DNA of 64,000 nt, taken from the NCBI RefSeq assembly GCF_003330725.1, contig NZ_CP030840.1:6070116-6134115 (forward strand), read 5' to 3'. Positions 1-64,000 of this stretch are shown one piece after another. The DNA is from Acidisarcina polymorpha. GTDB lineage: Bacteria; Acidobacteriota; Terriglobia; Terriglobales; Acidobacteriaceae. Numbering within the stretch: the first letter of the stretch is position 1; every line of letters starts with the position of its first letter. The notes beneath the pieces were generated by a model. The model ran no database searches. It saw only the letters and a list, made by a program, of their open reading frames with translations, and had not been told where the DNA came from. Position numbers and translations under genes: made by a program.

Positions 1-2
1 GG

Positions 3-1409
3 AACAATATTCAGCAATTCATGCCGCCGGCGTTCAACCTCGAAGCCCATGAGGTTCCCATCGTCGACCCCGCTTCCGATACTTACGCCGCCGCTGGCCC
101 CTACAACTGGCGAGGCTTGTTTGCCCAGTCGCTCTTCTTTAATGTGGTGGAAAATACCTTCCGTTCGGCCAGCGACGACCAGATCCGCAATATGCTTGCG
201 CACAAGCCTTTCTGGCACGACTGGCTCGCTTCCACCAAGCAGTTCAACATGCGTCGTTGGAATGACGGAGATGACTTTCTGGTCAACTACGTCGGCCACC
301 CTATGCAGGGCGCCGTCAGCGGCTTCATCGAAATACAAAATGATCCGGTGGGGCGGCAGCTTGAAATTGGAGCGAACCGCGCGTATTGGAAGAGTCGCTT
401 CCAGGCTCTAGTCTGGGCCACCCTCTACAGTGCTCATTCCGAGATCAGTCCGATCGGCGAAGCCGGCATCGGCAATGAAGGCGGCTGGACGTATCCGATC
501 GTCTGCAAGCAGAAGGGGTGTCAAAGTTGGCACCCTGGGATCCACTACACCAACAACACGGGATGGGTGGATTTCACAATCACACCCACCGTCGGCACGC
601 TGTGGCTGATTGCCGAAGACACCCTGGATCGCTATATCAGTGACCGCATCCAGGTAGGCGACCGCTTCAATCTGATGTACATGTTCCTTCGCGGCGCTCT
701 GAACCCCAGCCGCTCGATGGCAAACGCCATGAGGTTTAAGGCGCCCTGGTATCGTGACTTTCAGCACGATCCCGAAATTGAGGACTCTTACGCGGTCCAT
801 TTACAGCCAACCGAGGAAGAAATCGTCGAAGCCGGACCACTGCGCAGGATCTCAATTGCCCCCAACGTGCACACGATGCCATTTGGAAGCCCTGGAGATC
901 CTTGTGTGCTTTGCTTTGGGGAGCCCGGCCTCGGCATCGGCGTAGACATCGCGTTCAGCCGTTGGCTCAGCGCCAGCTTCGCCGCCGACCGCCAAGGAGG
1001 TCTTATTCCCAAGCGGTCCGTAGCCACGGCCTCAACGACCAGCTACGGGTTCGGATTGAGGCTAGTTCATGAGGGACGTACCGGCAGTCTGTCCTTCGCC
1101 GTGCGCCCCGGCCTGATAACCGATGTTACGGTTCTTCCCCTGGAACTCGATCCCATGCGGAACACTTACTTCCATCCAGTACAGACGGAAAACCGCGCTG
1201 CCGTTTCCCTGATGCTGTCGAACGACTATAAGATTTCAAGGGCGCTGGCAGTAAGGTATTCGGTAGAAGATACCATTGTCCGCTATCGCAATGCGGTTCA
1301 GGATCCACCCGGCGTTGGCAAACCGCCTTACCTTAGTTGGCTCTCTAAAGACGAATACACCAACAAAAGCAACTGGAGCTGCCAGGCAGGGCCGGTTTTT
1401 CATTTTTAG
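3..1409 (+). CDS. Hypothetical envelope protein, 5' end outside window
   Basis: I do not firmly recognise this protein. The frame is open to the first bases of the window without a stop, so the gene starts upstream and the first internal ATG (21) is probably not the true start. The visible part is rich in Trp, Tyr and Phe. A segment around residues 90-115 (motif VGHPMQGAVSGF) followed by a WKSRFQALVWATLYS stretch resembles DUF3943-type membrane-associated proteins. The C-terminal half alternates polar and aromatic residues and ends in Phe (VFHF), as outer-membrane beta-barrels often do. An outer-membrane location is an inference. It converges on the sugar isomerase gene with a 45-base gap. 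Confidence 0.6.
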   Translation, partial: NNIQQFMPPAFNLEAHEVPIVDPASDTYAAAGPYNWRGLFAQSLFFNVVENTFRSASDDQIRNMLAHKPFWHDWLASTKQFNMRRWNDGDDFLVNYVGHPMQGAVSGFIEIQNDPVGRQLEIGANRAYWKSRFQALVWATLYSAHSEISPIGEAGIGNEGGWTYPIVCKQKGCQSWHPGIHYTNNTGWVDFTITPTVGTLWLIAEDTLDRYISDRIQVGDRFNLMYMFLRGALNPSRSMANAMRFKAPWYRDFQHDPEIEDSYAVHLQPTEEEIVEAGPLRRISIAPNVHTMPFGSPGDPCVLCFGEPGLGIGVDIAFSRWLSASFAADRQGGLIPKRSVATASTTSYGFGLRLVHEGRTGSLSFAVRPGLITDVTVLPLELDPMRNTYFHPVQTENRAAVSLMLSNDYKISRALAVRYSVEDTIVRYRNAVQDPPGVGKPPYLSWLSKDEYTNKSNWSCQAGPVFHF

Positions 1410-1454
1410 CCGGCTGAAGCTTCGTAGGCGGCTCGAGATCGCTCGCCTGGAAAG

Positions 1455-2903
1455 CTAACAAACGCGCACACATTCAATACCGAGGAGACGCGCAACCTTA
1501 TGTAATTGCTTGAAGCGGTGACCAATGCCAATAGCGCAATGGTGCGCTGGACCTTGTGCGTTCCATTCCTCTAGAAAACGCCGGCTCCCGATTGAAAAAC
1601 GATACCGGCTGTTCGTGTTGCCGATTTCAAGAATCGGTCCCGCGACGGACTCTCCCTCCGCCACGACCAGCTTGAGCGAGCCTTTTCCGTCTTCAGCAAC
1701 CGACAGCAGGGTAACAGGCCCATGCCTGACCGACATCTCGATGGACAATCCGCTACCGACTTTGCCGTGATAGACGCCTAGAGGACGCAACTTTGGCTTA
1801 CCGTCCGCGATGGCAATATGGCTAGGCCCATCATGTCCCATGAGCACAACGTCATCCAAGAAGTCATTGGCGTAGTACTCGGAAAACGAACCGCCCGCCC
1901 CGAGACAATCAAGGATCTTCATGGCTTGAACGTTCTTGATCTCGAGCTCGCCCGCAACCGGAATGCCGCGTCCGGTAAGCAGGCTGTTGCCGACGATGAT
2001 TGAGCTTATAGAGTCTTCGTTTTCGGGAATACCCACACCCTTGTAGTAGTAAGCGAGTGAGCCTAAACGATAATCTTCAACCAGCTTGTCGAGCGCGAGA
2101 GAAGTGCGCGCAGCACGTTCAAGCTCGATCAAGGAGCAATCCGGCTGTACTTCGAATGCCCGCTGAATCTCAGCGACTCGACCGGCAATTGCATCGGCGC
2201 AAACCGCCCTCCGGCGTGCCGAAAGCTCGTCTACCTCGACAATCTCGATATGTGTGCCGAAGACCCCAGATTGCAAGGTCATGTCCGCATAAATATCGAG
2301 CATTCCGCTGTAGTAGTGTCCCATGACCCCCAGGCGATTGTGTTCCATCTGATGGACTACCCTTGAGGCCGCGAGCCAGTCTCGGACTTCCTCCCATGCC
2401 TCGTCTCCATCAGCCAACATCCCTGTGACTTGATGAAAAGGAATTTCACAGCGGCGAAAGACATTCGCGATCTCGGGCACCGAACAGGACTGGCAATGGG
2501 CAAGCCACTCCCCGGTCATCTGGGTGCGATCTTTCATCTGGTTGAATGCGGCATAATCGATCGCCGCCAGCGGCGAAAGATTCAAGAGGATGACCGGAGC
2601 CTTTGAGCGACGCACCACCGGAAGCACGGTGGAGGAGAGTGCGTACGTAGCGACATGAAGGAAGATTAGGTCGACATCATGCTGGCGGAATGCGTGGCCT
2701 GCGGCGACCGCCTTCTCCGAGGTGTCGATCATCCCGAGGTTGAGGACCAGAACCCCCGAAGACTCTAGACGGCTCGCAATCTCTCGGTTGTAACCCGCCA
2801 GCCGATCGCGAAGTCCCGGGAACTGGTTCCAATAAGTCTCCAGACCGATGCTGAAGAGACCAACTCGATGACTCTGGCTAATTTCGCCTGGAATGAAGTC
2901 CAT
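1455..2903 (-). CDS. L-arabinose/L-fucose isomerase-family sugar isomerase
   Basis: The 482-residue protein has the AraA/FucI fold layout, with a Rossmann-like N-terminal half and a C-terminal isomerase domain. All four residues used by E. coli AraA appear to be kept: Glu319 in AGELEI, Glu342 in SFSEYY, His357 in MGHDG and the His454-His455 pair in PAHHC. That supports a metal-dependent aldose-ketose isomerase rather than a degenerate relative. The substrate cannot be read from the sequence. Beside two rhamnosidases, a deoxyhexose or pentose such as L-rhamnose, L-fucose or L-arabinose is plausible. There is no signal peptide, so it is cytoplasmic. It lies 110 bases downstream of the first GH106 gene on the same strand. 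Confidence 0.8.
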   Translation of the reverse strand: MDFIPGEISQSHRVGLFSIGLETYWNQFPGLRDRLAGYNREIASRLESSGVLVLNLGMIDTSEKAVAAGHAFRQHDVDLIFLHVATYALSSTVLPVVRRSKAPVILLNLSPLAAIDYAAFNQMKDRTQMTGEWLAHCQSCSVPEIANVFRRCEIPFHQVTGMLADGDEAWEEVRDWLAASRVVHQMEHNRLGVMGHYYSGMLDIYADMTLQSGVFGTHIEIVEVDELSARRRAVCADAIAGRVAEIQRAFEVQPDCSLIELERAARTSLALDKLVEDYRLGSLAYYYKGVGIPENEDSISSIIVGNSLLTGRGIPVAGELEIKNVQAMKILDCLGAGGSFSEYYANDFLDDVVLMGHDGPSHIAIADGKPKLRPLGVYHGKVGSGLSIEMSVRHGPVTLLSVAEDGKGSLKLVVAEGESVAGPILEIGNTNSRYRFSIGSRRFLEEWNAQGPAHHCAIGIGHRFKQLHKVARLLGIECVRVC

Positions 2904-3013
2904 GCTCTGAGCTCATGAGAGATGTCGATCCTTACTAACTTACACGCGGCTAAAGGCAGGAGCAGTTCCTGAGTTCCTGCCTTAGTCGTTCATGTCGCAT
3001 CGCTGGTGAGATT

Positions 3014-6000
3014 CTATTGCTTCATTGCCGACGATATCCGCACTGGTCCTAGTAATCCAGAGGCCAGCAACGGCGAGTTCGCCTTATAAGGATGGATTAC
3101 GGTGAAGGTGTATTTCTGGGCATTCGGCTGCTGGTCCCCGATGAGCCGGTTGACCCAGGCGTTGGTGACTTGGATGGAGATTTGGTTAGCGCCCGGCTTG
3201 AGCGCGCTGGTTGCGTCAACCCGGTAAGGCGCATGCCACACGGTTCCCAACTGTTTCCCATTCACCGTAACGACAGCAAGGTTCTTCACATCGCCTAGGT
3301 CAATCCAAAGCTGAGCGCCAGGCTTGAACCAGTCAGCGGATGCATTCACCGTCTGGGTATAAGTTCCATTCCCGGAGAAATACTTGACGCCATCGTTGCT
3401 GCTCTCGCTCCAGGAAGCGAGCTTCTCCATGGTGATCGACGCCGGAGCTCCGCGGTCGGGCTGGAAGCTGACCGTCCACGGACCGTCAATCGTTGCAAGG
3501 TCGGTCATCGCCGGTTTTGGAAGGGTTCGCGTGGATCCATCCGCCGGTTTGCGGAAGACGACAAACACCGTACCCCAGGGCTCGAGGTGAAGCGGCACGG
3601 TCGTGTGGCCATCGGCAATTTTGTAGGACGCCGGCTCCGAATCGCCGCTCTCTCCGTGCCAGAGTTCCGCTTCCTTGCCGGTCACGCGGAAGGTGGCATC
3701 GACTGTTTCGTCTCTGTCGTTGCGGTTGTCGATGTAATAAAGGTCGCCGTCCGCAAGCTTACGATGAACAAACAGGATATTCGTATCGCTCTCCGGCTTG
3801 GAATAATCGAAATCGGGCGGCAGCTTCATCGCTGTTACCGCGTCGGTCAGCGACATTCCGGCATAGACCTTTCCCTTGCCCACCGTGCGGATGCCGCTGC
3901 CTGTGCCCCAAAGTTCTGCAGCGATGCTGTTGAACTCCTTAGGGTCATCCGCGAGACTGGGCGTATCGACAGGCTTCGCGCCGGCGACGATGGCGCCACT
4001 CTTCACCAGATCGCGAATGCTGCGCAACACCGGCAACGACATGTGAACGCTATATGGATCGAGCGCCAGCAGCTTGTAACTCATTCCGCTGGCAGTCGTG
4101 ATGTTGCCGTCTTGCACCTTGAACATATGGATCAATGCATCGGCATTCACGTAGTCGAAGCCGTAGCCCGCCGGTACATCCGGTGATTTCTTGTCGAAGA
4201 TTGCGGTGACGTTCGAATCTTCTCCATAAAAGTAAAGGATGTCCGCGCCGAAATGCCCCTGTTGCAGCAGGTAAGAGCTTCGGGCCAGATAGTTGACCCA
4301 TGGACCAGCCTCCTCCGCCCAGGTCTCATTCCGAGTGAACCATTGACCGAAGGGTCCAAGGCCAAGTCCAGGGACCTTGCCGACCAACGGCTGGTGCACG
4401 GAGCAGTGGATGACGAAGCGATTGATACCCTCAGCCATTTCCTTGTCGGCCGTCGGCTTGAGCGTTGCCGGGGACCACGCCCAGGGTGCCGCCGCTGCCG
4501 TCATCGACTCCGCTGCCGCAAGATTCTGACCATAAATATGACCTACCGAGGCGGATTCGCGATCATCGGCGTTATAGCCATATTGCTCCTTGTTCACGCC
4601 CGGGGTTTGCGTCCACATGGCGCTCATTGGAACTTCATTGAGCTTCTTGACCTCCATGCCATCAGCGATGAGTGCCCGGCCGCTTTCGTGCGACTCGCCA
4701 TAGTGCCCCATGCCCCGCGCCTTCAACGAGGCTTCGACCTGGCCATAATGCTCATCGGCAATTAAGTCGGCGATCGTCTTGCGCAGGTCCCACAGAAATC
4801 TGTCGCTCGCCTCGGCACTCTCGACCACTCTTCCGGTGAGCACTGGCATCCACGGCACTGGATCGTAGCCGCGCCGCTTCTTGAACTCGGCGATCATGTC
4901 GTCGGTCCAGTTCTGCGCACCCGCCTCCCAGCTATCGGTGATCACGAACTTCACACCCTTCGAGCCCATCCAGTCCGCGCCTACGGCGCTCTTGTAGTTG
5001 TCCAGATAATGGTCGAGGTAGTTCTTCACGTAGGACCGGTTCAGCTTGTCGACCTCGAGGCCGGTCGCCTCCGCAGTCGCCGGATGATTGGTAATCCCCA
5101 GCAACGAATAGCCAAATCGAAGCACTACCCACTTACCCGCTGGCGGCGTCCACTCTAGTGTGCCGTCCGGATGCATCTTCGAGGTGAGGTCGACTACATC
5201 TGATTTCGAAACCACATCGGCCGCAGGCACCGGAGCGGTTGCGAACTGATAGAGATCCGGCACCGGCACAAACGCTGCTTTCTCTTCGAACCGGTTCACC
5301 CGCGCGCCGCTGTGCAGAACCAACTCGGCAATCTCGTAGTCAGTTGGTGGAGGGCCGAGTTTCATACCGAGAGATGCCGGATCCATATCGCCCATCCAGG
5401 GCGGCCGCGGCGGCGGCGGGCTGCGCTTGAAGGTCACTCGAAAGTACCTGGCAGTCACGGGAGAAAACGAGAGGGTATGCTCAGGCGCGCCGCTCCCTGG
5501 GAGCGCAACGATCTGATGGAAGTTCTGCCCATCGTCACTCGCTTCGAGCGCCTTATCTGGGGCAGAAAGGCCTGAGATCAGCGACTCGATCTCGCCTGGA
5601 TCCTTGGTCACGATGGTGACCGCCCGGATCGTTTGCGGTTGCGGGAAGTCGTACTGAATCCACGAATTCTTGCCCTCTTCCGGGATTGGCAGTTTCGCGG
5701 TTTTGTCTAAATCTCCGTCGCTGAGCAACGTCAAATCGGGGCTGCCCGCGCTAACGGTTAGCTTGGCATGAAGCGATTCGGCGTCAGCATCAGATGCCGG
5801 CACTCGGTAGGCAATCACCGCTGAGTCGGCATAAAACTGCGGGGTGGATTGTGATCCGTCCGGGGCCGGAAGCATGTCGTGGACCGCGAGATTTTGGAAA
5901 GCACCGGTATTGGATGGCGGCTTGGCCAGTGTTCCGGTAAACGGAGTGCCGCCCTCGACCTTCGTCTCACTCCAGACGTATTTCTTCATGCCTTGCGAAG

Positions 6001-6433
6001 CTGGGACCCAGGGGCCGCCAGTCTCGCTCCACCCCGGCGATCCGGCAATCGCTTCTTCGAGGCCGAGTTGATCGGCGAGCTTGGTGGCATAAAGAAATGT
6101 CTGCTTCCACTCCGGCGTCATATACGCCAGCCGATGTTCGACCACCTGCGGAGTTCCCAGAGCTGCATCGAAGTTCTGAAAGCCCCCCAATCCGACGCGA
6201 TGCATCCACTCAAGATCGAGCTTGATACCCTCTTCGGTAATATTGCCGTTCATCCAGTGCCACCATACGCGCGGGCGGGCGCCGTTGGGCGGATTCTCAA
6301 AGCCGCTCTTCAGCGGATCCTGGGTGCTCTGCGCCAAAGCCAGCGTGCCGGCCAGCAGCAGCGTGGTGGCGATCATGCTCTTCGATCGAGAACGAGTGAA
6401 TACCGGACCGGTGAATTTTGTGTTTTGCTTCAT
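3014..6433 (-). CDS. GH106-type alpha-L-rhamnosidase, copy 1
   Basis: This is a secreted glycoside hydrolase of about 1139 residues. After a signal peptide (hydrophobic stretch near residues 20-34) comes RPRVWWHWMNGNIT, the hallmark start of GH106-like enzymes, then the catalytic TIM barrel. The C-terminus is a beta-sandwich galactose-binding-like module ending with NRLIGDQQPNAQKYTF and SGLLGPVR. GH106 enzymes remove terminal alpha-L-rhamnose from pectin side chains and glycosides. I chose the ATG at 6433 because the signal peptide follows it; the longer frame to 6472 adds 13 residues without an obvious ribosome site. It is paralogous to the gene at 14434-17937, and the isomerase gene follows it. 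Confidence 0.87.
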   Translation of the reverse strand: MKQNTKFTGPVFTRSRSKSMIATTLLLAGTLALAQSTQDPLKSGFENPPNGARPRVWWHWMNGNITEEGIKLDLEWMHRVGLGGFQNFDAALGTPQVVEHRLAYMTPEWKQTFLYATKLADQLGLEEAIAGSPGWSETGGPWVPASQGMKKYVWSETKVEGGTPFTGTLAKPPSNTGAFQNLAVHDMLPAPDGSQSTPQFYADSAVIAYRVPASDADAESLHAKLTVSAGSPDLTLLSDGDLDKTAKLPIPEEGKNSWIQYDFPQPQTIRAVTIVTKDPGEIESLISGLSAPDKALEASDDGQNFHQIVALPGSGAPEHTLSFSPVTARYFRVTFKRSPPPPRPPWMGDMDPASLGMKLGPPPTDYEIAELVLHSGARVNRFEEKAAFVPVPDLYQFATAPVPAADVVSKSDVVDLTSKMHPDGTLEWTPPAGKWVVLRFGYSLLGITNHPATAEATGLEVDKLNRSYVKNYLDHYLDNYKSAVGADWMGSKGVKFVITDSWEAGAQNWTDDMIAEFKKRRGYDPVPWMPVLTGRVVESAEASDRFLWDLRKTIADLIADEHYGQVEASLKARGMGHYGESHESGRALIADGMEVKKLNEVPMSAMWTQTPGVNKEQYGYNADDRESASVGHIYGQNLAAAESMTAAAAPWAWSPATLKPTADKEMAEGINRFVIHCSVHQPLVGKVPGLGLGPFGQWFTRNETWAEEAGPWVNYLARSSYLLQQGHFGADILYFYGEDSNVTAIFDKKSPDVPAGYGFDYVNADALIHMFKVQDGNITTASGMSYKLLALDPYSVHMSLPVLRSIRDLVKSGAIVAGAKPVDTPSLADDPKEFNSIAAELWGTGSGIRTVGKGKVYAGMSLTDAVTAMKLPPDFDYSKPESDTNILFVHRKLADGDLYYIDNRNDRDETVDATFRVTGKEAELWHGESGDSEPASYKIADGHTTVPLHLEPWGTVFVVFRKPADGSTRTLPKPAMTDLATIDGPWTVSFQPDRGAPASITMEKLASWSESSNDGVKYFSGNGTYTQTVNASADWFKPGAQLWIDLGDVKNLAVVTVNGKQLGTVWHAPYRVDATSALKPGANQISIQVTNAWVNRLIGDQQPNAQKYTFTVIHPYKANSPLLASGLLGPVRISSAMKQ

Positions 6434-6637
6434 CTCGAAGTGCATTCTCCTGGTAAGCGCCCTTGTCGCCACAATGGTTTGGCAGAGCTTTTCGAAATAA
6501 TCTGGTAGCGCGGAGGATCATAGCATGAAGAACATCATTCGATACAGAAATAATTCTCTATTGAATCCTTGAGTCCCCGGCACTACATTCTTCTAGTTGC
6601 TCTTCGAACGCATCCCCTTAGCAAACGAGAGATTGAG
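6434..6637. promoter_or_regulatory. Divergent promoter region with ATACA-core motif
   Basis: This 204-base spacer separates the divergent GH106 and amidohydrolase genes, so it must hold promoters for both. I see no clear sigma70 pair. TTCGATACAGAA at 6538-6549 resembles (9 of 12) a TCCGATACAAAG-type sequence found upstream of the second GH106 gene, making it a candidate shared operator. Confidence 0.25.
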
Positions 6638-7600
6638 ATGAACCGGCGTGATCTGATCAAGATGTCAATCGGCAGTGCAGCCAGCTTTGTCATGCCGAGG
6701 TGCGTACTCTCCGCAACTTCGCCGATACCCATCGTCGATGCCCACATTCATCTGTTCGATACCACGCGTGCCGAGGGTGTACCCTGGCCTGAGAAGAGTG
6801 ACACCGCACTCTACCGGCCGGCGCTTCCTGCTCGCTACAAGACCGTCACCGAAGGGCTTGGGGTCGTAGCCGCTATTGCTATCGAAGCCAGTCCGCTTGC
6901 CTCCGACAACGATTGGCTGCTCGGCATCGCCGCCGCCAACCCCATCATTGTGGGAGTTGTCGGCGACCTCATCCCCGGAGATCCGGGATACTTCAACGAC
7001 CTTGACCGGCTTCATGCAAATCCTCTCTTTCTCGGCATTCGCTACGGAAACCTCTGGAAACGGAACCTGCTCATGGATCTGCAGAAGCCCGGATTTCTCG
7101 CTGGCTTGAAGAGGCTTGCCGAGGCCAATCTAGTTCTTGAAAGTGCCAACCCGGACCTGGATCTACTTCGAGCTTTATCGACCATTGCCGACCATCTTCC
7201 CGATCTAAGGATCGTCATCGATCATCTTCCCAATGCAACTCAACCGCGTGAACAGAGTGGTCGCAATGAATACTGGGTCGTACTCCGTCACCTCGCTGCT
7301 CACCCGAGCGTCTATGTGAAGCTGTCTGAAATCCCCGCCATTGTGAATGGCCGCCTAGTCACTGCTCCCAGCCACTACAAGCCGGGACTCGACGCGCTGT
7401 GGAACATCTTCGGTGAGGACCATGTCTTCTTCGGCAGCGACTGGCCCAACAGCGATCACGTAGCCACTTACCGCGACACGCTGGGCATCGTCCGTAGTTA
7501 CATCTCGCAGCGGAGCGCGTCTGCACAGGAGAAGTACTTCTGGAGGAACTCCATCGCTGCGTATCGTTGGCAACGGCGCCTCCCGAGCCAGCCAGCCTGA
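6638..7600 (+). CDS. Secreted amidohydrolase-2 family protein (sugar-lactonase-like)
   Basis: The 320-residue protein begins MNRRDLIKMSIGSAASF, a twin-arginine-like leader (Arg3-Arg4), so export by Tat is likely. The TIM-barrel amidohydrolase motifs are visible: DAHIH (His36, His38), a Lys at 228 in VYVKLS, His196 in IDHLP and Asp268 in FGSDWP. This matches COG3618, which includes L-fuconolactonase and L-rhamnono-lactonase-type enzymes. Hydrolysis of a sugar lactone is a reasonable guess given the rhamnosidase neighbours, but many COG3618 members act on other substrates. ATG 6638 is chosen because it starts the Tat leader and has a GAGAG-type site upstream. The longer frame begins with TTG at 6569. 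Confidence 0.75.
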   Translation: MNRRDLIKMSIGSAASFVMPRCVLSATSPIPIVDAHIHLFDTTRAEGVPWPEKSDTALYRPALPARYKTVTEGLGVVAAIAIEASPLASDNDWLLGIAAANPIIVGVVGDLIPGDPGYFNDLDRLHANPLFLGIRYGNLWKRNLLMDLQKPGFLAGLKRLAEANLVLESANPDLDLLRALSTIADHLPDLRIVIDHLPNATQPREQSGRNEYWVVLRHLAAHPSVYVKLSEIPAIVNGRLVTAPSHYKPGLDALWNIFGEDHVFFGSDWPNSDHVATYRDTLGIVRSYISQRSASAQEKYFWRNSIAAYRWQRRLPSQPA

Positions 7601-7631
7601 GCGCATAGCCGTTTCTTCATCTGACTAAGAT

Positions 7632-9167
7632 TCATGGCCAGCTGACGAGAGTGACAGAAAAGGGAGACACTTTCAGAGCATCTCCATTTTGGCTGGATGT
7701 GCGGGCTGGACCATCCCCACTCGCCTCATCGACCGTCGCGAGCGTTACACTCTGCGTCCCAGCCGGCAAGTGGACATCGAGGCTGCGGTTTAGCTTGTTG
7801 ATGAGCAGTAGCTTCTTGCCGGAAGGTGTCACAAATCCTTGCGCCGAGATGTCGGTGCTATCTTGCCCAAGCTTGGTCTCTACCAGCTTGTCACCAGGAT
7901 GTAAGTTATCTTTGATTAACTTCAACACCCAGTAACGCGCATTCGGTTTGCCATTCGTCCAATCCATCATCGAAACACTTGGAAATTGGGATGGATAACC
8001 CACTAGCTGCGACTCTCCTATGACGTCGATGCCCATTTTCGCCAACTCGATGTAGAGGTAGGCATATAGCGCTCCTGCTCCCGCCCAATAGGCGCTGGGA
8101 ATCCGATTGGGAAGCGCCTTCGATGCCGCAATCTCCAGGCCGTCCGTAGGCAGGATAATTCCGAGCTCATCCGTATCCGTCTTGGTTTCTGGAGTGAGCC
8201 GCTTGCGAATGGCTTCAATGTACCTGGTGGTCGCAAGGAATCGGTCTGCCTGGTCGAAGAAGGTGTACTGCCAGTCATTGATATCTTGATCCAGACTCGG
8301 CGTTGCGTAGAAATGGTAGGACACATAGTCGAGCGGAATGCCCGGTTTATGGTGTCTCGGATCAAGAAAATATTCAAACCATTTCGGATCGTTCGAAGGT
8401 TGGGCAAGCGCTAAGCCCACGAATTTCGTATCCGGGCTAACCGCATGAATCGCACTTACGATTGCGTCATATCGCTGCGTATAGCTCTCGGGAGTGGTCG
8501 AGTGCTCGAAGTCTACCTCGTTAAGAACCTCCCAGTAAGGAAAGCTATAATGGTAGCCCGAGGTATGCCGTTTACCGTTTTCATCCGTGAATCCGCCTTT
8601 GGTATACCAACTCACCAGACGAGCGAAGTAGTCCCCGACCTCTTTCCCGGAAGGGTCATTCAACTCAGTTCCCTGGGTATAAGTCCAGAAAACCTGATCC
8701 GGATCCGCAGGATACACAACCGGTTTCTCTGTCTTGAAAAGCCAGGCAGGTATCGTGCTGAAATTCATGATCGTGCTGTGACCGTCAGTAGCGTTCAGGA
8801 AGTCCTTGGTCATCGGATCGATCAACGAGAAATCCCAAGACGTCTTGTCCTTCGTAGGGGCGTCCAATTCCGCAACAGCGAGCTTGGGATAAGGTTCCCA
8901 GGGAACGTATCGCACGTAGTCGGCGCCCAAATCCTTGAGTGCCTGGAAAGAACCGTCGTGGATAGGCGATCCCTGCCGCAGCATTGGATTCACAACGACC
9001 TGCAAGGTCGGCGTCGACTTGGAAACTGAAATCGTCTTACCCCAGTCAACACTGATCGTGTCGGCAGCAGTTGGAGTCTGAGCATTGGCAATAACACCGC
9101 TGAAACAAACTGCTGCAAGAGCCATTAGTAGGCTTGTATTCTGTTTTCGCTGTTGGGCGATTTGCAT
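7632..9167 (-). CDS. Secreted GH39-like glycoside hydrolase (clan GH-A)
   Basis: This is a 511-residue secreted hydrolase. Residues 1-30 from the chosen ATG form a signal peptide ending near ANAQ. A TIM-barrel domain follows with VRYVPWEPYPK and the sequence PYWEVLNEVDFE, where Asn216-Glu217 is the clan GH-A acid/base pair. The C-terminus is a short beta-sandwich (KKLLLINKLN) typical of GH39 and GH51 relatives. Family GH39 holds beta-xylosidases and alpha-L-iduronidases, but many acidobacterial members are uncharacterised, so the sugar is unknown. I start at 9167, where the leader begins. The longer frame to 9215 adds a charged stretch unlike a signal peptide. It converges with the amidohydrolase gene. 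Confidence 0.75.
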   Translation of the reverse strand: MQIAQQRKQNTSLLMALAAVCFSGVIANAQTPTAADTISVDWGKTISVSKSTPTLQVVVNPMLRQGSPIHDGSFQALKDLGADYVRYVPWEPYPKLAVAELDAPTKDKTSWDFSLIDPMTKDFLNATDGHSTIMNFSTIPAWLFKTEKPVVYPADPDQVFWTYTQGTELNDPSGKEVGDYFARLVSWYTKGGFTDENGKRHTSGYHYSFPYWEVLNEVDFEHSTTPESYTQRYDAIVSAIHAVSPDTKFVGLALAQPSNDPKWFEYFLDPRHHKPGIPLDYVSYHFYATPSLDQDINDWQYTFFDQADRFLATTRYIEAIRKRLTPETKTDTDELGIILPTDGLEIAASKALPNRIPSAYWAGAGALYAYLYIELAKMGIDVIGESQLVGYPSQFPSVSMMDWTNGKPNARYWVLKLIKDNLHPGDKLVETKLGQDSTDISAQGFVTPSGKKLLLINKLNRSLDVHLPAGTQSVTLATVDEASGDGPARTSSQNGDALKVSPFSVTLVSWP

Positions 9168-9322
9168 AAAATACCGATATCCGAATCGACTCGTTTGCCC
9201 CGCATTTCTCTTCACGATGGCTCCATGGGATAACGCTTTCGCTGATCTTTTAAATAGGATTGTTCAGTGCAGCAGAGTCACGCCGTATTCGACAGAGACG
9301 GAGCTGTAACCGATGAACGACT

Positions 9323-10522
9323 TCAGCGTCCGGCCTCCTCATCGACCTTTTGCTTGGTCACTTCGCTCTGCTCTGCCTGCAGCGCGGAGGATGGTGAACT
9401 CAGTCGTGCTTGATGAAGCCTGCGAAACTCGGTCATGGCTTTGCTCTGCTCTCCTGCATCGCCGAGGGATCGTTCCGCCTGAGAAAGGCGATACCAGGAA
9501 ACCTCGTTTGAGGGATCGACACTTATGGCTTTACGAAGTGCAGCGACCGCCGGCTGCGCCTTCTCCTCCGCCAGATATACAGCGGCGAGTCCAATGAGAG
9601 CGTCATCAAAGTCCGGATAACAATCGATCGCAATCTGAAAATATTTTTCGGCGTTGGGATAGTCTGAGGTACTACGATAGATCTCACCCGCTTCATAGGC
9701 TGCATTCGCATTTGTCGAGTCGATAGCAAGCTCAGCGAGAAACTCGGTTAAGGCCTCGCTCTGTTCCTGCTGTGCACCAGAGCGGCGCGCTTCTGCTAAG
9801 AGGGTCCTGCCAATGCGATAGTGGATGCCCGGGCGATGCGGATCGATCTCAAGAACCTGGCGATACTGTTGAATCGCAGCCGCCGTTGCGCCCTGGCTCT
9901 CATTCACTTCCGCTGCGGCAAGATACCTCCATGGTGAGTTCGGTGCAACCACGTTCATCCGGCGTACAGCTTGATAGGCCATATTTCCATAGATTTGGGA
10001 GCTGTGGTAAAGCACCTCAGGATCGTCCGGGTAAAGTTTGTCCATCTGCAGAGCGACTTCCACCGCCTTCTGGTCGAGCTTGAGGCCCGTATAAGCCCGC
10101 TCCAATTGAAGCCCACACATCTGCTTCTCGGCACCCTGCGCGCTGTGCTGGAAACAGTCTTCCAGGCCGGGGATTGCTGGACGATAATCGCTCATCTCCG
10201 ACAATGAGATTGCCAATAGCGTGTGCACCTTGGGCAGAGTTGGCTTCAATTTCAAAGCAGCCTTGAGCTCTACAGCAGCCTGATTGAACTTTCGCTCCTG
10301 GTAATAGATCCGGCCTAGGATTGCGTGGACCTCGGCGACATTCGGCTGCATAGAACGAAGTTGCTCAAAGTTGCGCTGAGCTTCATCCAGATGGCCAGAA
10401 GCGAGCGCGGCTTGACCCTGCTCGGCATAGTGGCCGGCGTCCGCGGTCTGCGAAAACATCACACTCTGTCCCAATGCTGAAGCCAGCAGCAAGCCCACCC
10501 AAACTTTGCGAGAGAATTCCAT
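9323..10522 (-). CDS. Periplasmic tetratricopeptide-repeat protein
   Basis: The 399-residue protein has a signal peptide (hydrophobic core in residues 7-24, ending near VMFSQT) followed by TPR units over almost its whole length. Typical helices include GHYAEQGQAALASGHLDEAQ, AEVHAILGRIYYQERKFNQA and ALIGLAAVYLAEEKAQPA. The tail is hydrophilic and rich in Gln, Glu and Ser. TPR proteins are scaffolds, and no enzymatic residues are visible. The gene is 68 bases downstream of the Oar-type TonB receptor on the same strand, an arrangement common in acidobacteria, and probably shares its transcript. A role in receptor function or polymer handling is inference. Confidence 0.8.
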   Translation of the reverse strand: MEFSRKVWVGLLLASALGQSVMFSQTADAGHYAEQGQAALASGHLDEAQRNFEQLRSMQPNVAEVHAILGRIYYQERKFNQAAVELKAALKLKPTLPKVHTLLAISLSEMSDYRPAIPGLEDCFQHSAQGAEKQMCGLQLERAYTGLKLDQKAVEVALQMDKLYPDDPEVLYHSSQIYGNMAYQAVRRMNVVAPNSPWRYLAAAEVNESQGATAAAIQQYRQVLEIDPHRPGIHYRIGRTLLAEARRSGAQQEQSEALTEFLAELAIDSTNANAAYEAGEIYRSTSDYPNAEKYFQIAIDCYPDFDDALIGLAAVYLAEEKAQPAVAALRKAISVDPSNEVSWYRLSQAERSLGDAGEQSKAMTEFRRLHQARLSSPSSALQAEQSEVTKQKVDEEAGR

Positions 10523-10547
10523 GAAGGGCAGTCTATTCCGTAAGTCG

Positions 10548-10580
10548 CGGGAGCGTCAGCGGTGCGCGCCAACGCTCCCG
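10548..10580. terminator. Hairpin between TonB receptor and TPR genes
   Basis: CGGGAGCGT at 10548-10556 pairs perfectly with ACGCTCCCG at 10572-10580 across a 15-base loop. There is no T-tract on either side, so this may be a transcript-stability or attenuation hairpin rather than a true terminator. Confidence 0.3.
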
Positions 10581-10590
10581 GACAAAGTTC

Positions 10591-13500
10591 CTAGAATGTC
10601 AACTTCCCTCCAAGCTGAATGACACGCCCTGGTCTGGCAGAGACAACCCGGCCGAAGTTGGTGTTCGCACTGCCGAACTGGGCCTGATCGTTGACGTTGT
10701 TATCTACCGGAATAGATCCTGGCCCCACACCCGGACTCGATGGATCAACACCAAATTGAGTGTGGTTGAAGACATTAAATCCTTCCACGCGCAATTGAAA
10801 GTTGACCCGTTCCCCGAATCGGACATTCTTCGCCGCGCCCATATCGAAGTTTTCAATGCCCGGTCCAGTCACAGAATTACGCCCGCTATTGCCAAACGCT
10901 CCCGCCAGAGGTTGAGCGTAGGCAGAGGTATTGAACCACTGAGCCAGGTGCTTCTGAGGACCGCCATACGGATTGCCAACTACGTTGGCCCGCTGATTCG
11001 GCGCCGAGAGCAAACTGTAAGTGTCCGCGGCCAGAATCGAGAATGGAAAGCCCTTCTGGAATGTTGCGATCCCTGTAACTTCCCATCCGCCCACGGCCAG
11101 GTCGGCTGCCTTGTTCACGCCCCCAAGATATTTCTTGCCATGACCAAAGGGCAGGTTCCATACATAGCTCGCGACAAAACGTTGACCAACATTGAAATCA
11201 GACGGGGCATAATCCAACTTTGGATTGTGATCGTCAAGGTGCCCATTGTAGGAGTTGGTTGCCCCAACACCGGCGGCTGCTGACTTATCATCCATGTCCT
11301 TGGCGTAGGTATACACCGCGACTAGAGCTAGGTCAGCGGCGCGATGTTCCAGCTTTACGTTCCCCGCGTTGTAGTTGGAATATCCTGACCAACTGCTGTT
11401 TAGTGTCGTATCGCCAGAGAAGTTGGCGAACGGCGTTCTATCTTTCACTGGGCAATCGCCAGCCGTGGGATCCGCTTGGCAGAGCGTTGGGTCCGCCGGC
11501 TGGAATGGTTGATTGATGTTGATGCGATCTAGGTTATGCGTTCCCTTGTTTCCGACATAACTTACTTCCAAGGTCGTGTTTTTGGCCAGTTCGCGCTGCA
11601 CCGAGAGCTGCCACTGCTGCACATACGGGTTGATCGGATGGTCGGAGATAATGACCGCGATAAATTGGCTGCCTTGGTTCGCGATCGTTACCGGCTGGAG
11701 TGCGCTTTGCGCCGGAAATAAGTTATCGGTGAGCTTCGGGGCGGTCGCCGGCACCTGGATTTGCGGGTTCAAACTTGCCCGGGTGACAAAGGGATAAAGA
11801 TCGCCTGAGTCATCGATCTCGCGCGTTTCAGATGAGTCGAAGAAGACTCCATAGCCGCCGCGGATCACCGTCTTGTCGCCGCCGCCTAGGAACTCAGGAC
11901 GATACGCAAAGCCGAATCGAGGCGCGAATGGCGTCTTCGAACCGTCGCGCGGGTTCCGCCGTCCACAGTAGCGGTAGAAGCCATTACCTGCCGGAGCTAT
12001 GCCGTCCGTTAGTAGCGCCTGGTCGCCGAAGCACAGACCGCCGCCCGCGTTTTGATCGTCGATCCAGAACATCTTGTTGTTCTGCTCATACGGGACATTC
12101 CGGTAATCCCAGCGTAAGCCGAGGTTCAACGTGAGCCGCTCGGTTACCTTCCAGTCGTCCTGAATGTAAGGACCGACATAAAGGAAATGATACTGATTCA
12201 AATTCCCCGGTTGGCCACCAGTGGAACTGAACGGACCAGGCTGGTAAGTGCTCGCTCCGGCATAGTAGCCCAGAAGAAAGTCTGCCACGGCATTTCCCGT
12301 CCCGCATAGACCGGAGGGCGTGAAGCACGTCTGCACCGAGCTGGTCTGACCCGTCGCGGGATCTGTCACCGTGGTCTGGCTATTGGTGAGCACCAGGTTG
12401 TTGTTAAAGGAGTAGCTGCCTAGGAAGTTTGTTGAGAGATCCCGCTTCTGCACCCAGCGCCTGTAATCGAAGCCAAAACCAATAGTGTGCTTGCCCCTGA
12501 TGACCGTGACCGAGTCCGCGAATTCCCAGAGCGGAATGTTGCTGGTCGTAGGATTGTTACCCGGGCTTCCGAAACTTCCGCTGAGGTTCTGAAAGCTCAC
12601 CCCGGGCCAGCCGGAAGCGTAAGCAGGCAGATTAGTAAAGATCCCCGTCAATCCCAGCGCGGCGACTGCGCTTGCCGGTGCGGCATTGGCGAACTGGAGG
12701 GCATTCGCCTGTAAGTGGCCGAAGCGGAAATTATTCACAAAATTGTGTGGCAGCGTGATCGTATGGTTGATCACCCAGCTGGTCGATTCCTCAGTGAAAA
12801 GGTTGTTCCCTGCCGGGAACGACGAGTTGCTGATGCTCGAGTTATTGTAAGTCGCATGTGTCCAGCGGAAGAAGACCGAACCGTAGCGGCCGAGTTGCTG
12901 GTCGCCGCGATAGGTCTGCTGATCGGTCGTATTAGGTAAGCTCTCCCGAAGCAGAAAGTTATTGCTGCCATTACACGCTCCGCTGGCAGGGTCGCAGTTC
13001 GGCGCAGGAAAAAGCCCGCCGGCCAAAGTAGTTGCAGCTAGCCGCGAGAAGCGTGCGGCCGGAATCACATTCCCGGGAAATGGTTGACCTGTGTTAGGGT
13101 CGATCGGCTGGCAAGGGTTTCCACTACTCAATACGGCGGTGCAGGCCGTGCTGCCGAAGGCCGGTAGTCCTGAGGCAGCAAAGTTTCCCGTTAATTGGTT
13201 CGGATCCGGAACGTTCGCATAGTTATTCGATCCATTGACGATTCGCCATCCTTCATAGTTGGCTAGGAAGAAGCTCTTGTTCCTGCCGTCATAAAGTTTC
13301 GGAATCCAGATCGGTCCACCCAGCACATATCCGAATTGGTTCTGCCGTAGCACCGGTATGGTCGTCTGAAAGTAGGACTTGGCGTCGTAAGCATCGTTCC
13401 GGTTGAACTCAAAGACAGAACCATGAAACTGATTGCTTCCGCTCTTGCTGATCAAATTGACCTGATTCGCGCTAAAACCATACTCCGCCGAGTAAGTCTC

Positions 13501-14184
13501 GCTCTGTACCTTGAACTCCTGAATCGCGTCCTGCGAGAGAATGACTGCCGGCGTCTGCAATGCCGTGTCTGTATTCGTAATGCCATCCAGGGTGTAGTTG
13601 TTCGATTCCGGACGCGCGCCATTGATACTGATGGCGTTCCCTTCTCCCTGGCGCATCTGCCCCATTTCTCCGGTCGTCTGTACTGCGCCGGCGCCGATGA
13701 AAAGCAGGTTGATGAAGTTGCGGCCATTGAGTGGCAACTGGTCAACCTGTTTCTGAGTTACAAGCTGGGCTATCTCAGAAGTGTCGGTGTCGAGCGTCAC
13801 CCCGCCGCTCGTCACGGTCACCGTTTCACTGGCTGCGCCTGCCTGCAGCACAAAGTTGACTCGAACTTCCTGCGCAACTTGCAAGGTGGTGTTATTCACT
13901 TGCTCGGTGCTGAAGCCGGGCGCTTCCGCGCTTGCTTGATAGGGACCAGGCGGTAGATCGGGCACCGTATAATCGCCCGCTCCGGTGGTAATGGCTACAC
14001 GAACAGTGCCTGTACCGGTATTGGTGATCGTGACTCGCGCGTTCGCTACCACCGCTCCGGTCTTATCTGTTACCGTGCCCACGATAGTGCCGGTGGCGCC
14101 ACCCTGGCCAAATGCCGCGCCCGAGGCGAACACAAAAGCCAATAGCAGGTACGCCAGAACGGAACGACCACTGAACTTCCGCAT
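10591..14184 (-). CDS. Oar-type TonB-dependent receptor, copy 1
   Basis: This is an outer-membrane receptor of about 1197 residues. It has a signal peptide (hydrophobic run ending AFGQ), then a carboxypeptidase-regulatory-like beta-sandwich (GTVTDKTGAVVANARVTI through the PGPYQASAEAPGF region). A plug domain follows with LPLNGRNFINLL and NYTLDGITNTD, then a long 22-strand-type barrel ending in PGRVIQLGGKLTF with terminal Phe. Such Oar-like receptors import oligosaccharides or other large ligands in acidobacteria. ATG 14184 is preceded by GGAGGGAAC in mRNA sense, a strong ribosome site, so the longer frame to 14262 is rejected. Neighbouring glycosidases suggest a carbohydrate ligand. No SusD partner is present. 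Confidence 0.9.
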   Translation of the reverse strand: MRKFSGRSVLAYLLLAFVFASGAAFGQGGATGTIVGTVTDKTGAVVANARVTITNTGTGTVRVAITTGAGDYTVPDLPPGPYQASAEAPGFSTEQVNNTTLQVAQEVRVNFVLQAGAASETVTVTSGGVTLDTDTSEIAQLVTQKQVDQLPLNGRNFINLLFIGAGAVQTTGEMGQMRQGEGNAISINGARPESNNYTLDGITNTDTALQTPAVILSQDAIQEFKVQSETYSAEYGFSANQVNLISKSGSNQFHGSVFEFNRNDAYDAKSYFQTTIPVLRQNQFGYVLGGPIWIPKLYDGRNKSFFLANYEGWRIVNGSNNYANVPDPNQLTGNFAASGLPAFGSTACTAVLSSGNPCQPIDPNTGQPFPGNVIPAARFSRLAATTLAGGLFPAPNCDPASGACNGSNNFLLRESLPNTTDQQTYRGDQQLGRYGSVFFRWTHATYNNSSISNSSFPAGNNLFTEESTSWVINHTITLPHNFVNNFRFGHLQANALQFANAAPASAVAALGLTGIFTNLPAYASGWPGVSFQNLSGSFGSPGNNPTTSNIPLWEFADSVTVIRGKHTIGFGFDYRRWVQKRDLSTNFLGSYSFNNNLVLTNSQTTVTDPATGQTSSVQTCFTPSGLCGTGNAVADFLLGYYAGASTYQPGPFSSTGGQPGNLNQYHFLYVGPYIQDDWKVTERLTLNLGLRWDYRNVPYEQNNKMFWIDDQNAGGGLCFGDQALLTDGIAPAGNGFYRYCGRRNPRDGSKTPFAPRFGFAYRPEFLGGGDKTVIRGGYGVFFDSSETREIDDSGDLYPFVTRASLNPQIQVPATAPKLTDNLFPAQSALQPVTIANQGSQFIAVIISDHPINPYVQQWQLSVQRELAKNTTLEVSYVGNKGTHNLDRININQPFQPADPTLCQADPTAGDCPVKDRTPFANFSGDTTLNSSWSGYSNYNAGNVKLEHRAADLALVAVYTYAKDMDDKSAAAGVGATNSYNGHLDDHNPKLDYAPSDFNVGQRFVASYVWNLPFGHGKKYLGGVNKAADLAVGGWEVTGIATFQKGFPFSILAADTYSLLSAPNQRANVVGNPYGGPQKHLAQWFNTSAYAQPLAGAFGNSGRNSVTGPGIENFDMGAAKNVRFGERVNFQLRVEGFNVFNHTQFGVDPSSPGVGPGSIPVDNNVNDQAQFGSANTNFGRVVSARPGRVIQLGGKLTF

Positions 14185-14314
14185 AACTAGTTCCCTCCAA
14201 AATCTTCCAGCATCCGCGGGGAATTTCTTGTCGGGTGAAATCTCCCGAGCCCCAAAATACAAACTCTCACCGGGTATCTGTTCCCATTCGGTACGACTTT
14301 TGTATTGGAGGCGA

Positions 14315-14344
14315 ACGCTAACAAGTCGCCTAAACAGTTGTCAA
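14315..14344 (-). promoter_or_regulatory. Candidate sigma70 promoter of the TonB receptor
   Basis: Reading the minus strand, a perfect TTGACA (14344-14339) is followed after 18 bases by TAGCGT (14320-14315, three matches to TATAAT). It lies about 130 bases upstream of the receptor start. The GTTAGCG in the -10 area resembles half of a LacI-family operator. The 12-of-14 motif shared with the GH106 copy 2 promoter lies just downstream at 14297-14310. Confidence 0.35.
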
Positions 14345-14433
14345 GATAAAATGTTCCCTTATTGAACTCTGGGTTTTAGGGTTCATTAAATAACGCGCTC
14401 TGCCATCGAATATGCCATCAACTAAATCGCTTT

Positions 14434-17400
14434 TTAGTTGCCGCTGACCGTCTGCCGCGTAGTTGTTCGCTCGCCGATAAGGCGAACCGGCCCCAGTAGA
14501 CCTGACTCCGTCAGCGGCGAATCTTTCTCATACGCCTGATAGTCGGTGAAGGTGTAGTGCGCTGTCGCGTCCGGCTGTTGATCGCCGATGAGCCGGTTCG
14601 GCCAGAGGTTCGTCACCTTCACCTCGAGGTGGTTTACTCCTGCTTTCAAAAGGGGTGATAAGTTGACTCTGAAGGGCGGCTTCCAAAGGACCCCACCCAC
14701 CGGCGTTCCGTTGACGGATACCTCCGCGATCTCGCGAACTCTCCCAAGGTCGAGTACCACCGAGGAGCCCGCCGGAAACCAGTCTCGGTCTACATTGAAA
14801 TCCTGAGAGTAAGTCGCCGTTCCCGAAAAGTACTTCACTCCCGGATCGGCCGAGCTAGTCCATGAAGTCAGCGAAGGCAACTCAAGTACCGGCGGCGCAC
14901 CTAGATCAGGTGGGAACGCAACCTTCCATGGCCCCGGCAGTGTTGCCAGTTCCGTCTCCGTCGTTGCCGGCACTGTTCGTGCAGGCTCATTCGTCGACGA
15001 GCGGAAGATTACAAAGACCGAACCTTCAGGGGAAAGGCGGAGAGTGATCAGGGTGTGTCCATCTCTGACACGATACGAGACCGGCTCCGTCTTACCGGTA
15101 TCCGGATACCAAAGCTCGGGCGCCTTCCCGGCTACGCGGTAGGACGTCTCCACTTCCTCGGTCCGCACCATCTGGTTGGCGACAAAGTAGAGATTAGCTT
15201 CCGGAGTTCTTCGGTGTGCCCAAACCAGTTCATCCGTCGCGTTGGGTACCGGATAGCTATAGCTCGAGAGAATCTTCGGGGCCGCCGAGGTGAAGTCTGG
15301 CTGAATGCCTTGTTCGGTAAAGACTCGCTCGAGAGATGTTCCCCAATACACCTTGCCCTTGCCGTACGAGTGCGAGCCGGAAGCAGACGCCTCCGCGCCC
15401 CAAAGCGTATTCACCAGAGAATGAAGTTCCGCGCTTTCGTGAAGATCCGATAAGCTCGGCGAACCAGCCATCCGAGGCGCCACGACAACGGCGCCAGCCT
15501 TCACCAGCATCGTCAGTTGACGGACTACTGGAAGCGAGAGCGCCGTCATCTCGTCCGGAACAACCAGCACGCGATATGTCATACCCGATTTCAGCGTCAG
15601 CTTCCCTCCCGATACCGAGGTCTGGTGAAGCAGCACATCGGAGTTCAGGTAGTCATAGGAAGCCGAGACCGGGACCGCCGGAGAAAAGTGCTTCCAGAAA
15701 GGAACCGTTACCGGCGCACCTTCCCCATAGAAATACGCCACGTCCACCACCGGCTTGCCTTGCTGCAGGAGATAGGAGCAGCGGGCGAGATATCCATTCC
15801 ACGCCACCGCCTGTTCGGCCCAGGTGATGTTCCGCGTATAGTGCTGTCCATAGTAGCCCAGCGTGATGCCGGGCTTGTGCTTTCCATCGACAAACGGCTG
15901 ATGGTCCGAGGTATGAAAGACAATCCGGTTCACGCCGCGAGCGAAATTCTGGTCGGCAAGCTGTTTCAGATAGAAGGGCGTCTGGGCCCAACCTAGCGTT
16001 GTGGGGTTCGAAGTAAAAGATTCCGTAGCAATGATGGGCTTTCCATAAATATGCCCCGCCGAACTGGCCTCGCGGACATCCGCCTCCCGAGTAGGCAGGT
16101 CCAGCTGGTCCGGCATTGGCGTCCAGAACTCTCCCATCGGAATGCTGACCTGACCCTTGTTCAGCAACCCGTCTCCAGTCGTGGGCATGTAAATTCCCAT
16201 GGCCTCGGCATAAAGCCCTAAGCCTTGTTTCGCGAGGAAGTCGTTCGCGAGCTTGTAGTGGTTCTCAGCCAATAACTCCGAAAGAGTGAGCCGGTAATCC
16301 CACAGAAAACCGTCGCTGGCCTCCGAGCTCTCCACGATCCGCCCGCAGAGTACCGGCAGCCACGGGATTGGATCGTAACCGCGGCGGTTGCGAAACTCAG
16401 TCAGGATCGATTCCGTCCAGTTCTCCTGCCCGGCCTCCCAGCTATCCATCAGGAAATAGCGAAAGCTCTTGCTGTAATAAGGCGAGACCGCGCCGGAAAT
16501 CATGCCGGTATAGGTCTTCACGTAGTCGGCGACATGACTTCGACTCAGCTTATCGACTTCATAGCCAGTCGCCTCCGGGGTCGCCGGATGGTTCTTCTTC
16601 CCCGTCAGCGAATAGCCCATTCGCAGGATCACCCAATTTCCCGCCGGGACCTGCCAATCGAGAGTCCCATCCGCTCGCATCTTCGAGGTAAGGTCGACCA
16701 CATCCTGGACCGGGATGGCATCTTCTTTCGCGACCATTGGAGTCGCCGTATTCGCAGTTGCCACAAAGGTGCCAAAGCTCGCCTTGTCTTCAAAGAAATT
16801 CACCCGCGGCGAAGAGTAGAGCCGAAGCTCCGCTATCCGAAACAACTTCGGCACCGACATTCCGCGTCTCACCTGGTCTTCAGTAAGCTTTGGCTGCTGA
16901 AGCGTAACCCGGAAGTAGCGGGCCGTGATGGGAGCGAACGAGAAAGTCCTTACGGAAAACGGGCGTATCCAGGTCGGCGTATCCGGAAGCGCGACCACAT
17001 CTGTCCAGTGTTCGCCATCCGTGCTCGACGAGAACCGTCCGTTTGGGAGCGCAGGAAAACCACGGATCGGTGGAAGCCCCATCCCCAGCGTGAACGAACG
17101 CAGCGTGAAGTTCTGCGGAAATTCCCACTGGATCCAGGCGTCAGACCCATCGGCATCGCTCCCGAGATCGGCGGTAGTCGAGTAATCTCCATCGCTGAGC
17201 GCTGCTGGATTCAAGGCCGGGTCGCTCGAGGTGATTTTCGCCTGCTTCTCGAAAGCGGGTGCTTCGCGCGCGGGCAGCCGGTAAGCCAGCACCACGGAAT
17301 CGGCATAATAAGTCGGGTCTGGAGCTGCCTCTGGGGCCGGCGGCGGTGTATAGGTTGCCGGCGCGCCGCCAAGATGGGGAGCCATCGGTTGCTCCGTCGT

Positions 17401-17937
17401 CACCAAGCCCTGAAATGGACCATTGACCCGCGGCGGCTCCGCCAGCTTTCCCGAGAATGCCTGCGGACCATGAACCTCCGTCTCACTCCACACCGCTTTC
17501 TTCATCGCCTCCGAAGGCTTCACCCACGGACCGGCCGTCTCACTCCAACCTCCCGATGCCGCCATCGACATCTCCAGATGCAGCCGATCGGCCTCCCCGG
17601 CCGCGTGTTGCATCGCCGCCTTCCATTCCGGAGTCATCCAGATCACCGGCTTCATGTAATGAGGAACGCCCAGATCGCCATCGAACATCTGCATCCCGCC
17701 AATACCAACCCGGTGCATCCACTCCAGGTCGGCGGTAATGCCTGCCTGGGTGACGTTCCCACTCATCCAGTGCCACCACACCCGCGGCTTTGCGGAGTCC
17801 GGGGGAGTCTTGAAATTGTCTTCCAAAGATGTGGAAGACGAAGATGTGATCGCCTGCTGGGCCATCAGCGAAGTAGCGCCGCAAAGCAAAGCGAACGCCA
17901 TCCTCCTCTTCCACAAGCCTGACAGGCTGCGAATCAT
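14434..17937 (-). CDS. GH106-type alpha-L-rhamnosidase, copy 2
   Basis: This 1167-residue secreted enzyme is a paralogue of the 3014-6433 product. It shares the KPRVWWHWMSGNVT opening, the ATPEATGYEVDKLSRSHV block, the GHIYGKPIIATESFTS segment and the C-terminal WPNRLIGDQQPDATAHYTF and SGLLGPVRL. It has an additional Pro/Ala-rich stretch (TYTPPPAPEAAP) near the first third, which the other copy lacks. The signal peptide runs to about LMAQQ. ATG 17937 is chosen because GAGGGATCC lies just upstream in mRNA sense; the frame to 18072 would add 45 non-signal residues. Two divergent GH106 copies in one locus suggest different rhamnosyl linkages. The start lies about 200 bases downstream of the lysozyme-like gene. 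Confidence 0.87.
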   Translation of the reverse strand: MIRSLSGLWKRRMAFALLCGATSLMAQQAITSSSSTSLEDNFKTPPDSAKPRVWWHWMSGNVTQAGITADLEWMHRVGIGGMQMFDGDLGVPHYMKPVIWMTPEWKAAMQHAAGEADRLHLEMSMAASGGWSETAGPWVKPSEAMKKAVWSETEVHGPQAFSGKLAEPPRVNGPFQGLVTTEQPMAPHLGGAPATYTPPPAPEAAPDPTYYADSVVLAYRLPAREAPAFEKQAKITSSDPALNPAALSDGDYSTTADLGSDADGSDAWIQWEFPQNFTLRSFTLGMGLPPIRGFPALPNGRFSSSTDGEHWTDVVALPDTPTWIRPFSVRTFSFAPITARYFRVTLQQPKLTEDQVRRGMSVPKLFRIAELRLYSSPRVNFFEDKASFGTFVATANTATPMVAKEDAIPVQDVVDLTSKMRADGTLDWQVPAGNWVILRMGYSLTGKKNHPATPEATGYEVDKLSRSHVADYVKTYTGMISGAVSPYYSKSFRYFLMDSWEAGQENWTESILTEFRNRRGYDPIPWLPVLCGRIVESSEASDGFLWDYRLTLSELLAENHYKLANDFLAKQGLGLYAEAMGIYMPTTGDGLLNKGQVSIPMGEFWTPMPDQLDLPTREADVREASSAGHIYGKPIIATESFTSNPTTLGWAQTPFYLKQLADQNFARGVNRIVFHTSDHQPFVDGKHKPGITLGYYGQHYTRNITWAEQAVAWNGYLARCSYLLQQGKPVVDVAYFYGEGAPVTVPFWKHFSPAVPVSASYDYLNSDVLLHQTSVSGGKLTLKSGMTYRVLVVPDEMTALSLPVVRQLTMLVKAGAVVVAPRMAGSPSLSDLHESAELHSLVNTLWGAEASASGSHSYGKGKVYWGTSLERVFTEQGIQPDFTSAAPKILSSYSYPVPNATDELVWAHRRTPEANLYFVANQMVRTEEVETSYRVAGKAPELWYPDTGKTEPVSYRVRDGHTLITLRLSPEGSVFVIFRSSTNEPARTVPATTETELATLPGPWKVAFPPDLGAPPVLELPSLTSWTSSADPGVKYFSGTATYSQDFNVDRDWFPAGSSVVLDLGRVREIAEVSVNGTPVGGVLWKPPFRVNLSPLLKAGVNHLEVKVTNLWPNRLIGDQQPDATAHYTFTDYQAYEKDSPLTESGLLGPVRLIGERTTTRQTVSGN

Positions 17938-18140
17938 CAAGGATCCCTCAAGAAGCAGCCGAACCGCACGATCAGCTACCGACGTGCCTTTGTATCGGAG
18001 CGGGAGGATCTCTGTCAATCCGCAAATAGTTTCGACTGAGGAATGATGCATGTTGCGAGGGGCAGAAGCCACCGTTCAGGCGACCTTCCGGCTCGACTCG
18101 CTTCGTCTTTGGGCCTACATCGTCAGTCCGGACGACCGAC

Positions 18141-19151
18141 CTAGGTGACTTGTCGTTTTCGCTCAATCCGGGATTTCTTGCCAGGCGGAGAGCCAGAGTG
18201 ACCTCCATCCACCCCCGCGCGAAGCGCATGCACCGGTGGGCGCCGGCGACGGTGCTTCTCGACAGGCGGGGGAAGCATGGCATTTACGAGCCTTATCGCC
18301 CTGCCGGGATCCCGAGCATAATCAGGATCGAACATCGCGATCACGGTCTGGGCGCGCGTCGTGTACCGCCTCGCCCACTGGCTCTCGACGAGTGTACGTT
18401 GCACCAGTCTCCAGGTCTCCGCGTCCGTTGCTCTCACTCCGTCAGGCATGGATAAATCTCGATAGCTGGTGTCCCCATTCAGGGCACTCAGAAACTCGAC
18501 AAACCCCTCCAGGTTCACCCCCATCTGGAAAACCAGCTGACTCAACGCAAGTTGCTGCGGTCCGGACAACTCGTCAAAATTACGACAGTACGCTCTCGCG
18601 TTGTGGATCGCCTCGATTGCGGAAATCCGGAGAAGCCTCATCGCCTCCTCTTCCGTCAACTCGGGCGCTAGGGAGTGCTGCATCACCTTCCTGCGATACC
18701 GTTTCTTCGTCCAGCTCTCGAGATCGCGGTTGAAGCGCTCAAGGATCCGTTGCAATCTTTCCGGCTCAAGCCCCGCCGCCTGCCAGAGTTCAGCCGACGA
18801 AGGCTCCAGAAACAAATTCTCATTCAATGGATCCGTCTGCGGATGTTCGGTCGCCGCCACATCCAGACTGAATCCTGCGCCAATCAGTGGGCGGCTGGTC
18901 TTAGGATCGGGATAAGCCGCCAGCACCCAGCCTTCATGCCGGTTATCCCGAAGAATGTTCATTAGAGTTTGCACACTGAATTTGACATCACTGTCCTTGA
19001 AGTCGAAGAGAGTCTTGCCGGGCGGGTGCGCCGTGGTTTGTTCCGAGCTCTGTCCGATGGCTGCGGGAACGCCAAGCAGTATCCCTAAGAAGCCAGGCAG
19101 CATCGCCAACGAAATGGCTCCAGCTATCCAGGGTTTCTTCGCGTCCGTCAT
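18141..19151 (-). CDS. T4-lysozyme-like (GH24) exported protein
   Basis: The 336-residue protein has an N-terminal hydrophobic segment (residues 9-31), so it is exported or anchored. The middle resembles phage T4 lysozyme. Glu73 in RHEGW and Asp82 in YPDP keep the exact nine-residue spacing of T4 Glu11 and Asp20, and Tyr80 matches Tyr18. LSQLVFQMG (204-211) and the later QWARRYTTRAQTVIAMF match the T4 VFQMG and RAKRVITTF helices. T4 Thr26 aligns with Leu89, after a one-residue insertion. There is a long insertion after residue 95 and an Arg/Pro-rich C-terminal tail. No other phage genes surround it. A peptidoglycan-related role is likely, but catalysis is uncertain. It is divergent from the GlcG-like gene. 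Confidence 0.6.
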   Translation of the reverse strand: MTDAKKPWIAGAISLAMLPGFLGILLGVPAAIGQSSEQTTAHPPGKTLFDFKDSDVKFSVQTLMNILRDNRHEGWVLAAYPDPKTSRPLIGAGFSLDVAATEHPQTDPLNENLFLEPSSAELWQAAGLEPERLQRILERFNRDLESWTKKRYRRKVMQHSLAPELTEEEAMRLLRISAIEAIHNARAYCRNFDELSGPQQLALSQLVFQMGVNLEGFVEFLSALNGDTSYRDLSMPDGVRATDAETWRLVQRTLVESQWARRYTTRAQTVIAMFDPDYARDPGRAIRLVNAMLPPPVEKHRRRRPPVHALRAGVDGGHSGSPPGKKSRIERKRQVT

Positions 19152-19446
19152 GTCGCTGGCCGCCTTCTGGCTTCACCATAGCGGAAACCGGATCGCACAT
19201 CGACAAATATCTACACCGGCCAATCCAACGCAGCATTTGCCCGGCATTTTTCTACTGAGTGGACGTCTCTCTTCTTGAAGCGCGGGGTGAGGATGCCTGG
19301 GGAAAATGAATTAGTGCCTATCACTTTGACCCGACTGTCTTAGGCGAAATCCGCACGGCAGACACGACCGTTTTTCGCAGAGAAGAAGTGTCAACCTGGA
19401 AGAGCGACTAACCGATCTGAAATAGAATCGCTCGAGGGGGCGATCC

Positions 19447-19968
19447 ATGAGGTTATGCGCGATGAAAGTCGCATATTTCGTCTTTCTTGTACTTCAGGTT
19501 TTTGGGGTCTTCCGAGCCAGGGCTGCTGATTCGACACTTCCGGTCAGAGTGATCAGCGAGGCCGGCGCTCAGCGGGTCCTTGCGGCAGCCGAACAAGCGG
19601 CAGAAAAGCTCCACGCCCCCTGCGCCATCGCTGTCGTTGACAGGAGCGGCACGCTTGTCGCCTTCCTGAAAATGGACGGGGTCCGCGACGGCAGCCCGGA
19701 TCTTGCGATAGGCAAAGCCCGCACCTCTGCGCTGCTGCAGCGGCCGAGCGCTGAGACGGAGAGCAATGTCGATAGCGGACGCACTGCCTTTGTCACCGCG
19801 GGATTTATGACGCTCCGCGGTGGTATGCCGTTAATGGCGCAGCAGGAAGTAGTGGGGGCTGTTGGCATCGCCGGCCTCAATAAGGACAACGACGTAGCCA
19901 TCGCACAGGCAGCAGCAGGAGCGTTCACATCCATGTCAGATGCACAACCACCTCCACGCCAGCCCTAG
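19447..19968 (+). CDS. GlcG/HbpS-family exported protein
   Basis: The 173-residue protein has a signal peptide (residues 1-26, ending ARAAD) and then a single GlcG/HbpS (DUF336) domain. Characteristic segments are CAIAVVDRSGTLVAFLKMDG, the AIGKARTSAL helix and the VVGAVGIAG strand. HbpS binds haem and senses redox stress in Streptomyces; GlcG lies in glycolate operons of unknown mechanism. The actual ligand here is unknown. ATG 19447 follows a GAGGGGG ribosome site, which sits in the loop of a small ATCGC/GCGAT hairpin. The Tat-exported GH1 gene begins 106 bases downstream on the same strand, so the two may be co-transcribed. Confidence 0.75.
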   Translation: MRLCAMKVAYFVFLVLQVFGVFRARAADSTLPVRVISEAGAQRVLAAAEQAAEKLHAPCAIAVVDRSGTLVAFLKMDGVRDGSPDLAIGKARTSALLQRPSAETESNVDSGRTAFVTAGFMTLRGGMPLMAQQEVVGAVGIAGLNKDNDVAIAQAAAGAFTSMSDAQPPPRQP

Positions 19969-20074
19969 AGCCAGAAGAGCTGAAACAGCCAGAGTCACTG
20001 CTCGAACTTTAGAATATTGCCCCTTTGATGTCCCGCTTACTCACCGACAAAGCAGGTCGAATGAGGTACTAATC

Positions 20075-21619
20075 GTGAATCGCAGACGTTTCCTGGCTCA
20101 TTCCCTTGCACTGGGCGGAGGCTCACTGCTTACAGGCGCATCCTCTTCCCTCTCGCAGCCATCCGCTCCTAAGCCCGTCAACCCACCCCAGACCTCGTCG
20201 GCAGGCAGCTCACATTTCCCGGACGGCTTCCTTTGGGGGCTCGCAACCGCGTCATACCAGGTCGAAGGCGCGTGGAACGAGGATGGTAAAGGCGAGTCTA
20301 TCTGGGATCGGTTCACTCACACGGTTGGCAAGATAAAAGGTGGCGCAACCGGCGACATCGCCTGCGATCAGTACCATCTATACCCGCAGGACATCGCTAT
20401 CCTGCAGCGCCTCAACCAGAAGAGCTATCGCTTCTCGATCTCCTGGCCGAGAATCCAGCCAACCGGAACCGGTGCAGCTAACCAGAAGGGACTCGACCAC
20501 TACAGCAAGTTCGTCGACACGCTCCTTGAGGCCGGGATTCGGCCTTTCTGCACTCTCTATCACTGGGATCTGTCGCAAGCTCTAGAAGATCGTGGTGGCT
20601 GGCCGAACCGCGATCTTGCGGGCTATTTCGCAGACTATGCCGGAATCCTGGCAAAGAATCTTGGCGACCGCGTCACCGTCTGGGCGCCATTCAATATGCC
20701 ATGGTCATTTACCAATCTTGGCTATGGAACCGGAATTTTCCCGCCCGGCCGCGCGAACTACGCAGACTTCCTGAAGGCGGCTCACACCGTCAACCTAGCG
20801 CAGGGTGAGGCATTCCGGGCGTTGAAAGCTGCATCCTCGAAGGCAACTGTCGGCAGCGCCTACGGCATGGCTCCAGCTTACCCAAAGACAGCCAGTGAAC
20901 GGGACCGCGCCGCAACCGAGCGCTACCATGCCATGCACAATATCTACTTTCTGGAAACCGCCGTCCATGGCAGATATCCGAAGGCATTTGTTGGCGAGAC
21001 GCCCTACGAGACGATGGGATATCGCGCGGGCGACGACAGGATCATGAAGGTCCCGTTGGACTGGATCGGCTTCCACTACTACACTCGTCGCATCGTCTCC
21101 GATGCCGGCGACGCATTTCGTCCGGGCGCCGGCGGCAGCCTGGCCACCGAAACAGCAGACACCGCGGGCGGTGCCGATCGCGACACCCAAACCGGCGCGG
21201 TCATGCCCACCGAAGGACCATTGACTGATGGAGGACTCGAAGTCTGGCCGCGGGGCATCTATGACCTCGTCATGCAGATTAGTCGCGAGTATAACCATCC
21301 AATCATCGAGATTACCGAAAGTGGATGCGGTTACCTTGATTCCCCTTACGACAAGGCCGGCGGACGTGTGCCCGATACCAGACGCATCAGCTTCTTCCGG
21401 GACGAACTCGCGGAGCTGGCCCGCGCGATCGCAGACGGCGCCAAGGTGCGCGCATTTCACGCCTGGAGTCTGGTCGATAACTTTGAGTGGGCTGACGGTT
21501 ACACTCAGCGCTACGGCCTGACTTACGTGGACTACCGTGATCAAAAACGGACTGTCAAGGACTCGGGACTCTGGTATGGAAAGCTTGCGGCCAGCAACCG
21601 ACTGGATCATGACTCTTAA
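20075..21619 (+). CDS. Tat-exported GH1 beta-glucosidase-like protein, acid/base Glu replaced
   Basis: This is a GH1-family protein of 514 residues. It begins at GTG 20075 with NRRRFLAHSLALGGGSLL, a Tat leader, preceded by GAGG nine bases upstream; the frame to 19940 would overlap the GlcG gene. GH1 landmarks are FLWGLATASYQVEGAW, SYRFSISWPRI, YHWDLSQALEDRGGW and the nucleophile Glu415 in ITESG. At the acid/base position, where GH1 enzymes have NEP, the sequence reads FNMPW (Met208, codon ATG at 20696-20698). Plant myrosinases also lack this Glu and use Gln, with an external base. So it may act only on activated substrates, transglycosylate, or bind without cleaving. The frame is intact, so a pseudogene is unlikely. 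Confidence 0.85.
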   Translation: MNRRRFLAHSLALGGGSLLTGASSSLSQPSAPKPVNPPQTSSAGSSHFPDGFLWGLATASYQVEGAWNEDGKGESIWDRFTHTVGKIKGGATGDIACDQYHLYPQDIAILQRLNQKSYRFSISWPRIQPTGTGAANQKGLDHYSKFVDTLLEAGIRPFCTLYHWDLSQALEDRGGWPNRDLAGYFADYAGILAKNLGDRVTVWAPFNMPWSFTNLGYGTGIFPPGRANYADFLKAAHTVNLAQGEAFRALKAASSKATVGSAYGMAPAYPKTASERDRAATERYHAMHNIYFLETAVHGRYPKAFVGETPYETMGYRAGDDRIMKVPLDWIGFHYYTRRIVSDAGDAFRPGAGGSLATETADTAGGADRDTQTGAVMPTEGPLTDGGLEVWPRGIYDLVMQISREYNHPIIEITESGCGYLDSPYDKAGGRVPDTRRISFFRDELAELARAIADGAKVRAFHAWSLVDNFEWADGYTQRYGLTYVDYRDQKRTVKDSGLWYGKLAASNRLDHDS

Positions 21620-21652
21620 CTCCCATCGACGGAGCTAGCTCTACCATGCTCA

Positions 21653-21677
21653 GTCTTCGGTTCGCCAGGACGAAGAC
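21653..21677. terminator. Hairpin between convergent GH1 and membrane-protein genes
   Basis: GTCTTCG (21653-21659) pairs with CGAAGAC (21671-21677) over an 11-base loop, followed by GTTTC on the plus strand. Its place between two convergent genes fits a weak terminator, though the T-tract is short. Confidence 0.35.
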
Positions 21678-21680
21678 GTT

Positions 21681-22034
21681 TCAACCGGCCGACGTGGTCT
21701 CTTTCCCAGGCGAGAGCGCGATGAATGCGAATCCGATGATTACGAGCACGGCCACACCAATCAGCTCTCCGCGAGCAACCATGTTGCGCAGTGCCTGCGT
21801 ACCCATCAACGCAGCATGAGCGAGACTGGACCAGGCTGTGAAAGCAATCAAGCTGCGATTCGCCCACGGATTGCGGATCGCTAAAAGCAAAAAAACGCCG
21901 AGGATCACATACAGGCAAAGCATCATCGACAACGCGGGCTCTTGTCGGATAAAGATTGCCGTCGGATAGCTTAACGCCAAAAAGAGCACACCTACGATCC
22001 CCAAAACAATCTTCAGAGCCAGCTGCCGGTTCAT
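21681..22034 (-). CDS. Small four-helix membrane protein (DUF6632-like)
   Basis: The 117-residue protein has four hydrophobic segments: residues 7-29, 35-53, 62-82 and 88-107. A short polar tail follows. It resembles small acidobacterial and proteobacterial integral membrane proteins of the DUF6632 type, with no known function. ATG 22034 is preceded by GGGAGAAC in mRNA sense, a good ribosome site. An overlapping frame on the same strand (21616-22113) gives an arginine-rich, non-hydrophobic translation and is a shadow. The gene lies 71 bases downstream of the dehydrogenase gene on the same strand. Confidence 0.7.
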   Translation of the reverse strand: MNRQLALKIVLGIVGVLFLALSYPTAIFIRQEPALSMMLCLYVILGVFLLLAIRNPWANRSLIAFTAWSSLAHAALMGTQALRNMVARGELIGVAVLVIIGFAFIALSPGKETTSAG

Positions 22035-22105
22035 AAGAGTTCTCCCGAGTACGGTAGGATTGCGGTTGTTTCCGCCGCCTTCTACTAAGGTTGAGCCATG
22101 CAGAC

Positions 22106-23080
22106 TTATTCAAAGAACAAGGCGACTTTGCCCTGCGCGTGTCCTTCTTCTAAATAAGCGATGGCGGCTGCCGCATCCCGCAAGGAGTAGCGTCTATCGA
22201 TGACGGGTACAATCCTTCCGTCTTCGAGAAAGCCCGCCAGACAAATCAGGTCTTTTTGTTTGAGCTTGGCGATGAATGAACATACCTTCTTGCCCGACAT
22301 CCGGGAGAGTATTGGCGCGATCAGCAGGTCTTCGAAAGCCCCCTGCAAAGTTGGGTTCCCTCCGGCTTTGACTAAGACGCCGCCCCGACCCAGAGCTCGC
22401 ATGTACGCGAAGATCGAATGGCGAGCGTTGGCGGCGAGGATGAGGTCGTAGCGCTGCCCGTTGCGTGTGAAATCGTCGCGAGTGTAATCAATGACGTGAT
22501 CAGCGCCAATCGATCTCGCAGTAGCCAAATTCCTGGTGCTGCAAACAGCCGTGACTTCCGTTCCGAACGCCTTGGCAATCTCTATGGCGAAGGTGCCGAC
22601 GCCCCCCGACGCTCCATCAACCAGGACCCTCTGGCCTGCCCGGATTCGTCCATGGTCGCGAAGACCTTGCAACGCAGTAAGACCGGCGACAGGTACGCAC
22701 GCTGCGTCTTCATACGAGATCCCAGCTGGCTTCAACGCCAGTTCCTCTTCGCTCGCGCAAACATATTCGGCAAAGGCAGACCCGGCAAATCCTTTTGCGC
22801 CGAATACATCGTCGCCCGTATGAAACTGGGTCACCTTTCCTCCAACCGCCTCCACTTCACCCGCGAAATCGGAACCGAGGATCTCGCGCTTCGGCTTCAG
22901 CAGCCCAAAGAACAGACGAACAAAAAATGGTTTACCTCGCATAATGATGTAGTCCAGAACATTCAAAGACGCCGCATGTACCCTGATCAAGACCTGGCTG
23001 TCTGTGGGTTCAGGTTTGGGCATCTCCCTGAACTCCAGAGCATCTGGCGGCCCGTACTGATCGCAAAAGGCGGCTTTCAT
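22106..23080 (-). CDS. NAD(P)-dependent MDR alcohol dehydrogenase/quinone reductase-like
   Basis: The 324-residue protein is a medium-chain dehydrogenase/reductase. It starts MKAAFCDQYGPPDALEFREM, carries the GroES-like domain with GSDFAGEVEAVG, and then the Rossmann nucleotide-binding motif VDGASGGVGTFAIEIAK. The catalytic and structural zinc cysteines of classic alcohol dehydrogenases are not evident, placing it with the zinc-free quinone-oxidoreductase-like branch (reduction of enones, quinones or aldehydes with NADPH). It ends QGKVALFFE, typical of this branch. The ATG is preceded by GAGG eight bases away. It is transcribed divergently from the PadR gene, whose control could extend to it; that is inference. 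Confidence 0.85.
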   Translation of the reverse strand: MKAAFCDQYGPPDALEFREMPKPEPTDSQVLIRVHAASLNVLDYIIMRGKPFFVRLFFGLLKPKREILGSDFAGEVEAVGGKVTQFHTGDDVFGAKGFAGSAFAEYVCASEEELALKPAGISYEDAACVPVAGLTALQGLRDHGRIRAGQRVLVDGASGGVGTFAIEIAKAFGTEVTAVCSTRNLATARSIGADHVIDYTRDDFTRNGQRYDLILAANARHSIFAYMRALGRGGVLVKAGGNPTLQGAFEDLLIAPILSRMSGKKVCSFIAKLKQKDLICLAGFLEDGRIVPVIDRRYSLRDAAAAIAYLEEGHAQGKVALFFE

Positions 23081-23231
23081 AGGAGATACCTCGTCCCATC
23101 ATGCGAAAAACCATAGCACGCACAACCGGTTGCTGGTGATAATTCTGCTGGCTGAGCGTGACCGGCGCGCTGAGTGGTCGCCCTTCGAAACGTCTACCCC
23201 AGCCATGTAGCGGGCGATTCGCTATGCTTTC

Positions 23232-23261
23232 TTGACATACCTCTACTTCTAGGCCTACTCT
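23232..23261 (+). promoter_or_regulatory. Candidate promoter of the padR-permease operon
   Basis: A perfect TTGACA (23232-23237) is followed after 18 bases by TACTCT (23256-23261), a weak -10. The ATG of the PadR gene is 30 bases further on. A regulator site in this spacer is expected, because PadR proteins usually repress their own operon, but I cannot identify a convincing palindrome. Confidence 0.35.
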
Positions 23262-23290
23262 TCCCTATACCAAGAAGTACAGGGATACAA

Positions 23291-23617
23291 ATGGCTAGAA
23301 ACGATTTTCAAGGGAGTCTCGACCTTCTCGTGCTGAAGACGCTCTCGCAGACAGGAAAGCTGCACGGCTATGGGATTGTTCTGCACATCCAGCGCGCCTC
23401 CGATGAACTGCTCCGTGTTGAAGAGGGCTCGCTCTACCCTGCCCTTCATCGGATGGAGCAGAGCAAATGGATCAGCTCCGAATGGGCGCTAACAGAGACT
23501 AACCGCAAGGCCAAGTATTACAAGCTCACGGCCGCCGGGCGGAAACAATTACAGGAAGCCGAAGCAAGTTTTGAGCAGCTGGTAAAGGGTATTCGCGCCA
23601 TAATGCAGTTCGCGTGA
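23291..23617 (+). CDS. PadR-family transcriptional regulator
   Basis: The 108-residue protein is a compact winged-helix PadR regulator. It shows the standard pattern: QGSLDLLVLKTLS, LHGYGIVLHIQ, VEEGSLYPALHRMEQ, then KAKYYKLTAAGRKQL and a C-terminal helix for dimerisation. PadR proteins repress neighbouring transport or detoxification genes until an inducer binds. I use ATG 23291, where the conserved N-terminus begins; the frame opens earlier at GTG 23174 but the extra 39 residues look non-coding. The stop is nine bases before the permease gene, so the two form an operon, a pairing frequent in acidobacterial genomes. Confidence 0.9.
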   Translation: MARNDFQGSLDLLVLKTLSQTGKLHGYGIVLHIQRASDELLRVEEGSLYPALHRMEQSKWISSEWALTETNRKAKYYKLTAAGRKQLQEAEASFEQLVKGIRAIMQFA

Positions 23618-23626
23618 GGTGGTCCG

Positions 23627-26269
23627 ATGTCGCTTGTTCGCCGCATTGCCAATCTCTTTTCTCGGGCCCGTGTCGAGCACGACATCGACCTCGAGCTGGA
23701 GTCCCACATCGCCATGCGCATCGACGATAACATCGCCTCGGGAATGTCCGCTGCCGAGGCTCGACGCGACGCGCTATTGCGCTTCGGCAATGCAACCTCG
23801 ACCCGAGAGAGCGTCGCATCAACGGAGATGGCGCTGAGCCTCGACAGTCTGTGGTTCGATGTTCGTTACGCGGTGCGCCAGCTGCGCCGCTCGCCCTGGT
23901 TTGCGATTACCGCCGTTGTTACACTCGCTCTGGCGATCGGGGCCAATGCAGTGGTCTTCAGCGTACTGAATGCGTTTCTCCTGCGTCCCTTGAATGTGCC
24001 TCATGCGGAGAGCCTCTATGCTCTCTTCCATCAAGGGGATGCGGGCTTGTCCTACCTTGACTATCTCGATCTGCGCGACCGCAACCGCAGCTTCGAGAGC
24101 CTGGCTGCGTATAACGTCGCTCAGGCCGGCCTGGACACCGGCAAAGAGCCATCCCGCGCCTGGATCTACGAGACCAGTGGGAATTACTTCGACGCTCTCG
24201 GTATCCTGCCATCGATTGGCCAATTCTTCCACTCGTCCGATGAGCAGGGCCTCAACAGCGCTCCTTACATCGTGCTTGCCTATGCTTACTGGCAAAGCCA
24301 TTTTCAAGCGGATCCAAAAATTGTTGGCCGAGTCGTCCTCGTGAACAAACATCCATTCACGATCCTTGGCGTCGCTCCTGCCGGTTTCCATGGAACTCTT
24401 TTATTCTTCAATCCCGACTTCTTCGTACCGCTGGTAAATCTGCAGGAGGTGCAAGGCGTGAATAACCTCACCGCCCGCGGAAAAACCACGGTCTTTATGA
24501 CCATCGGGCACCTGAAGCCTGGAGTCACTCAGACACAGGCAGTGACCGATTTGAATTCAGTTGGCTTGTATCTGGAAAAGACCTATCCGAAAGAGCATGG
24601 CAAGTTTACCTTCACGCTTGGACTACCCAACCTTTACGGCGACTACATTGGCCGGCCCGTAAAGGCCTTCATGACCGGATTGATGTTGCTCGCCGGCCTC
24701 ACTCTGTTAGCGGCGTGCGCCAACCTGGGCAGCCTCTTCGCTGCGCGTGCTGCCGACCGTACCCGTGAGGTCGCTCTGCGGCTCGCGCTTGGGTCAAGCC
24801 GTAAGCGGATCTTGCGTGCTCTCTTTACCGAAGCCGTCTTGATCTCCCTTCTCGGAGGCGCTGCCGGTCTTGGTGGCAGTATCGTGCTGTTGCACGAGCT
24901 CAGCGCGTGGCAGCCTTTTTCCCGATGGCCCATCCATCTGACGGTGAATCCAGATGCCAATGTATATGCGGCTGCATTGCTGCTGACTTTGGTGAGCGGG
25001 TTTCTATTTGGCGCCGTTCCCATCCGACAGGTTCTGCGGACTAACCCCTACGAAATCGTCAAATCCGGTCATGCAGGGACCGGCGCGTCCCCTCGGCGCT
25101 TCAATATACGAGACATTCTGCTGGTGGTGCAGATTGCCGTCTGCGCTCTGCTTGTCACTTCCTCGATGGCTGCGGTGCGCGGGTTGGCGCGTTCCTTGCA
25201 TAGCGACTTCGGCTTTGAGACCGAGAACCGGATGATGCTGGATACCGATCTGAGTATGGCCAATTACACCGGCGACCGGGTTCCCGCAATGCAGAAGCGC
25301 ATTATCGAGGCGGTAAAGGGAATTCCAGGGGTGGAGTCGGTGGGGCTTGCGGATACAGTGCCACTCGGCGATGGCTCGATCGACGCAAATGTCTTTGCCG
25401 ACACGACAGCCGATCTTCGGTCATCGAACGCTGCTGCCGATCCATATGTCTTTAAGGTCTCATCCGATTATTTCGATGCCGCCGGTACACCCTTGTTGTC
25501 CGGCAGGGCCTTTTCCGCCCACGACGACAAGAACGCTCCGCGGGTGGCAATCGTTAACCGCGAGTTCGCTCGCAGACTCTTCGGTTCGGCCCCCCAGGCG
25601 CTTGGCCGGTACTACAAGACCTCCGATGGGACCCGCATTCAAATCGTTGGCCTCGTGCAGGATGGCAAATATGCCAGTCTCACCGAAGACCCTGCGCCGG
25701 CAATGTTCCTCCCCATTCTGCAAGTTCCAAGCAGTCAGACCTACCTCGTCGTGCACTCCAAACGCGATCCAATACAGTTGGGGCCGTCCATACGGTCCAC
25801 CTTGCTTAAACTCGATTCGGGGCTGCCGGTCGAAATTCAAACCCGGTACAGCGGTCTGGATGCGCTACTCTTTGGGCCGAGGATGGCCACCATCTCGCTC
25901 ATCGTGCTCGGCCTCATGGGCGCGATGCTTTCGATGATTGGAATCTTCGGCATGGCCGCCTACTCCGTGAGCAAGCGTTTGCGCGAACTCGGCATACGCA
26001 TGGCCCTCGGCGCGCAACGACGAGAGGTCCTTCAGGCAGCTCTGGGTCGCTCCATCAAATTGCTCTCAATCGGCTCCGCGGCCGGACTGGTGCTCGGGAT
26101 TCTTGCCGGCCGAGTCCTCGCCTACGTCGTCGATCAGGCAACGGCGCGCGATCCGCTCGTCTTAGCAGGAGTCGTCATGATCATGGCGATACTCGGCGTA
26201 TTGGCTACCTGGGTGCCGGCGCAGCGCGCCTTGTCCGTGGAACCCATCTCGCTTATGCGCGAAAACTAA
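23627..26269 (+). CDS. MacB/FtsX-type duplicated ABC permease (ADOP-like)
   Basis: The 880-residue protein has a short N-terminal domain (residues 1-75, with EHDIDLELESHIAMRID) followed by two FtsX-type units. Each has one helix, a large periplasmic MacB-like core and three helices. Landmarks are AVRQLRRSPWFAITAVVTLALAIGANAVVF, TREVALRLALG near residue 380 and LRELGIRMALGAQRREV near 785. The family is a permease without a fused ATPase, abundant in acidobacteria with an upstream PadR gene. The substrate is unknown; export of drugs, peptides or lipids is possible. No ATPase is encoded nearby, so it must borrow one or act differently. Confidence 0.88.
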   Translation: MSLVRRIANLFSRARVEHDIDLELESHIAMRIDDNIASGMSAAEARRDALLRFGNATSTRESVASTEMALSLDSLWFDVRYAVRQLRRSPWFAITAVVTLALAIGANAVVFSVLNAFLLRPLNVPHAESLYALFHQGDAGLSYLDYLDLRDRNRSFESLAAYNVAQAGLDTGKEPSRAWIYETSGNYFDALGILPSIGQFFHSSDEQGLNSAPYIVLAYAYWQSHFQADPKIVGRVVLVNKHPFTILGVAPAGFHGTLLFFNPDFFVPLVNLQEVQGVNNLTARGKTTVFMTIGHLKPGVTQTQAVTDLNSVGLYLEKTYPKEHGKFTFTLGLPNLYGDYIGRPVKAFMTGLMLLAGLTLLAACANLGSLFAARAADRTREVALRLALGSSRKRILRALFTEAVLISLLGGAAGLGGSIVLLHELSAWQPFSRWPIHLTVNPDANVYAAALLLTLVSGFLFGAVPIRQVLRTNPYEIVKSGHAGTGASPRRFNIRDILLVVQIAVCALLVTSSMAAVRGLARSLHSDFGFETENRMMLDTDLSMANYTGDRVPAMQKRIIEAVKGIPGVESVGLADTVPLGDGSIDANVFADTTADLRSSNAAADPYVFKVSSDYFDAAGTPLLSGRAFSAHDDKNAPRVAIVNREFARRLFGSAPQALGRYYKTSDGTRIQIVGLVQDGKYASLTEDPAPAMFLPILQVPSSQTYLVVHSKRDPIQLGPSIRSTLLKLDSGLPVEIQTRYSGLDALLFGPRMATISLIVLGLMGAMLSMIGIFGMAAYSVSKRLRELGIRMALGAQRREVLQAALGRSIKLLSIGSAAGLVLGILAGRVLAYVVDQATARDPLVLAGVVMIMAILGVLATWVPAQRALSVEPISLMREN

Positions 26270-26365
26270 GCAAGAATCGCTCTTGCTACTGCGACCGGCT
26301 TCAGATCGCCTTAGCCACTAAAGGGCTGAGGGTGGAGATTTGCTACTCCCATCTACAATCTCAAC

Positions 26366-27514
26366 ATGAAGCCGGCTGCGGAACGGACCCTACAACTTTT
26401 CCTCGCATTTGTTCTCTTCGTAAACGCAGCTGTCGCGCAACCACCAACAACTTCCCCAACGTCTCCCTGGGAACTCCAGAACTCCACCACCAAAGCCAGC
26501 CTCCGCGGCATCCACGCTGCCGGTGGCGGAGTCGCGTGGGCGAGCGGCACAAATGGCACGATCCTCCGCACCGAAGACGGCGGATACATGTGGCAATCCT
26601 GCGCCATGCCACCTGGAGCTGAAAAGCTCGACTTTCGCGGCATCTGGGCATGGGACGCGAACACGGCGGTAGTCATGTCGTCAGGATTCGGCGATCTCTC
26701 GCGGCTTTATAAGACTACTAATGGATGCTCCAGCTGGACGCTGCTTTATACCAATCCAGACAAGGATGGATTTTGGGATGCCATGGCGTTTTCCGACCGG
26801 GAGCACGGCTTCCTCTTTGGCGATCCTGTAGATGGGCGATATTTCGTCGCCTTCACCTCCAATGGAGGAGCCGCGTGGAGCCGCATTGACTCCGGCGACC
26901 TCAAGCCTGCCACAGCCAACAGCGGCGGATTCGCGGCGAGCAACTCCTCCCTTGCCCTGGCTGGACCGATTCTCGGTCCGGTGAACGCGCCGTGGTTCGG
27001 CACGAGCGGTCCGGGGGGCGCTTACGTCTACAGTGGAGGCATCGATTGCGGCATGGGCATGGCACACGAGCATCCGGAGGAGTGCCTGAAGCACTGGGAG
27101 TTCGACCGGACCGCTGTCCCCCTTGTCGGGGAAAGCGTGACGGAAGGCGTCTTCGCCGTTGGTGTGCGGTACGGAGAAACCGGAGTCTGGGGGGCGGTCG
27201 TGGTAGGCGGAAATTACAAGAAGCCCAACGAAGAACAGCAGACGGCAGCGTTCTGGCACGACGGCGACAAGACTTGGACGGCAGCCAGCATCCCGCCCCA
27301 TGGATACCGGTCTGCCCTCGCCTGGGACGAGGCGGAGAAGGCCTGGATCGCCGCCGGAATTAACGGCTCCGATGTTTCTTACGATGACGGGAAGACCTGG
27401 CAGTCGCTCGATACCGGCAACTGGAATGCTCTCAGCCTCCCCTGGGTCGTCGGCCCCGAAGGCAGGATCGCCAAACTGGTATCGTTGAAGTCAGCAGGAG
27501 TAGCTAATAAGTGA
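26366..27514 (+). CDS. Secreted BNR/Ycf48-like beta-propeller protein
   Basis: The 382-residue protein has a signal peptide (residues 1-25, ending AVAQ) and repeated beta-propeller blades with Asp-box-like signatures such as GTILRTEDGGYMWQ, RLYKTTNGCSSWTL, VAFTSNGGAAWSRID and SYDDGKTWQSL. This is the pattern of Ycf48/BNR-repeat proteins often mis-annotated as photosystem II assembly factors; no photosynthesis role is implied. Sialidase catalytic residues are not obvious. Function is unknown, perhaps protein binding or glycan recognition. Its ATG lies 96 bases after the permease gene, with a small AGCAAGA/TCTTGCT hairpin in the spacer. Confidence 0.7.
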   Translation: MKPAAERTLQLFLAFVLFVNAAVAQPPTTSPTSPWELQNSTTKASLRGIHAAGGGVAWASGTNGTILRTEDGGYMWQSCAMPPGAEKLDFRGIWAWDANTAVVMSSGFGDLSRLYKTTNGCSSWTLLYTNPDKDGFWDAMAFSDREHGFLFGDPVDGRYFVAFTSNGGAAWSRIDSGDLKPATANSGGFAASNSSLALAGPILGPVNAPWFGTSGPGGAYVYSGGIDCGMGMAHEHPEECLKHWEFDRTAVPLVGESVTEGVFAVGVRYGETGVWGAVVVGGNYKKPNEEQQTAAFWHDGDKTWTAASIPPHGYRSALAWDEAEKAWIAAGINGSDVSYDDGKTWQSLDTGNWNALSLPWVVGPEGRIAKLVSLKSAGVANK

Positions 27515-27708
27515 GCGTCTCGGAGCGCACTAGTTCATTGAAGGGGCATGGCTTCAGCCGCGCCGGTGTTAGGAGCAAGTAGGAGGGCCTAAGCTTAGTT
27601 CGGGTAGTTCCCTCGGCCTCCGAAGCCGCGCCACTTCAAAGAGCTTCAAGATCAGAGAAAAGCGGATGCCCACATCTCAAAGTGGGATGTGATTTCCAAA
27701 CTAAACCA

Positions 27709-28908
27709 ATGGCAGAATTCGTAATCAAACTCGCCGACGAACGTGGTCATATCCAGGAGCAGACCCAGTCCGCCTCCTCGGCCGAAGAATTGCGTTCAAA
27801 GTTCACGACCGCCGGCTATTACGTCTATTCGGTGAAGCCGCGCGGTTTCTCGACCAAGCGCAAAAAAGCCAAGCTCGAGACCTTCATCATCTTTAACGAG
27901 CAGTTTCTGACCCTAGTCCGCGCCGGACTGCCGATTCTCGGCTCGCTCGACATGTTGGCCAAGCAGCAGAAAAATCCGGCCTTCGCCGCGCAACTGCAGA
28001 ACGTCGCCCAGCGGGTGCGGACCGGCGAGTCGATCTCCGCCGCCTTCGAGGCCCAGGGTGGATTTCCGCTCATCTACACCACCACGCTGCTGGCCGGCGA
28101 ACGCTCCGGCAACCTCGAAGAGGTCCTCAGCCGCTTCCTTTCCTTCCAAAGGATCTCACTCAGCTTTCGCAAGAAGCTGCAGGCCTCGCTGGTCTATCCA
28201 GCGCTCCTGCTGAGCATGGTAGGGCTGCTCTTCATCTTCCTGATTACGTTCGTTGTGCCGCAGTTTGCCAAGCTCTACGACTCCGTCGGCACCAAACTGC
28301 CTGGCATCACCCTGGCTCTGCTTGCGCTCGGTACGGGCGCCCAGAAGTACGCCCTCTACGTGATCCCAGCTGTCCTCGCCATTGTCTATCTCGTCCTGCG
28401 CTGGAGCAAGACGGAGGCCGGCTCTTCGCGTATCGACGCGATCCGCGTCAGAATGCCGATCTTCGGCACCATCTGGCTGAAATATCAGGTCGCCCTCTTT
28501 GCCCGGACTCTATCCACCCTGTTGACTGGCGGCCTGCCGCTGGTTCCTTCGCTCGAAACCGCGGCAAAATCCATTTCGAGCAAAAGCATCGCCAAGGCCG
28601 TCTTTACATCAGTCGGGCGGGTTCGAGAAGGTAAAGGGCTGGCGCTCAGCCTTAAGCAAACCAAGATTTTCCCGGAACTCTCTACGGAAATGATCGAAGT
28701 CGGCGAATCGACCGGCGCGTTGCCCCAGATGTTGAACTCGGTGGCGGAGTTTTTTGAAGAAGACGTGCAAAACGCGCTGACCGCATCGCTCGCGCTGATT
28801 GAGCCGGCGATCCTCATCGTGATGGGCATCGTTGTGGTGATTATCCTGATTGCGCTGTACCTGCCCATTTTCTCGTTAGGGCAAGCTGGAGCGATGCAGG
28901 GGCACTAA
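27709..28908 (+). CDS. pilC: Type IV pilus/type II secretion inner-membrane platform protein
   Basis: The 399-residue product is a GspF/PilC family platform protein. It begins with a small soluble segment (MAEFVIKLADERGHIQ) and then has two T2SSF domains of about 120 residues. Each has the EQFLTLVRAGLPILGSLDML or ARTLSTLLTGGLPLVPSLETA consensus, and transmembrane helices lie near residues 165-185, 210-230 and 370-390. PilC couples the cytoplasmic ATPase to pseudopilin assembly. ATG 27709 is preferred because the conserved N-terminus starts there. pilB follows 46 bases later, and the block continues to the pseudopilin at 35995. Confidence 0.9.
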   Translation: MAEFVIKLADERGHIQEQTQSASSAEELRSKFTTAGYYVYSVKPRGFSTKRKKAKLETFIIFNEQFLTLVRAGLPILGSLDMLAKQQKNPAFAAQLQNVAQRVRTGESISAAFEAQGGFPLIYTTTLLAGERSGNLEEVLSRFLSFQRISLSFRKKLQASLVYPALLLSMVGLLFIFLITFVVPQFAKLYDSVGTKLPGITLALLALGTGAQKYALYVIPAVLAIVYLVLRWSKTEAGSSRIDAIRVRMPIFGTIWLKYQVALFARTLSTLLTGGLPLVPSLETAAKSISSKSIAKAVFTSVGRVREGKGLALSLKQTKIFPELSTEMIEVGESTGALPQMLNSVAEFFEEDVQNALTASLALIEPAILIVMGIVVVIILIALYLPIFSLGQAGAMQGH

Positions 28909-28954
28909 TTGATTCGGACGAAGCACCCTCCGAATGAGAGGTCTACACTAAGCC

Positions 28955-30586
28955 ATGGCAACCGAAATAGCAGTTCTACCCTTAGCCTCCGAATACGATG
29001 AAACCGCCAACGCCCAATCCTTGGCGCGCCGCTATCGCTGCGAATTCATCGATCTGAAGCACTACAAGATCCAGCATGAAGTTGTCCGCGCCGTGCCGGT
29101 CGATCTCATGTTCCGCTACAATTTCGTGCCGCTCGAGCAGATGGACGACCGCCTCGTGATCGCCGTCGCCGACCCCAGCCGCCTGATGATCCTCGACGAG
29201 ATCTCGGGGCTGCTCGGCCAGAGGATCATCACCAAGGTCGCCACCCTCACCCAGATCACCGACCTGCTCAAGAAAACCGAGCAATCGCAGCGTGTCCTCG
29301 ATGAGGCGACTGAGGGCTTGACCTTTGACGTCATCCCTTCCGATGAGAATTCTGACGAGAATATTTCGATCGAGAAGCTGACCTCCGAAGAAGACATCAG
29401 CCCGATCATCCGGCTGGTCGATACGACCATCTTCACGGCTCTCGAACGGCGCGCCTCCGATATTCACATCGAGACCTACGACGACAGCCTGCACGTGAAG
29501 TACCGCATCGACGGTGTGCTCCAGGCGGCGATGGCGCCGATAGCCCGCGAACATCATCAGACTATCCTCTCCCGAATTAAGGTCATGAGCGAGCTCGATA
29601 TCGCCGAACGCCGCGTCCCCCAGGACGGCCGCTTTCGCGTCCGCTACAAGGGCCGCCTCATCGACTTCCGCGTCTCGATCATGCCGACCGTGCATGGCGA
29701 GAACGCCGTTCTCCGTGTGCTCGATAAGGAGTCGATGAGTGAAAAGTTCTCGAAGCTCACCCTCGACGTAGTCGGTTTCGGCGAAGACGATCTCTACCGC
29801 TTTCGCCGCTACATTCGCGAGCCTTATGGCATGGTGCTGGTTACCGGACCGACTGGCTCCGGTAAGACGACGACCCTCTACGCCGCGCTCAACGAGATCA
29901 AGTCCGATGAAGACAAAATCATCACCATTGAGGACCCGGTCGAATACCAGATCCGCGGCATCACCCAGATTCCGGTCAATGAAAAGAAAGGCCTCACCTT
30001 CGCCCGCGGCTTACGCTCGATCCTCCGTCACGATCCCGACAAGATCCTGGTCGGCGAAATCCGCGACCAGGAGACCGCCCAGATCGCCATTAACTCGGCG
30101 CTCACCGGTCACTTGGTCTTCACCACCGTCCACGCCAACAACGTGGTCGATGTGCTCGGACGCTTCCTCAACATGGGCGTCGAAGTTTACAACTTTGTCT
30201 CTGCGTTGAACTGCATCCTCGCCCAGCGTCTCGTCCGTCTCACCTGCGACTTTTGCGCGAGACCGGTCAAACACAGCGAAGAGCTGCTGATCCAGAGCGG
30301 TCTCCACGTGGACGAGTGGCGTGACTTTGAATTCCGCGAAGGCGCCGGGTGCATTGAGTGCGGAGGCACCGGGTTCCGTGGCCGTACCGCCATTCACGAG
30401 CTGCTCGACCTCACCGACCCGATCCGCGAAATCATCCTCGAAAAGAAGCCAGCCTCCGAAGTTCGCCGTCTCGCCAAGGCCGAGGGCATGCAGTTCCTTC
30501 GCGAATCCGCCATCGATCGCGTCAAACGCGGTCTCACCTCGCTCCGCGAGATCAACAAGGTCACCTTCATCGAAGCGAACCGCTAA
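28955..30586 (+). CDS. pilB: Type IV pilus/type II secretion assembly ATPase
   Basis: The 543-residue protein is a GspE/PilB hexameric ATPase. The N-terminal MshEN-like domain occupies residues 20-120. Walker A is GPTGSGKTTT (298-307), the Asp box is near ITIEDPVEYQ, Walker B is ILVGEIRDQE (364-373) and a His box HLVFTTVHAN follows. Four cysteines (431, 434, 466, 469) form the zinc-binding CM domain of extension ATPases, which PilT lacks, so this is the assembly motor. No pilT gene is in the window. The gene sits between pilC and pilM as in other acidobacterial clusters. Confidence 0.93.
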   Translation: MATEIAVLPLASEYDETANAQSLARRYRCEFIDLKHYKIQHEVVRAVPVDLMFRYNFVPLEQMDDRLVIAVADPSRLMILDEISGLLGQRIITKVATLTQITDLLKKTEQSQRVLDEATEGLTFDVIPSDENSDENISIEKLTSEEDISPIIRLVDTTIFTALERRASDIHIETYDDSLHVKYRIDGVLQAAMAPIAREHHQTILSRIKVMSELDIAERRVPQDGRFRVRYKGRLIDFRVSIMPTVHGENAVLRVLDKESMSEKFSKLTLDVVGFGEDDLYRFRRYIREPYGMVLVTGPTGSGKTTTLYAALNEIKSDEDKIITIEDPVEYQIRGITQIPVNEKKGLTFARGLRSILRHDPDKILVGEIRDQETAQIAINSALTGHLVFTTVHANNVVDVLGRFLNMGVEVYNFVSALNCILAQRLVRLTCDFCARPVKHSEELLIQSGLHVDEWRDFEFREGAGCIECGGTGFRGRTAIHELLDLTDPIREIILEKKPASEVRRLAKAEGMQFLRESAIDRVKRGLTSLREINKVTFIEANR

Positions 30587-30613
30587 TGCGACCGCGACAA
30601 ATAACGACGCATT

Positions 30614-30670
30614 GATAGACAGATGAACAGATGGATAATAGACGATAGACAGATCGAAACAGATAGATCG
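30614..30670 (+). repeat. GATAGACAGAT direct repeats before pilM
   Basis: The 11-base word GATAGACAGAT occurs at 30614-30624 and again at 30644-30654, exactly 30 bases apart. A related CAGATAGATCG follows at 30660-30670. The whole 60-base spacer between pilB and pilM is a purine-rich run of GATA/CAGAT words and looks quite different from the GC-rich surroundings. It could affect translation of pilM or mark replication slippage. Confidence 0.6.
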
Positions 30671-30674
30671 ACAA

Positions 30675-31604
30675 ATGCCAAAGCGCCTCCGGATTTTTCC
30701 GCAACACTCGACCGTGACCCTGCGTCCGCGCCTCGCCTGCGAGATCACCCTGGCCGGTGTCATCGCCGCTCGCCAGGAGAATGCGCTCGACGCAGCCGCG
30801 ATCACCGCCTTTGCGCCGCTGCTGCCAGGCTCGGTCGTTCCCTCCTTGACCGCACACAACTTCCCTCACCCGGCCCGCATCGTCGCCGCACTCAAACAAG
30901 CCCTTGACCAGGTCGTCGAACGTGACCGCAAACTCACGCTGGTCATCCCGGACGCCGCCGTACGCGTCCTGCTGCTTGATTTCGATTCCCTTCCCGAAAA
31001 GCTTGCGGAGGCTCTGCCGATCATCCGCTTCCGCCTCCGCAAGCTGCTGCCGTTTGAGGTCGACGATGCAGCGATTAGCTATCAGGTCATGACCCGGCAA
31101 GCCGAGCAGGTGCGCGCGCTGGTAGCGGTCACGCCGCAACCGGTCTTGGCCGAGTATGAAGGCGTCGTCCGCGAGGCGGGCTATGAACCTGGCGCCGTCC
31201 TGCCCAGTACGTTGTGCGCGATCGCTGCGATCGCCGACGAGACAGACGCTTTGGTCATCAACCAGAACTCCGCTTGCATCACCACCGCCATTACCCGGCA
31301 CAATGAAGTCCTGCTGCACCGGACCCTCGAGCTTCCCGAGAACGCCGGCAACGATATACCGGATATCCAGCAGGCGGTTTCCGTCGCTATCGCCTACTTC
31401 GAAGACTCGCTCAATACACCCTTGGAGTCGCTCTTCTATGTCGGTCCTGGTGGAGCTGCCGCATTTGACATCATCCTGAATCAACCCGATTCTGGGAGCA
31501 CCTACGTGAGGGTGCGGGATCTGGTCGAACCTCCGGAAGCTGGAGCCACCAGCCCGGTACCGGTCGGGATTTTGGCTGGCGTCACTGGCGCGCTCGCCAA
31601 CTGA
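30675..31604 (+). CDS. pilM: PilM-like actin-fold pilus assembly protein
   Basis: The 309-residue protein is a divergent PilM relative. The segment VIPDAAVRVLLLDFDSLPEK and IIRFRLRKLLPFEVDDAAISYQ are the PilM/GspL SHS2-like signatures, and VGPGGAAAFDI corresponds to the phosphate-2-type loop. PilM is cytoplasmic and links PilB to the PilN-PilO inner-membrane ring. Its last residues, PVPVGILAGVTGALAN, recur at the C-terminus of the next gene's otherwise unrelated product. The ATG has no good Shine-Dalgarno site and follows the GATA-word repeats, so its translation may be unusually controlled. Confidence 0.8.
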   Translation: MPKRLRIFPQHSTVTLRPRLACEITLAGVIAARQENALDAAAITAFAPLLPGSVVPSLTAHNFPHPARIVAALKQALDQVVERDRKLTLVIPDAAVRVLLLDFDSLPEKLAEALPIIRFRLRKLLPFEVDDAAISYQVMTRQAEQVRALVAVTPQPVLAEYEGVVREAGYEPGAVLPSTLCAIAAIADETDALVINQNSACITTAITRHNEVLLHRTLELPENAGNDIPDIQQAVSVAIAYFEDSLNTPLESLFYVGPGGAAAFDIILNQPDSGSTYVRVRDLVEPPEAGATSPVPVGILAGVTGALAN

Positions 31605-31799
31605 CACAGGATCGCGCCTCACTCCGAGGCGCCAGCCGCTGACGGCGACTCAGTTTGGAGACTGTCCTCCTCTCCCCCGCCCAAGATGGGAAACCACTCA
31701 GAAAGAAAGCAGTGAGTGGCGATGCAGTTGCATTCATTGTCTGTGGGGGTGCGTACCATCCTTGTAGCGACGCCCAACTGCTCCTGGCGAGGTCTCCCG

Positions 31800-32408
31800 A
31801 TGAAGCGATTCTCCATAGCCGCCTTATTAATTCTGTTGTTTACGAGCCTTTGCCATTCAGCACGCGCCTGCGACAGGAACGTCTCTTTCGCCATCGCTGA
31901 AAAGGGGCTGGTACTCCCGCTGACCCCCGATTTTGTGACCCGCTGGGTCAGTCAGCACCGAAGGAACTATCCTGGCGTCTGCTTTTCCCAGCAGCCTCAA
32001 TCGGGGAAAGGAAACTTTCTGATTGTCTTCTCCGCGTCCCGGGCGGGCTTGAGCGGCGTCCATCCGACGGTTCGCCCCGGCGCGGGATGGAGCTTTGGCG
32101 TTAGTTCAGGGGAGACCGGCGCGCTTCAGCCCTCCACCGGCGTCATCGACCGAGATATGGAAGTATTTGCTTTTGTCTATGATCAACGCGGAGTTTTAGT
32201 CTTTCAGGAATTACGCCGTGTCGTCAGTGATCTCGGCGGCGAAAGCTATAACGCGATTGGTAAAGACCTCGGTTCCAGTTCCGCAGCGATCCGTACCGGC
32301 CATGCGCTCCTCAAGGGCGCCATCGAGGACATTCAGCGGTGCTATGAGATCACCGGCCCGGAGCCGGTGGGTATTCTCGCTGGAGTGGCGGGCGCTTCGG
32401 CGAACTGA
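31800..32408 (+). CDS. Secreted protein of unknown function inside the pil block
   Basis: I do not recognise this family. The 202-residue product starts MKRFSIAALLILLFTSLCHSARAC, a clear signal peptide, followed by a globular region with three further cysteines and motifs CDRNVSFAIAEKG and GFVTRW-like TPDFVTRWVSQH. It lies between pilM and pilN, where most pilMNOP operons have no gene, with 195- and 207-base spacers on either side. Its last residues, EPVGILAGVAGASAN, nearly repeat those of PilM, although the rest is unrelated. The ATG at 31800 is preceded by GAGG. Possible roles are a periplasmic pilus accessory or a transferred gene that captured the pilM 3' end. Confidence 0.6.
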   Translation: MKRFSIAALLILLFTSLCHSARACDRNVSFAIAEKGLVLPLTPDFVTRWVSQHRRNYPGVCFSQQPQSGKGNFLIVFSASRAGLSGVHPTVRPGAGWSFGVSSGETGALQPSTGVIDRDMEVFAFVYDQRGVLVFQELRRVVSDLGGESYNAIGKDLGSSSAAIRTGHALLKGAIEDIQRCYEITGPEPVGILAGVAGASAN

Positions 32409-32615
32409 CACCATCGGTTGCTGGCTGGTTGTAGATCGCGTTTCGCTCCACGAGATCCGCGAAATATTCCCGCGCGCGATTCGATCTCAAATGGCACAAT
32501 GGAGCGGCGCAACAGAACGGCGCAATGCGCATTGCCGAGAGAGGCGCAACCATCGTCCCGGTTGGCGAGCATCTTGGGTCGGTCGTGCGTCCCTATACAA
32601 TGGAGCCAGCCGTCC

Positions 32616-33380
32616 ATGCGCATTACCCTCAATCTCGCCTCCAAGCCGTTCATCGAACTCCGTCCGCTCTACGCGCGACTACGTTGGTGGATGGCCATCC
32701 TGCTCATATTGGCGATTCCGCTCTGGCTCTTTCTGAAGACAGAAACTCGTAAGGCGGCGCTTGCAAACGCCAAGCTTCAAGCCGTCGAGACCAGTATCCA
32801 GCGCCTCCAAAACCAGCAGCGCAGCTATCAAGCTATGATGCAGCAACCACAAAACGCCGCGGTTTTGACTCAAGCTGCCTTTCTCAACCAGCTTTTCGCC
32901 CGCAAGGCTTTTTCCTGGACCGCGGTCATGATGGACTTGGAAACCGTGCTGCCGGGTGGCGTTCAGGTCATGAACATCGACCCGGCCACCGACAAATCAG
33001 GCAACGTCACCATCCGTCTCCGCGTCAGTGGGCAGCGCGATCGTGCCGTCGAACTGGTGCGAAATCTGGAACACTCCCGTCGTTTTCTCCAGCCGAGACT
33101 GGCGACGGAGTCGGCCGATACCAGCAACAGCAACGGCGGGCAGGCAAATCTTCAACCCGCGAGTGGCACCGGCAATGTGAATTTTGATGTCTTGGCCGAC
33201 TACAATCCGCTTCTACCGGAGTCCAAACGGCCTGCTAAGACGACCACCGCGAAAGCAGTCGGGCCGGCCGCTACCGCACCTTCCGCAAAATCTCACAGGA
33301 ACTCCTCGCCCAGAAGGCCGACCCCTGCACAACCTCAACAACCACAGACGCCTGGACGTCCAACGAAGGGAGCGCAATGA
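32616..33380 (+). CDS. pilN: PilN-like inner-membrane pilus assembly protein
   Basis: The 254-residue protein opens with MRITLNLASKPFIELRPLY, the PilN N-terminal motif that docks into PilM. A transmembrane helix follows at residues 21-40 (MAILLILAIPLWLFL), then a coiled coil (ETRKAALANAKLQAVETSI) and the periplasmic ferredoxin-like domain with LPGGVQVMNIDPATDKSGNVTIRLRVSG. The C-terminus is a long Pro/Ala/Thr/Gln-rich tail, longer than usual. ATG 32616 has GGAG ten bases upstream; the open frame before it (from 32418) is not coding in character. The stop overlaps the pilO start by four bases (ATGA), indicating translational coupling. Confidence 0.82.
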   Translation: MRITLNLASKPFIELRPLYARLRWWMAILLILAIPLWLFLKTETRKAALANAKLQAVETSIQRLQNQQRSYQAMMQQPQNAAVLTQAAFLNQLFARKAFSWTAVMMDLETVLPGGVQVMNIDPATDKSGNVTIRLRVSGQRDRAVELVRNLEHSRRFLQPRLATESADTSNSNGGQANLQPASGTGNVNFDVLADYNPLLPESKRPAKTTTAKAVGPAATAPSAKSHRNSSPRRPTPAQPQQPQTPGRPTKGAQ

Positions 33381-34075
33381 AGCTGAGCGATCCCTTGAAA
33401 CTGCCAACCGAAGTTCTTAATGTGTTGAACCTGCACATCGCAGGCGTGGCGCTGCTGGTGATTCTCAATGTGACCTTGCTGGTCAGGCTCGGCCTTGCGT
33501 GGCGGGATCTTGGCGCCAGCCGCCAGGAGCAACTGCAGCAGGAACAGCTCACTTTGACCCAGCTTCAGGCACAGACCGCCCGCCTGAACGGGCTGCCGGA
33601 GAAGGTTGAGATCTCCCGGAAAGATGCTGACAAGTTTTATGCACAGCGAATCCCGGCGAACTACTCCTCGGTCCTTGCCGACCTGGGCGCGTTAGCTGCG
33701 AAAGACAAAATTCGCCTTACCCGCGCCGGCTATACTCAGTCGGCAGCGATCGAAGGTCTGGCCGAACTGCGCATCGATGCCAACCTCGCCGGGGATTACT
33801 CGGGGGTCATGCACTTCATCAACGGGCTCGAGCGCGACAAGACGCTTTACGTGATCAGCAACCTGACCCTCACCGGTCAACAGGGCGGACTGGTCAATCT
33901 ACGGCTGAGATTGACGACCTACCTCCACGCTGCCGATGCCAGCCAGCTTCCGCCATCGTCGGAACCACCGACGGACCAGCAGGCGCCGGTTACTGACCAA
34001 TCCATGCTGTCGCTCCCGGCACTGAATTCGGCGGCGCACCAGCCGGACACTCCAGCAATGGAGGATGGTCACTGA
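33377..34075 (+). CDS. pilO: PilO-like inner-membrane pilus assembly protein
   Basis: The 232-residue protein has one membrane helix (residues 19-37), a long coiled coil rich in Gln and Leu (RQEQLQQEQLTLTQLQAQTARL) and a periplasmic domain with YSSVLADLGALAAKDKIRL and GDYSGVMHFINGLERDK, matching the PilO/GspM-type ferredoxin fold. PilO pairs with PilN to form the alignment ring between the motor and the outer-membrane secretin. It begins four bases inside pilN and ends one base inside the next gene (TGATG), so the three are translated together. The C-terminal tail is Pro/Ser-rich. Confidence 0.82.
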   Translation: MKLSDPLKLPTEVLNVLNLHIAGVALLVILNVTLLVRLGLAWRDLGASRQEQLQQEQLTLTQLQAQTARLNGLPEKVEISRKDADKFYAQRIPANYSSVLADLGALAAKDKIRLTRAGYTQSAAIEGLAELRIDANLAGDYSGVMHFINGLERDKTLYVISNLTLTGQQGGLVNLRLRLTTYLHAADASQLPPSSEPPTDQQAPVTDQSMLSLPALNSAAHQPDTPAMEDGH

Positions 34076-34701
34076 TGGCACTCAAACTAGGCGCCGAAGA
34101 TAAGAAGAAGGTCTACATCGCAGGAGCGCTTGGGCTGGTTGCGCTGGTCCTCATCGGCAAGACCCTCATGGACACCTTCAGTGGTGGCGCTCCGCCTCCC
34201 ACGCTGCCGCCACAGGTCGCCGTGCAAAGACCCCCGGCCCCGGCGTCTTCGCGGAGTGGCCAAGCGCCTGGCGCACACGAGGCGACCAAGATTCCCGCAG
34301 TCGCCGACAATCTTGATCCGACGCTCCATCCGGAGTTGATGGCCCAGGCAGAATCGCTGGAGTATACGGGGAATGGGCGGAATATATTTTCTTTAACGTC
34401 AGCCCCCGTCGACATTCCTAAACCGGTTGCGTCGGTACGCCCGAACGCTGCTGAAACCGCGCAGACGGGGCCTCCTGCACCGCCTCCCCCGCCGCCGATC
34501 GATTTAAAATTCTTTGGTTTTTCAGCGCGGCAGAGTGGCATAAAGCGTGCTTTTTTTCTCCGTGGAGACGATGTTTTCATAGCGTCTGAGGGTGAAGTCG
34601 TCGATCATCGCTATAAGGTGGTAAAGATTGCCCCGACGTCCGCGCAGGTCGAGGACATCCCTTACTCCAACACCCAGAGTCTGCCGCTGGTGCAGAATTA
34701 G
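34075..34701 (+). CDS. PilP-like pilus assembly protein
   Basis: The 208-residue protein has a single N-terminal helix (residues 14-31), then a Pro-rich linker (residues 38-65 and 128-140, with seven prolines in APPPPPPI) and a small C-terminal beta domain. That domain contains IDLKFFGFSARQSGIKRAFFLRGDDVFIASEGEVV split over several strands, close to the PilP/GspC HR region that contacts the secretin. It lacks an obvious lipobox, unlike classical PilP, so it is anchored by its helix. It overlaps pilO by one base and is four bases before the pseudopilin gene. Confidence 0.72.
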   Translation: MALKLGAEDKKKVYIAGALGLVALVLIGKTLMDTFSGGAPPPTLPPQVAVQRPPAPASSRSGQAPGAHEATKIPAVADNLDPTLHPELMAQAESLEYTGNGRNIFSLTSAPVDIPKPVASVRPNAAETAQTGPPAPPPPPPIDLKFFGFSARQSGIKRAFFLRGDDVFIASEGEVVDHRYKVVKIAPTSAQVEDIPYSNTQSLPLVQN

Positions 34702-34705
34702 CGAC

Positions 34706-35995
34706 ATGGAATGGCAGAGTAGTGAACGGGCGGCAATGATGAGAGCAGCGACTAAGATCGCGGGAAAGAAATGGGCGACAGGCAGCGAAGATGGCTATGT
34801 GCTCATCGGCGTCCTCTTTCTTGTCGTCATCATCTTGATCTGGCTGGCGGTGGCGGCGCCTAAAGTCGCGACTGCGATCCGCCGGGACAAGGAGCTGGAG
34901 CTCTACCATCGTGGCATGCAGTACACCCGCGGGATCAAACTCTATTACAAGAAGTTCGGAAGCTACCCAATCTCGCTCGATCAACTGGAAAACTCCAATA
35001 ACATTCGATTCCTTCGCAAGCGTTATAAGGACCCATTTACCGGGAAGGCCGATTGGCGGATCATTCACTTCGGCGAGGCCAAGGTTCCTCAAACCGGTCT
35101 CTTCGGACAACCGCTCGGGGCAGCCGGCGCTGCCGGAACCGGAGCTAACGGCGCTGGGACGACTGGAACCAACGGGCAAGCTTCGTCGGGATTTGGGGCC
35201 AGCAGCAGCTTTGGAAACAATAGCGGAAGCAGTGGTTCCAGTTTCGGCAACAGCTTCAGCAGCGGCGGTAGTGGTTCCAGCTTCGGGAGTAATGGGAGCG
35301 GATCGAGTTTCGGGAGCAGCAACGGATCCAGCTTTGGAAGCAGCAACGGCGGATCCGGTTTTGGTGGAGGTTCCAGTTCCGGATTCGGAGGCAGCGGCAC
35401 CTCCTCGAGCAACCCCACGTCGCCCGGCGATCCTGGATCTGGCCCGGGGCTAAGCGGCGCTGGGACCGGAACTTCCGGATCGGGCTTTGGCACACCAGGC
35501 AGCAGCACCGGCGGCACAACCGGCCTCGGCACGAGCACCCTCACTTCGAGCAATGGTTCGCCGATCGGGAGTGGCGGCCCGATCGTTGGTGTGGCCAGCT
35601 CCGTCACCAAGGAATCAATTCGGGAATACAAGAAGCAGAAACACTACAACGAGTGGGAGTTTGTCTATAACCCGCAGACTGACCTGGGGGGTCTCGGTGG
35701 CAATAACGGCATGGGAGTGGCGGGCGCCGGGGGAAACACTGGATTTGGCAATAATCCTGGTTCCAGCTTTGGCGGCGGTTCCAACTCTGGTTTCGGTAAT
35801 AATTCTGGCTCAAGCTTTGGCGGTAATTCCGGCTCTGGTTTCGGCAATTCCTCTGGATCAGGCTTTGGCAACAATCCGGGATCCGGGTTCGGAAACAATA
35901 ACAACGGCAATTCAGGCAACAATGGAAATCCAGGATCAAATCCCGGGACGGGCACTCCCCCAAACAACAATCCCAATCAGCCTACTCCGCAATAG
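34706..35995 (+). CDS. GspG-like pseudopilin with Gly/Ser/Asn FG-repeat tail
   Basis: The 429-residue protein begins with a pseudopilin-like N-terminus: a short basic leader, then GYVLIGVLFLVVIILIW, a membrane helix and amphipathic extension with KVATAIRRDKELELYHRG. The next 90 residues hold the GspG-like core (YPISLDQLENS, KRYKDPFTGKADW). The remainder is two blocks of low-complexity repeats, SSFG, SGFG and GFGNN, around a conserved stretch with KESIREYKKQKHYNEW. About sixteen FG dipeptides occur. Processing by a prepilin peptidase is uncertain, because the position before the helix lacks a clean G-F/M cut site. The start could also be ATG 34736 or 34739. Confidence 0.75.
   Translation: MEWQSSERAAMMRAATKIAGKKWATGSEDGYVLIGVLFLVVIILIWLAVAAPKVATAIRRDKELELYHRGMQYTRGIKLYYKKFGSYPISLDQLENSNNIRFLRKRYKDPFTGKADWRIIHFGEAKVPQTGLFGQPLGAAGAAGTGANGAGTTGTNGQASSGFGASSSFGNNSGSSGSSFGNSFSSGGSGSSFGSNGSGSSFGSSNGSSFGSSNGGSGFGGGSSSGFGGSGTSSSNPTSPGDPGSGPGLSGAGTGTSGSGFGTPGSSTGGTTGLGTSTLTSSNGSPIGSGGPIVGVASSVTKESIREYKKQKHYNEWEFVYNPQTDLGGLGGNNGMGVAGAGGNTGFGNNPGSSFGGGSNSGFGNNSGSSFGGNSGSGFGNSSGSGFGNNPGSGFGNNNNGNSGNNGNPGSNPGTGTPPNNNPNQPTPQ
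35183..35910 (+). repeat. Coding FG/GN-rich low-complexity repeats
   Basis: This is the repeat-coding part of the pseudopilin gene. Codons for Gly, Ser, Asn and Phe recur in 7- to 10-residue units (GSSFGSN, GSGFGNN). The two blocks, roughly 35183-35410 and 35740-35910, are separated by a unique segment. Repeat codons are varied (GGA, GGC, GGT and TTT, TTC), so the peptide pattern is kept while the DNA drifts. Confidence 0.8.
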
Positions 35996-36151
35996 AACGA
36001 CGCGAACCCTCAATAGCTGAAGTCTGATCCATACGGAACCCGCACCTTCTTTGCGAGCGGCGTAATAGTTGTGTAACCGTCGAGCAGCTTTACTTGATTG
36101 TCATCTGAATGGGCGCTGTCCCTGTTTCAATCAGGTCAGAGGCCGCCACGC

Positions 36152-37093
36152 GTGAACTCACAAGCTGTTGTCGATCCGCCACTCTCGGACGTCGCTCCTG
36201 CCTTAACTCCTGGGATTTCGGCGGAAGATCAACCGCTCCTCACGACGCCGGCCATTCATCCGCTTAGCCGCGCGGCGCAGGACCGATCCGTCAACTGGTT
36301 CACGCTCTTCTTCGTGGCTCTTTTCCATGCCGGCGCAATTGCCGCATTGTTCTTCTTTAGCTGGAGCGCCATCGCGGCAAGCCTCGTGTTTTGGTTTCTC
36401 GCGATCAACCTTGGAATCTGTGTCGGCTACCATCGCCTGCTCACCCATCGCGGCTATCGGACATCGCGGCTGCTGGCCCGTGGGCTCGCAGTGTGTGGGA
36501 CCTTGGCGCTCGAGGGCAGTCCGATTTATTGGGTAGTAAACCACCGTATCCATCATCAGCTGACCGACAAGCATGGTGACCCGCATACTCCCAAAGATGG
36601 CGGGTGGTGGTCTCATGCGGGGTGGGTTATTCATGGCGAAGGCTTGTCGACGCAGCCAGAGCTGATCCGCAGATACGCTCCGGATTTGCTCAAAGATCCT
36701 TTTCTCGTACTGCTGAGCAAGTACCATTATGTGCCGCTGATCCTCTCCGCAATCCTCCTTTATGCCCTTGGAGGATTACCCTGGCTGCTTTGGGGGGTTT
36801 TTTTTCGGGTGACGATTGGATTGCACGCAGTCTGGTTCGTCAACTCAGCCACGCATATTTGGGGCTCGCGTCGCTTTCCGACCAAGGACGAGTCTCGCAA
36901 TCTCTGGTGGGTTGCACTGCTCACGGGCGGTGAGGGATGGCACAATAACCATCACGCATTTCCGGTTTCGGCGCGGCATGGCTTTGCATGGTATGAGTTC
37001 GACCTGAACTACTACGTCATCTGGACTTTGGGGAAGGCAGGCCTGGCCAAACAGATCAACCTAGCACAACCCTTGCGAGAGAAAGGTCGTTAG
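36152..37093 (+). CDS. Acyl-CoA/acyl-lipid delta-9 fatty-acid desaturase
   Basis: The 313-residue protein is a membrane di-iron desaturase. The three histidine boxes are HRLLTH, HRIHH and HNNHH (in GEGWHNNHHAFP), with hydrophobic segments before the first and between the second and third. It introduces double bonds into acyl chains and so adjusts membrane fluidity. The frame opens at TTG 36098, but GTG 36152, with AGAGG about ten bases before it, is a better start. The gene stands alone after the pilus block and before a strong bidirectional terminator, so it is probably monocistronic. Confidence 0.88.
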   Translation: MNSQAVVDPPLSDVAPALTPGISAEDQPLLTTPAIHPLSRAAQDRSVNWFTLFFVALFHAGAIAALFFFSWSAIAASLVFWFLAINLGICVGYHRLLTHRGYRTSRLLARGLAVCGTLALEGSPIYWVVNHRIHHQLTDKHGDPHTPKDGGWWSHAGWVIHGEGLSTQPELIRRYAPDLLKDPFLVLLSKYHYVPLILSAILLYALGGLPWLLWGVFFRVTIGLHAVWFVNSATHIWGSRRFPTKDESRNLWWVALLTGGEGWHNNHHAFPVSARHGFAWYEFDLNYYVIWTLGKAGLAKQINLAQPLREKGR

Positions 37094-37142
37094 GTCTCCT
37101 TAAAAGGACCCGGAAGGACGGCTCGGCAAGATTGATCTACGG

Positions 37143-37182
37143 ACAAGAAGAAGCCCGCGCCAGTGCGCGGGCTTCTTCTTGT
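37143..37182. terminator. Strong bidirectional intrinsic terminator
   Basis: An 18-base perfect stem spans 37143-37160 and 37165-37182 with a CAGT loop. The stem has a GC core flanked by AAGAAGAA/TTCTTCTT, so both strands end in a T-rich arm. It lies between the convergent desaturase and Fe-S protein genes. Confidence 0.85.
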
Positions 37183-37219
37183 TACAGCGAAAGCAACGAA
37201 AACAACCGCATGAGTTTAT

Positions 37220-37612
37220 CTAAACGCTGAATGAGGAGCCGCAGCCACAAGTGCTCTTGGTGTTGGGATTCTCAAACTTGAAGCCTGCCGCTTCCAGGGT
37301 TTCGACATAGTCGACGACACACCCATTGAGATACATCAACGACGTCGCATCGACAAACACCTTGAGGGCGCCGTAGGTGAACACCTTGTCCATCATACCG
37401 GGTTGATTTTCGAAGGACATCGAATATTGAAAGCCTGAGCATCCGCCACCAACCACACCTATGCGGAGGCCAGCGGGCAACGGGTCCTGGGTCGCCATGA
37501 TTTCGCGTACTTTCTCGATTGCCGAATCGCTCAGCGTAAGGGGCGGCACAGACTTGAAAGTGTCGGGGGCGGGCACAACAGTTGCTGGTGCCTGGACAGT
37601 GCTGGTTGCCAT
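37220..37612 (-). CDS. erpA: A-type iron-sulfur cluster assembly/insertion protein
   Basis: The 130-residue protein is an ErpA/IscA/HesB-family carrier that hands Fe-S clusters to apo-enzymes. The three conserved cysteines are in GGGCSGFQY and the C-terminal CGCGSSF. The core is preceded by about 25 extra residues rich in Ala, Pro and Val. ATG 37612 has TAGGAGAGAG just upstream in mRNA sense; the frame to 37687 is rejected. Nearby candidates for its clusters include HemW in the same window, but that is not evidence of a link. The name erpA rather than iscA follows from the absence of isc genes here and is tentative. Confidence 0.88.
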   Translation of the reverse strand: MATSTVQAPATVVPAPDTFKSVPPLTLSDSAIEKVREIMATQDPLPAGLRIGVVGGGCSGFQYSMSFENQPGMMDKVFTYGALKVFVDATSLMYLNGCVVDYVETLEAAGFKFENPNTKSTCGCGSSFSV

Positions 37613-37645
37613 AGATCTCTCTCCTAAAGAACCACTGGTGATGCT

Positions 37646-37674
37646 AGTGTAAACCCCAAAGGGCGTGGTCACAA
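37646..37674 (-). promoter_or_regulatory. Candidate promoter of the Fe-S carrier gene
   Basis: On the minus strand TTGTGA (37674-37669) and TACACT (37651-37646) are spaced by 17 bases, each with four of six matches to the sigma70 consensus. They lie about 35 bases before the ATG. Confidence 0.35.
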
Positions 37675-37755
37675 TCGTTTGCAGCAAATGGTTTGTATCT
37701 GTATGCGAAACGAGTCAACTCAACCTTAATTTGATGCGCTAAATCACGACAAGGC

Positions 37756-38211
37756 TCAAGATGTCGGAGGCCGGGCTGTAAGCCTCTTCGAGATGCGGTC
37801 GAACTGGTCCTGGGTGAGAATACCTCGGGAAACCAGTTCGTTGGGCGCGGAGTAGGGCCGTCCGGCAAGGATCTTGCGAGCCTTAGCGGGCGAAATTCCC
37901 GGAAGCGCAACGAGCTGGTCTCGGGTGGCGTTATTTAGGTCCACCGGTGGCAAAGCGGGACCACTGCCCTGGAGACCCTGCCTCACTCCGGCGGCAACCG
38001 CGTTGATCTTGTCCTCGGCATTGGCTGCTGCGACCCGGGCATCCGCCGCAGCTTTCTCCGTTCCCTGCTTAACCTGCTGGGTAGTTTCGGCTGCCTGCTG
38101 CTGGATCTGCTGGTTTGACGGAGCGCTGCTGCATCCCGCCAGACTGGTTGCTGCCAGCAGGATGGCGGCAACTACCGGGGACTTTTCGACGGCCTGTCTT
38201 GCTGTGCTCAT
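37756..38211 (-). CDS. ComEA-like helix-hairpin-helix lipoprotein
   Basis: The 151-residue protein has a lipoprotein signal (LAATSLAGC, lipobox Cys near residue 27), a Gln/Ala-rich helical linker and a C-terminal helix-hairpin-helix: VDLNNATRDQLVALPGIS followed by PAKARKILAGRPY. ComEA-type HhH proteins bind DNA during uptake, but many secreted HhH proteins have no proven DNA role. ATG 38211 is preceded by GAGGTCACCC. A link to the pilus cluster about 2 kb away (natural transformation) is an appealing inference but not shown by the sequence. Confidence 0.75.
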   Translation of the reverse strand: MSTARQAVEKSPVVAAILLAATSLAGCSSAPSNQQIQQQAAETTQQVKQGTEKAAADARVAAANAEDKINAVAAGVRQGLQGSGPALPPVDLNNATRDQLVALPGISPAKARKILAGRPYSAPNELVSRGILTQDQFDRISKRLTARPPTS

Positions 38212-38276
38212 GGGTGACCTCGTTCGCTTAGCCGTAGTTCTAATCATCCCTGGACACCATGTTCAGGACCCGGCTA

Positions 38277-38975
38277 CTATTTCGCCTCTGAATTTAGCAC
38301 TGTTCCATGCGCCACGACATCCACATCGACCTCCTTGCCAACCCGTAAAAGAAAGGAGCTAGGATCCTTCATCCCCCAAGCTACATAAGGGACCGAGAAG
38401 TGGGTCGTCGCAGTAGCTTGGTTGCCTTCGAAATCGACCTTAATCTGCAAGGTGAACGGATGATCAGCGCCATGGATATTGAAGATGCCGCCGGCTGTGA
38501 GGGTCTGGCTTATTCCCGGTTTCGCGCTGCCAGTAATCTTACTGGGATGGAAGAACGCCTCGGGATATCTGTCAGACTCGAGGACTTCCTTCTGCATCTT
38601 GGCGTCACGGCTTTTGTTGCCGCTTTCCCCACTGGCTAGATCAATCAGTATCTCGCCTTCGGAAACGCCGGTGGCCGGGTCATATGTCACCAGGCCGCCC
38701 TTGAGTTTGAAGGTGCCGTGGGTGGTGTGCGTGTTTCCCTTAAGCTCCCATTTGATCTCGGTTGTGGCGGGATCGAGCTTCACGGCGACCTTCGGGGTTT
38801 GCGTCTCGGCACTCACCGCGCCGCAGAACACCAGTATAGAAAGCGCGAGGAGGCGCTTTCTAAAACTTATGGCGAACGAGAAACGGTTGCAATGAAGTGC
38901 TCTTCCGATCGTGGTGAAAATCTCTTCCCGGCCGCAAGCCGGAAACCTATTAAAGCGTTGCTTCTGCTTGGCCAA
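38277..38975 (-). CDS. YceI-family periplasmic protein
   Basis: The product (about 232 residues) is a YceI-like lipocalin-fold protein: VKLDPATTEIKWELKGNTHTTHGTFKLKG is split over the first strands and FFHPSKITG and GIFNIHGADHPFTLQI follow. YceI proteins bind polyisoprenoid or amphiphilic ligands in the periplasm. A hydrophobic signal segment (RKRLLALSILVFCGAVSAE) precedes the domain. No ATG lies close to it. TTG 38975 has AGGAGG eight bases upstream, but the resulting leader is unusually long and overlaps the end of the upstream FAD gene by 26 bases. A rarer start nearer the hydrophobic segment is possible. Confidence 0.75.
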   Translation of the reverse strand: MAKQKQRFNRFPACGREEIFTTIGRALHCNRFSFAISFRKRLLALSILVFCGAVSAETQTPKVAVKLDPATTEIKWELKGNTHTTHGTFKLKGGLVTYDPATGVSEGEILIDLASGESGNKSRDAKMQKEVLESDRYPEAFFHPSKITGSAKPGISQTLTAGGIFNIHGADHPFTLQIKVDFEGNQATATTHFSVPYVAWGMKDPSSFLLRVGKEVDVDVVAHGTVLNSEAK

Positions 38976-40182
38976 ACTCGGCGCCTCCTGCATTGACCTG
39001 AGATGCATCCTGAGGGGCAGCAGCCTCAGAAGAGGTCTTCGGATACAGGAGGCGGCCCATGAGGCGAAGTCCCAGTCCTACTCCGAAGCCAGCAGGCACG
39101 ATGTCGCCGACGTGCACGGCGAGCAAGCGGGTAAAGAGCTCGGAGTCCTCAGCTAGAAGACGGAGTGCCCGGTTCCGGAGCCAAGGCCAGCGATCCATAG
39201 CGAGCATCATAGCTGCCATCGCCTGGGGGATCCTCAAAATTCTGCTATGTCCAATTTCGTAGTCCCTGATAGAGTGCCGGCCCAGCGCTTCGCCGAGGAG
39301 CAGCGCCTCGCGGAACGCTGAGGCCAATCCTTCGCCGGTGATGGCGTCAGCGGAACCAGAGGCGTCTCCTATGAGCGCAACGTTGCCACGGGTGACGCGG
39401 CGGAGCTTTCGGGTGGACGTCACTGCTCCGCGTCCCCGGCCGATGGTGGGAACGCCCAGCAGCTTCCTGCGCAGGTAGGGAAACCCTTCAAGGATCTCAT
39501 CGAACTTCGGACCCCGATGTCGTGTAATCGCAGCCATACAGATCTCGTTTTCCCCGACCGGGGTCACATAGACTTGTCCCAGGTCGCTCCAATGGACCTC
39601 GACATGATCGCTCCAGGGTGCGGCAGCGTAGTGACGCCGGAAGCCAAATCTTTCAGTGAGCCGGAATCCAGCGTCGAGATCTGCCCAATGTCGAACACTG
39701 GATGCTTCGCCATCGGCGCCAATCAGATAGCGAAACCGGAAGCTCTGTCCCGCCACCCGGACCTCGCCATTCGACCTAAGTTCGGCACGGGAGTTCCATT
39801 GGAACCGAACCCCCAGTTGCGCCGCACGTTCGATGAGTCGCTCGTGCAGATCCAGGCGAGGAATGCCAATGCCTCTGCCTTGAGGAAAGTCCGCAGTGGC
39901 CAAGTGTTCCCGGCCGCGGTTACGTTGGGCGAAGTGAATCCCCGAGAATTCAAGTCCACCAGTCAGTTCAACCCCAAGCAGAGCAAGTTCGCGCCGCGAG
40001 TCCGGCATCAAGCCCTCACCGCACGCTTTATCTATCGGTGGAGTGAGTGCATCAACTATGACCACGTCGAGACCTTGCTGGCGCAGGGCAATCCCGGCGG
40101 CCAGACCAGCGGGTCCACCGCCAATTACCAATGCATCACAGGAGCAGTTTTGGTACGTATTCGATTTAGGAGTTCTTATCAT
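38950..40182 (-). CDS. FAD-dependent geranylgeranyl-reductase-like oxidoreductase
   Basis: The 410-residue flavoprotein has the dinucleotide fold ALVIGGGPAGLAAGIALRQQ near its N-terminus, an active-site-type CGEGLMPDSR, the LIGADGEASSVR motif and the second FAD signature IGDASGSADAITGEG. This is the geranylgeranyl-reductase or tryptophan-halogenase-like branch of group A flavoproteins. The gene follows the type III polyketide synthase gene on the same strand after 192 bases. Such reductases and monooxygenases are frequent partners of bacterial type III synthases, where they modify the pyrone or alkylresorcinol product. That partnership is inferred from family knowledge. Confidence 0.8.
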   Translation of the reverse strand: MIRTPKSNTYQNCSCDALVIGGGPAGLAAGIALRQQGLDVVIVDALTPPIDKACGEGLMPDSRRELALLGVELTGGLEFSGIHFAQRNRGREHLATADFPQGRGIGIPRLDLHERLIERAAQLGVRFQWNSRAELRSNGEVRVAGQSFRFRYLIGADGEASSVRHWADLDAGFRLTERFGFRRHYAAAPWSDHVEVHWSDLGQVYVTPVGENEICMAAITRHRGPKFDEILEGFPYLRRKLLGVPTIGRGRGAVTSTRKLRRVTRGNVALIGDASGSADAITGEGLASAFREALLLGEALGRHSIRDYEIGHSRILRIPQAMAAMMLAMDRWPWLRNRALRLLAEDSELFTRLLAVHVGDIVPAGFGVGLGLRLMGRLLYPKTSSEAAAPQDASQVNAGGAEFGQAEATL

Positions 40183-40374
40183 CCTTCAGCCAACCATCTT
40201 TCTATTCCCAGCCTATGCTCCAAACAGCGGCACCAGGACGATGAGGCTTCCGAATGACAAACAAGTGACACAATCTGGCCTAACGACGACACTTGGATCT
40301 CTACCGCAAATTCTTCTTCAAACGGCCAAGCATCAGGAAGCGGATCTTAACTCTTTTTGCAGGTAATTCTGGCT

Positions 40375-41424
40375 CTACCACTCGAGTAGCGACATCTCCG
40401 CGCAAAACCCGGGTCCCATTGCGGCAAGGATGCTTCGTGTTCCGGGTGCGGGGCGACGATTTTTCATGACTTCGTCGAGCACGATCAGCACCGAACCTGA
40501 GGATAGGTTGCCAACTCTCTTCAATGCCTGCCAGGAGACGTCCAGCTCGCCGTTGGTGAGATTGAGTGCTTCGGCGGTCGCTTCAAGCACCTTAGGGCCT
40601 CCAGTGTGCATGATCCACGACCCGACATCGCCTCGGGTCAACCCGCGGGTGGCAAGGAATTCATCTACGTTTTTGCCCAGGTTTTTGAGTACAACGTTCG
40701 GCACTTCTGGGGACAGAATGACCTGGAAGCCTTTCTCGGAGACCTTCCAGCCCATCACATCCTGAGTATCTGGATAAAACACCTGAGTGCTGGCGACGAG
40801 GTTGGGTCCGGGCAAGTTAACGTTTGCTCCAGCGATCAAGACTGCGACCGCACCATCGCCAAAGAGACCTGAGGCGATCAACGCCGCTGGATTGATATCG
40901 CCGCGCTGCCAGGTGAGCGAACACAGCTCTACTGAGAGCAGAACGGCGACCTGGTCAGGAAAGGCGCGGACGTAATCGGCTGCACGAGCCAATCCCGCCG
41001 CACCGGCAACGCAGCCTAGTCCGAAGAGGGGGTTGCGCTTCAGCTTCGGATTGAGCTTCATCTTGTTGACCAGCCGCGCGTCGATCGACGGGCTCGAGAT
41101 GCCGGTCACCGAGACGAAGAAGAGAGCGCCGATCTTGTCTCGTCCCACCCCTGCGGTCTTCAGAACGCAGTCGATCGCCCGTTCGCCAAGTTGTTCGGCG
41201 ACCTCGATCCAGACATCGTTCATCTTGCCCCAGGTATTCAGGTCCTGGTATTCGAGCAGCGGGCGGCAATAGTAACGTCCATCGACGCCGGTCCGGAAGA
41301 AGAGTCGTTCCAGCATGGGTGCGCATTCGGCACCTCGGTCCCAGTGGTTCTTGAGAGCGTCGACCACCTCCCGCTGCGTGAAGTAATACTCTGGAAAAGC
41401 GGTGGCTGTATTGGCAATACGCAT
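40375..41424 (-). CDS. Type III polyketide synthase
   Basis: The 349-residue protein belongs to the chalcone/stilbene synthase superfamily. The catalytic triad is visible: Cys138 in FGLGCVAGAAGL, His273 in WIMHTGGPKVLEA and Asn306 in VGNLSSGSVL. It extends an acyl-CoA starter with malonyl-CoA and cyclises the chain to pyrones or resorcinols. Fatty starters are common in bacterial homologues (alkylpyrone or alkylresorcinol), but the product cannot be told here. It is the first gene of a minus-strand unit with the FAD reductase. The usual third partner, an isoprenylcysteine methyltransferase-like gene, is not present. Confidence 0.9.
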   Translation of the reverse strand: MRIANTATAFPEYYFTQREVVDALKNHWDRGAECAPMLERLFFRTGVDGRYYCRPLLEYQDLNTWGKMNDVWIEVAEQLGERAIDCVLKTAGVGRDKIGALFFVSVTGISSPSIDARLVNKMKLNPKLKRNPLFGLGCVAGAAGLARAADYVRAFPDQVAVLLSVELCSLTWQRGDINPAALIASGLFGDGAVAVLIAGANVNLPGPNLVASTQVFYPDTQDVMGWKVSEKGFQVILSPEVPNVVLKNLGKNVDEFLATRGLTRGDVGSWIMHTGGPKVLEATAEALNLTNGELDVSWQALKRVGNLSSGSVLIVLDEVMKNRRPAPGTRSILAAMGPGFCAEMSLLEW

Positions 41425-41789
41425 GTGAGGTTTCTCTATGCTCCCTGGCTCTGTTCTTGGATTGAGCAGCAGGTCAGAAGGCCCTCGCTCCCACAGCCAT
41501 GTATCAAGTGTCTTCTGGAGTATTCCACGCGATGACCCAAATCGGGAATAGCGCTTTTGGCTCGGGCCGAAGTTTTTCTGTCGTTCGAAGGTAAAAGCGG
41601 CTACTTACCGGAGCTGGCAAAGCACCCCCTGGAACCTGACTGCTTCAGCTGCAAGAAAGAACCCCACGAGACAGCTCGCACTCGGAGCAGAGACCAAGGA
41701 CCTCCATACCCGCGGCCGGTCGGCTTACCGTAACTCTGCTTTTGCACTAGAATCGGTTGGTTGTGACCTCCCACGTTCCGGAGTTGTCG
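41425..41789. other. 365-base divergent intergenic region
   Basis: This is the only gene-free stretch over 300 bases. It separates the type III synthase (minus) from the glycogen synthase (plus). A likely plus-strand promoter is TTACCG (41725-41730), a 17-base spacer and TAGAAT (41748-41753), about 35 bases before the ATG. I see no clear promoter for the minus-strand gene, no RNA gene and no repeat. A minus-strand frame within it (41601 onward) extends antisense into the glycogen synthase gene and is non-coding. Confidence 0.5.
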
Positions 41790-43010
41790 ATGCGAGCAGC
41801 ACTGTTTACCCGCGAATATCCCCCGCACGTGTATGGTGGGGCCGGCGTCCATGTGGAGTATCTCAGCTGGGAGCTCTCGAGGCTGATCGAGGTTGAAGTT
41901 CATTGTTGGGGGGAGCAGTGGTCGGACGCCGACACGCTGCGCGTGATTGGGCAGCAGCCTTGGACCGAGATCACGAGTGATACCTCCGGTCAGTTCAAGA
42001 CTGCGCTTGAAGCGCTGAGCCTCAATTTGACTCAAATCAAGGCGCTTTCAGGCGTGGATATTGCCCATACGCACACCTGGTATGTTGCCATGGCTGGTTT
42101 CCTGGCCAAGAAGCTTTATGGGCTTCCCTTCGTCCTGACGGTTCATAGTCTGGAGCCGCTGCGCGCCTGGAAGGCGGAACAGCTGGGCACCGGCTACGCG
42201 CTGAGTTCGTGGATGGAGAAGACTGCGATCCTTGACGCCGATGCGGTGATCGCGGTCTCAAATGGCACCCGCGAAGACATCCTCCGTGCCTATCCGGAGA
42301 TCGATCCGGCTCGTATTCATGTGATCTACAACGGCATCAATCTCCGGGAATATCGTAAGACGGCGGACACTGACGCACTCATTCGCTACGGTGTCGATCC
42401 GACTCGGCCGTACGTGCTCTTCGTCGGCCGCATCACCCGGCAGAAGGGCGTGACCCATTTAGTCGACGCCATCCAATACATGCCTCCTGAGACCCAGGTC
42501 GTCTTGTGCGCGGGCGCTCCCGACACTCCGGTGATCGCCGAAGAAATGCGGCATAAGTTTCACGAGGCAAAGATGAAGAATCCACGGATCGTGTGGATCG
42601 AAAAGATGGTCTCCAAGGAGGAGGCGATCCAGCTCTATAGCAACGCCCAGGTCTTTTGTTGCCCCTCCGTCTACGAGCCTTTCGGCATCATTAACCTGGA
42701 GGCGATGGCCTGCGAAACCGCCGTCGTGGCGAGCGCTACTGGAGGAATCAAGGAAGTTGTCGTTGATGGCGAAACCGGCTACCTAGTGCCGTTTGAAGCT
42801 GATCCCGTTACCGGCTTTCCTTCTCACCCGGACCAGTTCGCCCGCGACTTAGGGGCAAAGGTCACCGAACTGCTCGGCGACCCGCAAAAGTGCGAACGTT
42901 TCGGCAAAGCCGGCCGCAAACGCGCCGAGGAGGTCTTCAGTTGGACGTCAGTTGCGGAGCAGACGGTGCACTTGTACATGAAGCTGATCGCAGACCGGAA
43001 ACCAGCCTGA
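41790..43010 (+). CDS. glgA: GT4-type glycogen synthase (GlgM-like)
   Basis: The 406-residue protein is a GT-B glycosyltransferase of the actinobacterial-type GlgA/GlgM family. Marks are TREYPPHVYGGAGVHVEYL at the N-terminus, LFVGRITRQKG for the nucleotide-sugar side and PSVYEPFGIINLEAMAC for the retaining E-x7-E region. Members use ADP-glucose to make either glycogen or alpha-maltose-1-phosphate for the GlgE route. Which applies here cannot be told, as no glgE, glgB or glgC is in the window. ATG 41790 has GGAG six bases upstream; the frame opens with TTG 41757. Confidence 0.87.
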   Translation: MRAALFTREYPPHVYGGAGVHVEYLSWELSRLIEVEVHCWGEQWSDADTLRVIGQQPWTEITSDTSGQFKTALEALSLNLTQIKALSGVDIAHTHTWYVAMAGFLAKKLYGLPFVLTVHSLEPLRAWKAEQLGTGYALSSWMEKTAILDADAVIAVSNGTREDILRAYPEIDPARIHVIYNGINLREYRKTADTDALIRYGVDPTRPYVLFVGRITRQKGVTHLVDAIQYMPPETQVVLCAGAPDTPVIAEEMRHKFHEAKMKNPRIVWIEKMVSKEEAIQLYSNAQVFCCPSVYEPFGIINLEAMACETAVVASATGGIKEVVVDGETGYLVPFEADPVTGFPSHPDQFARDLGAKVTELLGDPQKCERFGKAGRKRAEEVFSWTSVAEQTVHLYMKLIADRKPA

Positions 43011-43032
43011 GAAGTAAAGTTGAAGCAACGTC

Positions 43033-44268
43033 TCAGGAGTGGCTCTTTAGCGTCCTTGAAGGCTCGATATCCGGCAAAAGTCCCGTCAGCAACCCGATTA
43101 CCGGTAAGTATGCGCAGACTTTATACACGTAGATGATGCTGGTCATATCGGCCAGCTTCCCGAGCACCGCCGCGCCAATACCGCCCATACCAAACGCCAA
43201 TCCGAAGAAGAGCCCGGAGATCAAGCCAACTCGGCCAGGCACCAACTCTTGCGCGTAGACAAGGATTGCTGAAAATGCCGAAGCGATCACGAAGCCAATG
43301 ATGACGCTCAAAACCCCGGTCCAGAAAAGGTTGGCGTAGGGCAGCATCAGGGTAAAAGGCAGGACACCAAGAATCGATCCCCAGATCACGTACTTACGAC
43401 CGAAACGGTCCCCAATCGGACCGCCGAAGAAGGTCCCGGCCGCAGCCGCTCCGAGGAAGGCGAAGAGGTGCAGTTGAGAGCTCTGCACCGAGACGTGGAA
43501 TCTCGAGAGCAAATAGAAGGTGTAATAGCTGCTCAGGCTGGAGAGATAGAAGTATTTCGAAAACACGAGCGCCATCAGCACCGTCATCGCAATCGCGATC
43601 TTCTGCTTGGACAGATTGGCATGAGTTGCGGGTCCGGCGTGGATGTTGGAAGGATGATTCTTCCTTCGTCCCTTGGCCCAGTTGCTGATCCATATCAGAA
43701 CGACGACACCGATTAAGGCGAAGACGCTGAACCAGGCCATGCCCTTTTGTCCCCGCGGCAGGACAATGAAGGCGGCGAGCAGCGGCCCGATCGCGCTGCC
43801 GCTGTTACCTCCAACCTGGAAGAAAGATTGGGCAAAGCCATGCTGGCCGCCCGATGCCATGCGGGCAACGCGCGAGGATTCAGGATGGAAAACTGCCGAG
43901 CCGACACCGACCAGCGCAGCGCCCACTAACAACCAGACGTAGGTTGGTGCGAAGGCGAGCAGCAAGAGACCGCCCAGCGTCACCGTCATCCCGATTGGTA
44001 GAAAGTAAGGCGCCGCTCGGCGGTCGGTATAAAGACCGACGAACGGCTGAAGCAACGAGGCGGTCACCTGATTTGTCAGAGCAATGAGCCCAATCTGCCC
44101 AAAGCTGAGATGAAAGGATCCCTTGAGAATCGGATAAACCGACGGCAGCAACGACTGGATCATGTCGTTGAGCATGTGGCAGAAGCTTACCGCCAGCAGC
44201 ACCTGAAAGAGAGACGCCTCCCGGCTGGGCCGCAGCTCGGCCGGTCTTTGTAATGTTGTGGCACTCAT
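43033..44268 (-). CDS. MFS transporter, fosmidomycin-resistance-like
   Basis: The 411-residue protein has twelve predicted membrane helices and the Fsr-type pattern: CHMLNDMIQSLLPSVYPILK in the first helix region, GQIGLIALTNQVTASLLQPFVGL and GSAVFHPESSRVARMASGGQHG. Fsr pumps export fosmidomycin and related compounds in E. coli; the true substrate here is unknown. ATG 44268 is preceded by GGAGGTG, a strong site. It converges with the glycogen synthase gene (22-base gap) and is divergent from the 184-residue membrane-protein gene. Confidence 0.85.
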   Translation of the reverse strand: MSATTLQRPAELRPSREASLFQVLLAVSFCHMLNDMIQSLLPSVYPILKGSFHLSFGQIGLIALTNQVTASLLQPFVGLYTDRRAAPYFLPIGMTVTLGGLLLLAFAPTYVWLLVGAALVGVGSAVFHPESSRVARMASGGQHGFAQSFFQVGGNSGSAIGPLLAAFIVLPRGQKGMAWFSVFALIGVVVLIWISNWAKGRRKNHPSNIHAGPATHANLSKQKIAIAMTVLMALVFSKYFYLSSLSSYYTFYLLSRFHVSVQSSQLHLFAFLGAAAAGTFFGGPIGDRFGRKYVIWGSILGVLPFTLMLPYANLFWTGVLSVIIGFVIASAFSAILVYAQELVPGRVGLISGLFFGLAFGMGGIGAAVLGKLADMTSIIYVYKVCAYLPVIGLLTGLLPDIEPSRTLKSHS

Positions 44269-44355
44269 GACACCTCCATTGTAGACGGGCTCAGCGCATG
44301 ACCGCGACGGTAACAGTCTCATGGGACGAGGAGTAACCCGTGATAATGCTTACCT

Positions 44356-44910
44356 ATGCATATCGCTGGATCCTGGATTTTACTGATCTTCGTAACTCTG
44401 ACGACCGCACTGATCCTCTTGGTGCTGCACCTGACAAAACTTGGATGGTTGATCCATCAACAAATTCCCGATCGCCCGCAAAGGCGGCTGTTCCTGGCGT
44501 CGGTCAGTTTCTTCATCACCTTCCTGGCAGTGCGGCTGCTCGTGGCGTCGATCACTCACCACGTTGGACCCTTTGGATACGTCGAGATGGGTGGCAGGCA
44601 TATTCATCACCTGGTATGGGGGATTCTTTTGCTGCTTATCTGTGGTTATGCCGAGATTGCGGACGTAGGGACTGGCGACGGCTCGCTTTCCATTCTGATG
44701 AGCCGTCTGCTGGCGCTCTGCTATGGGGTGGGGGCGGCGCTCACCCTGGATGAGTTCGCGCTTTGGCTGAATCTGGACGCGGCGGCGTATTGGTCTCGCC
44801 AGGGCCGGGAAAGCATCGACGCAGTGGTCTTCTTCGGCGCGGCGCTAGCGATCGGTACATGGGGTTCTCCGTTGTTTCGCCGAGGATACCGGGGCTCAGC
44901 CATCACTTAA
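44356..44910 (+). CDS. Integral membrane protein of unknown function
   Basis: The 184-residue protein has about five hydrophobic segments: residues 5-27, 45-66, 84-102, 108-130 and 150-168. A conserved-looking RHIHHLVWGILLLLICGY stretch puts a His cluster at a membrane edge. A TLDEFALWLNL motif follows. Similar small membrane proteins occur in many bacteria without known function. Start ATG 44356 lacks a strong ribosome site but is the first in-frame ATG. It converges with yvcK after 17 bases. Confidence 0.7.
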   Translation: MHIAGSWILLIFVTLTTALILLVLHLTKLGWLIHQQIPDRPQRRLFLASVSFFITFLAVRLLVASITHHVGPFGYVEMGGRHIHHLVWGILLLLICGYAEIADVGTGDGSLSILMSRLLALCYGVGAALTLDEFALWLNLDAAAYWSRQGRESIDAVVFFGAALAIGTWGSPLFRRGYRGSAIT

Positions 44911-44927
44911 TGCGGAGCGATGTCGAC

Positions 44928-46052
44928 TCAAACGGTGGAGCTAAGCTTCGCCATCTGCCCGATGCGCAGGACGGTCTCAGCAACCCGATCAGCCGCGTGG
45001 CGGAGGACTCCGCCTTCGGCCGCAAAATCTCCGGTGATGCAGCGGATCCCCATAGCCTCGATCCGCTCCACATCTGGATCGATGGCAATCGCCCCTTCGC
45101 TCGCATAGCGCTGCCGCAACTCTGCCGAGACCGGCGCCGTGTTGACGATCGCGTAATCGAAGATCGGTTTTTGACCGTGTCCGCCGCCAGCGTGTTCGAG
45201 GATTCTCTCAATATGTTGCGAGGCTGTGAGATTCAAACTTTCATTCGCCTGGGTCATCAGATTGCAGATATAGATCCGGACAGCATGTGCTTCGGCGAGT
45301 GCCTCGGGAATTCCGTCAACCAGCAGGTTGGTGATGAGGCTGGTATAGAGCGAACCCGGACCAACGGTAATGACATCCGCGCGAGAAATCGCTTCAAGCG
45401 TCTCGGGCATCGGATCGACCCGCTCCGGCTCAATCATCAATTGAACAATCCGGCGCTTGCTCGCGGTGATGTTTGATTCCCCGCGGACGATGGAGTCATC
45501 GTCCATTCGAGCCACCAGCGTCACATCGGTCGTGGTCGCCGGGTAGATATGTCCGCGCGTCGCCAGCACCTGCGACGAGAGCTTGATCGCCTGAGCAAAG
45601 TCCCCGGTCATCTCGGTCAGAGCGGCGACAAAGAGGTTGCCGAAGCTATGCCCTTGCAAGCCCTCGCCCGCCTGGAAGCGGTGACGGAAGAGGCGGGATA
45701 TCAATCCCTCATCCTCCGACAAAGCGACCATACAGTTACGCAGGTCTCCTGGAGGCAGGATGTTGAAGTCCTTCCGCAGACGCCCGCTTGAGCCCCCGTC
45801 GTCGGTAACTGTCACGATGGCAGCAAGGTCGCTGATCAGGCACGGATCGCAATCAGTAGCGTTTTCCGAAGCCGCTCCAGGCGATGCGACGAAGTGGCGC
45901 AGACCCCGCAGTAAGGTCGAAAGACCAGTGCCGCCACCGATCGCCACCACGCGCAGAGGAGATACCGGCGTGTTGTCTGTCCGGATCGGTGGCAGTTCGC
46001 TCGGCAATGGCGACGCTAATGTTGAGGAGGTTATCGCCGCAGGAGACTTCAC
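44928..46052 (-). CDS. yvcK: YvcK/CofD-family gluconeogenesis factor
   Basis: The 374-residue protein is a YvcK-like UDP-GlcNAc-binding regulator. It has VVAIGGGTGLSTLLRGLR near residue 35, VTVTDDGGSSGRLRKDF, PPGDLRNCMVALS and HSFGNLFVAALT, all hallmarks of the family. In Bacillus it is needed for gluconeogenic growth and proper cell-wall assembly. Its start is GTG 46052 and overlaps the stop of the upstream TPR gene as GTGA, so the two are translationally coupled. The N-terminal 30 residues are Ser/Pro/Thr-rich and may be flexible. Confidence 0.9.
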   Translation of the reverse strand: MKSPAAITSSTLASPLPSELPPIRTDNTPVSPLRVVAIGGGTGLSTLLRGLRHFVASPGAASENATDCDPCLISDLAAIVTVTDDGGSSGRLRKDFNILPPGDLRNCMVALSEDEGLISRLFRHRFQAGEGLQGHSFGNLFVAALTEMTGDFAQAIKLSSQVLATRGHIYPATTTDVTLVARMDDDSIVRGESNITASKRRIVQLMIEPERVDPMPETLEAISRADVITVGPGSLYTSLITNLLVDGIPEALAEAHAVRIYICNLMTQANESLNLTASQHIERILEHAGGGHGQKPIFDYAIVNTAPVSAELRQRYASEGAIAIDPDVERIEAMGIRCITGDFAAEGGVLRHAADRVAETVLRIGQMAKLSSTV

Positions 46053-46609
46053 ACCATCTCGGGATACAGGAGTTCGGTGAAACGTGGGTCGTCGATCATG
46101 TCATGGAAATCGGAATCGGTGCGCGCTTGAATACGGTTGCGAGGGCTCAACTCGATTGCCTTGGCAAGATGCTCCAGGCATTCCTCCGTCTGTCCCGTCA
46201 TGCTCTCGAGCGCCGCCAAACCGTAATGGGCATAATCCGCCGAAGGATTGTTGCGCAGGATGGCTTCAAAATGGTCCCGCGCCTCGTCGTAATCGCCGGT
46301 GTTGAGCAGTGAAATGGCGTAGTCGTAGCGTTCCTCGGAGCTGGAAAAACTGCGCGGCGTCTGCTGCAGCTTTCCTTGGCAAACAGATAGATAGACGCGG
46401 CAGCGCTCCAATACCTCGGCCGGGCCAGTGGCGATCAGTTTTTCAAATACCACACGCGCCTTATCGAACTTCCCTTCCTGCATGAGCTGAAAGCCTGTCT
46501 GGTACGCCTGCAACGATTGCTGGTGGGCCTGGTTTGCCACAATCCTTACCTTTCCCTCCAGTAAACGGGGAGTTCGACGAGCGCCGGTATCTGGAGATGC
46601 GTCCTGCAT
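46049..46609 (-). CDS. TPR protein coupled to yvcK
   Basis: The 186-residue protein has three to four TPR motifs: AYQTGFQLMQEGKFDKARVV, DYAISLLNTGDYDEARDHF and HYGLAALESMTGQTEECLEHL. It ends with a DDPRFTELLY motif often seen in bacterial TPR proteins. The start is uncertain. ATG 46609 gives the TPR region only. ATG 46654 or TTG 46717 would add a C-x2-C-x7-C-x2-C set (CLSC and CTRC) that could be a zinc ribbon. But the TTG lies inside the palindrome at 46684-46721. The stop overlaps yvcK by four bases. Confidence 0.7.
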   Translation of the reverse strand: MQDASPDTGARRTPRLLEGKVRIVANQAHQQSLQAYQTGFQLMQEGKFDKARVVFEKLIATGPAEVLERCRVYLSVCQGKLQQTPRSFSSSEERYDYAISLLNTGDYDEARDHFEAILRNNPSADYAHYGLAALESMTGQTEECLEHLAKAIELSPRNRIQARTDSDFHDMIDDPRFTELLYPEMV

Positions 46610-46683
46610 AGTTCTTAGGTCTGCGCCGAATTCCAGGCAACGTGTGCAAGCCATTTCGCCTGGCGCCGCACACGAGAGGCAGC

Positions 46684-46721
46684 GAAGAAGTAGCTTCGCG
46701 ACGGCGGGAAGCGACAAGTTC
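46684..46721. repeat. Imperfect REP-like palindrome
   Basis: This 38-base imperfect palindrome (13 of 19 pairs match) has a GCTTC/GAAGC core around a CGACGGCG centre. Its symmetry is strong enough that both strands translate to the same peptide, VASRRREATSS. It lies between the DUF4254 and TPR genes. Confidence 0.6.
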
Positions 46722-46816
46722 CTTTGAGAACGTTGTTATACCCAGATCCCAGGATGGAGTCAACCTTCACTGTATCAAGCCCCGCCATGTGCCGTCGGCA
46801 GAGGCCTCGCCAAACC

Positions 46817-47416
46817 TCATCCGTGCTGGAGATAAAGCGCCGGGTTTAGTGTCGGATCGTTATACATCTTCAATTGACGGTACTGTTTGAAGCAGCGATC
46901 TCCGGCAAGCACCTGCTGCCATAAACGGTCGAGGCCTTTGACCAGATCATCACACTGTTCGGTCAGAATGTGGTGGCGCTCACGGTTCCGTTCTGCGTGA
47001 CCGGGAGGCGCGTCGACCCGGTAAACCTCCTCGGCGGTATGGAAAAGCTTCAACGACAGGATCGAGAGCCGATCGATGATCAGTCCGGGAGTCTCGGTAT
47101 GCAGCTCGGCGTTTCTGTTCGGCAAGTCGTGACGTTCGAGATAGTCGAGCAGGATGGTGTCACAAAGCTCGGCAAAATCGTTGCGTCGCTGGTTCTCGAA
47201 GTCGATGATTCGCTTGGCCCGCGCCACCTGGTGGTCGCTGGCCTCGAGAAGACGAGTCTCGTCCTCAGCGTGCCAGACGTTGAAGTTGGCGAGGTGATTG
47301 GCAAATACCGTCTGGAGAAAGTCAGTGCCGGATTCGTTCACCGTATGCGGCAGTTCGGCGTGCCACTCCCCGGTCCAGCGATCATGAAGGATGGCGATTT
47401 CAGTAGCGGATAGCAT
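46817..47416 (-). CDS. DUF4254-family protein
   Basis: The 199-residue protein belongs to the DUF4254 family: FENQRRNDFAELCDTILLDYL and the IIDRLSILSLKLFHT helix are its characteristic segments. It is mostly alpha-helical, soluble and of unknown function; homologues often lie beside lipopolysaccharide or glycosyltransferase genes. The final LNPALYLQHG is also family-typical. It is the first gene of a probable minus-strand operon with the TPR gene and yvcK, separated from them by 207 bases that contain the palindrome. The ATG at 47416 is divergent from the ATP-grasp gene. Confidence 0.8.
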   Translation of the reverse strand: MLSATEIAILHDRWTGEWHAELPHTVNESGTDFLQTVFANHLANFNVWHAEDETRLLEASDHQVARAKRIIDFENQRRNDFAELCDTILLDYLERHDLPNRNAELHTETPGLIIDRLSILSLKLFHTAEEVYRVDAPPGHAERNRERHHILTEQCDDLVKGLDRLWQQVLAGDRCFKQYRQLKMYNDPTLNPALYLQHG

Positions 47417-47532
47417 AGGTCATCATTTCAGAGAAGATGATAGGGACGGCATATATGGACCCTTCGCCTTATGGTAGAACTATCGAGTAACATACGTCGA
47501 GTCTTTCCCCCACGCGATGAAAGAACGGCGGA

Positions 47533-48813
47533 ATGAGCAGTGAGGTGACGAAACTGATGGCGGTCGAGAACACAGCCAGAATGGCTAGCGACGGCACTTC
47601 TGGCGAAGAGGTCATTCTCTGCATCACCTCCTATGAGAAGGGGCAGGCATTCCTGCGGCAGGTGGCCGCCATGGGCTGCCGGGTCATACTGCTGACGATC
47701 GACAAGCTCCACAATGCCGATTGGCCTTTTGACATTCTCGACGAAGTTCACACCATGCCTGAAGGCCTGACCCGGGATCAAATCACAAATACCGTCACCT
47801 ACCTGGCGCGTAGCCGCAAGTTCGAGCGCATCGTCGCCCTGGACGAGTTCGACATGCATACCGTCGCTCATCTTCGCGAACATATGCGGATCCCGGGAAT
47901 GGGGCTTACCACGACCGCCTACTTTCGAGACAAGCTCGCGATGCGTTTCGAAGCTAAGCGAGCTGGCATTCCCGTACCCGAGTTTACCCCTATCCTGAAC
48001 TACGACGACTTGCGCGAATACATGGCTAGCGTCCCTGCGCCCTGGGTGCTCAAACCAAGGGCAGAGGCCTCGGCTATCGGCATCCGCAAGCTGCACGAGG
48101 CCGAACAAGTATGGCGGACTCTCGATGAACTGGGTGACGCGCAGAGTAATTACCTTCTGGAACGCTTTGTTCCTGGAGACATCTTTCACGTGGACGCGAT
48201 TACCAGCGAGCGGCGGGTAGTTTTCTCCGAGGTGAACCGCTACGGCAAGCCGCCCATGCAGGTTATGCATGAGGGTGGGGTATTCACCACTCGATCGGTC
48301 GAGCGTGATTCGGAAGATGCCAAGGCGTTGATCGCGATCAATCAAAAACTGGTGCCCGCACTCGGCATGGTCCGGGGTGTCAGCCATGCCGAATACATCA
48401 AAGCCCACCAGACAGATGAAAAAGGCGACGCCCGCTATTATTTTCTAGAGGTCGCGGCCCGGGTCGGTGGCGCCTTCATCGCCGAACTGGTCGAGCACTC
48501 GACCGGCCTGAATCTCTGGGCGGAGTGGGCGCGGATCGAAATCTCGTCGCTACGAGGCATTCCATATACCTTGCCGGAGCGAAAGTTTTCCTATGCCGGC
48601 AGCGTCCTCTGTCTCGCTCGTACTGACGAGCCGGACACCTCCTCCTTTAACGCGCCGGAGATTGTCTATCGCATGAAGAAGAAGCATCATGCCGGGTTAC
48701 TGGTAGAGTCTCCCGATCCGAATCGTGTCGCCGCATTGCTCGAGGAATACAGCCGCCGATTCGCCGAGATGTTCCTTGCGACTGCGCCGGTCCCGATGAA
48801 GCCTACGAATTAG
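47533..48813 (+). CDS. ATP-grasp enzyme of unknown substrate
   Basis: The 426-residue protein has the ATP-grasp order. A pre-ATP-grasp Rossmann-like domain (VILCITSYEKGQAFLRQVAAM) comes first, then the lid and central domain with WVLKPRAEASAIGIRKL, LLERFVPGDIFHVDAI, and the metal-binding YYFLEVAARVGGAFI. ATP-grasp enzymes join a carboxylate to an amine or thiol via an acyl phosphate; the substrates cannot be read here. The C-terminal domain (residues 320-415) has LPERKFSYAGSVL, seen in related carboxylate-amine ligases. It is divergent from DUF4254. ATG 47533 is first in frame, with 47557 as an alternative. Confidence 0.8.
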   Translation: MSSEVTKLMAVENTARMASDGTSGEEVILCITSYEKGQAFLRQVAAMGCRVILLTIDKLHNADWPFDILDEVHTMPEGLTRDQITNTVTYLARSRKFERIVALDEFDMHTVAHLREHMRIPGMGLTTTAYFRDKLAMRFEAKRAGIPVPEFTPILNYDDLREYMASVPAPWVLKPRAEASAIGIRKLHEAEQVWRTLDELGDAQSNYLLERFVPGDIFHVDAITSERRVVFSEVNRYGKPPMQVMHEGGVFTTRSVERDSEDAKALIAINQKLVPALGMVRGVSHAEYIKAHQTDEKGDARYYFLEVAARVGGAFIAELVEHSTGLNLWAEWARIEISSLRGIPYTLPERKFSYAGSVLCLARTDEPDTSSFNAPEIVYRMKKKHHAGLLVESPDPNRVAALLEEYSRRFAEMFLATAPVPMKPTN

Positions 48814-49013
48814 GCTCCGCAAAGAGGGGTCTCCCGTAGCGCTTCTGAGATATCAGTTTCGATGGCTTCGCGAACTCCTGCATTGAACATCGACCGCCCT
48901 GATGGCGCCCGACCAACCCCTCCCCTAGAGAATTTCCCGCATAGGAGCAGAGCAACGAAATAAGCTCGGCTGGCCTTCTCCTCAAGAAAGGCTAACGTGT
49001 CTCAGCGGGAAGG

Positions 49014-49043
49014 TTCACATCGATGCGAGAAATGCTCTAGCAT
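49014..49043 (+). promoter_or_regulatory. Candidate promoter of galT
   Basis: TTCACA (49014-49019, five of six to -35) and TAGCAT (49038-49043, four of six to -10) are separated by 18 bases. Transcription would begin near 49050, leaving a short leader containing AAGGAG before the galT ATG. Confidence 0.4.
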
Positions 49044-49065
49044 TCTCAGAGCACAAGGAGACCGC

Positions 49066-50160
49066 ATGTCCGAACTCAGTTTTCAGTCCCCGCATCGCCG
49101 CTACAATCCGCTCCGCAAGCAATGGGTGTTGGTGTCGCCGCACCGCACGCAGCGGCCGTGGCAGGGCGAGGTCAATGCCGCCTCTGGATTCTCCGATCTC
49201 CACTATGATCCGACTTGCTATCTGTGTCCGGGCAACGAACGCGCTGGCGGCGCGAAGACGCCGGTCTACGAACATGTCTATGTCTTTGACAACGACTATG
49301 CGGCGCTGCTGCCCGACTCCCCGGCGCCTGACACCGCGGGCTGGCCCGAGCTTCTCAAGGCTGAGCGCGAACGTGGTCTCTGCCGCGTTCTCTGCTTTCA
49401 TCCCGACCATAGCCTTACGCTTGCCCGAATGGAGGTCGCCGATATCCGCCGCGTCGTCGATGCCTGGGTAACGCAGTATGGATATCTGGGCCGTATGCAC
49501 GAGATCAACTACGTGCAGATCTTCGAGAATCGAGGCGCGATGATGGGCGCCAGCAACCCCCATCCCCACGGACAGATCTGGGCAACTGAACATATTCCCG
49601 ATGAACCGGCTGCTGAGACCGCAGCTCTGGCCGAATACCACCAGCAGCACGGCAGCTGCCTGCTCTGTGACTATCTCAAAGTCGAGCAGGAAGCCGGAAC
49701 TCGCCCCAACGGGCGCATCGTCTGCGAGAACGAAGGCTTTCTCGCGGTCGTCCCCTGGTGGGCCGTCTGGCCGTTTGAGACCCTGGTGATCGCGAAGTCG
49801 CACTTGCGCTCCCTGCATGACTTCAGCGAAGAGCAGTGCTCCGAATTAGCCGATATCCTCAAGCAGTTAACGACTCGCTACGACAACCTCTTCCAGACGA
49901 GCTTCCCCTACACCATGGGCTTTCACCAGAGGCCCACCGATGGCCATCCCCACGACGAATGGCATTTCCACGCCCACTTTTATCCGCCGCTATTAAGATC
50001 TGCAACAGTGAGGAAGTTCATGGTCGGCTTCGAGATGCTAGGAATGCCACAACGGGACATCACTCCAGAAAGTGCAGCGGAACGGTTAAGGGCCGTACCA
50101 GCGGAGCATTTCACCTTAAAGGCGGCAACGAGCACAAGCTCAGCGGCTGACCATTCTTGA
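49066..50160 (+). CDS. galT: Galactose-1-phosphate uridylyltransferase
   Basis: The 364-residue protein is a HIT-superfamily class I GalT, exchanging UMP between UDP-glucose and galactose-1-phosphate in the Leloir pathway. The active site is SNPHPHGQIW, with His166-Pro-His168, the second His being the uridylylated nucleophile. The zinc-site cysteines Cys51 and Cys54 lie in CYLCPGN, and WHFHAHFYPP completes the second half. ATG 49066 has AAGGAG seven bases upstream; the frame opening at 48997 lacks coding character. No galK or galE is in the window, so its operon context is missing. Confidence 0.93.
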   Translation: MSELSFQSPHRRYNPLRKQWVLVSPHRTQRPWQGEVNAASGFSDLHYDPTCYLCPGNERAGGAKTPVYEHVYVFDNDYAALLPDSPAPDTAGWPELLKAERERGLCRVLCFHPDHSLTLARMEVADIRRVVDAWVTQYGYLGRMHEINYVQIFENRGAMMGASNPHPHGQIWATEHIPDEPAAETAALAEYHQQHGSCLLCDYLKVEQEAGTRPNGRIVCENEGFLAVVPWWAVWPFETLVIAKSHLRSLHDFSEEQCSELADILKQLTTRYDNLFQTSFPYTMGFHQRPTDGHPHDEWHFHAHFYPPLLRSATVRKFMVGFEMLGMPQRDITPESAAERLRAVPAEHFTLKAATSTSSAADHS

Positions 50161-50176
50161 ATCATCACCACGACGG

Positions 50177-50203
50177 AAAAGGAAAGCGGATAGCTCGCTT
50201 TCC
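50177..50203 (-). terminator. Intrinsic terminator, minus-strand orientation
   Basis: GGAAAGCG (50181-50188) pairs perfectly with CGCTTTCC (50196-50203) over a 7-base loop. On the minus strand the stem is followed by TTTTCC (50180-50175 side), so it fits transcript end for the glycosyltransferase operon. The position is about 210 bases past that gene's stop, and it also lies just after galT, so it may serve both. Confidence 0.5.
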
Positions 50204-50416
50204 GATTGCTCCGAAAAGTCGTCACGCGAGCGTCCGGCCTTCGGGTGGATTAGGAATTTTCGCGTATTTGGATGAAATCCGTCAGGGTAAGCGCGCAGGA
50301 TTCTCCTGGAATTCTGCCGCAGGTGATCAGACGAGCGTAAGCCAAGCAGAGCCCTTCGCTGCGACCAACATTCATCCCACTCCGGCGAAGATCCTCGCTC
50401 GAATATGAGCCAGGCG

Positions 50417-51403
50417 TTATTCCTCGCGCAGCATGCTCGGCTCTTCAGGGGCGCGCAGCCGAACCAGACGGTCGATTGCGTAAGGAGCACGATGGGAGGC
50501 CGTATGATAATGGCGCACTTGCAACTCACCCAGCAGCCCGATCGCCAGCAGCTGTATGCCCGCCAGGATCAGAATGCCGGCAACCACGAATAACGGTCCA
50601 TGCTGATCCATCACGTTCTGGTGGGTGAAGAGCTTCAGGCAAGCCAAAAAGAACGAGACCATTCCACCCAGCAAAATACCAAGAGCGCCGAGGGAACCGA
50701 AAAAGTGGAGTGGACGGCTCATGTACTTCAGCAGGAACCGAATCGTCAGCAGGTCGAAAAACACTCGGAACGTCCGCGAGATTCCATAATGGGACTGTCC
50801 GCGTTCACGGTGAACGTTCTTGATCGGAATCTCGCAGATGCTTGCGCCGTACCAGGATGCCAGCGCGGGGATGAATCGGTGCATTTCGCCGTAGAGCGGA
50901 ATATTATGAATAACTTCGCGCCGGTAGGCCTTGAAGGTGGTGCCGAAGTCATGAATGTCGACTCCGGAGAGCTTGGCCATCAGCCAGTTTGCACAGCGCG
51001 ATGGGAATTTGCGCATGATGGCATTGTCCACTCGCTCTTTGCGCCAGCCGCTAACAACGTCATAACCCTCTTCCAGCTTTTCGAGGAATGCAGGTATCTC
51101 CGCCGGGTCATGTTGCAGATCACCATCCATCGCCAGGATGTATTCGCCCTGCGCATGATCGAACCCTGCTGCCAGCGCCGAAGTCTGGCCAAAGTTGCGC
51201 CGAAGCTTGACCACCAGAACCCGGCTGTCGACCGCGGCAATCTCTTCCAGCAGCTTGTAGCTGCGGTCGGTCGACCCGTCGTCGACCAGCACCAGTTCAA
51301 AGCTCTCGCCCACTTGTTCCATAACCGCCTTGAGCCGGTCATAGAGCGCGGTTACATTTTCTTCTTCGTTATGGAAAGGGACGACAACGGAATATCTCGG
51401 CAT
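50417..51403 (-). CDS. Polyprenyl-phosphate glycosyltransferase (GT2, DPM1/ArnC-like)
   Basis: The 328-residue protein has a GT-A domain with SVVVPFHNEEENV, LVDDGSTDRSYKLLEEI and MDGDLQHDPAEIP, then DFGTTFKAYRREV and HRERGQSHYG. Two transmembrane helices follow (SLGALGILLGGMVSFFLACL and LFVVAGILILAGIQLLAIGLLGEL). Such enzymes load a sugar onto undecaprenyl phosphate for wall, LPS or lipid-A modification. The start at ATG 51403 is preferred; the frame reaches 51457 with GTG but would begin only three bases after the threonine-aldolase stop. It appears last in the HemW-aldolase-glycosyltransferase unit. Confidence 0.88.
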   Translation of the reverse strand: MPRYSVVVPFHNEEENVTALYDRLKAVMEQVGESFELVLVDDGSTDRSYKLLEEIAAVDSRVLVVKLRRNFGQTSALAAGFDHAQGEYILAMDGDLQHDPAEIPAFLEKLEEGYDVVSGWRKERVDNAIMRKFPSRCANWLMAKLSGVDIHDFGTTFKAYRREVIHNIPLYGEMHRFIPALASWYGASICEIPIKNVHRERGQSHYGISRTFRVFFDLLTIRFLLKYMSRPLHFFGSLGALGILLGGMVSFFLACLKLFTHQNVMDQHGPLFVVAGILILAGIQLLAIGLLGELQVRHYHTASHRAPYAIDRLVRLRAPEEPSMLREE

Positions 51404-51459
51404 AGCTTTATTAGTATAGACCGGTTTCCTGTGGTCGTCAGGTAAAATAGCCGGCACGA

Positions 51460-52542
51460 TCAGCCTTTCTGGATCTCCTCAACCAGAATCGCCAAAGCCC
51501 GCTCGCAGGCTTCGCGGTCCACGTCGTGATGAGTCACCAATCGAATTCCAGGAGGATTGACCGCGCTTGCCAGCACACCCCTGCGCTTCAGTCTGGTGAC
51601 CAGACCGTCGTAGTCCTCGCCGTCTCGCAGAGTGAAAATCACCAGGTTGGTTTGCACCGCACCCAAATCGATCTCCACCTGAGGAATCTTCGCCAGCCCT
51701 TCCGCCAGCAACCGTGCATTGGCGTGGTCTTCGCCGAGCCGCAATGTCATTTCATCGAGCGCGATGAGTCCCGCTGCTGCCAGCACCCCGGCCTGTCGCA
51801 ATCCGCCCCCGAGTGATTTCCGGAAAATCCTCGCGCGGTCAATCAACTCCCGGCTCCCCGCCAGCATCGATCCAACCGGCGCGCATAGCCCTTTGGAGAG
51901 GCAAAACATCACCGTATCGAAGCCCCGAGTCAGTGCCGCCACAGGTATGCCGAGATAGGTGGCGGCATGAAAGACCCGCGCTCCATCCAGGTGGACTGGC
52001 AGGCCGGCAGCCTTTGCTCCCGCCCAAATCTCCTCCAAAGTATCCAGAGGGGTGACGGTTCCACCACCGCGATTGTGGGTGTTTTCAAGAGAAATCAACC
52101 CGGTCGTCGTTCGGTAGTAGATCTTCGGCAGAATCGCGGTCCGGATAGCGTCCCAGGTAAGGATGCCTCGTTCCGCGGGCAACGTTCTCAGCTGGCAGCC
52201 GGAAAATGCCGCGACCATCGCCAACTCCCAGTCCACGATGTGCGCGCGGGACTCGCAAATAACTTCCTGTCCATGCTGAGTATGCAGCCGGATGGCAATC
52301 TGATTTCCCATGGTACCGGTCGGCACAAAGATGGCAGCCTCGCGCTGAAAGACCTCTGCCGCCCGCTCTTCCAGCCGGTTCACCGTGGGGTCTTCTCCAT
52401 ACACATCATCGCCAACTTCAGCCGCCGCCATTGCTGCCCGCATAGCAGGCGTTGGCTTAGTCACGGTATCGCTGCGAAGATCGATGACTCCCACATTGGG
52501 CCACGATATGACTTCATCTACTACTAGAGGTTGTGTTGCCAT
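51460..52542 (-). CDS. ltaE: L-threonine/L-allo-threonine aldolase
   Basis: The 360-residue PLP enzyme splits (allo-)threonine to glycine and acetaldehyde. Conserved features are [15 protein letters not shown] near the N-terminus, [43 protein letters not shown] and the PLP-lysine loop [13 protein letters not shown]. The length is normal for the family. ATG 52542 is preceded by GAGGAG in mRNA sense. The HemW stop lies 19 bases upstream, so the two are co-transcribed. Confidence 0.92.
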
Positions 52543-52561
52543 CAGAATCTCCTCAAAAGGG

Positions 52562-53770
52562 TTAGTCGATTGTCACTAGTTCAGTCAGATGGTTTTGCTT
52601 TTCAACGAGGAAGGATTCGAAGACCTCGTTCGATAACAACCTGCCGCGATCCGTAAGACGAACTCGACCATCGTTGATCTCGAGCAGACCTGTCGATGAA
52701 AGCTCGTTGAGCACCGAGTCATGGGAGCAAATGGCGACGGTGCCGAACTCCCCCACTAAATCACGCAATGCCACTCCGTCATTCATTCGCAAACCCAAAA
52801 ACCATGCTTCTTCCAAGGCCTCTGATCGAGGAACTGGTTGAACCTCGGCGAAGCCAGAGCCGTTCAAGAAACCCTGCATGTCGTCTCCCATTCGGAATCG
52901 GACGGGATTACCATCGTCGGCTCGCAGCATGGAGTGAGCGTCGAGCCCGAATCCGACATAGGGTTGCCGCTGCCAGTACTTCTTGTTGTGGATCGAAGCC
53001 GTTCCAGGACGAGCGAAGTTCGAGATTTCATACTGGGTTAAGCCATTGCGGTTCAATACCTCAACGGCTTCCAAATAAAAGTCGGCGGTTTGATCATCAG
53101 ACGGGACTGATGCTGCATGATATCGGCTGCCGCGTTCGATCAACTCCCGGCCCAGACGCGAATCCTCGTCAACCTCGAGCATGTAAACGCTGGCATGGTC
53201 CACGCCTGATGCGAGCAGCACCTCGAGGGACTCGCGCCATGATTCCGCTGTCTGGTGCGGCAGGCCGGCAATCAAGTCGGCGTTGACCGAGCGTATGCCA
53301 GCCGCTAGCACGCGTTCGATATCGCAGAGTGCGGTCGCTCGATTGTGTAGTCTTCCCGTAGACGACGCTTCCCTGTCGACAAACGACTGCACCCCGAAAC
53401 TGAAACGATTGACGCCACACTCCACCACACCAGCCAGGACGTCGTCCGCCAATTGACCCGGTGCGCACTCCATCGTAATTTCAGCATCGGCCGAGAATCG
53501 AAAGCCTGATCTCAAGACAGCGAACAGCTCATGAAGCAGAGCCGGCGCCAGAATGCTCGGGGTTCCGCCCCCAAAATAAAGGCTGTTGACCACCCGCGGC
53601 AGAGAAACCCCCATGGCGGCAGCCTGGATCCCGATCTCGCGAATGTCCGATAAGAGGCGATCCACATAGCGCTGTTGGTAGCTCTCTGGAAACACTCCCG
53701 AGGCAAAGTTACAGTAGCTGCATTTCGAACGGCAAAACGGCACCGAAATATAGATTCCGAGGGTTTCCAT
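52562..53770 (-). CDS. hemW: HemW-like radical SAM haem chaperone
   Basis: The 402-residue protein has the radical-SAM motif with Cys13, Cys17 and Cys20 in [11 protein letters not shown], the SAM-binding GGGTPS, the ECAPGQ strand and the HemN C-terminal domain. It is the HemW branch: it lacks the extra N-terminal residues of true coproporphyrinogen dehydrogenase HemN. HemW binds haem and inserts it into respiratory enzymes. The start is ATG 53770 ([12 protein letters not shown]). The open frame continues to 54340, but that part is antisense to the ABC exporter and is not coding. Confidence 0.9.
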
Positions 53771-53941
53771 CGAATCTCTATCTTCCCATGCCGGTCTCGG
53801 CCCGTCTTCCTGCAACGAACCGCAGTTTGCCGCATCTTGCATTCCGGGGCGGTTTATGTCCCACTGAGTGAGGAGAACCTCTATTCTCGAGCGATGTTCA
53901 AAGATGCCGATGCCCTCCCGCGATAAGGCGGCTCTGTTCGG

Positions 53942-55873
53942 ATGAGCAACCAACCGGAAGAGGATGTAATCGGCAAGGTTTACGACAGCCGCCTGATGGG
54001 ACGGCTGCTCAGGTACCTGCGCCCCTACAAGTGGCAGGCGGGGGTGTCGTTTGTCGCCATCCTGCTCAAAGCAGCTTGCGATGTGATGGGGCCGTTTCTG
54101 TTCAAGGTCGCTATCGACAACTATCTGACCGCAAAGCGGCCGGAGCATCCAAACTGGCTGGCGCGGCAGCTTAGCCCACATCCGGCTGCCGGGATTACTG
54201 AACTCGCCGCGCTGTACCTGGCCGCACTGCTGCTGACCTACCTCTTTGAATTCGTTCAGACCTACCTTATTCAGTGGATGGGCCAGAAGGTCATGTTCGA
54301 CCTGCGCAGCCAGATCTTCCGGCACATTCAGGGAATGCATGTCGGCTTCTTCGACCGCAACCCCGTGGGTCGACTGGTCACCCGGCTCACCAGCGACGTC
54401 GATGCATTAAACGAGATGTTCACCTCGGGCGTCTTTGCGATCTTTGACGATATCTTTGTGCTCGCCGGAATCGTGATCATCATGCTCCAGATGAACTGGA
54501 AGCTGGCGCTTCTCGCTTTCGCAGTATTGCCGCTGATCGGGGTGGTGACGGCGATCTTCCGAAAATATGTTCGAAGCTCGTACCGCCGCATACGCTCGGC
54601 GATCGCTAAAATCAACGCCTTTACGCAGGAGCACATCAGCGGGATGACCGTGGTCCAGCTTTTCAATCGTGAAAAGCGGGCCTTCCACGATTTTGAGGTC
54701 GTCAATCGTCAGCACATGGTCGCTTTTAAGGACGCCATTCTGGCATATGCGCTCTATTATCCGGCGGTAGAAATCCTCTCGACCATTGCCATCGCTTTGG
54801 TACTCTGGCGAGGCGGGGACGGGGTGCTCAAAGGCACCGTCACCGTCGGCGTACTGGTTGCGTTCATGCAATACTCCATGAGGTTTTTCCGGCCGATTCA
54901 GGATCTCAGCGATAAATACAACATTCTGCAAGCGGCCATGGCGGCCAGCGAACGCGTCTTTCAGCTACTGGATACACCGACGGAGATCGTGAATCCAACC
55001 GGTTCGCGGGCGGTTCCTCAATCGGGCAGAATCGAGTTTCGGAACGTCTGGTTTACCTATCAGCGCCTCGACGAAGATCAGAAACGACGAGCGGCTTCCG
55101 CCAACCCCGAAGAGTTGGCGCAGCTTGGCGCATCGATCGAATGGATCCTTCGGGATGTCTCCTTCGTCATCGAACCCGGTCAGACTGCGGCAATAGTCGG
55201 CCACACTGGCGCGGGCAAGACTACCATCGTCAGTCTGATGATGCGCTTCTACGACATCCAAAGCGGCAGCATCCTGGTGGATGGCGTCGATGTCCGGCTT
55301 CATGACTTGAAACAACTACGGCAAAGATTTGGAGTTGTGCTGCAGGATCCGTTCCTGTTCACCGGAACAATTGCCGACAACATCCGGCTTGGTTCTTCGT
55401 GGATCACCGAGGAACACATGAAGCAGGCCTCCCGCGACGTCAATCTGCTCGACTATATTGAGGGGCTGCCTGGAGGGTTTGACGAAGCGGTTCGGGAGCG
55501 CGGGGCCACCCTCTCGACCGGGCGCAAGCAGCTGATTAATTTCGCCCGTGCTCTGGCCCATGATCCCAAGATTCTAATCCTGGACGAAGCTACTTCGAGT
55601 GTCGATACCGATACCGAATTACTCGTTCGATCCGCGCTTGAGCGTATGGTCACGGGCCGCACGTCGGTCGTCATCGCTCACCGTCTCTCGACCGTGCAGC
55701 GCGCCGACGTCATCCTGGTCATGCACAAAGGCCAGCTTCGCGAGATGGGCACGCATCAGGAACTGCTCGCCCGCCGCGGCCTCTATTACAAGCTGTATCA
55801 GCTGCAGTACAAGGACCAGGAACTGCCGCGTTTTGGTTTCGAACCAACCGCAACCCTGGTAGGCTCCGACTAA
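53942..55873 (+). CDS. ABC exporter, fused permease and ATPase (MsbA-like)
   Basis: The 643-residue protein has an exporter-type transmembrane domain (residues 30-330, six helices) and a nucleotide-binding domain. Walker A is GHTGAGKTT, the Walker B region is ILILDEATSSVD, and the switch is VIAHRLS. The signature is LSTGRKQL, where most transporters have Gln after the second Gly, so Arg replaces the usual residue. An insertion (DQKRRAASANPEELAQL) lies ahead of Walker A. It could flip lipid or other amphiphiles; the lpxB gene begins about 145 bases downstream, which suggests lipid A or LPS transport. That is inferred from position. Confidence 0.85.
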   Translation: MSNQPEEDVIGKVYDSRLMGRLLRYLRPYKWQAGVSFVAILLKAACDVMGPFLFKVAIDNYLTAKRPEHPNWLARQLSPHPAAGITELAALYLAALLLTYLFEFVQTYLIQWMGQKVMFDLRSQIFRHIQGMHVGFFDRNPVGRLVTRLTSDVDALNEMFTSGVFAIFDDIFVLAGIVIIMLQMNWKLALLAFAVLPLIGVVTAIFRKYVRSSYRRIRSAIAKINAFTQEHISGMTVVQLFNREKRAFHDFEVVNRQHMVAFKDAILAYALYYPAVEILSTIAIALVLWRGGDGVLKGTVTVGVLVAFMQYSMRFFRPIQDLSDKYNILQAAMAASERVFQLLDTPTEIVNPTGSRAVPQSGRIEFRNVWFTYQRLDEDQKRRAASANPEELAQLGASIEWILRDVSFVIEPGQTAAIVGHTGAGKTTIVSLMMRFYDIQSGSILVDGVDVRLHDLKQLRQRFGVVLQDPFLFTGTIADNIRLGSSWITEEHMKQASRDVNLLDYIEGLPGGFDEAVRERGATLSTGRKQLINFARALAHDPKILILDEATSSVDTDTELLVRSALERMVTGRTSVVIAHRLSTVQRADVILVMHKGQLREMGTHQELLARRGLYYKLYQLQYKDQELPRFGFEPTATLVGSD

Positions 55874-55960
55874 ACCGTGATTAACTCTGCGCTCCTCAAG
55901 CCTCCTTCGACCGGCGATGGTATTCCTTTGCTCCAGACGGCACGGCGCATATGCCCGATC

Positions 55961-56005
55961 GTGACGATCCTTGACGTGACCATCTTTGACGTGACGATCT
56001 TTGAA
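55961..56005 (+). repeat. Three 15-base tandem repeats before lpxB
   Basis: Three consecutive 15-base units, GTGACGATCCTTGAC, GTGACCATCTTTGAC and GTGACGATCTTTGAA, lie directly before the lpxB start region (14 or fewer bases upstream of GTG 56019). They differ by one to three bases each. They could carry a regulatory site in array form or result from slippage. Confidence 0.85.
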
Positions 56006-56018
56006 GGGATCAGCTAAG

Positions 56019-57290
56019 GTGGGATCCAACCCATCCCTCATCCTTCCCCCGCCGGTTATCTTCCTCTCTGCCGGAGAAGCCAGCGGGGAGCAATACGGCA
56101 CCCTGCTCATCGAGGCCATCCGAAAGCTCTCTCCAGGCGCGACATTCTTCGGATTAGGCGGCCAGCGAATGGAATCTGCTGGGCTTCGCCGGATCGTCAA
56201 AGCGGAAGATGTCGCTATCATGGGGATTACCGAAGTCGTTCGGCACATGCCTCGTATTTACCGCGAATATCGGAAGTTGAAACACAGTATCCGGCGACGT
56301 GACGGCGGCCGGAGCGGACTTCCCGACGCCGCGGTGCTGATCGACTTCCCCGACGTCAACCTGAGCCTCGCCCGGGTGCTCCACCGGCAGGGAGTACCGG
56401 TAGTGTTCTTTGTCAGCCCTCAGCTTTGGGCCTGGAAGAAACATCGCCTCAAACAAGTTCAACGGAATGTGGACAAGATGCTGGTGATTTTCCCCTTTGA
56501 AGAGGCTTTCTACCAGGGCAATGGAGTCGAGGCCACTTTCGTGGGCCATCCGCTGGCCGATCTGCCGAAACCATCGATCTCCCGGGCCGAATTCGCTGAG
56601 CAGAACCGTCTCGATCCCAGCAAAGATTGGGTCGCCTTGCTGCCGGGAAGCCGAGGGAAGGAGATTGATCTGAACCTTCCCATCCTCCTGCAGGTGGTGG
56701 AAGCGATGAAAGACGATCATGTCGAATTCATCCTCCCGCTGGCGCCAACCCTAACTGCGGGACACCGACATAAGGTTGCGGCCATGGTTGAAGCTCCATC
56801 GACAGCGCGTACCGCCGCCAAGGTCACGCTCGTAAATGATGCTCGCGCCGCGCTCTTCCATGCGCGTGCCAGTGTCGTGGCGAGCGGCACGGCAACCGTT
56901 GAAGCGGCGCTGATGGGCAATCCCTTCCTGGTTGTCTACCGCATCTCAAAGCTTAGCTATGAAGTAGCGAAGCGGGTGGTTAAGGTGCCTTTTGTGGCTA
57001 TGGTGAATTTGATCGCCAACGAAGAGGTCGTTCCAGAGTTGATCCAGGGTGACTTTACTACGGTCAATGTCGTCTCACATTTGCGGCGGCTGATGCACAA
57101 TGAGAATGATCGGAAAATCATGAAGGAGAAGCTGTCTCAGGTTGCGGCTCGGCTCCACGCAATAGACCCAGCTCAAGATGCCGCATCGATGAACACGATT
57201 CCTCGGGTTGCCGCAATAACGTTGCAGTTGATTTCGCGAAAACATAGTGGCGCTCTCGACTCCTCTCCAGCGCTTGCGAGTAAGGCTTAA
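56019..57290 (+). CDS. lpxB: Lipid-A-disaccharide synthase
   Basis: The 423-residue GT19 enzyme joins UDP-2,3-diacylglucosamine and lipid X to form the lipid A disaccharide. Marks are FLSAGEASGEQYG, FFGLGGQRMESAG, DFPDVNLSLARVL, PQLWAWKKHR and LLPGSRGKEI, and later VASGTATVEAAL. It proves that the cell builds lipid A. The frame opens at TTG 56001, but GTG 56019, with GAAGGG ten bases upstream, is more likely; both sit just after the 15-base repeats. The stop shares one base with the next gene (TAATG), so they are translationally coupled. Confidence 0.92.
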   Translation: MGSNPSLILPPPVIFLSAGEASGEQYGTLLIEAIRKLSPGATFFGLGGQRMESAGLRRIVKAEDVAIMGITEVVRHMPRIYREYRKLKHSIRRRDGGRSGLPDAAVLIDFPDVNLSLARVLHRQGVPVVFFVSPQLWAWKKHRLKQVQRNVDKMLVIFPFEEAFYQGNGVEATFVGHPLADLPKPSISRAEFAEQNRLDPSKDWVALLPGSRGKEIDLNLPILLQVVEAMKDDHVEFILPLAPTLTAGHRHKVAAMVEAPSTARTAAKVTLVNDARAALFHARASVVASGTATVEAALMGNPFLVVYRISKLSYEVAKRVVKVPFVAMVNLIANEEVVPELIQGDFTTVNVVSHLRRLMHNENDRKIMKEKLSQVAARLHAIDPAQDAASMNTIPRVAAITLQLISRKHSGALDSSPALASKA

Positions 57291-59284
57291 TGAAGATTTG
57301 CGGCGTCCGCTTGTTGAAGAAGAACAATCCACCCGTGGCAATTCTTGCTGCGCTCATGGCGGTGGTGTTTCTCGGCGCCTCGCCGCTGCGCGCTGCCGAA
57401 AAGCCGACCATCAACATTACCGCGTACACCATCGATGCCCAGCTTGACCCGGATGCCCACTCGCTGAAAGCGACCGCCCGCGTCACCTTCACCTCGCTCG
57501 AGCCGCTCGACACCGTAGCCTTCCAGTTGCATGGCGCGCTCAAGGTCAACAAAGTTACTGACAGCGCCAATCACGTGCTTTCAGGCGAGCGCGGCACGGA
57601 TGCAACCATCCGTCTCACGCTGCCGGCAGCATTGTCGAAGGGTCAGACTACCACCTTCACCTTTGACTATGAGGGCGTCCTCTCCGGCTCGGAGGAAAGC
57701 CCGGTAGAAGGGCTCAAGCTGGCCTCCATAGGCAGCCCCATCAGCTACCTCTTCTATCCCGCGCGCTGGTTCCCGATGACCGGTTATTTGACGGACCGGT
57801 TCACTGCCGACATCCATATCTCTGTGCCTGAGGGGTACCGTGTGGCGGGTAGCGGCGCTGTAACCCCGATCACCCAATCGGGCGGGACCTTTGAGTTTCG
57901 CTGGGACAAGCCCGGCTTTCCCGGCACCATCATCGCTGGAAAATTCAACCCAATTGCCGCGCCCAGTGCGTCTTACGTGCATATCTGGACTACGGATGCA
58001 CGCAAATCGACGGCGCCGGAGTTCGCCGACACTGCGGCCAAAGAGTTTAATTTTTTCACCGGCATCTTCGGACCAGCCGAGTCTGTCCACTTCAACGTTG
58101 TCGAAATTCCGGACGATACGCTGCCTGCCTACTGGGCCCCTGAGATCGCGGCGATTCCCGGGTCAAGGATGTCCTCAAAGGGCAATTTCCGGTTGCTGGC
58201 CAACACAGTCTCGCGGCAATGGTGGGGAAGCCAAGTCTCGCCCGCAACTCTCAACGATGCCTGGATCACCAACGGCATGTCCCGTTATGCCGAACTGATG
58301 TATCTCGAAGAGGAAGGCGGCCAGTCTGCCTTGCAGAAAGCAGTCGTCGATGTCTCCGCCGGCGCGCTCGCCTACGATACGATTCCGCTCTCGGGCATCG
58401 GGCGGGACGACGCGTTTAGTCCCGAGTTTCAGTCTTCGACGCTTGAAAAAGGCGCGCTTGTCTTTCATATGCTTCGCTGGGAGGTTGGCGACGATAGCTT
58501 TCGCAATATCTTGAAGGCGACCCTGACTCAATTCGCCGATAAGCCGATCCGGACATCCGACTTTATGAAGCTGGCGGAATCACAATCCCAACAACAATTG
58601 ACTGCCTTCTTTGCTCAATGGATTGACGGGACCGGAGCGCCAGAGTTTACTGATAAGTACACGGTTTACAGGCTTGGCAATAATAAGGGCTTTCGGACAA
58701 TCGGGGAGATCGGCCAGGATCTCGATCTCTTTCGGATGCCCGTTGAACTCAAGATCGAGACCGACGGCAAGACTGAAACTCGGCGGATCGACGTGGTGGG
58801 CACTGACTCTCAATATGTAGTGGATACCTTCGGCCGTCCTCGCCATATTTCGCTTGATCCCAACAACTGGCTGCTCAAGAACTCACCTGACATGACAGTT
58901 CGTATCGCCATCCTTCGCGGTCAGCAACTCATTGCCCAGGGAGATACGACCGGGGCGATCGGTGAGTATCAGAAAGCCCTCACCGCCAATCCAAACAGCT
59001 CCCTGGCCAGCTACCGCATCGGGGAGGCACTCTTCAACCAACGGAACTATCAAGCCTCGGCGAATGCTTACCGCGATGCACTTCGGGGTGACGACGACCC
59101 GAAATGGACGGAAGTCTGGAGCCATATTCAACTGGGCAAGATCTTCGATGTGACCGGCCAACGGGACCGCGCCGTCAACGAGTATCGAGAGGCCGTGCAA
59201 ACCAACGACAATACCCAGGGAGCGCTGAACGAGGCCCGTCAATACCTGCAAGCTCCTTATAAGCGCGAAGAATCCAACGATTAA
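57290..59284 (+). CDS. M1-aminopeptidase-like protein without zinc ligands, TPR tail
   Basis: The 664-residue protein is exported (signal residues 16-36). It has the M1-type N-terminal beta-saddle (residues 40-230) and a catalytic-domain-like region. But at the HEXXH position the sequence is NTVSRQWWG (Asn305, Thr306, Arg309). The third ligand, Glu of the WLxEG motif, is Asn328 (WITNGM). Only the following QWWG and the spacing remain. So zinc binding and peptidase activity look lost. The last 120 residues form TPR-like helices (TTGAIGEYQKALTANPNSS). It overlaps the lpxB stop by one base, which is unusual. A scaffold role is possible. Confidence 0.8.
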   Translation: MKICGVRLLKKNNPPVAILAALMAVVFLGASPLRAAEKPTINITAYTIDAQLDPDAHSLKATARVTFTSLEPLDTVAFQLHGALKVNKVTDSANHVLSGERGTDATIRLTLPAALSKGQTTTFTFDYEGVLSGSEESPVEGLKLASIGSPISYLFYPARWFPMTGYLTDRFTADIHISVPEGYRVAGSGAVTPITQSGGTFEFRWDKPGFPGTIIAGKFNPIAAPSASYVHIWTTDARKSTAPEFADTAAKEFNFFTGIFGPAESVHFNVVEIPDDTLPAYWAPEIAAIPGSRMSSKGNFRLLANTVSRQWWGSQVSPATLNDAWITNGMSRYAELMYLEEEGGQSALQKAVVDVSAGALAYDTIPLSGIGRDDAFSPEFQSSTLEKGALVFHMLRWEVGDDSFRNILKATLTQFADKPIRTSDFMKLAESQSQQQLTAFFAQWIDGTGAPEFTDKYTVYRLGNNKGFRTIGEIGQDLDLFRMPVELKIETDGKTETRRIDVVGTDSQYVVDTFGRPRHISLDPNNWLLKNSPDMTVRIAILRGQQLIAQGDTTGAIGEYQKALTANPNSSLASYRIGEALFNQRNYQASANAYRDALRGDDDPKWTEVWSHIQLGKIFDVTGQRDRAVNEYREAVQTNDNTQGALNEARQYLQAPYKREESND

Positions 59285-59427
59285 ATTTCGGATGCAGACG
59301 CCGGTTCGAATTGCCGAGTCTCAGGATGATCCTGTTTATTCAATTCCACAATTTAGTTACTAATTAATACATACCTTTTTAGTGAATGACCATCTAAATG
59401 TCCTGGAGTTTCAGGAGGCATTACCCA

Positions 59428-62400
59428 GTGGTCAGCATTTCGCATCACCCCGCTTTCTCTTACCGAAACAGAATCTCTCGAAGATCGCTCGTTGTAGTGT
59501 GGATGGCCGCATTCTGTGTCTTGGGATTTTCTCCCAAAACATTCGCGCAAGCAGTCTTCGGATCCATTATCGGAACCGTGACCGACGTTTCAGGGGCGGT
59601 AATCCCAAACGCTTCAGTCACCGTGAACGACGTCAACAAAGGCACTTCGCAGCAGGTGCAAAGCAACGCAAGCGGAAACTTCACGGTCAGCAGGCTGATA
59701 CCTGGTACCTATAACGTCAAGGCGACCGCGTCGAACTTCAACCCGGCCGAAGCCGACAACGTCACGGTCACGGCTGATTCCGCCCAGCAAGTCAATCTGC
59801 AACTGCAAGTTGGCGGAGCCACCGCGCAGACCATCACGGTGACCGCGGCAGCGCCTCCGCTACAAACGGACCGCGCTGAGGTCGCGCAATCGCTGGACAA
59901 CCGCCAGCTTCAATCGCTGCCGAATGTCGATCGAAATTTCTCGTCCTTCACTCTGTTGACGCCTGGCGTCCAACGCTCCAGCTTTAGCATTGCACCGACG
60001 GAAAATCCGCAGGGAACGACCGCGATCAACGCCAATGGATCGAATTATGGCTCGCTTGGATGGTTATTAGACGGGACGGACAATCGGGAGCCGGTAGACG
60101 GCATCATCGTCGTCAATCCGACGCTTGACTCGATTAGCGATATGCGCATTTCCACAGAAGACTATTCCGCCGAATTTGGCGGGGCGGTTGGCGGCTTTGT
60201 GATCGCGCAGACCCGCTCGGGCGGAAACCAATTTCATGGCGATGCTTTTGAATTTCGCCGCAGCGATTACCTCGAAGCCCGTAATCCTTTTACCCAGTAT
60301 CAGCCGGATCCGGTGACCGGCAAGTTCATCCCAAGTTCTCTTTACAATCAGTTCGGTGGTTCCCTGGGAGGACCAATCAAGAAGGATCGCGCCTTCTTCT
60401 TTCTGGATTACCAAGGGACTCGGCAAAAGACCGGCACCAGCCTCCAGGAGAATGTGCCGACCAACCTGGTCCGTAGTACCTGCTTAACCCCAGGGAGCAC
60501 GACTTGCAACCTTTCGGAGTACACGACTGCTCCCCTCTTCAATCCCGCAACGGGCGCCACCTATACCGGAGGCATTATTCCCACGACAGCGTTGGCGCCG
60601 CAGGCGATTGCGCTGCTTTCCGCTTTACCAGCGCCGAATGCCGGTGCGGGTATCAACAACAACTACGTGGGGTCGGGATCGGGCAATAATGATGGCGATC
60701 AGGCGGACGTTCGCCTGGATGCTCAGGTTCGCCAGGACATCCACGCCTTCGGCCGCTATGACTATTCTAATTTCCGCCTGAATGGCGCGCCGGTCTTCGG
60801 CGCTGCGGGCGGCTCGGGTTTCGGCCTCGGCAACACAACCGGCACCGACAATGTGCAGAACCAGAGCGTTGCTCTAGGAGCCGATTGGGCAATTCATCCC
60901 AACCTGCTGACAGACTTCCGCTTCGGTTTTCTTGACTATCACGTGGCAGAAAATAAATTTGACAATGGGACCACCCCGGCAACCGCGGTGGGCATTCCCA
61001 ACCTGAACACAGGAGCTCCTGATACTTCGGGCTCCCCAACCTTCAACTTCTCCGATAACAGCATCGGTAGCAGCGCACTCGGCCAGGGTTTCGGCAACCA
61101 GGGCTGCAACTGTCCGCTCCTCGAAAGTGAGCAGGTCTTTCAAGTTGCCAATAACTGGACCAAGATCGTGGGAAATCACTCCATACGCTTTGGGGCGGAT
61201 CTGCGATATGCGTTCAATCTGCGCAATGCCAGCGACAACAATCGCTCTGGCCAACTAACGTTTTCTAATTCCACCACGCAGGGCGCAACCGGCTCCGGCC
61301 TCGGCCTGGCCTCATTTCTCTTCGGGCAAGTCGCCCAATTTCAGCGCTTCGATCTCTATTCAGAGACCGCAGCAAACCGTCAAAAACGCGGCGGCTTCTA
61401 TGCAGAGGACAGCTGGAGAGTCACTCCAAAGCTGACGTTGAACTACGGCGTACGTTGGGACATCATCTTCCCGGAGACGGTGAATAGTCCCGGAAATGGT
61501 GGTTTCACTGACCTGAATGGAGGAGTCATCCGGGTCGCCGGTATTGGCGGCATCGGGACCAACGGCAACGCCCAGACCGACCTTACCGATCTCGGTGGTC
61601 GCTTCGGCTTTGCCTATCAGCCAAACTCCCGCATGGTCATCCGTGGCGGTGTCGGGCAGGTCTATGATGATGTCGGCTTCTTCGGCACCATCTTTGGCAG
61701 CGCACTTACCCATAATATCCCCGTACTTACGGATGAGAGCGATGGATCCCCGAACACCGTTGGTGCAGCCGCAACGGATCCAGCGACCGGACTGCCGATT
61801 ACGCTAGCAGGGCCCCCGGTCAGGCCCGCACAGCAAGCCATCCCTGCTAGCGGCCTGATTCCCCTGCCAAATGGGGTGAACTTCAATGTGCGCCCAAATA
61901 AGCTTCTGCTGCCGCGGGTCGATCAATATAACCTGAGCGTTCAGCAGCAGGTCACCAACAACATGACCTTCACTCTGGCGTACGTTGGGAACGTGGCGGA
62001 ACGTATTTATCCCGGTGAGACTGAAGGTTTCAACATTAACGTTCCGGTGATTGCAGTCCCCGGAGATACTAGAACGCGCGATGAGCGCCGTCCGTACTTT
62101 GGGTATGTTGCTTCCAAGGGATGCTGCACCCAGGACATTAACTCCGTCGCTCCTTCGGCGCGGGCCAACTATAACGCACTCCAAACAACCCTGGAACAAC
62201 GCTTCTCGAATGGCGTCCAGTTTCTCGCCAACTACACCTGGTCTCGGGCGATGAACTATGGGTCGACCTATTTCGCTCAGGATCCCCGGGTTGAATATGG
62301 TCCGAACGATACCAACCGCAACCAGGTGTTCGTCCTGAGTGGTCTGTATGAATTGCCCTTCGGTCACAATAAGATGTTCCTGAGCAACAGCAACCGTTGG

Positions 62401-62991
62401 GTGGATTACGCCATCGGCGGCTGGCAGCTTGCCGGCACAACCACGTGGGAAAGCGGGTTGCCGTTTACGCCTACTTATGCGGAGTGCGGCAATGATCAGG
62501 ACATTGACACCAATTTCGCCAGCCCTGGAACCTCCAGCGACTGCCGTCCCAATAAGCTGGTTAATGGGCCGAATTCCGGCTTCGGCCTGAATGTCGGGTC
62601 TTTCAATCCGGCAACTCACAGTCGAGCCTACTTCACCCCGGTGGCTGCTCTCGCGGCGAACGGGGCGGCCTCTGGTCCCTTCCAGCGTCCGGCCTTCGGC
62701 AGGTTTGGCGACATCGGGCGCAATAGCTTCCGCGGGCCATCGGACTACTTTGCCGATGCCTCACTCTTCAAGAACTTCAGGATCACCGAGCGGTTCAGGG
62801 CCCAATTCCAGTTCCAGGCCTTCAACGTCTTCAATCATGCTCCTCTGGGTGTCCCCAACTCGAACCAGGCACGCTGTATCGATTGCGCTGTCGCAACCAC
62901 CGGACAAATTACCAATCTGGATAATGCGGTACTTGGTTCCGGACAACCGGTCATGCGCCAACTGCAATTTGGTGCACGCTTCAGCTTCTAG
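59428..62991 (+). CDS. Oar-type TonB-dependent receptor, copy 2
   Basis: The 1187-residue outer-membrane receptor has a signal sequence, a carboxypeptidase-regulatory-like domain (GTVTDVSGAVIPNASVTV and RLIPGTYNVKATASNF), a plug (LPNVDRNFSSFTLLTPG, LLDGTDNREPVDG) and a barrel ending in LQFGARFSF. It differs clearly from copy 1 in the plug. The start is uncertain: GTG 59428 has a perfect AGGAGG nine bases upstream, while ATG 59398 has none. No glycosidases flank it; it follows the lpxB unit after about 140 bases and is followed by a strong terminator. The ligand is unknown. Confidence 0.87.
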   Translation: MVSISHHPAFSYRNRISRRSLVVVWMAAFCVLGFSPKTFAQAVFGSIIGTVTDVSGAVIPNASVTVNDVNKGTSQQVQSNASGNFTVSRLIPGTYNVKATASNFNPAEADNVTVTADSAQQVNLQLQVGGATAQTITVTAAAPPLQTDRAEVAQSLDNRQLQSLPNVDRNFSSFTLLTPGVQRSSFSIAPTENPQGTTAINANGSNYGSLGWLLDGTDNREPVDGIIVVNPTLDSISDMRISTEDYSAEFGGAVGGFVIAQTRSGGNQFHGDAFEFRRSDYLEARNPFTQYQPDPVTGKFIPSSLYNQFGGSLGGPIKKDRAFFFLDYQGTRQKTGTSLQENVPTNLVRSTCLTPGSTTCNLSEYTTAPLFNPATGATYTGGIIPTTALAPQAIALLSALPAPNAGAGINNNYVGSGSGNNDGDQADVRLDAQVRQDIHAFGRYDYSNFRLNGAPVFGAAGGSGFGLGNTTGTDNVQNQSVALGADWAIHPNLLTDFRFGFLDYHVAENKFDNGTTPATAVGIPNLNTGAPDTSGSPTFNFSDNSIGSSALGQGFGNQGCNCPLLESEQVFQVANNWTKIVGNHSIRFGADLRYAFNLRNASDNNRSGQLTFSNSTTQGATGSGLGLASFLFGQVAQFQRFDLYSETAANRQKRGGFYAEDSWRVTPKLTLNYGVRWDIIFPETVNSPGNGGFTDLNGGVIRVAGIGGIGTNGNAQTDLTDLGGRFGFAYQPNSRMVIRGGVGQVYDDVGFFGTIFGSALTHNIPVLTDESDGSPNTVGAAATDPATGLPITLAGPPVRPAQQAIPASGLIPLPNGVNFNVRPNKLLLPRVDQYNLSVQQQVTNNMTFTLAYVGNVAERIYPGETEGFNINVPVIAVPGDTRTRDERRPYFGYVASKGCCTQDINSVAPSARANYNALQTTLEQRFSNGVQFLANYTWSRAMNYGSTYFAQDPRVEYGPNDTNRNQVFVLSGLYELPFGHNKMFLSNSNRWVDYAIGGWQLAGTTTWESGLPFTPTYAECGNDQDIDTNFASPGTSSDCRPNKLVNGPNSGFGLNVGSFNPATHSRAYFTPVAALAANGAASGPFQRPAFGRFGDIGRNSFRGPSDYFADASLFKNFRITERFRAQFQFQAFNVFNHAPLGVPNSNQARCIDCAVATTGQITNLDNAVLGSGQPVMRQLQFGARFSF

Positions 62992-63025
62992 CACGACAAA
63001 AAGCTGGGCACGATACGAACAGAAT

Positions 63026-63065
63026 GGGCCGCTGACTCAGTAAGAGTTAGCGGCCCTTCTTTTGG
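63026..63065 (+). terminator. Intrinsic terminator of TonB receptor copy 2
   Basis: A 13-base stem (63026-63038 with 63044-63056, one G-T pair) with a 5-base AGTAA loop is followed by TTCTTTTGG on the plus strand. It begins 35 bases after the receptor stop. Confidence 0.8.
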
Positions 63066-63085
63066 AACGAGATAAGTAGACTTAG

Positions 63086-64000
63086 CTATCGGGCAAGCTC
63101 GGCATCGAAGTCGGGCAGCACTCTCGTGCCTTCCAGCCTCACCGCATCGAGCTTGGTTTCGTCCAAACCGAGCGCCGTCAGGATCGTGGGAGCCACCTGT
63201 GCGGTTGCGGTTTCCACCGAGACGGTCTCTGGCTTGAACGATGGATGAGAGACCAGCAGCATCACGTTGGTGTCGTCATGAGCAAAGCCGCCATGGTCGC
63301 CGATCATCGCCGTGTTACCCGAATAGGTAACTCCCAGGTTCGGGGTTACGATGATGTCCGGCGAGCGAGGATCTTGCCCTGGATCAAGACCACCGATGTT
63401 GTAGTTAGGCGCGAGTGTCGGCCCATACAGGACCTCGCCAAGGCCAAGTGCTGCCGCATTGCTTTCGAGCAAGGACACCGCCGCAGGAAGGCTCGCACCC
63501 TTCTTGAGCCAAAGCACCGAAACGTCATCCTCGGTCGCGCCCACTCCGGTCGAGTTCATTGGCGACTCGGAGAAAGGAATGGCGGACCCGAGCAGTGTTG
63601 CCGGCGTATTCGCGCCGTCGGCCACATATCTGGTTGGATCAATCGGGGACTCGCCATGTTTCGCGGTCACGATAATTAACGTGTGCTCGTAGACGCCTCT
63701 ATCTTTGAGGCCATTCACGATGTCTCCGATCGAGGCATCGACGAATTCGATCTCGCTGAGCAACTCCGCGCTCGGTACTGCCGCTGAGTTCTGGTAACCG
63801 CCCTTGCCAACGCCGGGCTCATTGAGAGATTGGCCGTAGTAGACGGACTGGAAGTTCATGCCAAAGATTGCGGGTGTCACCGCCGGTGCGCCGGTGTGGG
63901 TTTTGCCCGCGATCTCGTTGAGCAATGCGTTCACTCGCAGAGCGTCGTAGCATTGGATATTCTGAAAGCTGCTTGTCCAAGAGGATGTGCCTGCAGCGTC
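63086..64000 (-). CDS. Alkaline-phosphatase-superfamily hydrolase, 5' truncated by window
   Basis: The visible 305 residues are the C-terminal part of a secreted or periplasmic metal-dependent hydrolase. Metal-site motifs are TAKHGESPID and IGDHGGFAHDDTNVMLL, with DASIGDIVNGLKDRGVYEHTLII, typical of phosphodiesterase/nucleotide pyrophosphatase-type alkaline phosphatase-superfamily enzymes. The frame stays open to the end of the window, so the 5' part (including the nucleophile Thr or Ser) lies outside. Substrate unknown. The plus-strand TonB receptor gene converges on it, with a terminator between. Confidence 0.8.
   Translation of the reverse strand, partial: DAAGTSSWTSSFQNIQCYDALRVNALLNEIAGKTHTGAPAVTPAIFGMNFQSVYYGQSLNEPGVGKGGYQNSAAVPSAELLSEIEFVDASIGDIVNGLKDRGVYEHTLIIVTAKHGESPIDPTRYVADGANTPATLLGSAIPFSESPMNSTGVGATEDDVSVLWLKKGASLPAAVSLLESNAAALGLGEVLYGPTLAPNYNIGGLDPGQDPRSPDIIVTPNLGVTYSGNTAMIGDHGGFAHDDTNVMLLVSHPSFKPETVSVETATAQVAPTILTALGLDETKLDAVRLEGTRVLPDFDAELAR

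Follow-up and report, generated by a model that had tools for sequence, protein, structure and literature searches.

How does an enzyme of glycoside hydrolase family 1 (GH1) work when the glutamate that serves as its acid/base catalyst has become a methionine? GH1 is among the textbook families of retaining glycosidases, and to our knowledge the only well-documented cases in which its acid/base Glu has been lost are plant myrosinases and some animal GH1-like proteins. The question is posed by a gene at 20075..21619 (+ strand) of a 64,000-nucleotide stretch of Acidisarcina polymorpha DNA (contig NZ_CP030840.1), which we call the window. The gene starts with GTG, stays open to the stop ending at 21619, and encodes a GH1-family protein of 514 aa with a Tat-type N-terminus. 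The initial annotation, which read the frame as intact, also placed the change correctly: the acid/base motif NEP is NMP here, within APFNMPW, M208 being the ATG at 20696..20698 (+ strand), and the nucleophile Glu of ITESG is kept as E415, encoded at 21317..21319 (+ strand). It had further counted at least two base changes between Glu and Met, and indeed ATG lies two changes from GAG and three from GAA.

Pfam assigns residues 46-508 to GH1 (PF00232; E=3.8e-143; 477.6 bits against a cut-off of 22.6), and the protein also passes the cut-off of the NCBIfam beta-glucosidase profile TIGR03356 (491 bits against 478.5). An AlphaFold2 model has a mean pLDDT of 80 and a pTM of 0.83, with pLDDT below 50 at residues 60-67, 83-99, 349-367 and 471-475, the first and last of these segments being parts of the active site. 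A fold search with the model returned GH1 beta-glucosidases, with a best Z of 49; since identity runs from 35 to 45% among the 50 matches listed, these do not include a close member of the group that carries Met (the Met clade). The export region, a twin-arginine-type NRRRFL... pattern judged by eye, occupies 20075..20203 (+ strand), and RRxF precedes the GH1 domain in 67 of the 79 distinct Met sequences, some rows having been cut N-terminally by the extraction.

Is the methionine a property of this one gene or of a lineage? The 132 GH1 rows gathered (88 Met, 44 Glu) include ten repeat copies with other ends, leaving 122 distinct sequences, 79 with Met and 43 with Glu at the acid/base column and none with any other residue. 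Rows left out earlier were duplicates from split matches (L024, L026, L027, L029, L030, L031), L004, which is identical to L039, and L018 and L028, which were too short; L001 and L112 are the window itself, represented once as WIN. One sample, the best 80 of 428 matches to six peptide patterns of which one contained NMP, is biased toward Met rows. Loci from draws free of that bias supplied 12 Met and 32 Glu rows, and in these the pairing of Met208 with a histidine at position 334, discussed below, holds without exception. Of 459 columns examined in the Met clade 111 are invariant, and M208 is the sole Met in this set. The initial annotation had proposed looking for Met in close homologues, with NEP there as the outcome that would count against it; every relative read at a tblastn identity of at least 64% has NMP, and the best NEP row, L130, reaches only 62.6% and belongs to a separate sister group.

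In two trees built with diagnostic columns excluded, all Met rows fall on one side of a single branch. The first tree held 72 Met rows and omitted columns 208, 330 and 334 (support 99); the second held 88 Met rows, nine of them repeat copies, and omitted columns 205, 208, 334 and 480 as well as nine distant rows (support 100). Both were quick searches, with SH-aLRT support only. Branch lengths within the Met clade total 18.9 substitutions per column in the second tree. Between the window gene and an 85% relative, dN/dS is 0.059 (NG86) or 0.063 (YN00); NG86 gave a value for five of seven pairs, ranging from 0.046 to 0.09 and mostly with dS past saturation, and YN00 for one of the seven. The Met-type gene is under purifying selection. 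With Met unchanged over 18.9 substitutions per column and dN/dS near 0.06, Met208 thus reads as a maintained subfamily trait and no error.

The methionine does not stand by itself. In the strand motif NYY, whose Asn contacts both the acid/base residue and the nucleophile in GH1, the window protein has HYY: H334 (21074..21076, + strand) is His in 79/79 Met sequences and Asn in 43/43 Glu sequences. In RFGL, which becomes RYGL, Y480 (21512..21514, + strand) takes the position of Ttb-gly F401 and HoBGLA F417; it is Tyr in 77 of 79 Met sequences, the exceptions being L097, which has Phe, and L061, which is cut, and the Glu sequences have Phe with a single exception, L014, which has Tyr (Phe in 42/43). 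The mapping of H334 to Ttb-gly N282 and of Y480 to F401 uses motif spacing, a published primer and alignment to 6z1h, without superposition. The aglycone-platform Trp of GWEVxP is replaced in GLEVxP by L388 (21236..21238, + strand), a residue that we take, by motif match, to be the counterpart of Ttb-gly W312. The Met sequences have Leu (72), Met (2), Ile (2), Phe (1) or Trp (2) in this column, so that Trp is lost in 77/79, and the Glu sequences have Trp in 34/43. Finally, a loop insertion of about 13 residues (about 355-367; 21137..21175, + strand) with a near-invariant Thr-Glu occurs only in Met sequences: E359 of this loop is present in 76/79 and faces a gap in all 43 Glu sequences and in the three basal Met rows L095-L097. 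R339 is likewise present in 76/79.

Against the nine closest NEP sisters, near-fixed differences fall at columns 192, 205, 208, 223, 269, 334, 339, 358/359, 398 and 480. A204, W210 and W330 were considered as further marks of the Met clade and rejected, being already present in most close NEP sisters; they are probably ancestral. By the tree, the loop was gained after Met and His, since the three basal rows have both residues and lack the loop. The single change on the tree also means that the many Met-His pairings count as one event, and their weight comes from the invariance that followed. We regard the coupled replacements of Asn by His, Phe by Tyr and Trp by Leu, together with the loop, as telling more about mechanism than does the methionine alone; they were absent from the initial annotation.

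What has been kept is equally instructive. Of nine glycone or catalytic positions checked, eight (Q62, R119, H163, N207, Y336, E415, W464 and W472) are invariant in all 79 Met sequences, and E415 is also Glu in 43/43 Glu sequences. R119 presumably corresponds, by motif match, to R75. The exception among the nine is E471, the Glu of NFEW and by position, we assume from its motif, the O4/O6 ligand E440 of rice Os3BGlu7: it is Gln in 35/79 Met sequences and in 0/43 Glu sequences. The sugar may therefore differ within the Met clade, and the Gln hints at a second shift in specificity. PMC4013033, PMC7356692 and PMC6467970 give the residues matching the invariant set roles in glycone binding or in tuning of the nucleophile.

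How, then, does the Met type stand to GH1 beta-glucosidases such as the TIGR03356 type, T. maritima BglA, Streptomyces 1gnx and H. orenii BglA? Fold, nucleophile and eight of the nine checked positions are common to both, and the Met clade differs in the acid/base Glu, its Asn partner, Phe480, the aglycone Trp and the loop insertion. Although the profile cut-off is passed, the acid/base Glu in NEP of TIGR03356-type enzymes is Met in 79/79. Judged by these residues, the Met type is no ordinary beta-glucosidase and, as set out below, no myrosinase; what the alignments describe is a genuine and conserved variant of GH1 in which the surroundings of the acid/base site have been rebuilt. Because it passes the NCBI cut-off, the window protein, and probably other clade members too, would be named by a function that it may lack. 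Among the matches listed from a search of the open-licence PMC literature, we found no paper on a Met-type GH1 clade. Another GH1 domain altered at both positions is the first domain of the tandem GH1 protein PDB 8in1: by alignment, Asn-Glu of the acid/base site is Asp-Asp there, and the Asn of NYY is Ser.

Does the protein still act as an enzyme, and if so by what means? The initial annotation named thioglucosidase-like, transglycosidase-like and ligand-binding functions as candidates. We give about an even chance to an active, neofunctionalised retaining enzyme that uses E415 without a Glu acid/base, His334 perhaps substituting. Molecular dynamics of Thermus Ttb-gly, as described in PMC6467970, show Asn282 hydrogen-bonded to the acid/base Glu164 with more than 90% occupancy and interacting also with the nucleophile Glu338. 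These contacts, and the swap of this Asn to His along with loss of the Glu, form the pattern that would be expected of a relocated acid/base. Change of Glu to Met would take away both the proton donor and the base, and His at the partner site would restore an ionisable group there. In the proposed course, E415 would attack a beta-glycoside at C1, the leaving group being one of low pKa, to yield the usual glycosyl-enzyme, from which the sugar would be released or transferred independently of Glu. H334 would most likely be the general base/acid stand-in, or else would orient an anionic acceptor or water; we favour it as stand-in because it would return an ionisable group to the spot that touches both catalytic carboxylates. 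It occupies the position of the partner Asn and not the acid/base position itself. In GH116, according to PMC10167657, the acid/base sits at an unusual distance and angle, so that its placement can vary in retaining glucosidases. We infer enzyme activity, the role of H334 and the kind of leaving group or acceptor, and the whole pattern suggests that the protein is a retaining enzyme, with E415 active, which serves transfer or acts on substrates with good leaving groups.

A narrower and rather unlikely version is that the clade represents a glycoligase or transglycosidase of GH1 made by nature, whose acid/base has moved from the Glu of NEP to the His of the NYY strand, become fixed in an acidobacterial clade and passed to Alphaproteobacteria. 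Engineering offers a parallel, for thioglycoligases and GH1 transglycosidase mutants (Ttb-gly N282T and F401S, HoBGLA F417Y) are changed at the same positions, namely the acid/base and the N282 and F401 sites. According to PMC4803828, Ttb-gly N282T and F401S shift the enzyme from hydrolysis toward transfer, and HoBGLA F417Y, a Phe to Tyr change like that at Y480, raised transfer yield; HoBGLA N294T lowered both lactose conversion and product yield, so a change at this Asn is not uniformly in favour of transfer. Compared with these mutants, the Met clade is natural and fixed (79/79 at the acid/base and N282 sites, 77/79 at the F401 site), has His and not Thr at the N282 site, and has all three sites changed together. 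If the acid/base has in fact been relocated, the clade would be the natural counterpart of the acid/base and N282/F401 mutants engineered to turn hydrolases into transferases. A bacterial Met with a swapped His partner offers a natural test of acid/base relocation within one fold, and the clade may be a source of glycoligases that need no engineering, or of a glycosidase able to cut what other enzymes leave intact.

A lesser but serious possibility is that no residue has taken over from the Glu. The protein would then resemble myrosinase or an engineered thioglycoligase, accepting only donors that part with a very good leaving group, namely glucosinolate-like, acyl or aryl glucosides, and needing a strong external nucleophile or cofactor for the second step, and His334 would be only a space-filler or anion binder. 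Plant myrosinases, which are GH1 S-glycosidases, share with the Met clade both family and loss of the acid/base Glu, and they keep the nucleophile. The myrosinase precedent that the initial annotation invoked is a fair one, in that the plant enzymes have Gln for the Glu (PMC4926426). Thioglycoligases are obtained by exchange of the acid/base for an inert residue, and they depend on activated donors and on strong nucleophiles (PMC7519651). The remodelled aglycone site, with Trp388 lost, the new loop and R339, would also suit such an enzyme. Set against this, the strict His334 would be left without a reason, Met hydrogen-bonds poorly to a water where Gln does not, and none of the 25 neighbour families listed of 114 suggests glucosinolates. 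Two further differences from the plant enzymes are that these have Gln at the acid/base site and the Met clade has Met in 79/79, and that the Met clade nests in bacterial GH1, as judged from trees that held no plant rows. The Met type thus resembles myrosinase and the engineered glycoligases and is a member of neither.

Might the protein have given up catalysis altogether, and serve as a GH1-like periplasmic sugar binder, sensor or carrier? Loss of the canonical acid/base, the rebuilt aglycone site and the export-type N-terminus would all fit, but a binder would have no need of the nucleophile and of the Arg and Tyr that tune it, which are invariant in 79/79, and no conserved receptor or transporter partner appears among the 25 of 114 neighbour families listed; we consider such a pseudoenzyme unlikely. 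Very improbable is a phosphorylase or other transferase, conceived by analogy with GH3, in which His has replaced Glu because the acceptor is anionic. GH3 N-acetylglucosaminidases with a His acid/base, said to be phosphorylases, are retaining enzymes with His for Glu, like the role proposed for the Met type; they are of another family, and the His catalyst is reported there (by citation) and only inferred here. R338 and R339 lie near H334 in sequence, and the title of Macdonald 2015 reportedly ties a His acid/base to phosphorolysis. An exported enzyme would, however, lose its sugar phosphate, and RmNag3, a GH3 N-acetylglucosaminidase, is barely affected by phosphate according to PMC6987092. 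An error of sequencing or assembly (the initial annotation had already discounted a simple sequencing slip), or a gene in decay, has next to no chance and is ruled out for the clade by agreement on Met in 79 distinct sequences from many assemblies and by the low dN/dS, even though one relative with a Met-type copy, L128 (G195), carries a single in-frame TGA. That copy is perhaps itself a pseudogene or an error.

Where did an enzyme of this kind come from, and who carries it? In a phylum-wide draw of 396 Acidobacteriota genomes the exact motif pattern was found in 12, from 3 of 211 genera and all in the window's family. When 160 genomes were drawn from that family, a Met copy was confirmed by residues in 12 (the source genome, G033 and the ten of L120-L129); G520 and G532 gave two more close fragments, outside those 12. 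The carriers are soil acidobacteria and a few other bacteria. Those named include, among the acidobacteria, Edaphobacter, Granulicella, Silvibacterium, Occallatibacter, Acidicapsa and Bryocella. Beyond the phylum the gene occurs in Pleomorphomonas, Ancalomicrobiaceae MAGs, a Rhodanobacteraceae MAG and two alphaproteobacterial MAGs. Since the Pleomorphomonas rows are nested deep among acidobacterial Met rows in the first tree, their position suggests horizontal transfer. The GH1 rows of three MAGs labelled Verrucomicrobiota or Actinomycetes (L065, L077, L074) also lie among the acidobacteria, and these bins are possibly contaminated. The source genome has two more GH1 genes, 62% and 35% identical to the window protein and both with NEP, and a paralogue from this genome belongs to the NEP sister group of the Met clade. 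Three genomes (G195, G536, G551) have, beside a Met copy, another match at 63-64%, perhaps the NEP form. The likely origin of the Met subclade is a duplicated and then diverged gene for an acidobacterial beta-glucosidase of the exported kind.

Does the neighbourhood hint at a substrate? All-against-all ORF clustering over 111 loci and the window found no conserved operon partner, nor did tblastn of seven window neighbours against 111 loci (L001 being the window itself) find a shared one. Pfam on 75 of 131 immediate-neighbour ORFs at 70 Met loci, short and doubtful ORFs left out and the most frequent 25 of 114 families listed, likewise gave no shared partner, the most frequent family being TPR (6/75). 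At many loci the flanks compared were short or cut by contig ends. A gene for an HbpS-like protein (PF03928, E 1.1e-29) with a likely signal peptide lies at 19447-19968 on the same (+) strand, 106 bases upstream of the GH1 gene. A haem-linked role, an idea prompted by an ancestral GH1 (6z1h) that is said to bind haem, was dropped, because the HbpS-like gene has no match at the other 110 loci. The window also encodes, at 18141-19151 (- strand), a protein of 336 aa that looks exported and matches no Pfam family at E 0.001.

A GH106 alpha-L-rhamnosidase gene is found near the Met-type gene at 3 of 71 Met loci (70 and the window), which may be chance. In the window it occupies 14434-18072 (- strand), opposite to the GH1 gene and 2 kb from it; the other two are upstream and on the same strand as GH1, one (L034, 4528-7977) ending 23 bases before the GH1 gene and the other (L073, 4372-7770) lying 230 bases away. 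These neighbours weakly suggest plant rhamnoglucosides as substrate; their leaving groups are phenolic, and a weak acid would go well with these. At two loci a second GH1 gene of the NEP type (39%) lies about 3 kb downstream of the Met-type gene (L088, 12978-14345; L091, 12258-13664), followed by what appear by eye to be sugar ABC transporter genes. At four others (L066, L071, L079, L080) a divergent LysR-type regulator gene adjoins the Met-type gene upstream.
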